32,658 nucleotides of DNA from Candidatus Methanovorans sp. (GCA_020793565.1 DQIP01000219.1:1-32658), one strand, 5' to 3'. Positions 1-32,658 are shown, numbered from the stretch's first letter. Translations and numbers: made by a program. The notes: generated from the letters alone by a model not told the origin.

Positions 1-68
1 GCCGTATGCGGTGAAAGTCGCACGTACGGTTCTTAGAAGAGGGAGAGCGAGTAATCGCTCTTTCTTAT
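1..68 (+). ncRNA. Group II intron 3' end: domain V and probable domain VI (intron truncated by window edge)
   Basis: gccgtatgcggtgaaagtcgcacgtacggttc matches the canonical domain V pattern: GCCGTA/TACGGT stem, GCGGT-GAAA-GTCGC tetraloop hairpin. Followed by AGAGCGA-gtaa-TCGCTCT, a domain VI-like hairpin. Confidence 0.85.
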
Positions 69-73
69 TCGGC

Positions 74-266
74 GTCCATTATATCTGCACCTCGTATCGA
101 TTCTGGAACACCACGCCAGCGCGCGCCAATCCATGAATCAAATCCCCCACATCCACCTCTGCGTACCTCTGCGTCCTCTGCGGTTGTCAAATTGTCCCAC
201 CGCACTGACCATAACCCCCACAATAAAAATATCGCCGTGCCCACCCAAAGCACAAAATGCCGACCG
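74..266 (+). repeat. Dispersed intergenic repeat copy A (paired with 1267-1459)
   Basis: Shares gtccattatatctgcacctcgtatcgattctggaacaccac and the following ~190 bp with 1267-1459; contains cacctctgcgtacctctgcgtcctctgcggtt. Confidence 0.8.
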
Positions 267-301
267 CGCAGAACATGTTCAAAGACGGTACATTATGAAC
301 A

Positions 302-568
302 TTATTTAAATCTTTTAAGCATCTCTTTGTAAACACGTTTATGTTTATCCACAATTATTAGCCATATTGTTGTGCCCTTTAGCACGTAGATAAGTCTAAA
401 GTTACTAAATCTTACACGAAAACATTCAGAAAAACCTTTAAGTGGCTTAAACCTATGCGGGTTATCTTTAATCCTTTTAAGCAATTCTTCAAGATGTCAC
501 TTATCGATATTGCTTAATTTCTTTAAGTCGCCCTCAAAACGTGGGTGTGCCTTTAATGTCCACGCCAT
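302..568 (-). pseudogene. RelE/ParE-type toxin interrupted by an in-frame TGA at codon 24
   Basis: ATG at 568 (MAWTLKAHPRFEGDLKKLSNIDK), TGA at 499-497, then same frame HLEELLKRIKDNPHRFKPLKG...RVRFSNFRLIYVLKGTTIWLIIVDKHKRVYKEMLKRFK, a typical RelE/ParE C-terminal half. Confidence 0.75.
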
Positions 569-572
569 ATGT

Positions 573-821
573 TCATCCTTTTAGAAGAGCAAAAATTTTA
601 TCCTCGTTGATGCCAGCTACCTTTCCACTCTCCACCTCATCAACCCGCAGGGAAACTTCCCTCATAAAATCAGGGTCTGTGATTGTCTCTAATTCATCAA
701 GTTTATCTTCGATTTCCATTATCAGATTTCTTAAAAGTGTCCTGTCAACCAAAACCAGGTCATCCTCAATTTTTGTGGGAATATTATAATTGCGTTTTTT
801 TAAATTTGTTAATTCAGTCAT
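573..821 (-). CDS. Putative antitoxin partner of the RelE/ParE-type toxin
   Basis: 82-aa acidic ORF whose stop lies 4 nt before the toxin ATG (TGA-ACAT-ATG); classic TA arrangement. Confidence 0.6.
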   Translation of the reverse strand: MTELTNLKKRNYNIPTKIEDDLVLVDRTLLRNLIMEIEDKLDELETITDPDFMREVSLRVDEVESGKVAGINEDKIFALLKG

Positions 822-1085
822 AATCTATAATCATTTATTGTAGGAGAAACATAAGTAGTTTTCGAACTCCCATTCACACATTTTTTTAAAAAAAGCGCGT
901 TCACCTGCAGTTAATACTGAAACAAAACAATGGACAATAAGTGGATTTGCACAATATTAAACGCGCGCGAACCCCTTTACAATCCCTCACAAAGTCACAT
1001 CTGAGGTTAAATCTGAAATGTACATTTAACAACTAACTGGAAAGTCCCAACCACTAAGAACACATAGTTTATGTACAATTTCACC

Positions 1086-1240
1086 TCCGCGCCCCCTGCG
1101 ATTTTTCAATTCTCCCACACCATGTATCATGAGATCACAATCCCCACAATAAAACAATTGCTGCGCCCGCACAAAGCGCAAAGTGCCGACTGCATGCGAT
1201 TATACTGTAAATTCCAGACAGGATTTACGGGATGGACAGG
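1086..1240 (+). repeat. Dispersed intergenic repeat copy C (partial, tandem to copy B)
   Basis: ccccacaataaaacaattgctgcgcccgcacaaagcgcaaagtgccgac...aggatttacgggatggacaggattt parallels 1357-1530. Confidence 0.65.
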
Positions 1241-1266
1241 ATTTGAATGTTGGTTTGTGGCATCCT

Positions 1267-1530
1267 GTCCATTATATCTGCACCTCGTATCGATTCTGGA
1301 ACACCACACCAGCACGCGCCAAGCCACTAACCAAACCCCCCACATCCACCTCTGCGCACTCAGCGTTTTCTGCGGTTTTAAAATTGTTCCACCCCACTGG
1401 TCATAACTCCACAATAAAAACATCGCCGTGCCCGCCCAAAACGCAAAATCCCGACCACACCCCGATCTCTGCACGCAATTATCCTGTTAATTTCAGACCG
1501 GATTTACAGGATGCACAGGATTTGTCAGGA
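1267..1530 (+). repeat. Dispersed intergenic repeat copy B
   Basis: Direct repeat of 74-266, ending in aggatttacaggatgcacaggattt as copy C does. Confidence 0.8.
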
Positions 1531-1888
1531 AAAACCTGTGCTTATCAAAATATAAGAATATGTTGAATGATCATCTGAATGTCTTCCAATGCTACAATTA
1601 TTTTATTCGGACTAAATCAGCATTGACGATCAAAACTCCCAAAGGAACAAAAAAAATGCCGAGAGAATACTGTGTATGGCAGAAGGAATTACGGAATATC
1701 CGTAGACATGGAATGAATTTTTAATGTATAAGTGTGTAGGTAATATAACATAGGACCTGGCCAAAAACCCAGTACTGAATAATTATGCTCGTACTTCACA
1801 ATTAATCGACATGTTTAAATATGGTTGTATTAGTGCCTTAATATACTAAATCAAATATAACTCTCAATAAGACCCTAAATATATAGCG

Positions 1889-2512
1889 GTGGTGAAAATG
1901 CTAGAAATTCTTACAAACCCGGACAGTTTCTTTGAAAAAAAGATGAATGAAGAAATCAGTTTCAAAGTACCCCTGATAATTATTTTCGTTGTCGGAGTCA
2001 TCGGAGCTGTAAATACAATGTCAATGATGCAAGCGATCTTTGCTGAACTTTCAAGTGATGCGGCACAGTTTGCATCGTATGGTTCCATATTTGCCGCAGT
2101 AGTCGCGATAATAAGCGTTTTTATTATGTGGGTAATGTACGCTCTGGTATTCTATGCGATATCACTGGCCTTAAAGGGACAAGGCGAACTAAAACGTGTA
2201 CTTGAGTTTGTTGGATACGGTTTTATTCCTTCGATCGCAAGCAGTATCATTGGACTGGTTGTAATGAGAACAGTCCTCCCAACGATCGAATTCTCGATAG
2301 AAAATCCTGAACTGATGCAGCAGTCGATGTTGTCAAATCCGATAATACAGGCATCAACCATAATAGGTGTCATTTTTACAATATGGAGTGCAAATATATG
2401 GATATTCGGACTCATGCATTCCCGCAACCTGTCAACTAAAAATGCTATTATCACAGTTGGCATTCCGATTGGATTGTACATAATATATACATTATACAGC
2501 GTATTTGGTTGA
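1889..2512 (+). CDS. Yip1-family-like multi-pass membrane protein
   Basis: 207 aa, N-terminal LTNPDSFFEKKMNEE motif followed by about five hydrophobic segments; ggtggtga ribosome-binding site. Confidence 0.65.
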   Translation: MVKMLEILTNPDSFFEKKMNEEISFKVPLIIIFVVGVIGAVNTMSMMQAIFAELSSDAAQFASYGSIFAAVVAIISVFIMWVMYALVFYAISLALKGQGELKRVLEFVGYGFIPSIASSIIGLVVMRTVLPTIEFSIENPELMQQSMLSNPIIQASTIIGVIFTIWSANIWIFGLMHSRNLSTKNAIITVGIPIGLYIIYTLYSVFG

Positions 2513-3738
2513 TCATCGTGGCAACGAATCGTATATCAGGCATAACAATTGCAATCTTGCTACTACTGGCAATTTTCGCAATTCCTGCATCCGGGGACAC
2601 CGACGTAAGACCGACCGTTGCCCTTAACTATCAGGTTGAACCAGCCGTTCTCATGCCAGGGGATTCGGGCACGGTCACAATATCGCTTAATAACATGGCA
2701 ACTGGTGAGATATACGTTAGTGAGGACGATAAGACGTTCGACATGAATGCATATATCCTGAGTGCGACACTTGGTGGAAATTCTAATATTGATATACTGG
2801 ATAGCACTTATACGAATGTAGGTCTAATAGGACCCGGGGACACATTGCAATTGACATTTAACATCAAGGCAAAAAAAGATATACAGAACAGCGTGCATTT
2901 CCTGAACTTCGAACTGGTTGGTGGAAGCAACATGTATGATCTCAATTACAAGATACCTGTCAAGGTCTATGACAGGGACTTGAAACTCATTGTGTCAAAC
3001 CTGCCTTCAACTGTGATAAATGAAGTCTCTATCATTAGTCTTGATATTATTAATACGCGTGCAATTGGCGTGTCTTCTGTCATTGTAATACCTGTTGGGG
3101 ATGATGTGGTCTTCACACCTCCGGAGGTCTTTGTCGGAACCATTCAGGCAGGGAATAGGTCTACTGCGACGTTTACTCTTAATACAATGGCTTCCAGTCC
3201 GGGAATTAAGGACGTCTCATTTTCGGCATCATATTTCAATGGTGATAACCTGCACCAATCTGCAGGTGTGAACACCACGATAAATGTTGTTGAACAGTCA
3301 TCCCTTCTCCTGACAGCAATTGAGATCAAGGACGTCGGAACAAAATATACGATTACAGGGGACATCAATAATGTGGGAATAACTGATGCTAAGAACGTCA
3401 TGTTATCGATAGTCGAATCCGATGATGTCGAACCTGTACAGCCGTATGCTAACTATTTCATAGGTACTCTTGAAGCAGATGATTTCAGCAGTTTTGAATT
3501 GTCGGCACGTTTATCATCCGGTGATATCACAAGTGTTCCGGTCCTTATTGAATTCAGGAACACTGATAATGCATATACTTCGATCACCGAATCGATCGAC
3601 CTGGATAAGAATTCAATTATAGGCTCAGGCAGCGGTGATGGCATGTCGCCTATTGTCATAGGTGCTATTGTAATATCCGGGATTGTAATTATTGTTATAA
3701 TAGGCTATTCATGGAAAAAGCGCAAGGAAAGTGCTTGA
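2509..3738 (+). CDS. COG1361/CARDB-like extracellular protein with signal peptide and C-terminal TM anchor
   Basis: N-terminal hydrophobic signal, beta-rich repeats, C-terminal [31 protein letters not shown]; overlaps the upstream stop. Confidence 0.65.
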
Positions 3739-3758
3739 TCTGATGTCGTGGTGTCATC

Positions 3759-4445
3759 ATGTCGGATCCGATCGTTGAATTGCAGAATGTTACCAAGAAG
3801 TATATTCTTGGTTCAAATGAAATATACGCACTCAATAAGGTAACCCTGTCGATAAATAAAGGTGATTTTGCAACCATTATGGGCCCGTCAGGCTCTGGGA
3901 AATCCACTCTTCTTAATATGGTCGGCTGTCTTGACCTGCCTACCGAAGGTATTGTAAAGATTAACGGGATCGACATCTCAACCCTGGATGATGATGAACT
4001 GACAGCAATACGCAGGAATAATATCGGGTTCATTTTCCAGCAGTTCAATTTGATACAGGCATTGACCGCGATCGAGAATGTGGAGATGCCGATGATCTTT
4101 AACAATGCACCTGCCGATTTAAGAAGGGAAAAGGCACTTTTAATGTTTGCGCGTGCAAATCTTGAACCCGAATATGCAGACCATAAACCAAACGAACTGT
4201 CAGGCGGGCAACAGCAGAGAGTGGCGATCGCGCGTGCTCTTGCAAATGACCCCCCGATAATCCTTGCGGATGAACCGACAGGTAACCTTGATACTAAAAC
4301 CGGCAAAAGTGTGATGGACCTGTTAAGTGATCTTAATGCGAAGGGTACAACTGTTATCGTGGTAACGCATGACCAAAAACTTGCGGAATATTCAAATATG
4401 AATATCAGGCTCAGGGACGGGGAGGTATGTCATGGACCTGGCTAA
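3759..4445 (+). CDS. ABC transporter ATP-binding protein (MacB/LolD type)
   Basis: Walker [10 protein letters not shown], signature [15 protein letters not shown], Walker [13 protein letters not shown]. Confidence 0.95.
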
Positions 4446-5595
4446 AAGCCTCAGGAGTAATATGTATGTTGAACTTGCCAGGCGAAACCTTACTAGGCAT
4501 ACTGTCCGCACGGCTCTTGCAGCGATCGGGATCATCATCGGAGTTATCGCTATTTCATCAATGGGGATACTTGGGAACAGCCTGAAGTTGTCGGTATCTG
4601 AATCACTGGGTGATGTGGGGAATGAGCTTATTGTGTATCCGGCGTATGGTGAGGAGACGATTACGGAAAAACAGCTCGGCCAATTGGAGAAGGTGAGTGG
4701 TGTCGAATATGTTATTCCCGTACTGGCAAGTACCGGAAAGGTTGAATATAAAGGCGAAGCCACGTATGGAAATATTTACGGCATTGAGAAAGACAATGTT
4801 TTGCAGTTGGTTGAGGTGGAAGATGGGAAGATATTCAGGGCAGGTTCTTCTGATTGTGTGGTCGGTGCAAATCTAGTAAAGCATTTTGGGATCAAGGTCG
4901 GCGGCAAGATCACGTTGAAGGATTCACAGTTTCGTGTGGTCGGGATACTTGGGGAGGCAGGATTTGGTTTCGGGATAAGTCCGGATCAGGCGGTGTTTAT
5001 TTCTCCGCAGGCGTATGAGAAGATATACGAAGACCAGGCAGATGGGTACAACAATGTTATCATGAAAGTCAAGAGCGTGGATGATGTTGAGATCGTAAAG
5101 ACCGCGATCGAAGACAGGCTCAATAAAAGGGAGGAGGTTGTACACGTACTTGCAACTAATTCGATTTTGGACAGCATTGATGATATTTTCAATTCGATCT
5201 CGCTGTTCCTTATGGGGATCGGTTCGATCTCGCTTCTTGTCGCAGGTGTCAGCATCCTGAATGTGATGCTCATGTCCACAATGGAGCGAACCAAGGAGAT
5301 CGGCATCATGAAAGCCGTCGGAGCTTCACGAAAAGATGTCCTGAAAATGTTCATGCTGGAGGCGCTGTTCTTAGGAATTGCAGCCAGTCTTATCGGCGGT
5401 GTCTTGAGTTTAGGCGGCGGGTTCGTGGTGAATATATTGATACTAAAGGAGAGTTCCTACTTTTTCGCGCCGTCCAACTTTTTGTATATCATTGCAGGCG
5501 TGTTGTTCGGGATTGTTACAAGTCTTGTTGGCGGGATGTATCCTGCGTGGAAGGCTGCGAATATGCGGCCTCTGGATGCTTTGCGGTATGAGTGA
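4432..5595 (+). CDS. ABC transporter permease (MacB/FtsX family)
   Basis: N-terminal TM plus MacB-like periplasmic domain, C-terminal SLLVAGVSILNVMLMSTMERTKEIGIMKAVGASRKDV; overlaps the ATPase gene. Confidence 0.93.
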   Translation: MDLAKSLRSNMYVELARRNLTRHTVRTALAAIGIIIGVIAISSMGILGNSLKLSVSESLGDVGNELIVYPAYGEETITEKQLGQLEKVSGVEYVIPVLASTGKVEYKGEATYGNIYGIEKDNVLQLVEVEDGKIFRAGSSDCVVGANLVKHFGIKVGGKITLKDSQFRVVGILGEAGFGFGISPDQAVFISPQAYEKIYEDQADGYNNVIMKVKSVDDVEIVKTAIEDRLNKREEVVHVLATNSILDSIDDIFNSISLFLMGIGSISLLVAGVSILNVMLMSTMERTKEIGIMKAVGASRKDVLKMFMLEALFLGIAASLIGGVLSLGGGFVVNILILKESSYFFAPSNFLYIIAGVLFGIVTSLVGGMYPAWKAANMRPLDALRYE

Positions 5596-5671
5596 AAAGT
5601 TGTGAGGTATGCTCATTTAATTGCTCGCGCACAATTAAAATGTGCGTGCTCATTCAATTTAAAATATATTG

Positions 5672-6322
5672 TTATGTGAAACCCCAGCTCACAGCAGCGA
5701 TTATCAACCCAATGATAACACCCACACCAATATTTCTCAAATCCAGCAACCTACTTTCTTTCTTCTTTTTAGAATCATATTCTGCAAGTGCATCTACACT
5801 ATCTTTTATTTTTTGTCTGATATCACTTAAATCTTTTACAATTTGAGTGTATTCAGACAGAGCATCATTATTTATAGAAGCTATGTCTTTTCCGGCCCGG
5901 AGTGCTGTAATACGTCTTTCATATTGAGGAAGCGCAGGTCTTATTTCTTTGTAATAAGTTGGCAAAACCTCTTTAATGGCTTCATGAGAAAAGGATCTCA
6001 AATCTTCTTTAACGTCCTGTGTTATGTTTATACTCAACCAGTCCAGAGCATCATAACATGCTCTATAGATATGACCAAGTGCTTTGTCTAATGTTTTGAT
6101 CGAGTAATCATCGGCCAGTTTTTCAGTTATTTCCAATTTATCAGCTAAAACCCGATTGAAATGATCGTAGGCATTTTTCAGTTCATTAATAATTTGTGGG
6201 AATGTATAACTATCAGGATCTATGATTTCGTTATAGATCAACAGTTCTTTGACAAAAATATACAACTCAACTGTCTCTCTAATCTTTGCTGTTTCCTGCT
6301 CATTGAACGAAATGGTATTCAT
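5672..6322 (-). CDS. Hypothetical helical protein with C-terminal TM helix
   Basis: 216 aa; charged helical body, C-terminal LDLRNIGVGVIIGLIIAAVSWGFT. Confidence 0.6.
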   Translation of the reverse strand: MNTISFNEQETAKIRETVELYIFVKELLIYNEIIDPDSYTFPQIINELKNAYDHFNRVLADKLEITEKLADDYSIKTLDKALGHIYRACYDALDWLSINITQDVKEDLRSFSHEAIKEVLPTYYKEIRPALPQYERRITALRAGKDIASINNDALSEYTQIVKDLSDIRQKIKDSVDALAEYDSKKKKESRLLDLRNIGVGVIIGLIIAAVSWGFT

Positions 6323-6356
6323 GTTGTATCTTTAAAATCGATATAGCTAACAACGT

Positions 6357-6566
6357 TCAAGGCAAAGGTTCTTTGAAGATTTTCTTTTTTCTGACTTCAA
6401 ACTCTTCTTCAGTGTAATATTTCCCGCTGGAGAGTCGTACACTACCCCTATGTCTTAATGAGAATTTCTTTACCTGTTCTCGATCAATCCGCATGGGGCC
6501 AAAATTAGCCTCTACAATGTTCCGATCTTTCACAAAAATGCCACTTTTCGGGAGTTTTAATACCAA
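6357..6566 (-). CDS. Hypothetical small basic protein (TTG start)
   Basis: 69 aa; TTG preceded by a good GGTGAG Shine-Dalgarno (AAGGTGAGATAATTG). Confidence 0.6.
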   Translation of the reverse strand: MVLKLPKSGIFVKDRNIVEANFGPMRIDREQVKKFSLRHRGSVRLSSGKYYTEEEFEVRKKKIFKEPLP

Positions 6567-6729
6567 TTATCTCACCTTAATTACATATCTTAAATCAATT
6601 CAAAATTATATATGTTTTCCGCTTGCCACTCATAACTTACTCAGGCCAGTGATAGGCTGCAAATGTATAAAGTTCTTTTAGAAGCTCAGATGTGGATTTG
6701 ATCTTATTACCCGGGAGCAGCATGACTCG

Positions 6730-6945
6730 TTCATGAAAACACTGGTTGACAGTAAAGGAAAACAGCCGATGAACTAACAAGAACCGAGAAGCAGCAAAAA
6801 AACAAAGCACACATGCCCCCATCTAAAATCACAAACTCCACGCCGGGTAACCCACATCAAATAAATCTAATCTCCGACCTCAACGAAGAAAAACATCTCG
6901 AATTCGCAGGCATGTGCGGTTGAGCATGATGGGGCAATGCATGGG
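6730..6945 (+). repeat. ~210-bp direct repeat, copy 1
   Basis: Shares a 36-nt identical block gcatgtgcggttgagcatgatggggcaatgcatggg (6910-6945) and a 44-nt block with two mismatches (6837-6880) with 8511-8723. Confidence 0.85.
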
Positions 6946-7024
6946 GGGCGACAAATATGCGACCTCTGCGGTTATTTTTTTGCATGACTGTTTGTTCCAA
7001 CTGCCCACGGCCTGATATAATCAT

Positions 7025-8425
7025 TCATTTCATCTTTTTCAATAATTCTGCCAGATCCCATCCTTCGATCTTATTATCATCCATGAAATCTTTGGCACTC
7101 TTTGTAAATCCTGCTTTTGACATCATCAGGAATTGTTCCTCTCGTTCATCGTTGTACCAGTCTACAAGAATGCGCTTATCCAGCAATTTTTTGATATCCT
7201 TTACCCCAAGAGGCCTGCTGTTCCATTTTACCTCGCCCAGAAGTACCCTGTAAGGCTTTTCTCCGATTACTGCAATATCGATCTCATCGCCCCTGCGGTT
7301 CCACCACGCACCCATCTTTACCGGTGAAAAAGGCAGGTTATCAAACACTATATCTCTTGCAATTTGTTCAAAAACAGGGCCTATAAAGGATGAAAGTGAC
7401 GTTTTTATCCTGTCAAAAACCATGTCATACTTGCCTGATTCAGTAAAAGACATATTTGGATTTATAAATCTGAACCAGAAATGCACCATCTGGTCTTTTA
7501 TTGCATATCTTCCCATTTTCGTTCCTTTTATAATGGGCGCTCTGCGTTCGAGAATCTCATAAGTGTTCACAAGGTCATACAGGTAACGGCTGAGACTCTT
7601 CATTTCGATACCTGTTGTATCGGATATCTCTTTTAGTGTGCCCTTGCCGAACGATACTGCTTCGAGTATGGAAAAATATGTTGTGTAGTTGTTCCCGAAT
7701 TCGCTTATCAGTATTTGCTTTACTTCATCTTTTAAAATGGCATTCTCACTTAAGATGAGAGTTCTTATCACATCTTCGTAGGCGGTAAGTCCGTAGTCCT
7801 CGATCAATTGGTAATATCTGGGAACGCCTCCAAAGGTTGCATAGAGTGCAATAATTTCTTCTTCATCCGTAAATCCCAGATCCCGACAAATCGTTCTGAT
7901 ATATTTATATGAAAGGGGTTTTAGGTCAATACGTGAAGTCGCCCTGCCGTAGAGTGGTTCTTTTGCGTTTATGAATATCTTTTTCATAAGTCCAATATAT
8001 GATCCTACAAAGACCAACAATATTGGAGTATCAACATGATACATGTCCCAGTATTTCTGGAATATGGAAAAGATCGCAGGGTCAACATATGTGAAGTTCT
8101 GGAATTCATCGAATACGATCTTGAGATGATTTTCTTTTGAATATTCGAACAGGAATCTCACAAGATCGTCCCAGTTTGAGAATTCGGGTACAAACCCGCT
8201 CAATTCGGTTTTTAATATATCGGAATATTCCCGAAGAAGCAGTGAACTTGTTTTCTTGTCTACAAAAAAGTAGATGGAATTCATTGATTCAATTATAAGC
8301 CTGGTTTTGCCCACGCGCCGTCTGCCAAACATCACAAGCATGTGAGCATGCTTTTCACTGAGTTGCTCAAGGTTTCTGATCGCCTGTAGTTCGTTTGTTC
8401 GGTTTTGAAATTCCATAGTATGCAA
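7025..8425 (-). CDS. Archaeal ATPase (ATPase_2 / DUF234 type, STAND-like AAA+)
   Basis: NRTNELQAIRNL...MLVMFGRRRVGKTRLI P-loop, VFDEFQNF Walker B-like, C-terminal GAWWNRRGDEIDIAVIGEKPYRVLLGEVKW (DUF234 nuclease-like motif). Confidence 0.88.
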   Translation of the reverse strand: MHTMEFQNRTNELQAIRNLEQLSEKHAHMLVMFGRRRVGKTRLIIESMNSIYFFVDKKTSSLLLREYSDILKTELSGFVPEFSNWDDLVRFLFEYSKENHLKIVFDEFQNFTYVDPAIFSIFQKYWDMYHVDTPILLVFVGSYIGLMKKIFINAKEPLYGRATSRIDLKPLSYKYIRTICRDLGFTDEEEIIALYATFGGVPRYYQLIEDYGLTAYEDVIRTLILSENAILKDEVKQILISEFGNNYTTYFSILEAVSFGKGTLKEISDTTGIEMKSLSRYLYDLVNTYEILERRAPIIKGTKMGRYAIKDQMVHFWFRFINPNMSFTESGKYDMVFDRIKTSLSSFIGPVFEQIARDIVFDNLPFSPVKMGAWWNRRGDEIDIAVIGEKPYRVLLGEVKWNSRPLGVKDIKKLLDKRILVDWYNDEREEQFLMMSKAGFTKSAKDFMDDNKIEGWDLAELLKKMK

Positions 8426-8510
8426 TTCTATTTTATAGTATAATACTGTTTTGTAGAATTATACTCTGATGTGATCTGCCCCAACGCCACAATTTCAACT
8501 TTCTATTTTC

Positions 8511-8723
8511 ATGAAAAACTGGCTAACAGGAAAGGAAAAACGACCGATCAACTAACAAGATCGGTGCGGAACAGGGGCATAGGGTACATGCCGGTATCTA
8601 AAATTGATGAATCCACGCCGGGTGACCCACATCAAATAAATCTAATCCCCGACCTACCTCACCGAAAAAAAACATCTCAAACTCACAGCATGTGCGGTTG
8701 AGCATGATGGGGCAATGCATGGG
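8511..8723 (+). repeat. ~210-bp direct repeat, copy 2
   Basis: See 6730-6945; identical 36-nt block at 8688-8723, near-identical 44-nt block at 8612-8655. Confidence 0.85.
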
Positions 8724-8760
8724 AAGCCACCATCATGCAAACTCACTATGGATGAACGTG

Positions 8761-9729
8761 TTAGGAAGACAACAAGGATTTTAACTCCTCACGGATTTCA
8801 ACAGGTATATACGCGACCTTGAACTTTCTATCACCGAATACCATTTTTCCAACAACCATCAATCCTTTCTGCCTGAGCATGCCAATTGTGGATACGGTTT
8901 TTTCCCCCTCCCAGAAGAAATCCATGTCATCATCGTAGTTTTTAAGCTTACCATATTTCACAACGCCACCCTGCTCAACACAAAGAGCTAGCGCTTCCTT
9001 AGACTTTTCCGGTAATTTTAAGATGATCGGAGGCAGGTCATTTACAATTTTATCGTCAATCCTCCGGACTTTATCCTTTTTAAGCCCCCCTTTCAAGTCA
9101 TAATGCGTACACATCCAATCAATCCAATGAGCCGGATATTTATTTAAGATTGACTTTAGAGAAGAACTTCGGCGTAATGGAATGCTTTCAATCTTCTTAA
9201 GTTTGTCATTTTCATAGGCACCAAAAAGAACATCAGGATCCAGTATAAGTGGAGATGTAGACATTTGATAGACACCAGAAAAACGGTAATGGTTGCCGGA
9301 TGGATGAATTCTACCAGTTATCGCAGAGTTTGGAGATATGGGTGTTGGAGCATGTAATTTTACGTTATAAACATCACCGCTTTTTCTATCTTTGATCTTT
9401 AAAAACAAACCCTTTTTTGAAATGACGATGAAATTTGAGCGGAGAACATTTTTCATCTGTAGAACATTCTTTTCCATTTCAGGACTCAATTCAGGAGTGT
9501 TTTCCGCAAATTCCTCTGCTATGGTCTTGCCTGTTTTGGGAAGTACTTTTTCAAAAAAAAGCCATGCAAGGAAATTATTCCGCCATATCTCATCAGGCAT
9601 TTCCACGTCTTTTTCGGGAAATTCATCAACATACCGATCGAACAGTTCCTGTGATTGGTTGCCATACTTATCATTTGCATATTCAAAAATTGCCTGGTTT
9701 ACGTTCTCTTCGTCAATCATATTAATCAC
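8761..9729 (-). CDS. Hypothetical protein, 322 aa
   Basis: Long open frame with coding-like composition; no family recognised. Confidence 0.6.
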   Translation of the reverse strand: MINMIDEENVNQAIFEYANDKYGNQSQELFDRYVDEFPEKDVEMPDEIWRNNFLAWLFFEKVLPKTGKTIAEEFAENTPELSPEMEKNVLQMKNVLRSNFIVISKKGLFLKIKDRKSGDVYNVKLHAPTPISPNSAITGRIHPSGNHYRFSGVYQMSTSPLILDPDVLFGAYENDKLKKIESIPLRRSSSLKSILNKYPAHWIDWMCTHYDLKGGLKKDKVRRIDDKIVNDLPPIILKLPEKSKEALALCVEQGGVVKYGKLKNYDDDMDFFWEGEKTVSTIGMLRQKGLMVVGKMVFGDRKFKVAYIPVEIREELKSLLSS

Positions 9730-9925
9730 AATGCCCTTTTCGCTAATTAATAGTTCGTTGATTTCTAAAAGAAATCAAGACAAAACTTAAATTCAACTTT
9801 TAAATTGGAAAAACGCTGTTATCATCTCGATTCTTCATGTAAATATATCGATATAAATGTGTTTAACCATCTTCAAATGTCTTGCTGCGCTATTATATGT
9901 TGCTACATTACTGTAATTTAATCAA

Positions 9926-10045
9926 TCATCCGTTCTTTGTCATATCACCTGGCATGATTTTGCCGTCAGGTCCTTTTCGCCATGATGTTAATCCCATGTT
10001 TGGCTTGTTGCTCACGGCTCGTTCGGCTATTATTTCCGCGGCTTG
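9926..10045 (-). pseudogene. RhuM-family (virulence RhuM-like) remnant
   Basis: Minus-strand translation QAAEIIAERAVSNKPNMGLTSWRKGPDGKIMPGDMTKNG* resembles the internal AAEIIxxRADxxKPNMGLTSWK...VAKNYL signature of RhuM proteins; no flanking coding sequence. Confidence 0.65.
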
Positions 10046-10743
10046 GTACATATGTAAACTGCTATAAAACCACCATTATAATCGACTTCATCTATGGAGA
10101 AACCTGCTTTTTTAAGCAAATCTTCCATAATCCAGCTAAAAGTTGAATATTCCTCTCGAATTGCAACCACAGAATCATTTGCCATATCTTCCCCTGCAAT
10201 CTCCCTTATTTTGTCAACCTGGTTGTTAAAGAAACTGCTGTGTTCCTCAATACCAAAAGAGTAAACAGTGTCCCGTAAGTATAATTTTCCCCCATCTTTA
10301 AGCATTCCAAACACACGCCTCAACGCAATCATTTTCCAAAAATCCGGCAGGTGATGTAAAGCCAGTTGTGATACAACCGCATCCAGTGGTTCCCCACGAT
10401 GCTCATAGGTCAGGAATCCGGCATGGTGGTATTCAATATTTTTCACACCCTGCATTGCCGCTTTTTTCTTTGCAAAATCCAGCATTACATGTGAGACATC
10501 AACGGCAATGACCTTCCCGCAATGTTTTGCAGCTTCTGTTGCAAAATCTCCCGTCCCGGTCCCAAACTCGAGAATTGAATGGCCTTCAATGATATCCAGG
10601 CAACTGAGAATGTTTTTAATTTCTTCCTTAATGTTCCTTAATTTTTGCATTCTGCTGTCATAGGCTACAACTTCGGAAATATCGGTATAATCAGTACCAG
10701 TTTGCTGCATCTCGTTATATTGCCACTCTGGATATGTGTCCAA
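10030..10743 (-). CDS. Class I SAM-dependent methyltransferase
   Basis: SILEFGTGTGDFATEAAKHCGKVIAVDVSHVMLDFAKKKA motif I/II; LDAVVSQLALHHLPD. Confidence 0.9.
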   Translation of the reverse strand: MDTYPEWQYNEMQQTGTDYTDISEVVAYDSRMQKLRNIKEEIKNILSCLDIIEGHSILEFGTGTGDFATEAAKHCGKVIAVDVSHVMLDFAKKKAAMQGVKNIEYHHAGFLTYEHRGEPLDAVVSQLALHHLPDFWKMIALRRVFGMLKDGGKLYLRDTVYSFGIEEHSSFFNNQVDKIREIAGEDMANDSVVAIREEYSTFSWIMEDLLKKAGFSIDEVDYNGGFIAVYICTKPRK

Positions 10744-10970
10744 ATTTTCACCCCATATTTGATTCTCATTAAAATCCGTTTTAAGCCAATATCTGCAGAT
10801 ATCACATGCTTTATTACTCTATATTATATGAATTTGCAGATATGCTAATGATGCTGGAATGTGCCATATGCAGCGGGTTGTATAATTTGCGTTAAAATCA
10901 ACAAACAAATACCAAAAATATCCTGGCATAAAAATATGTATTTTATAGTGCGTAAAATTGATCTTTTAGA

Positions 10971-11888
10971 TTATTTCTTTCCATTATTTCCTGCCCGGAT
11001 GGTGCGCATCGTTTCCCTGTGGAGCGAAACAATAAGATCACTGAGCACCCCTAAAACAAACATCTGGAATCCGGCAATGATGAGCAGTGCTGTTAACATT
11101 GTCATAGGTATGCGGGTTACGTCGTGCATCCATTCAGTCACAACAAAAACACCAACACCAGAACCTATGATCATGAATATAGCACCAAGTACCCCAAAAT
11201 ATAAAAGCGGATTGTGCATCTTTGCCAGTTTGTATATTGTCATTCCGATCTTAAAACCATCCTTTGCAGGATTTAATTTAGTTACAGCCTTTGAATGTCT
11301 TGCCAAATACGTAATAGGCACTTCAATGATCTTCAAATCCTTTTTGATACTCTCAACCGTTATTTCGGTTTCTGTTTCAAAACCCATCTTATTAAGTTCA
11401 AGTGATCTCACAGCATCAAGCGTAAATGCCCTGTATCCTGTAAGGATATCATTTAACCACTCGCCGTATGTGAACCCGAATATCTTGTTAATAACGCGGT
11501 TCCCAAAAAGGTTCAAACGTGTAAACGCAGCAGGCTCATAATTTGCTAACCTGTTGCCCATAACATGATCTGCATCCCCCCTGCGCACGGGTCCAAGCAC
11601 TGCATGCACATCACTTGCAAGATATGTGCCGTCCCCATCGATCATCACGATGTAATCGCTATCAATGAGATGAAATGCTTCCTGGAGGGCCTGTCCCTTA
11701 CCCTTGCCACTCTGGACAACGATCTTTGCACCCTGTGCTTCTGCTAATTCGATTGTCTTATCGGTGCTGTGACCATCGATAACCAGTATGTTGTCAAATC
11801 CCTCTGTTCTAAAATCATTTATCAGCTGCCCGATAGTAGCAGCCTCATTGAGGGTAGGTATCAGGATACAGACATCTTCATTTGGCAA
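10971..11888 (-). CDS. aglJ: GT2-family glycosyltransferase, AglJ-like (dolichyl-phosphate linked)
   Basis: CILIPTLNEAATIGQLINDFR...NILVIDGHSTDKTIELAEAQGAKIVVQSGKGKGQALQEAF, DGDGTY, two C-terminal TM helices. Confidence 0.75.
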   Translation of the reverse strand: MPNEDVCILIPTLNEAATIGQLINDFRTEGFDNILVIDGHSTDKTIELAEAQGAKIVVQSGKGKGQALQEAFHLIDSDYIVMIDGDGTYLASDVHAVLGPVRRGDADHVMGNRLANYEPAAFTRLNLFGNRVINKIFGFTYGEWLNDILTGYRAFTLDAVRSLELNKMGFETETEITVESIKKDLKIIEVPITYLARHSKAVTKLNPAKDGFKIGMTIYKLAKMHNPLLYFGVLGAIFMIIGSGVGVFVVTEWMHDVTRIPMTMLTALLIIAGFQMFVLGVLSDLIVSLHRETMRTIRAGNNGKK

Positions 11889-11934
11889 AATATACCTTCC
11901 TTTGTGATTGTTTATTGCTTATTATATTATAGTG

Positions 11935-11960
11935 ATGGATCCGATGAATATCGGATCCAT
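11935..11960. other. Perfect 11-bp hairpin ATGGATCCGAT-gaat-ATCGGATCCAT
   Basis: Direct reading; lies between tbp and aglJ. Confidence 0.8.
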
Positions 11961-12001
11961 ACGACACAGGCATTCTGCCGTTTCAGGGTTACAGCCGCCT
12001 G

Positions 12002-12008
12002 AAAAAAA
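12002..12008 (-). terminator. T-tract terminator downstream of tbp (minus-strand TTTTTTT)
   Basis: gttgtttttttc on the minus strand just after the tbp stop; archaeal termination uses T-rich tracts. Confidence 0.5.
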
Positions 12009-12021
12009 CAACTTCTATTAT

Positions 12022-12573
12022 TTATAAAAGTCCCATGCTGTCAAGTTGCTGTCTTACGACTTCAACTCCACCGTCACAATCCTTAGGTGATTTACCGCCT
12101 GTGACAACCAGTTTTCCTGAACTGAAAATAAGCACGACCACCTTTGGTTCAGCAATGCGGTAAACAAGTCCGGGGAACTGTTCAGGTTCGTATTCGATAT
12201 TCTCAAGGCCAAGTCCGATCGCAATTGCATTAAGGTTCAATACTGCATGAAGATCAGCTGATGCTACGATGTTCTGGACAGTAATATCAGGTTCATCAAG
12301 CGTCTCCTGACCAATTCCATTAAGTTTTTGTCCCAGGTTCCCTATGACAGTGTGCACATCTGCAACATTCTTTGCACCGGTGCATACCACTTTCCCGGAT
12401 GTGAAAATAAGGAACGCTGCTTTTGGATCAGTGACCCTGTAAACAAGTCCGGGGAACTTTTTTTTATTATATTCTGCACCTTCAAACTCAGATTCGATCT
12501 TTATCAGATCAAACTCTTCTGCAAGTTTGGTAGATGCTACTACATTCTCGATCTTGATATTATATTCTGTCAT
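12022..12573 (-). CDS. tbp: TATA-box-binding protein
   Basis: Two imperfect direct-repeat halves: [17 protein letters not shown]...[30 protein letters not shown] and [16 protein letters not shown]...[30 protein letters not shown]. Start at MTEYNIKI is more likely than the upstream codon at 12594. Confidence 0.97.
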
Positions 12574-13020
12574 TGTAAATCCTCGGTGATTCAATCATTT
12601 AATAATTCAATTAATGTACTATATCTATAATTGGCACTATTTAAAGCAAAGGTTATATTCGCAATTCCTTATATATACTTATACCCACAAACTTATATAT
12701 CAATTTAAAACATCTACTAAAAACCATGATTTTACATCACTTATTCAAAATTTATGAGTATGTTATTTGACCTGATGATGGATTTACAAAGTAACTTATG
12801 TGTCATCCGAACCCACCAACCAACCAGCAGAACCCACCAACCAGCCGAACCGATTTACCTGAGGCGACAATATACTTGTAATGCAAACACTGCTTGTTAG
12901 GAAAAGAAAAGCAGTAGCAGCCGAACAATGCAGGGAGTTATCAAAAATGAAAACGATTCCCCCGATTGTTCAACCACGGGAATAGTAATATGTCCTGGTT
13001 CCTCTGGACATTTTAGAAGA

Positions 13021-13043
13021 AATTGAATATTCCGGATTCAATT
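13021..13043. other. Perfect 8-bp inverted repeat AATTGAAT-attccgg-ATTCAATT
   Basis: Direct reading in the gap downstream of scpB. Confidence 0.7.
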
Positions 13044-13097
13044 GCCTAACTGAGAGATGTGAAAGCAATTTTGATGATGAAGCGTGAATAACGCCTC

Positions 13098-14201
13098 TCA
13101 ATTTTCAAGTTCTTTCAATCCATCGATGATCGAATCATATTTCTGGCAGACCCTCCCGATCAGGTCGGCTTTAAGGTTCTTATGCGTCGGAACAAGAATA
13201 TCCGCATCCTTCCCCACCTCAACACCCTCACTTGATGTTTCATAATCAGGTGCGATAAGCACGCCGTTTGCAGACACACCGATCCGCAGGTCATTTACGA
13301 TCCTTGCTATCATATCAGTTGCAGGCTGTACCTTCTTGCTAATCACAAGTGCCTTTGAGGCATACTTCTCCTTCAACTCTTTCAGGTGTTCGATACACTC
13401 CTGCGCTTTTGACTTATCGCATACACCTTCAAGGGCTCCTATTGCCTCGATCAGGTCATTGAATGTAGTAGAACTGACCTCGATTATTTCGCCGTCATAA
13501 TTCTTGCGAACCCTCTCTGCGTATCCTTTTGAGATCACCATCTTATACACATCTGCAAGTTTATCGATCTCCTCTTCTGTAGGATCATAGGCGCTGATAA
13601 CCCTGTACTCGTCGATCCCGCACATTTCCATCAGGGATTCATACATTGGAGTAACTGCCACAACCTTCCTGCCAAGCCACCTGTCAAGTCCGCTCTGACC
13701 GCTTTGCTGGCGTGAAAGATCAACGATCTTTTTCTTAATTGACTCAGGATCATTAGATCCAAGTTCGAAATAATCGGCAAACATCGGTGTTGTCCGGAGC
13801 AGTTTTGTCCTGCCGTGTGCAACAGCTGCAATAAATCCACGCTCCTTCAACTCCCGTATGTGGTCATATGCTGCATTGCCGCGCATATCAACAAGATCGG
13901 ATTGTATCACAGGCTGGTGATATGCGATCATCGAAAGTGTCCGCAGCATCGGGGCACCCACCTCCTTTGGTGCGAGCGGGCGTACAAGGTCAGTGTATTG
14001 GGGTTTAACCTGCATCACGTATCGATCACCAAGATCGATGATCTCCAGTCCGCACTCGCGTCCCTTGTATTCCCTTATAAGCGATTGAACAATTGGATCT
14101 ACCCGTTTTTTCGGCTTATTGATGATCTTTGAGAGTGTCAGGACATCCAATGCTCTCCCTGCAGCAAACAATGAAGCTTCGATCGTTTCTTTATCAATCA
14201 T
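13098..14201 (-). CDS. scpB: Segregation and condensation protein B with long C-terminal extension
   Basis: N-terminal ScpB-like IEASLFAAGRALDVLTLSKI...EVGAPMLRTLSMIAYHQPVIQSDLVDMRG...LKERGFIAAVAHGRTKLLRTTPMFADYF, then ~190 extra residues. Confidence 0.88.
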   Translation of the reverse strand: MIDKETIEASLFAAGRALDVLTLSKIINKPKKRVDPIVQSLIREYKGRECGLEIIDLGDRYVMQVKPQYTDLVRPLAPKEVGAPMLRTLSMIAYHQPVIQSDLVDMRGNAAYDHIRELKERGFIAAVAHGRTKLLRTTPMFADYFELGSNDPESIKKKIVDLSRQQSGQSGLDRWLGRKVVAVTPMYESLMEMCGIDEYRVISAYDPTEEEIDKLADVYKMVISKGYAERVRKNYDGEIIEVSSTTFNDLIEAIGALEGVCDKSKAQECIEHLKELKEKYASKALVISKKVQPATDMIARIVNDLRIGVSANGVLIAPDYETSSEGVEVGKDADILVPTHKNLKADLIGRVCQKYDSIIDGLKELEN

Positions 14202-14217
14202 TTACGTATTTTCCTTT

Positions 14218-15075
14218 TCAAGTATCATCAACCAGACTACCACCTGGGTGAATATACAGTTCCCCGAACAGTTCCTTTTGGGCAAGCATGATCTTTTTAT
14301 CAGTAGCAAGGAACAGCAATGTGAGGTACGTCAAAATTTTTTCCGACCTGTCCCCGTTAACAATATCCGAAAATTGCACACAAGTCCTGTCCTTGAACAG
14401 GTCAATAAGCTGGTCGCCCAGAAGTGTAACACGTTCCATAATGTTTTCCTCATGCGCGATACCAAGGACCTCATCGGTTGTAGCGGCTTCCATCTCAATG
14501 ACCTTGCGGATACGCAGTCTTTCACTGCGTTTAAATTCCACATTCTCCGCCTTCTTAAGTTCAATGATCAGTTCCTGCAGGGTTACAGGCCTGGTCGCAA
14601 CGCGCCGTATTGGAAGTTTTGGGACCGGATAATCTTCAATATCATAAAAATCCATTCCATCATCGAATCCGAAATCATCATCTTCCTCATCTTCCACAAC
14701 AATCCCTGTCGATTTCATGCGAAGCAGGATCGCTGCATACAGGAGTGTCCTGCCGGATATCCGCAGGTCCATCATTTTCATATCTTCAATATGTGCAAAA
14801 AATCTGTCGGTGATGTATACAATATCGACATCCCATGGATTGACATCATCACTTTTCACAAGGTTGAGCAAAATCTCGACCGGTTCATTGAGCACATTTT
14901 CCGACATCTCAAGTTGTTCTCCTTCAACACCAAGGGAACGAAGCATATCAATAAAATCAGGATCAAGTGAATTCATGGCTGGTGCTGGAATCGTTTCTCC
15001 GAATATATCATGTGATGTCTGGCCTGCTTCCACAACTTTCATACTTTCAATAATTTCCATATTTTTCACCGCCAT
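14218..15075 (-). CDS. scpA: Segregation and condensation protein A
   Basis: EPVEILLNLVKSDDVNPWDVDIVYITDRFFAHI...DLRISGRTLLYAAILLRMKS; between scpB and smc. Confidence 0.93.
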   Translation of the reverse strand: MAVKNMEIIESMKVVEAGQTSHDIFGETIPAPAMNSLDPDFIDMLRSLGVEGEQLEMSENVLNEPVEILLNLVKSDDVNPWDVDIVYITDRFFAHIEDMKMMDLRISGRTLLYAAILLRMKSTGIVVEDEEDDDFGFDDGMDFYDIEDYPVPKLPIRRVATRPVTLQELIIELKKAENVEFKRSERLRIRKVIEMEAATTDEVLGIAHEENIMERVTLLGDQLIDLFKDRTCVQFSDIVNGDRSEKILTYLTLLFLATDKKIMLAQKELFGELYIHPGGSLVDDT

Positions 15076-15090
15076 TGCACCAATATTATC

Positions 15091-15160
15091 ATTATTAACA
15101 TCAATATTATTAACATCAATATTATTAACATCAACATAAATATTATTATTATTATTATTA
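15091..15160. repeat. 3 x 15-bp tandem repeat (attattaacatcaat) followed by an (att)n run
   Basis: attattaacatcaat / attattaacatcaat / attattaacatcaac at 15091-15135, then tattattattattattatta. Confidence 0.9.
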
Positions 15161-15192
15161 GCACGTTATTATTAATATTGCTCAGTAATTGC

Positions 15193-18100
15193 TCAATATA
15201 ATTTTACACCTGTGATACTTGTAATATTGTTCTCCTGCATTGCCACCCCTATTGTCCGCTCGGCAGCCTCGATCATAGGTTTTCGGAGAGATACGACAAT
15301 GAACTGCGCCTTTTTCCTGGACGACTTCACACGCTTTGCCACTCTCTCGGCATTCACACCATCAAGGAACATATCGATCTCATCAAATGCATAGAAGGGT
15401 GCAGGCCGATATTGCTGGATCGCAAACACGAACGCAAGCGCTGTCAAACTCTTTTCTCCCCCTGACATTGCTTCAAGACGCTGCAGGGTCTTATCCTTTG
15501 GTTGTGCTTTCAATGTCATGCCGCCTGCAAAAGGATCCTCATAATTATCCAGCACAAGTTCACCGGTCCCGTCTGAGAGCTCGTTGAAAATGACCTTGAA
15601 GTGCTCGTTGATACCATTGAAAGTTTCCATGAACACATCTTTCTTGAGTTTTTCATATTGCCCGATACGCTCAAGTATCTGCTCGCGTTCACTGACAAGT
15701 ATATCCCGCTTTGTCTTAAGGTCGGTAAGCCTTATCTCAACCGTATCATACTCATCGATCGCACGCATATTGACAGGTTCCAGGCGTTCCATGGCACGTT
15801 CAATGGATTCGATCCTTGTGCGCACGGTCTCATAGTTTGGCACCTCTTCGCTCTCCTCAATGCCGCGCCTCTCAAGTTCTTCTGTCAGTTCCGTTATCTG
15901 TTCAAGCAGTGCGCTGCGGGTTGCATCAAGCGCGGTCATGTGCCTGTTACCGTCCTCGAATTTCTGTTTAATAGAATCGAACTGTGTCTTAACGGCTCCA
16001 TGTTCAGCCTGCTTGCGGATACGATCCTGCTGAAGTTCCTTGAGTTCTTCTGCCAGTTCCTGCTCACGTTCCTGTTTCTTTACAAGTGCCTCCTCAAGTT
16101 CAGCGATCTTTTCCTTAAGGGCAGAAACACGATCCTTGTGCGTGGATTTTTTCACATCCATCTCCTTGATAAGCTCGCGATTCTCTTCCATCCTTGCAGT
16201 CGCGTATTCATGATCAAGGTTCAGTGCATTTAACCCGCCTTCAATATCACGCACGCGCCCTTCGAGATGCCTGATCTCCTCATCAATGGTCTCTGCCTGT
16301 TCATTGAGTTGTGGAACCTCGGAACCGGATAATTTCTCATCAAGCACTGCAATATTTTTCTCAAGTTCCCGGCTGAGTTCATCCTCCTTATCCTTTTGCA
16401 CGACAATCCGATCCATCTCCTCACGAAGTTTAACCCGAGTTTCCTCAATTTCAACCCGCTCGGCATTCTTGGATTCCACAAGTATTACAAGCCGTTCGCC
16501 ACGCCCCTTGATCTCTTCAAGCTGCATCTCTTTTCTGGATATCTCCTTCTCACACTCTGTGATCTCCCGATTAATTTCAGATATATGACCTTCAACAGCA
16601 TCCAGTTTCTTGATAGCAGAGCTGCGCCTTGAATCAAATTCAGTTACTTTTTCTGCGATCCGTATCAATTTATCCTTCTCTGCTGCAGCAAATGAGAGAG
16701 TTGAACGTCCTTTTGACCCGCCTGTCATAGCACCGCTCTTTTCAACAACTTCCCCATCAAGCGTAACCATCCGAATGCCGCCCATAAGTTTTCTTGCATT
16801 TGTCAGATCGTCAACGATCAGTGTATCCCTGAACACGTACCAGAATGCCGCCTCGAAGCGATGGTCAAAATCAATAAGATCGATCGCATACCCGATAACG
16901 CCATCCCTGTCTGACAGGTTCTTGTAAGGTCTGCGTGAATCCATTTTGTTAAGCGGTAAGAATGTTGCTCTTCCCCCGCGCTGCTGTTTAAGGAACGTGA
17001 TGGCACGTGATGCGTCTTCGTCGGTCTCAACAACAAGTCCCTGCATCCGCCCGCCAGCAGCAATTCCAAGTGCAGTTGCATGTTCCTGGTCTACGCTGCC
17101 AAGTTCTGCAATGGTTCCGTAGATGCCAGGCAGGCCATGTCGTTTTTTTTCATTAAGCACCATCTCCACAGCCCTCGAATAACCACTGTTATCCTCAGTG
17201 GCACGCACGCGTGCATCCAGAATGGCATATTCCTGCTGGTATTTGCGGAGTGTGACCTCAAGGTCTAATATCACACTTTTGATCTGGGAGCGATTGCTTT
17301 CAAGGTCATCGATATCCTTTGTAAGCGAATTGATGTTTTCAGTCAGTTTTTCAATATCATAATTTGCAGACCTGGTATCGCTCTCAGATGATTCGACATT
17401 TGCTTTTGATTCCTCGATCTCATTTTCGATATCCCTTACTTCAGCCGACTTTCGCCGCAGCGAATCAAGCAACCTGTCTTCCTGGCGCATGAGTTCGTTC
17501 TTATCGTTCTTTGTATTCTCAAGTTCGGATTTGAGAGTTGAGAGTTCATCACGCGTCTGTGCAAACTTTTCATCCACATCAGCGATCTTGCTCTGGAGTA
17601 CCATGCGCCGGGTCTTGCGGCCACTTATCTCAACAAGAATGCCGTCCTTACGTAATTTTTCCTCGTTGACCTGTGAATCCAGTTCCTCTATTTTGCTTTT
17701 GATCTCATCGATCTCGACAAATGCCTTGCGCCGTCTTGCATCAACATCTTCGATCTCATTGTCGGCAAGTTCAATACTGTCAACGCATCTTGAGATCTCA
17801 CCCTTTATCTCCTCAATATCTTTCTTGGTCCGGATCTGTTCATCCTCACCCATCTTCTGTATTTCAGATGTAATATCCTCAAGTTCACATCCAAGTTCGT
17901 CAAGTTTCCTCCGCTTCTCGTCCATTGACTGCGAAAGACCATCGAGAACCTCTTTTTTCGCTTCAATGTCAATATTTACGGATTCAAGCTCAATCCTTGC
18001 ATCCTTGAGTTTTGCAAGAAGCACAAAACCCTCGAATTTCATCTTCTCTTCTTTGAGTGCCTGGTACTTTATAGCCTGGTTCCGCTCAAGTTTGAGTTTT

Positions 18101-18714
18101 TCAAGTTGTCCGCCTACTTCTTCAACGATGATGTCAACCCTTTCAACACGCTCAAGAACAATGTCAAGTTCATTAATTGCCCGGTCTTTCTTATTGTCAA
18201 ATTCGGCAACACCCGCGATCTCGTCAATGATCTTGCGACGCTCGCCAGGTGTCATGGTAAATATACGGGTAACATCCCCCTGCATAACAACATTGTAACC
18301 TTCAGGCGTAACCCGTGCTTTTGCAAGGTATGTGTGGATCTCTGTCAGACTCACTGCCTTACCATTGAAATAAAAATAACTATAATATCCCGAATCTGTC
18401 CGCCTGATCTTGCGGCTGATGGTAATCTCATCACTATCTACCGGCATCTCGCGGTCTATATTATTGAATTTGATGGTGACCTGTGCAAAATCCGGTTTTT
18501 TCGCTTTATCCCCATTATAGATCAGGTCAGTAAGTTTTTCCGCACGCATTGTTCTTGAACTGGAAAGCCCTAGCACAAAGAGGATACCATCTATTATATT
18601 GGATTTTCCACTTCCGTTAGGACCGGATATTGTGGTAAAATCGTCAAAAAAAGGTATCTTTACCTTTTTTCCAAATGATTTGAAATTTATAAATTCAATT
18701 TCCTTTATGTACAC
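15193..18714 (-). CDS. smc: Chromosome segregation protein SMC
   Basis: N-terminal GPNGSGKSNIIDGILFVLGL; long coiled coils; hinge; C-terminal MSGGEKSLTALAFVFAIQQYRPAPFYAFDEIDMFLDG. Confidence 0.98.
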   Translation of the reverse strand: MYIKEIEFINFKSFGKKVKIPFFDDFTTISGPNGSGKSNIIDGILFVLGLSSSRTMRAEKLTDLIYNGDKAKKPDFAQVTIKFNNIDREMPVDSDEITISRKIRRTDSGYYSYFYFNGKAVSLTEIHTYLAKARVTPEGYNVVMQGDVTRIFTMTPGERRKIIDEIAGVAEFDNKKDRAINELDIVLERVERVDIIVEEVGGQLEKLKLERNQAIKYQALKEEKMKFEGFVLLAKLKDARIELESVNIDIEAKKEVLDGLSQSMDEKRRKLDELGCELEDITSEIQKMGEDEQIRTKKDIEEIKGEISRCVDSIELADNEIEDVDARRRKAFVEIDEIKSKIEELDSQVNEEKLRKDGILVEISGRKTRRMVLQSKIADVDEKFAQTRDELSTLKSELENTKNDKNELMRQEDRLLDSLRRKSAEVRDIENEIEESKANVESSESDTRSANYDIEKLTENINSLTKDIDDLESNRSQIKSVILDLEVTLRKYQQEYAILDARVRATEDNSGYSRAVEMVLNEKKRHGLPGIYGTIAELGSVDQEHATALGIAAGGRMQGLVVETDEDASRAITFLKQQRGGRATFLPLNKMDSRRPYKNLSDRDGVIGYAIDLIDFDHRFEAAFWYVFRDTLIVDDLTNARKLMGGIRMVTLDGEVVEKSGAMTGGSKGRSTLSFAAAEKDKLIRIAEKVTEFDSRRSSAIKKLDAVEGHISEINREITECEKEISRKEMQLEEIKGRGERLVILVESKNAERVEIEETRVKLREEMDRIVVQKDKEDELSRELEKNIAVLDEKLSGSEVPQLNEQAETIDEEIRHLEGRVRDIEGGLNALNLDHEYATARMEENRELIKEMDVKKSTHKDRVSALKEKIAELEEALVKKQEREQELAEELKELQQDRIRKQAEHGAVKTQFDSIKQKFEDGNRHMTALDATRSALLEQITELTEELERRGIEESEEVPNYETVRTRIESIERAMERLEPVNMRAIDEYDTVEIRLTDLKTKRDILVSEREQILERIGQYEKLKKDVFMETFNGINEHFKVIFNELSDGTGELVLDNYEDPFAGGMTLKAQPKDKTLQRLEAMSGGEKSLTALAFVFAIQQYRPAPFYAFDEIDMFLDGVNAERVAKRVKSSRKKAQFIVVSLRKPMIEAAERTIGVAMQENNITSITGVKLY

Positions 18715-18734
18715 GCGGAGACTCCGGGTTTAGC

Positions 18735-19469
18735 TTACAAACCTGATTTTTTGCGAGTGGTGATTATTTCCACGTCTTCACTGTTACGTTTCTCAACGGT
18801 CTCAACACCATCTTCTATTTGGGAATCACGCCGCACAACTTTTTTATCCTCTGCAACGATATATTCAGGTCGGTTGCTTTTTGTCGGGGATCGATTGTTG
18901 CGGGTGCTGTGTACAGGATGAACATTTCCACTCTCGGCAATGATATATTCTGTTTTTGGTTCAGGTTCTGGGATTTCAGGTTCTGGCTCTTTTTTTTCTA
19001 TATTGCGTATATTGACCTGTGCCTTGTTTTGGTTGCGTGCTGCTGCATGATTTGATTGCGACGTGGCAGGATTAACCGGCGCAAGCGTTCGAGCAGGAGT
19101 TTTAGTAATATATGGCTGGGTAACGACAGGCCCAGGGACAGGATTCGATCCTGAAGATATTATACTATTTTTTTTGACACTGTTTATGCCAGTGTTTTTT
19201 TGCCCAATCGTATTCCTTATTGAACGAAGTTCGGATTTCTGGTCCAGAAGTTCGTCCATCATACCGTTCAATGTGTTTGACAACTCCGATACTTTCTGCT
19301 CGATCTTTATTATGCGGTTGTTAATGTCAAGATCGTCTTTAAGTTCCCTCCGCAATTCGCTCATGATCGAGTCCCGAAGTGTGATTTTTAGTTCTTCAAA
19401 CTCATGTTCCTTATCCAGTAGCTGACGCTCAAGGCGTTCAATTATGAAATCCCTATTTTCAACGCTCAT
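18735..19469 (-). CDS. Uncharacterised coiled-coil protein at head of the smc-scpA-scpB operon
   Basis: MSVENRDFIIERLERQLLDKEHEFEELK... coiled coil, Pro-rich linker, duplicated EYIIAE/EYIVAE motif; ends 20 bp before smc. Start at ATG 19469 is more likely than 19568. Confidence 0.75.
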   Translation of the reverse strand: MSVENRDFIIERLERQLLDKEHEFEELKITLRDSIMSELRRELKDDLDINNRIIKIEQKVSELSNTLNGMMDELLDQKSELRSIRNTIGQKNTGINSVKKNSIISSGSNPVPGPVVTQPYITKTPARTLAPVNPATSQSNHAAARNQNKAQVNIRNIEKKEPEPEIPEPEPKTEYIIAESGNVHPVHSTRNNRSPTKSNRPEYIVAEDKKVVRRDSQIEDGVETVEKRNSEDVEIITTRKKSGL

Positions 19470-19828
19470 GTAATCCCTCGCAAAAACATTCAAGCCCTCA
19501 TTTTTAGTATAGTTAATACTATTATTTAAATATATGATAAAAAGTATAATATAACTTATGGTTGTCATTCCTGTTTGCGTATCTATTCATCCAATTCACC
19601 ATGATAAATGATGATAATTGGATACAATACTCATATATTTCTCAACAAGAATAGCACAAAATCATACTAATAAAAGACATGTAGGATTAGTTCAGGTGTG
19701 TTTTCCCTGATATTTATGGGGAAGTGTCCATTCTTCGTAAGTTAATCTTAATCGTTATACCTCATATCCCTGCTGCGGTTGGAACAAGATATGGTCAATG
19801 CAAGCTCAGTAGTCTGAGATATGACAAT

Positions 19829-19857
19829 ATCCCACAGCGCTCTGCTGTGGGATTTTC
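19829..19857 (+). terminator. Hairpin ATCCCACAGC-gctct-GCTGTGGGAT followed by T's
   Basis: 10-bp perfect stem then TTT; possibly an end of a degraded element rather than a terminator. Confidence 0.45.
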
Positions 19858-19916
19858 ACCAAACTGAAGGTATAAAATGATACGTTCCCCGGGGTTTTCC
19901 GAATTATTCCAGAAGA

Positions 19917-20100
19917 CGAGGAAATCTTCGCTAACTCTCAGATTGACTCGGACTACATAATTCTATAAATTATATACAACGAGGAAATCCCCTGCGGTCG
20001 GATTAACTTGGACTACATAACCTTATGGCTATATAGTACGAGAAATCCTCGATATACTCGAATTGACTCGGACTACATATATAGTGTATATATAGTGTAC
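19917..20100 (+). repeat. Three tandem copies of the ~60-65 nt two-hairpin repeat (R1-R3)
   Basis: Copies begin at 19917, 19980 and 20039; each has CGAG(G)AAATC...GATT(G/A)ACT(C/T)GGACTACATA followed by an AT-rich palindrome. Confidence 0.88.
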
Positions 20101-20145
20101 ACTATAATATAATCTCCAGAAAGTACAACATAATACATTCAAGTA

Positions 20146-21375
20146 TCATTTGGACTTATAAGCGAAATCGATATCATTTACTATAATATCCTTAAATAAT
20201 ATCCTCAAATCCCATAGTAGTTTCTTGTTCGCCTTATAAAGGGCATACAGAAGGTTGAAAAGGCTCATGCTGCTGAAATTCACATCTTTCAGGGAATATG
20301 CAAGTGAATTAAGTTCATCATCTGTGAATTTGACGAATGTCTCCTTGACTATGAGACTGCCATCAATCTCACGTCCGATCGTTTTACGCCATCTTGTTTC
20401 ATATTCTTGCAGCATGTTTGTTGACACGTCTCCTGCCGCAATAGATTCAATGGCAACTTTTCCTGCGATCTTTCCCGCATCCATTGCATTAATGATACCA
20501 CCCCCTGTGATGGGATCGGACTGCCTTGCAGCATCACCTACAAGCATGAGTCCGTTTGCAATTGTACACTCAATTGTACCGCTAACCGGCACACCTCCAA
20601 CAACCATCTCGATAATCTTCCCGTCAGGCATGTGTTTATTGATAAAATCTGTAAGTAGGGTCACTGCTCTTTTTTTACCTTTACCGGATTTACTACCCAA
20701 CATGCCTATGCCCACATTAGCCTGGTTCTTGCCTTTTGGGAATATCCATATGTACCCTGCCGGCGCGATCTCAGTTCCAAGGTAAAAGTCGCAATAATTC
20801 TGGTCAATTTCAATGCCTGCTACCAAAAACTGGACACACGTCTCTATATCTGAAGGCTTAATGGACGTATCAATACCTGCCCACCTACCCACTTTAGACT
20901 CTATCCCGTCGGCACCGATCACGATCTTTGAGCGTATGGTGTATTCCTCACCAAGATGCATTAACTTTACGCCACAAACAAAATCGTCTTCAATGATAAG
21001 TCCGGTTGCACGTGTTTTGACCATTATGTCCGCACCGGCAGATGCGGCATCGTTGACAAGTGCCCTGTCAAACAGTTTGCGTTCAAGTACGTATCCCACT
21101 TCCCCACCAGATATTTCTTCTGCCATCTCTATTTTTGTTCCGTCAGGCGAGAAGATACGGGATCCCTTTACATCAGCACATATCCAGCGTGGGTCAGGTT
21201 CAATGTGCTGTCGCAAATGGAATTTTCCGACACCTTCTCCGCATCGGACCGGATCGCCGATCTCCTGGCGCTTTTCAATTAGCAGCACATCAAGTCCCGC
21301 ATAGGCAACTGTTTTTGCCACAATTGACCCGGCAGGACCAGCTCCTACAATAATCACATCATATCGGTCTTTCAT
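20146..21375 (-). CDS. Geranylgeranyl reductase family protein (archaeol biosynthesis)
   Basis: [68 protein letters not shown]. Confidence 0.93.
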
Positions 21376-21548
21376 CTGTTCACCTCAATAGCACCAACAG
21401 GACATATCTTTGCACAGGTCCCACAACTCAGGCATGTTTCATCAGCTTCGATCCAGGTTTCAATGAGTTCAAGTGCACCTGTTGGACAAACCCCAACGCA
21501 TGCACCGCAATATCCGCATTTGTAACGATTAACATCAATGGTCAACAA
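21372..21548 (-). CDS. 2x[4Fe-4S] ferredoxin, 58 aa (absent from the ORF track)
   Basis: TTG start after [67 protein letters not shown]; two CxxCxxCxxxCP motifs; ATGA overlap with the reductase start. Confidence 0.9.
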
Positions 21549-21840
21549 TGATCACCCACAATATAAAATGTAATAAATATTAAAGCACTCCAGTTTAGAT
21601 AAATGTTATGTTGATGGAGTGATACACCATATACATTCCAGTTTTGGTCAAACTATATGGTATTTTGATCGTATGTAATTTACATACCGGTTTGGGATTG
21701 TCGAAAATATAAGCATTTCCGATTGTCTTTACCACAACATTTAATTTTTCAATAGTAATTGCCGTTGGATCAATCTATATTTGTGCAGTGATTAATCATG
21801 TACAATAGTATCAAAACCATTCCACCACATGCGAAATTAA

Positions 21841-22470
21841 TCACACAATATGCGAAAGTTTAATTCTCCCGTTGCTAATATCAATACCAAACTTTTGCTC
21901 AACATAATCCTTTGACATTCCATGCCCATGCACTAAGAGTTCAACAATATCCTGTGGCTCATCAATATCAGTGCTTGCTAAAAAAGAATCATAGACAAAC
22001 ACTGATTGTGACATCTCTTTTGCGATATCACAATGGGTTTTGTAACTTGAACCATAGTATTTGACAGAGAACCGTGCAGGTTTCTTTATGTAGAGGATAT
22101 TCGTACCCCCGCCTTTGCCAGGCACGATTGTAATATCCTTATCCGATGTTGTGATCTCACAGATATGTTGTGGGGTAACAAGCGGCATGTCTGCCATTAT
22201 TATCAGGACCGGTTCATTTGTTTTTTTAAGATACGTATTAAGCACTTCATTCAATCCCAATTCACTAACAATGACATTCGCTTCAATATCATCAGGCACA
22301 CTATAGATTGATGTTGTGAGAATATCAATTTCATCAACACCGGCTTTAGAAAGAGTATCAACCACGTCTTTTAGCATAAGTTCAACAAACTTCTCACGTT
22401 CTCCGAGTGTTAATACAGGAGAAAGCCTGGACTTTGCATTTTCTTTTTTATATGGTATCACTGCTCTCAT
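21841..22470 (-). CDS. cofC: 2-phospho-L-lactate guanylyltransferase
   Basis: [40 protein letters not shown]...[16 protein letters not shown] 1 nt after the cofH stop. Confidence 0.92.
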
Positions 22471-22471
22471 A

Positions 22472-23563
22472 TCATAAACTCCGGTATATAGTAGTTCGCT
22501 GTTTTGGATCTCTTCCGGCACCCCGGATCAGCCATTCGAATTCTTTCGGAGACATATATTCACCATGAGTTGCACCTGCGGACTTTGATATTTTCTCTTC
22601 CATGAGTGTGCCCCCAAGGTCATTGGCACCGCAATTAAGCGCGAATTGGGCGAGTTTTTTCCCGAGTTTTACCCAGCTTGCCTGAATATTATTTACATGC
22701 GTATGAAGGAGAACACGTGCTATTGCATGCAATTGCAGGTCTTCAAGTCCGGTTGTGCTGAACTTACCTGATCTTAACACTTCTTCACCGAGATTGTTGT
22801 TATAAGGCATGAACGGCAGTGGTACAAATTCCGTAAATCCACCTGTTTTTTTCTGGATATTTCGTATAGTCAGGATATGGTCGATCCGCTCCCCTATGGT
22901 TTCAATATGCCCGTACATGATCGTTGCAGTAGTTGGTATTCCGGTCTTGTGGGCAAGCGTGACAACGTCTACCCATTCGGCAGTTTTGAGTTTTCCCGGA
23001 CAGATCAATTTCCGCACGCGGTCAGAAAGTACCTCAGCAGCAGTGCCTGGCATTGTATCAAGCCCGCTTTTTTTCAGTTCAACCAATGTGTCCTTGATCG
23101 TCATATCACTCAAACGTGCTGCGTGATATACTTCCATGGGAGAAAATGCATGTATGTGCATTTTGGGATATTCTGCTTTTATCAGTTCAAGTATGTTCTG
23201 GTAAAAATCAACTTCAACGTATGGAAGAAGTCCTCCCTGGATGCATACCTCTGTTGAACCGCTTTGATCGGCTCCCCTCACTTTTTCCATGATCTCAGGA
23301 GTGGTCAAACGATATCCATTATCACTATTATCCTTAAATGCGCAGAACCTGCAGGTTCCCACACACATGTTTGTGAAATTTATATTCCTGTTGACGATGT
23401 ATGTCACTGTATTCCCGACAGAATCCTTTCGCAACTCATTTGCAAGTGAAAAAAGTTCAAGTGGTTCCACATCAAGTAGTTGCAGGGCATCTTCTTTTGT
23501 ACATTCCCCAACAAGTGAGCGTTGAATTATGTCATCCGGTATATTTGAATTTATGAGTGCCAT
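22472..23563 (-). CDS. cofH: 7,8-didemethyl-8-hydroxy-5-deazariboflavin synthase subunit CofH
   Basis: Radical [42 protein letters not shown]-terminus. Confidence 0.95.
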
Positions 23564-23780
23564 TTCCGATCATATCCATTTGTTTACCTGCCATTTAATA
23601 GTCAAGAACATAATGTCTTTGATACATATCCTGAACACTTTGCGCTCTTGGCATCCCGCACACCCGCAGGCGTAGCAGTACTCAACTCCGTAGGAGATGT
23701 CCTTTTCAGTAGTATGATCCAGGTCACCGCAAAGAGCACGAAGCCCGCAAAGATAGTTTAAATTGTTTGTTTTTTGATAG

Positions 23781-23846
23781 TATATAGTATATGATCTATA
23801 AGATTATGTAGTCCGGGTTAATCCGACCGTAGGGAGGATTTTATCG
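23781..23846 (-). repeat. Two-hairpin repeat, copy R4 (minus strand)
   Basis: Reverse complement CGATAAAATCCTCCCTACGGTCGGATTAACCCGGACTACATAATCTTATAGATCATATACTA. Confidence 0.85.
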
Positions 23847-23869
23847 TTCTGTAATACAGCATGTTATGT

Positions 23870-24868
23870 TTAAGCCTTGCGATATCCATCTTCATCAGCT
23901 AACGTTTCTATTAGCCTTTTAACACCACTGCCATACCATCCTTTTTCGATATATTGCGGATATATGGGCAATCTCTCACGTAAGTGTACACTGCGCATCA
24001 TCTTTTGCAGTTTTGAAACACCGGGCCATTCCGCTTCAGGATTAATCCAATCAATAGTTGTCGGCGATATGCCGCCCAGGTCAGATGCACCGGACCGGAC
24101 CAGAAGATAAGGGTCAATAAGGTTTGGAGCAACCTGAACCGCAATATCGCAGGGCAGGATATCGCGTGCAAGTGAAACCGCCTGTATCATTTCCTGTTTT
24201 GTCGGTGGCTTGTGCTGGCTCATAGTTGTGCCGGATTTTGGCATGAAGTTCTGGATAATAACTTCCTGAATGTGCCCGTATGTTTCATGGATATTTGCGA
24301 TAGCCTGCAATGAGTCTATCCTGTCATCCACAGTTTCCCCTATGCCGACCAGGATACCTGTTGTAAACGGGATATTAAGTTTTCCTGCCGCTTTTATAGC
24401 ATCAAGCCGCACAGCAGGATGCTTTCCTGCACAATTATGGTGTGCGCCGCCATCTGCATCAAGTTTTGCAGTGGTCTCAAGCATAAGCCCGAGACTTGCG
24501 TTCAAAGGTTTCAGGACTTTTAGCTGGGAACTATCAAGGATACCTGCATTGGTATGTGGCAACAGACCAATATCGATCGCTGTTTTGCACAATTCAGCCA
24601 CATATTCTACTGTTGTTGAATATCCGAGTTCGTTGAGCCATTCCCGATATTCCACAATCTCTTCGGCATATTCCCCAAACGTAAAAAGAACTTCAGTACA
24701 TCCTGCCTTTTTTCCATTTTTAAGAATGGGAATGATGTCCCAAAGAGGCATAAGATGTGCATCATTGTCACCCGGGTCGCGCCTGAACCCACAGTATCCG
24801 CACCTGTTCCTGCAGATGTTGGTCACAGGTATGAATACGTTGCGACAATATGTAACAAAGTCTGGCAT
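23870..24868 (-). CDS. cofG: 7,8-didemethyl-8-hydroxy-5-deazariboflavin synthase subunit CofG
   Basis: VTYCRNVFIPVTNICRNRCGYCGFRRDPGD radical SAM motif; LGGISPTTIDWINPEAEWP. Confidence 0.95.
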   Translation of the reverse strand: MPDFVTYCRNVFIPVTNICRNRCGYCGFRRDPGDNDAHLMPLWDIIPILKNGKKAGCTEVLFTFGEYAEEIVEYREWLNELGYSTTVEYVAELCKTAIDIGLLPHTNAGILDSSQLKVLKPLNASLGLMLETTAKLDADGGAHHNCAGKHPAVRLDAIKAAGKLNIPFTTGILVGIGETVDDRIDSLQAIANIHETYGHIQEVIIQNFMPKSGTTMSQHKPPTKQEMIQAVSLARDILPCDIAVQVAPNLIDPYLLVRSGASDLGGISPTTIDWINPEAEWPGVSKLQKMMRSVHLRERLPIYPQYIEKGWYGSGVKRLIETLADEDGYRKA

Positions 24869-25157
24869 AGTAATTGGATTAATGAAAGAACCACTACATA
24901 AGTTTAGTCAAATAAGTACGGCGAATGTTGTGCCATAATTTCCAACAGCCAGTCCCAAAATAAATTAGCATTGCGTAAATGAACGATATTTGGTCGCAAT
25001 CAGGTAATTATTCATAAAATTAAAATATTTTCACATATATGGGACATAATGTCTGATTTGTGTACATGATTTGGTTTTTGGAACCTTGACTCTGCTTTTC
25101 AGGGAATATACCAGATCCAATTGAAACTGATATGGTCCTGTGAAATGGTTTTTCCGA

Positions 25158-25307
25158 TTACTTCTTTATTTTAAGCGAAACTTCGCTCCAGCCATCACCA
25201 ACACCGTGCAGTGGCTCAACTGCCCCGCTGACTATGTTGCCAAGTATCTTCTGTACAAAATCGTTCATAACTATCTTTTCACCATCAATTACCAGTTCAA
25301 TTTCCAT
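25158..25307 (-). CDS. Small conserved-looking protein, 49 aa (absent from the ORF track)
   Basis: MEIELVIDGEKIVMNDFVQKILGNIVSGAVEPLHGVGDGWSEVSLKIKK*; GGTGATC SD; 20 bp downstream of the moaA stop on the same strand. Confidence 0.75.
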   Translation of the reverse strand: MEIELVIDGEKIVMNDFVQKILGNIVSGAVEPLHGVGDGWSEVSLKIKK

Positions 25308-25327
25308 GATTGATCACCTTTTCCATA

Positions 25328-26263
25328 TCAATTTCTACAATACGGCACGCGCCGACTGACTGCAAGTTTTAACATCCCTGGCATGTCTTCCGGTGGCGTG
25401 CTACTTACATCAATAAGATCGTCATTGACCAAAAGACATCCTTTAAGTTTTCCATCTGCCGTAACCCGCAACCTGTTACAGTTGGCACAGAACTCTGAAT
25501 TATCGACCGGACGGACAAGTTCTACTTCCGCACCATCAATGATATATTTTTTCCTGCGATGCATTGTCCTGACCCTGATCTCATCTGCGTGCGATCTTAA
25601 GTCTTTTTCAACAGAATTTACATCTATCTGGTAGCGGGATACGTCATTGAAATCCATGAGTTCAATGAGTTGTAAGATCACCTGGCCATTATATGTCCGT
25701 GTAAAATCAAGCATTTCGTATATTTCATTATCATTTATCCCTTTAAGGAGCACCATATTCAGTTTCACAGGCGTGAGCCCTGCGTCTACTGCGTTGTGGA
25801 TGCCATCAAGAACAATGTTTAATGCATTCGAATTGCTGTTTGTGATGAAACGATACATTTGCGGGTCAAGTGAATCAAGGCTGATATTTACACGGTCAAG
25901 CCCTGCATCTTTCAAATCCTGTGCCCGTCCTTTTAAGAATGTGCCATTCGTTGTTGCCGATACATCCCGCAGTTTTGGAAGTGAGGACAGGATATCTTCA
26001 AAATCCTTGCGCATAAACGGCTCACCGCCAGAGAACTTCACCTTATCGACTCCCATACCTGATGCAGCGTGCACGATATTTGATATGGTTTCCACAGGAA
26101 TTTCACCTTTGCTGTCTGTGTCGCCCTCATGATGGCAGTAGATACAATCATAATTGCAGCGATTCGTAATGGATATTCGAAGACTTGTGACCGTACGTCC
26201 GAATGGGTCGGTAAGTGAATCCGATGTTTGGGCTACCAGGGGTGAGTTCATACCTGTGTACAC
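25328..26263 (-). CDS. moaA: GTP 3',8-cyclase (molybdenum cofactor biosynthesis protein A)
   Basis: SITNRCNYDCIYCHHEG radical SAM motif; VDKVKFSGGEPFMRKD; C-terminal FCANCNRLRVTADGKLKGCL. Confidence 0.95.
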   Translation of the reverse strand: MYTGMNSPLVAQTSDSLTDPFGRTVTSLRISITNRCNYDCIYCHHEGDTDSKGEIPVETISNIVHAASGMGVDKVKFSGGEPFMRKDFEDILSSLPKLRDVSATTNGTFLKGRAQDLKDAGLDRVNISLDSLDPQMYRFITNSNSNALNIVLDGIHNAVDAGLTPVKLNMVLLKGINDNEIYEMLDFTRTYNGQVILQLIELMDFNDVSRYQIDVNSVEKDLRSHADEIRVRTMHRRKKYIIDGAEVELVRPVDNSEFCANCNRLRVTADGKLKGCLLVNDDLIDVSSTPPEDMPGMLKLAVSRRVPYCRN

Positions 26264-26354
26264 ACGCGGTGTTTATTTAACTATTTTGAATCTGGCATTT
26301 GCCATGGAAATAGCAGTTTCATATGCCTTCGGTTAAGAATAATATTGTGATAGA

Positions 26355-26404
26355 ACACGGATTTCACAGATGACACGGATGCGTACGGATTAATACCATC
26401 CGTT
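26355..26404 (+). repeat. Fragment of a cacggat-type intergenic repeat
   Basis: gaacacggatttcacagatgacacggatgcgtacggatt: periodic (a)cacggat motif. Confidence 0.5.
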
Positions 26405-26451
26405 GAAATGCGTTGAATTCATGTCATTTGTATTCGATTTGAATTGCAGAT

Positions 26452-26515
26452 CGAGAAAATCTTCGCTGACGCTCCGATTAACTCGGACTACATAATCTTA
26501 TAGATTATATACAAC
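26452..26515 (+). repeat. Two-hairpin repeat, copy R5
   Basis: cgagaaaatcttcgctgacgctccgattaactcggactacataatcttatagattatatac; closely matches R1. Confidence 0.88.
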
Positions 26516-26641
26516 AAGAAATATATTATCTTTTAAAATTTGAAAAACGATATATGTTGGATCATTAAAACCCCTTTGGTCGATGGGCAATGAATGTAAA
26601 TTAAGATACAAATAATACGATTTGCTCACGCCTACCTTATA

Positions 26642-26984
26642 TCACTGAATCATTTCCTTTAGATATTGAAGCACATCCTCAATAAAAACTTCGGGCGACT
26701 CAAAAGGTTTTGCAACATTTTGATCATGTGCATGATATGGAAATGTTTTTATGTTTTTCCAGTGGGGAGCATTGTCCCACCTCCTGACCTCCTTTTTGCA
26801 AGTGATACGAATATCGCCTAAAATCGATGCCAATACTTTCGGTTACCTGTAAAACATAACCTTTTTTTAGAATCGATTTCACTCTCAATGATTGTACAGG
26901 AGGTTCAATGTTTATGTCAAGAATTTTTATATCCACTACAAGGTCACTGGACGAAAGATCAGCAAGAATATGTGCTACTGTCAT
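26642..26984 (-). pseudogene. TumE/DUF6516-like toxin, frameshifted
   Basis: Frame 1 MTVAHILADLSSSDLVVDIKIL...RRYSYHLQKGGQE continues in another frame as RRWDNAPHWKNIKTFPYHAHDQNVAKPFESPEVFIEDVLQYLKEMIQ; the shift lies near ggaggtcaggaggtggg. Confidence 0.75.
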
Positions 26985-27280
26985 GCCAACTTTTTCCAGT
27001 ACTGGCGCGATTTAATGTAACTTTCCCACAATATGAAATCATCCCATTCCCCAAAGGATTCATCACCAGTTTTTGCGTCGATATTTTGTTCGAAATCGGA
27101 AAAATTCATCATGTATTTTTTTTCCATTTCGCCTATTTTCTTTGTATAATAATCCACCTTATGTGTCGCCTGATCATGCACAAGACTGCGGAGAGCTTCG
27201 CGTTCGTTCTTGTACAAGCCAATTTTAACCATATCTCTTATTGGCTTAAAGATATCACGCGATACTTTTACATATTCCAT
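26981..27280 (-). CDS. Putative antitoxin of the TumE-like toxin
   Basis: 99 aa; 4-bp ATGA overlap with the toxin start. Confidence 0.7.
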   Translation of the reverse strand: MEYVKVSRDIFKPIRDMVKIGLYKNEREALRSLVHDQATHKVDYYTKKIGEMEKKYMMNFSDFEQNIDAKTGDESFGEWDDFILWESYIKSRQYWKKLA

Positions 27281-27322
27281 AATATCATCTCGTATATCAA
27301 TACCTTCGCCAAATAATCAGCA

Positions 27323-28242
27323 CTAACCACTGTTAATACTTCCGATTTTCGTTATTCGGCTAAATATCTGCTGAATTAAAATTCGCTCTGGTTTTTGCGG
27401 TAGCAATTTTAATATTTCATCAACATATTTGCTACCTCTGAAGTATGCCTTAAGATCTTGGATGCCAAAGTTGGAATCATCCTTCTGAACATTGTGAATT
27501 AATGCCTGAGAAACATTCACCATGAAAAAAGCTAAGTTTGCAGCGTTAGTTACGGGAATCTCCTTGACATTCATAAAATCTTCTAGACCCCAATATTGTT
27601 TTGCATCTCGGAAGTTAAACTCAATCTGAAAACGTAGTTTGTAATAATCGACTAATTTGTCATAGGCTAGCTTTATATCACTGCTGAACAAAATCACATG
27701 ACTCCGTGCATGTGTTTTGAGATTAGTTTTAACGATAATAACCACATTTAGCTTTTTAGCAAAAAGCTTGTGCAGCATAGCCATTTGATAAATCTCAATT
27801 TGAACTGACTTTTCAGTAGTGGTTTCTTTCAAATAATTGGATGGGATGCAACTATAGTCAATTTTATCACCATATTTTTTATGTGCACCACATCCACAAT
27901 ATGCACCTTCATACGGGAAATAGAGTGCAGAATTATATTGTAATTTTGAAATAATGTGCAATTTACATTGTCTGGCCATTTGTAAAGCATTATTATGCCC
28001 AAATGCACCATCAAGTACAATATATGTGATGGGAATGGTGAAACCAATTAGCTTTAACACTTTCTTAATAATACTCTGAATGGTACATAGATATGATGAT
28101 AGTTCGACATCCTCCTTGTTTTTATTTTTACTGCCTTTTGGCCGACCACTTCCTCTTTTTGTAGTGGATTTACTTTTTTGTCGTTTTTTTTATCTTCATA
28201 AGCAACTATTTAAACACGATAAAATAGTCAAAATGTCAAACA
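27323..28242 (-). pseudogene. IS4/IS701-like DDE transposase relic (internal deletion and frameshift)
   Basis: C-terminal half ITYIVLDGAFGHNNALQMARQC...DYYKLRFQIEFNFRDAKQYWGLEDFMNV; upstream KRQKSKSTTKRGSGRPKGSKNKNKED in the same frame, preceded by TAA in an A8 run; start-like MFDILTILSCLNSCL at 28242. Confidence 0.75.
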
Positions 28243-28323
28243 TGGTACCTCTTTAACATAACATATTTAAGTTATTTTTTCAAATAATTTGCTAGTATGG
28301 ATCTTGTTAAAAACTGTTTTCCG

Positions 28324-28752
28324 TTAAGTGTATTGGGGCGATTGCTTCAGCTTTACCATAATCCTCAAAACGTGCATTTCAGAATGCTCAACACCAAATT
28401 GCTCTTTGATTAGCTTGCGAACTTCTTTTAATTTCCAGTCATCTTTGTGTTTGAGCAGGTTCTTTAATGTCTCAATTTCCTCTTCGCTAAGTTTTGGTTT
28501 TGGACCTCCGTTGAAGTTTGGAACAAGTCCGCCATATCCCGATTTATTCCACCGTTTGAGCCATTCATAAGCAGTCGGCATGGTAATTCCGAGATTTTCA
28601 CTTGCTTCTTCTATAACGCATCCTTGATAGAGAAAACGTATGAAATAAAGCCTTTTCAGTACGCGAAGTTCCTTTTCTTTTCCTTTGATTGTTTTTTCCA
28701 AATCACCAAAACTTATTTTTTTGGCGACGTGATATTCCCTATTCCGACCCAT
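28324..28752 (-). pseudogene. IS630-like transposase N-terminal HTH half
   Basis: GVIEEASENLGITMPTAYEWLKRWNKSGYGGLVPNFNGGPKPKLSEEEIETL-type HTH sequence (track: VIEEASENLGITMPTAYEWLKRWNKSG...); no DDE half follows. Confidence 0.75.
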
Positions 28753-29003
28753 AAGGTGTTGTATGCACTCATATGTTAAAAAAGTTTGGTTAATGGACGA
28801 AAAAAATCACTGGATTTTGGGATGACTATGTAACAAAAACTATATTATATCACAACGAATGTGGCGAAGGTATTGATATATGCACCTATTTTATTCGAAG
28901 AACAATAAATAGTATTCGCTTATATCATCCTGCATTAAGTTGAATATATCTTATTTTGAAATACCAAAAGCTTCAATACTATTTACTCTACTACTGTACA
29001 TCC

Positions 29004-29012
29004 ATTATATAT
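29004..29012 (+). promoter_or_regulatory. TATA box of the cfbB-like gene
   Basis: attatatat centred ~26 bp upstream of the GTG start at 29035. Confidence 0.55.
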
Positions 29013-29034
29013 CGATCAGACCAGCCTCAACAAT

Positions 29035-30369
29035 GTGAGCAATATGACAAAAGCAATACTCATAGCAGGAACACATAGCGGTGTCGGAAAAACCACAGTA
29101 GCCATGGGGATCATGGCAGCTCTTACAAACCGTAAATACCGGGTCCAGCCCTACAAAGTCGGACCGGACTACATTGACCCGACCCACCACACAGCTATCT
29201 GCGGCACACATTCGCAAAACCTTGATACTTATATGATGGGAGTTGACGATATACGGAAAATATTCGCGCGCACATCAGTTGATGCGGATATCTCGGTGAT
29301 CGAAGGTGCGATGGGACTGTTCGACGGCGTGGACTCCACTGAAATTGCCAGTTCTGCACATGTTGCGAAAACACTGGATATCCCAGTAATACTTGTGGTC
29401 AATGTCCACGGAATGTCGCGAAGTGCCGCTGCAATCGTTAAGGGATTCTCGGAATATGACAGGCAAGTCAATGTTGCAGGCGTCATCTTAAACCAGGTTG
29501 GAAGCGAACGTCACGCGCGTCTTTTAAGGGATGCACTCACTGACATACCAATTATCGGAACCCTGCCGCGAAATAAGGATATCACGGTCCCATCGCGCCA
29601 CCTGGGACTCCATATGGCATCCGAGCAGGAGTATGATATCAAGACCCTTGCGGGGTTCATTGAGGCGAACATTGACCTTGATGCTGTGATATCGGTCGCT
29701 GATACCTATCACGCGCCCGAACCCGCGCAGCAGCCAAATTCCATTGTCGAACCGGATATGAAGATCGGTGTGGCGCTTGACAGTGCCTTTTGTTTTTATT
29801 ACCAGGATATGTTCGATTCCATCAAGCAGCACGGTGCACAAATTGAGTTCTTCAGCCCGCTCAAAGGCGAACTGCCTGATGTTGACGGCATCTATTTCGG
29901 TGGCGGATACCCCGAACTCCACATTGCACAACTCGAAAAGTCAAGAACCACGCGCGCCCTAAAGCAACTTGCTGCTGATGGCATGCCGATGTATGGCGAA
30001 TGCGGCGGACTACAGTATCTTTGCAGTTCATACGAGATAGAAGGTGTGACGTACCGCATGGCTGACGTGTTTTCCGCACAAACCAGGCAGACAAACAGAT
30101 TACAGGCGCTCGGGTACACTGAAGCACGCGCGCGGGATGGTATGACGTTTGCCAGTGGCACGATCCTGGGACACGAATTCCATTATTCACTCACGGAATG
30201 CGCGCGGGACAGCAAGTTTGCATACGAAATGGTGCGCGGGAAAGGGATAGGGAACGGGATGGACGGTATTGTCGAACATAATTCCATGGCAAGTTATATG
30301 CATGCGCACCCGGCTACATTTCCGGTTGGGAATTTTATTGGTATGTGCAGAAAATACGGACGCCGGTGA
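29035..30369 (+). CDS. cfbB: Cobyrinate / Ni-sirohydrochlorin a,c-diamide synthase
   Basis: AILIAGTHSGVGKTTVAMGIMAAL, KVGPDYIDPTHH, VIEGAMGLFDG; C-terminal GATase ...FGGGYPELH, YGECGGLQYL, GHEFHYS. Confidence 0.85.
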   Translation: MSNMTKAILIAGTHSGVGKTTVAMGIMAALTNRKYRVQPYKVGPDYIDPTHHTAICGTHSQNLDTYMMGVDDIRKIFARTSVDADISVIEGAMGLFDGVDSTEIASSAHVAKTLDIPVILVVNVHGMSRSAAAIVKGFSEYDRQVNVAGVILNQVGSERHARLLRDALTDIPIIGTLPRNKDITVPSRHLGLHMASEQEYDIKTLAGFIEANIDLDAVISVADTYHAPEPAQQPNSIVEPDMKIGVALDSAFCFYYQDMFDSIKQHGAQIEFFSPLKGELPDVDGIYFGGGYPELHIAQLEKSRTTRALKQLAADGMPMYGECGGLQYLCSSYEIEGVTYRMADVFSAQTRQTNRLQALGYTEARARDGMTFASGTILGHEFHYSLTECARDSKFAYEMVRGKGIGNGMDGIVEHNSMASYMHAHPATFPVGNFIGMCRKYGRR

Positions 30370-30499
30370 GATTATAACTAATTTATCTACCAGGTATATT
30401 CGCTGAACTTTTCATGTCACGCATGTATATGCTACTGGTTTCGAAACAACGAAAAACAGTATCCGCTTCAAATCTAATGGAAACTGTATTTTTTAGATG

Positions 30500-30769
30500 C
30501 TAGTGTCGTGTCAACAATGCAATGTAGTTAAATGCAAGGAGTTACTACAGATGCGAAAAACGGCGCAACCACCCGTGTGCAGCGCGGCATGTTCCAACAC
30601 CATAATATGAAATACAATACTCTTTTCAAACGGCGTCGTATTTGCAGATCTTAGAATTGGATCGTGGGTTTGGCAGCAGTAGAATTTGCTGCCTGCGGCG
30701 GGAACTGATGCTCCGATCTCTTCAGTTTCGGTTAAATAATCCGATACTTGATAGTTGATACGACACTAG
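30500..30769. mobile_element. MITE-like element, 270 bp, with 16-bp terminal inverted repeats
   Basis: ctagtgtcgtgtcaac (30500-30515) vs reverse complement of gttgatacgacactag (30754-30769): 15/16 match; no ORF inside. Confidence 0.6.
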
Positions 30770-31021
30770 AACAAGAGTAGAAACTGCTGAGGCTGAATTG
30801 TTGCTAAAATCGGCCTAATATATTCTTTGCATAGTTGGGCTTTATCACCTTTTAAACGGATGGAATGGGCAAGGTGGTCCAATAAATTCAGCAGATGTTA
30901 GGTTGATTAGACCTGCATGACATTGACAATATAATTCCTGTGTTCGCTGGTGGGAATAATATAAAAACAACTTGAGTGGTGATGAACTGCGCCGCGCTAC
31001 ACGCGTGTGGTGACGCCGTTT
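30557..31021. repeat. Inverted GC-rich repeat pair (30557-30594 / 30984-31021)
   Basis: aaaacggcgcaaccacccgtgtgcagcgcggcatgttc vs reverse complement aaacggcgtcaccacacgcgtgtagcgcggcgcagttc. Confidence 0.7.
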
Positions 31022-31070
31022 AGTTTCAAGTAGTTGAACTGCCTGCGTTCAGCCTCGGTTGAATGTATTT

Positions 31071-31787
31071 TTAGTAACTCCAGATTTCATGGCTCAGCAT
31101 TGAACGATTCAGTTCATCTTTGAAAATATGCCATTGGGGCATGAATTTGTCCATGCAGACTGCGAAACGTTTGGTGTGGTTGCGCTCTATCAAGTGTACC
31201 ATTTCGTGTACAATAATGTATTCAAGACAGTGTTCCGGCTTTTTTGCTAATTCAAGATTCAACCAAATTCGATGGGGTGCAATCGTGCAGGTGCCCCATT
31301 TAGTTTTCATCTTCTTAATACCCCACTCCTTCACATCCACCCCGATGATCTTTTGCCATTTATCGATCAGGGGAGGTATTTGATCTTTAAGTTGCCTGCG
31401 ATACCATTCAGTGAGCACTTTTTCACGCTGCTCTCTGGTGCTGCCAACTCTTACGTAAAGGTCAATATAGGTCTTATTGCAAATATCCACTTTGGGAGCA
31501 GCGTTGTGATAAATAACATTTAATCGATAACGATTGCCCCTGTAATAATGGCTTTCACCCGACACGAATCTGCGTTCTGATTGGCGTTCTTGATCTTCGA
31601 ACTTTAATTTCTGTTTTTTTATCCATTCCATTTTTGAGATGGCGAAAAGACGAACTGCTTCATCATCGATTTTCAGCGGTGATGCAATGCGCACCCTGCC
31701 GTTAGGTGGATATACTCCAAGATGAAGATTTTTAATATCTTTTCTTACCACATCTATTGAGATGCTGCCTACCGTGATTTTCTGCAT
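31071..31787 (-). CDS. YgjP-like/M48-type zinc metallopeptidase
   Basis: HEMVHLIERNHTKRF (HExxH), KMKTKWGTCTIAPHRIWLNLELAKKPEHCLEYIIVHE. Confidence 0.9.
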   Translation of the reverse strand: MQKITVGSISIDVVRKDIKNLHLGVYPPNGRVRIASPLKIDDEAVRLFAISKMEWIKKQKLKFEDQERQSERRFVSGESHYYRGNRYRLNVIYHNAAPKVDICNKTYIDLYVRVGSTREQREKVLTEWYRRQLKDQIPPLIDKWQKIIGVDVKEWGIKKMKTKWGTCTIAPHRIWLNLELAKKPEHCLEYIIVHEMVHLIERNHTKRFAVCMDKFMPQWHIFKDELNRSMLSHEIWSY

Positions 31788-31788
31788 A

Positions 31789-32535
31789 TTAATATTCGCT
31801 CTGATTTTTCACTAATTCAAAAATACGTTCTACTTCTCCATCATCTTGAATATGGTTTCTTATCGCATATTTAACTTCACGTTCCTTTATTTTATTGCCT
31901 CGCCATCCATCTTTTTTAGTGTTGCAAATTTCATGATCTAAAGATATCGTAAGTTTTTCATCATTATTTAAATTGTCAAATAAGGCTCTTTTGGCATTTG
32001 AATTTAGGCTTTTTGGATAGGAAGAAGATTTAGCGGGGTTTTCCATGTTTTTACATAATTCTATAATTTTAGATAAATATTCTTCATAACTTTTGGCTTC
32101 TTCTTTTCGTTCTTTAATTAATTCATCCAGAAGAGTGGACATGTTCTCGTAATATTTCGGATTAGTAGGGGTTTCATCGATTATCAATCTGCGCATATTG
32201 TTTTCAATCGTTTCCGCTACGGCTTCCTTGTTTCGGCGTATGCCTTCAGGCAATGCGTTTACAGCATCCTCCCCACGTTCTACAATCAGCTCAATCAATG
32301 TCATATCATCAAAAACAGAGATCGTTTCACTGTCTTTGGCTCCAATATATGTATCTATCAAATGACGCATATCAGGCTCATGGGCTTTCAGGTCAATAGC
32401 ATCACCACTTGCGATTTTTATTTCGCCTCTCACATATTCGTAGTGTTTAACATCTGTTTTTATCTGCTCAATTTCTCCTGGTGAATAACTCGCTTGCCGC
32501 ATTTCGTTTGCAATGTCGGCATAGGCTCTAATCAA
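31789..32535 (-). pseudogene. Type I restriction HsdR C-terminal remnant (DUF3387-like)
   Basis: RAYADIANEM...VFDDMTLIELIVERGEDAVNALPEGIRRNKEAVAETIENNMRRLIIDETPTNPKYYENMSTLLDELIKERK; frame extends upstream only to a TAA about 30 codons away, with no helicase domains. Confidence 0.75.
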
Positions 32536-32658
32536 CGCTACTGTATGTTTGTATAATGCGGCACAATTCCATAATCTAGTGATTTTCCACTTTTTACGCC
32601 AAACATACCCCCTTAATCAGCTAAATACTGTTTTCCAATCACTTATGATTTTCTAAAA

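Follow-up and report, generated by a model that had tools for sequence, protein, structure and literature searches.

A 62-bp two-hairpin repeat inserted beside a short A-rich target in the genomes of ANME-3 archaea

We describe a family of intergenic repeats of about 62 bp in Candidatus Methanovorans (ANME-3) that is mobile, with defined boundaries, a defined target and no target duplication, and that grows head-to-tail while conserving its paired structure. The repeat lacks both a gene and terminal inverted repeats. It is probably a non-autonomous element, similar to REPs and PATEs, for which a single-strand (HUH-like) enzyme acts in trans. Mobile DNA of the REP type is well known from bacteria; the family described here provides an archaeal counterpart, in which genomes hold more than 100 copies, empty sites are exact, the target is defined and the stems are paired across species. 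The repeat is abundant in two separate methane-oxidising families and was not found in the methanogen genera of the ANME-3 family, an observation that prompts the question whether ANME lineages have exchanged it at seeps. With a 62-nt substrate and a target both defined, the moving enzyme can be sought by direct tests.

Copies in the window and distribution of the family

The window is a stretch of 32,658 nucleotides from a Candidatus Methanovorans genome (G000; 2,450,789 bases in 236 contigs). The five repeats listed in the preliminary description were all found again at their positions. Three of them form a head-to-tail array on the plus strand: R1 (19917-19979, 63 nt, CGAGGAAATC...TATATACAA, profile score 63.1 bits), R2 (19980-20038, 59 nt, 56.9 bits) and R3 (20039-20098, 42.0 bits), the second palindrome of R3 being degenerate or rearranged. 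R4 is a single unit on the minus strand (23846-23785, 62 nt, 67.7 bits) in the cofG-cofH spacer, and its right flank (23771-23784, minus strand) holds a 7-nt duplication, TATACTA, followed by the A-rich target TCAAAAAA, assigned by the target consensus. R5 is a single plus-strand unit upstream of moaA (26452-26514, 63 nt, 70.5 bits), followed at 26515-26522 (plus strand) by CAAGAAAT, assigned as its target motif (NNANAAA) on the same basis. The common plan of the five is CRAG-AA-AATYY, a loop of 11-12 nt, RRATT-AA-CTCG, GGACTACATA and an AT palindrome. Among the neighbouring genes, the names SMC, GGR, CofC, CofH, MoaA and the radical-SAM CofG position given earlier were supported; the two ORFs that had been called a TA locus have no Pfam match, and that name was dropped.

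The five window copies are not due to chance. Matches to CTCGGACTACATA with up to three mismatches number 12 in the window against 5.7 expected, the real copies having 0-1 mismatch. Genome-wide, exact GGACTACATA occurs 143 times, versus 18 for the reversed control pattern, and CTCGGACTACATA with at most one mismatch occurs 174 times, versus 0 for its control. A covariance model of the kind proposed in the preliminary description, here built from 32 copies and calibrated, detected at least 150 copies in the window genome; the relatives carry the family too.

All seven genomes of the ANME-3 genus that were searched, the window genome and six relatives, carry the repeat. The counts, which are lower bounds in every genome, are at least 150 (G000), 149 (G003), 143 (G001), 141 (G005), 124 (G004), 73 (G002) and 40 (G006). 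Copies number 15, 1 and 2 in two other genera of this family, and the remaining sampled genomes of that family, including large complete methanogen-like ones, hold zero; no copy was found in its methanogen genera. With a model built from copies of several species, from 3 to at least about 40 copies were detected in 14 genomes of Methanocomedenaceae (ANME-2a/b), and 1-6 copies in two other families (f4 and f5). A phylum-wide sample of 295 added, outside the order, only two genomes with 1-2 copies each; the one copy read from each has the same plan. Comparison of the consensus unit of ANME-3 with that of ANME-2a/b shows differences at about 5 of the 62 positions. No copy was found among plasmids in PLSDB or among viruses in IMG/VR, where two stem patterns were tried, the first fitting the longer-loop variant only and the second both variants.

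Apart from two small overlaps with the ends of ORFs, the copies lie between genes, at sites that are non-orthologous between species. They occur in all gene orientations (18 versus 15 in co-directional gaps, 12 convergent and 9 divergent, counted as arrays), and a promoter or terminator role was rejected in view of this random orientation. One distant copy (L332) is apparently read through in a cobD-like gene. Other small elements have inserted into the AT hairpin. One is a MITE, detected in 40 copies, whose termini read GTRTTTGTTTAG; another has GRGGCTGTCC termini.

Insertion, target and array growth

Joining the flanks of copies and searching the relatives yielded about ten pairs of filled and empty sites, among them L132/L198, L250/L247, L152/L212, L093/L181, L122/L259 and L134:3857 with its paralogue. 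The inserted length is a multiple of about 62 bp, and the target motif pre-exists in the empty site. Upstream of moaA, G001 is exactly 62 nt longer than G004, between GCTTTTGTCA and TTGTT, and by synteny five related ANME-3 species lack an insert at the R4 site in the cofG-cofH spacer. The commonest exact 62-mer is present at nine sites. The preliminary description had offered a REP-like element and a non-autonomous mobile element among its readings, and both agree with the high copy number, the intergenic and non-orthologous locations, the empty sites and the identical copies elsewhere.

Flank statistics were obtained from 77 non-redundant arrays for which the left and the right flank were both available. 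On the right the sequence is W-A-N-N-A-N-A-A-A, with 1.65-1.83 bits for each of the four fixed A positions and no signal beyond +10, and the left flank is essentially random, A being favoured at its last two bases. Matches between the flanks are at chance level and the first bases of the unit are independent of the variable base of the target, which rules out a target-site duplication on insertion. On the strand first described, insertion took place immediately next to an NNANAAA already present, and nothing of the target was duplicated; on the complement, the copies lie directly 3' of TTTNTNN.

On the complementary strand, the element's own 3' end is TTTTCTYG, the same motif as the target. 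An existing copy thereby offers a new target, and this explains why the arrays are strictly head-to-tail: neighbours within an array have the same orientation in 19/19 cases. Contig ends often fall in arrays. Neighbouring arrays have no common orientation (19 versus 15), and a replication-strand bias such as some HUH elements have was not seen. Nearly every copy begins precisely at CRAG, and a graded series of 5'-truncated forms is lacking.

Paired stems and the folded strand

The consensus of the window genome, 62-63 nt long, is CGAG-AA-AATCC-TC-CC(TAC)GG-TC-GGATT-AA-CTCG-GACTACATAATC-TTATA-GATTATATACAA. The arms of the first hairpin are those proposed earlier, and part of what had been taken as its loop is a third, inner stem segment, CC-N3-GG, swapped to GC-N3-GC in some copies. 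Between the segments lie two symmetric internal loops, AA/AA and TC/TC, which are both conserved.

The paired positions are kept by compensatory change, both within the window genome and across species. In the window genome, an inner-stem C-G pair is replaced by G-C in 11/32 copies, and C-G to U-A changes also occur. For 98 distinct copies from outside the window genome, mainly from other ANME-3 species, 97.5% of the cells pair, both sides are changed in 11/17 pairs, doubly changed cells number 235 versus 71 in shuffles, and the paired cells drop to 21-39% in slid controls, while a set dominated by Methanocomedenaceae gave 96.0% paired cells and 108 double changes versus 28; all these counts lean towards the proposed structure, because the alignments were fitted to it and the copies are related. 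An independent RNAalifold analysis of MAFFT rows recovered the inner stem with covariation. In Methanocomedenaceae copies hairpin 1 is kept, and hairpin 2 may differ entirely in sequence and yet stay paired. The conserved structure suggested earlier for the first hairpin is seen in both stems, and the covariation is strong and extends across species.

The strand that folds appears to be the complement of the one first described. At the stem positions of the latter, A.C mismatches, which are G.U or G.T pairs on the complement, outnumber G.U (79 to 17 and 45 to 23), the excess coming mostly from a single position with C.A fixed in 32/32 copies of the first alignment. Predicted RNA folding is better for the complementary strand (-21.2 versus -14.2 kcal/mol; z -4.1 versus -2.6), as is DNA folding (-10.0 versus -9.2; z -3.8 versus -3.3). 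Both the mismatch excess and the folding energies favour the complementary strand as the folded form, suggesting that single-stranded DNA hairpins are a simpler reading than RNA.

Proposed movement, alternatives and known systems

On the complementary strand the layout, beginning with the target, is TTTNTNN^ - TWG - hairpin 2 (TATATAATY..RATTATRTA) - STN - hairpin 1 (CYAG-TT-AATSS..loop..SSATT-TT-CTYG)^. We propose that a Y1-type tyrosine (HUH) enzyme supplied in trans recognises the hairpins in their single-stranded DNA form; it would cut after the motif at both ends and paste the unit after the same motif elsewhere, modelled on TnpA acting on IS200/IS605 ends and on RAYTs as they are thought to act on REPs. 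The end of an existing copy would serve as a target, with new units joining head-to-tail.

Against the proposal, no moving enzyme was found among the Y1 genes or the genes adjoining copies in the window genome and its relatives. Their Y1 genes (PF01797) belong to complete or residual IS200 elements, whose ends are unrelated to the repeat and which no repeat copy flanks, and a RAYT/REPtron arrangement was rejected accordingly. Two carriers, G003 and G006, show no Y1 gene, though only 83% and 60% complete, respectively. A Y1-Mrr fusion (467 aa, G001) was rejected as the mover, as it is present in one species only. An inverted pair of variant copies (L307) with a REPtron-like look encloses ordinary genes, and no recurrent mobile-element gene that could mark the mover was found among the neighbours of the copies. 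Possibly, though we hold this only tentatively, the enzyme or mechanism common to ANME-3 and ANME-2a/b is of a kind other than a RAYT or an IS605 transposase, and the repeat represents a third, archaeal REP-like system with self-target arrays, passed between ANME families at seeps.

Retrotransposition is an unlikely origin. A small structured RNA could be copied by a reverse transcriptase of the host or of a group II intron, with priming at a nick in a T-rich target, as in a minimal SINE, and the direct joining of the unit 3' of TTTNTNN is what target priming predicts; a group II intron domain is present at window positions 1-73. The near-universal precision of the 5' ends and the missing truncation ladder argue against such copying, target priming leaves the target motif at the far end of the element unexplained, and the presumed RNA would correspond to the strand first described, the worse-pairing one.

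We also regard as improbable a circular molecule of 62n bp integrated by a tyrosine or serine recombinase acting on folded single strands, comparable to integron integrases and attC sites. Such a cassette would account for the head-to-tail arrays, for the identical core at the target and the element end, and for a folded imperfect hairpin with conserved internal loops, but the insertions are spread genome-wide at a short degenerate motif rather than on one platform, the unit's first base is independent of the target, and no recurrent recombinase gene was found near the copies.

That a present-day IS200-type transposase moves the 62-mer as its satellite is very improbable. The TnpA of this IS200 is 91-97% identical among four ANME-3 genomes and G037 (ANME-2a/b family), and both lineages carry 62-mers. 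The IS200 ends (AATACTTTCAC... and ...GTGACT), however, have nothing in common with the 62-mer, its left flank is not TTTNTNN, no 62-mer copy adjoins it, and G003 contains at least 149 copies with no Y1 match.

A functional structured RNA or protein-binding element selected at each site is highly improbable, although a reading of this kind was offered in the preliminary description. The strong covariation of both stems would be expected of it, but the sites are not conserved between species, the orientation to genes is random, and the wobble asymmetry points to the other strand; the Rfam comparison suggested earlier gave no match. A MITE of the usual kind, mobilised by a DDE transposase, would share the high copy number and the lack of coding capacity, but it can practically be dismissed, since both of its defining features, terminal inverted repeats and target duplication, are refuted here.

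The 62-mer was compared with known systems; no element with matching ends was found. As in IS200/IS605 elements, insertion takes place 3' of a short target without duplication and the subterminal hairpins lie on one strand, but the repeat is only 62 bp long, with no TnpA gene inside or beside it. The RPE/CGTC-tagged REPs of Rickettsia and others are small palindromic repeats with no known dedicated transposase, sometimes located in-frame within genes (PMC3733652); the read-through of L332 in the cobD-like gene is similar, whereas the sequence is unrelated and the CGTC end tag is lacking.

REPs and BIMEs, which are moved by RAYT (TnpA_REP) transposases, resemble the 62-mer in the short imperfect hairpin whose internal mismatch is conserved, more than 100 intergenic copies and lineage-specific sequence (PMC6006769, PMC3733652). 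The folding strand of the window genome even reads GTAG-TC-hairpin, comparable to the REP tag, but the tag is GTAC or ATAG in other species, departing from a conserved GTAG/GTGG 5' foot. The 62-mer also differs in having two hairpins of unlike sequence per unit, in its strictly direct rather than alternating arrays, and in that no RAYT gene flanked by copies (REPtron) is present among the Y1 genes found. A survey of the Y1 enzyme family recorded in Archaea the IS200 subclass only and no REP-associated transposase (PMC6006769). We do not class the 62-mer as a REP/RAYT member, because the conserved GTAG tag and the RAYT gene are missing and there is no known parent IS.

PATEs, the palindrome-associated transposable elements of Haloquadratum walsbyi, are derived from IS605-type ends, include terminal-only forms of 52 bp, and have palindromes that are often targeted by other small elements (PMC3119063), as is the AT hairpin of the 62-mer. 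Palindromes near both termini and the lack of terminal inverted repeats are common to both (PMC3119063), as are a short target oligonucleotide, no target duplication and no gene. The 62-mer differs in that none of the IS200 elements examined has ends matching it, as an IS605-type parent would; its hairpins, which covary across genera, are much better conserved; and its units, unlike PATEs, form head-to-tail arrays, because the element end equals the target. By analogy with these two systems, the 62-mer would work like a PATE or a REP.

Small elements nested with the 62-mer

The window genome carries a second non-coding repeat of ~400 bp (40 copies detected; termini GTGTTTGTTTAG / CTAAACAAATAC; L145, L156, L130:1483-1900 and others). 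In loci of this genome the AT hairpin of the 62-mer, the second palindrome of this ~62-bp repeat, is the insertion site of the ~400-bp repeat, apparently at TATAAT, and 62-mers are in turn inserted within the ~400-bp repeat at CCGAGAAAAC. A small element with the termini GRGGCTGTCCTGCAATT / GGACAGCCYC was also found repeatedly inserted into the AT hairpin (L026:1521, L135:4290-4400, L140:1751, L141:1190).

In the ANME-3 genome G003, contigs C38, C207 and C241 (L106, L113, L120) start or end within 62-mer arrays of identical units, indicating that such arrays break short-read assemblies; the true array length in this genome is probably greater than the length seen.

Transposase-related proteins and window features

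We detected a 467-aa protein in the ANME-3 genome G001 (L255:1613-3013, corresponding to C2:28112-29512, minus strand) with a Y1_Tnp-like stretch (PF01797, E 1.3e-5), no obvious HUH motif and a C-terminal match to Mrr-like nucleases (PF04471) under the cut-off. The full-length protein was found in only one of 61 genomes. IS200-type TnpA (L075:1468-1875; L076; L077; L081; L083) is 91-97% identical between ANME-3 species and the Methanocomedenaceae (ANME-2a/b) genome G037, suggesting recent exchange between ANME families.

In window 26724-28060, the two small ORFs previously described as a TA locus have no Pfam match, and a DDE transposase fragment (PF01609/PF13546) adjoins them. The window start cuts through a group II intron domain at 1-73, which scores 53 bits against RF00029.

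Variant and possibly in-frame copies

In the variant unit of genome G084 (L307:928-998, L307:4119-4189, L305:4590-4656), the conserved AA/AA internal loop of the first stem is replaced (GAACAAAATCC..GGATTTTCTTG), resulting in a longer inner stem. A distant copy of the 62-mer in genome G150 (L332:1500-1570) appears to be read in frame within a cobD-like gene, which recalls the Rickettsia palindromic elements.
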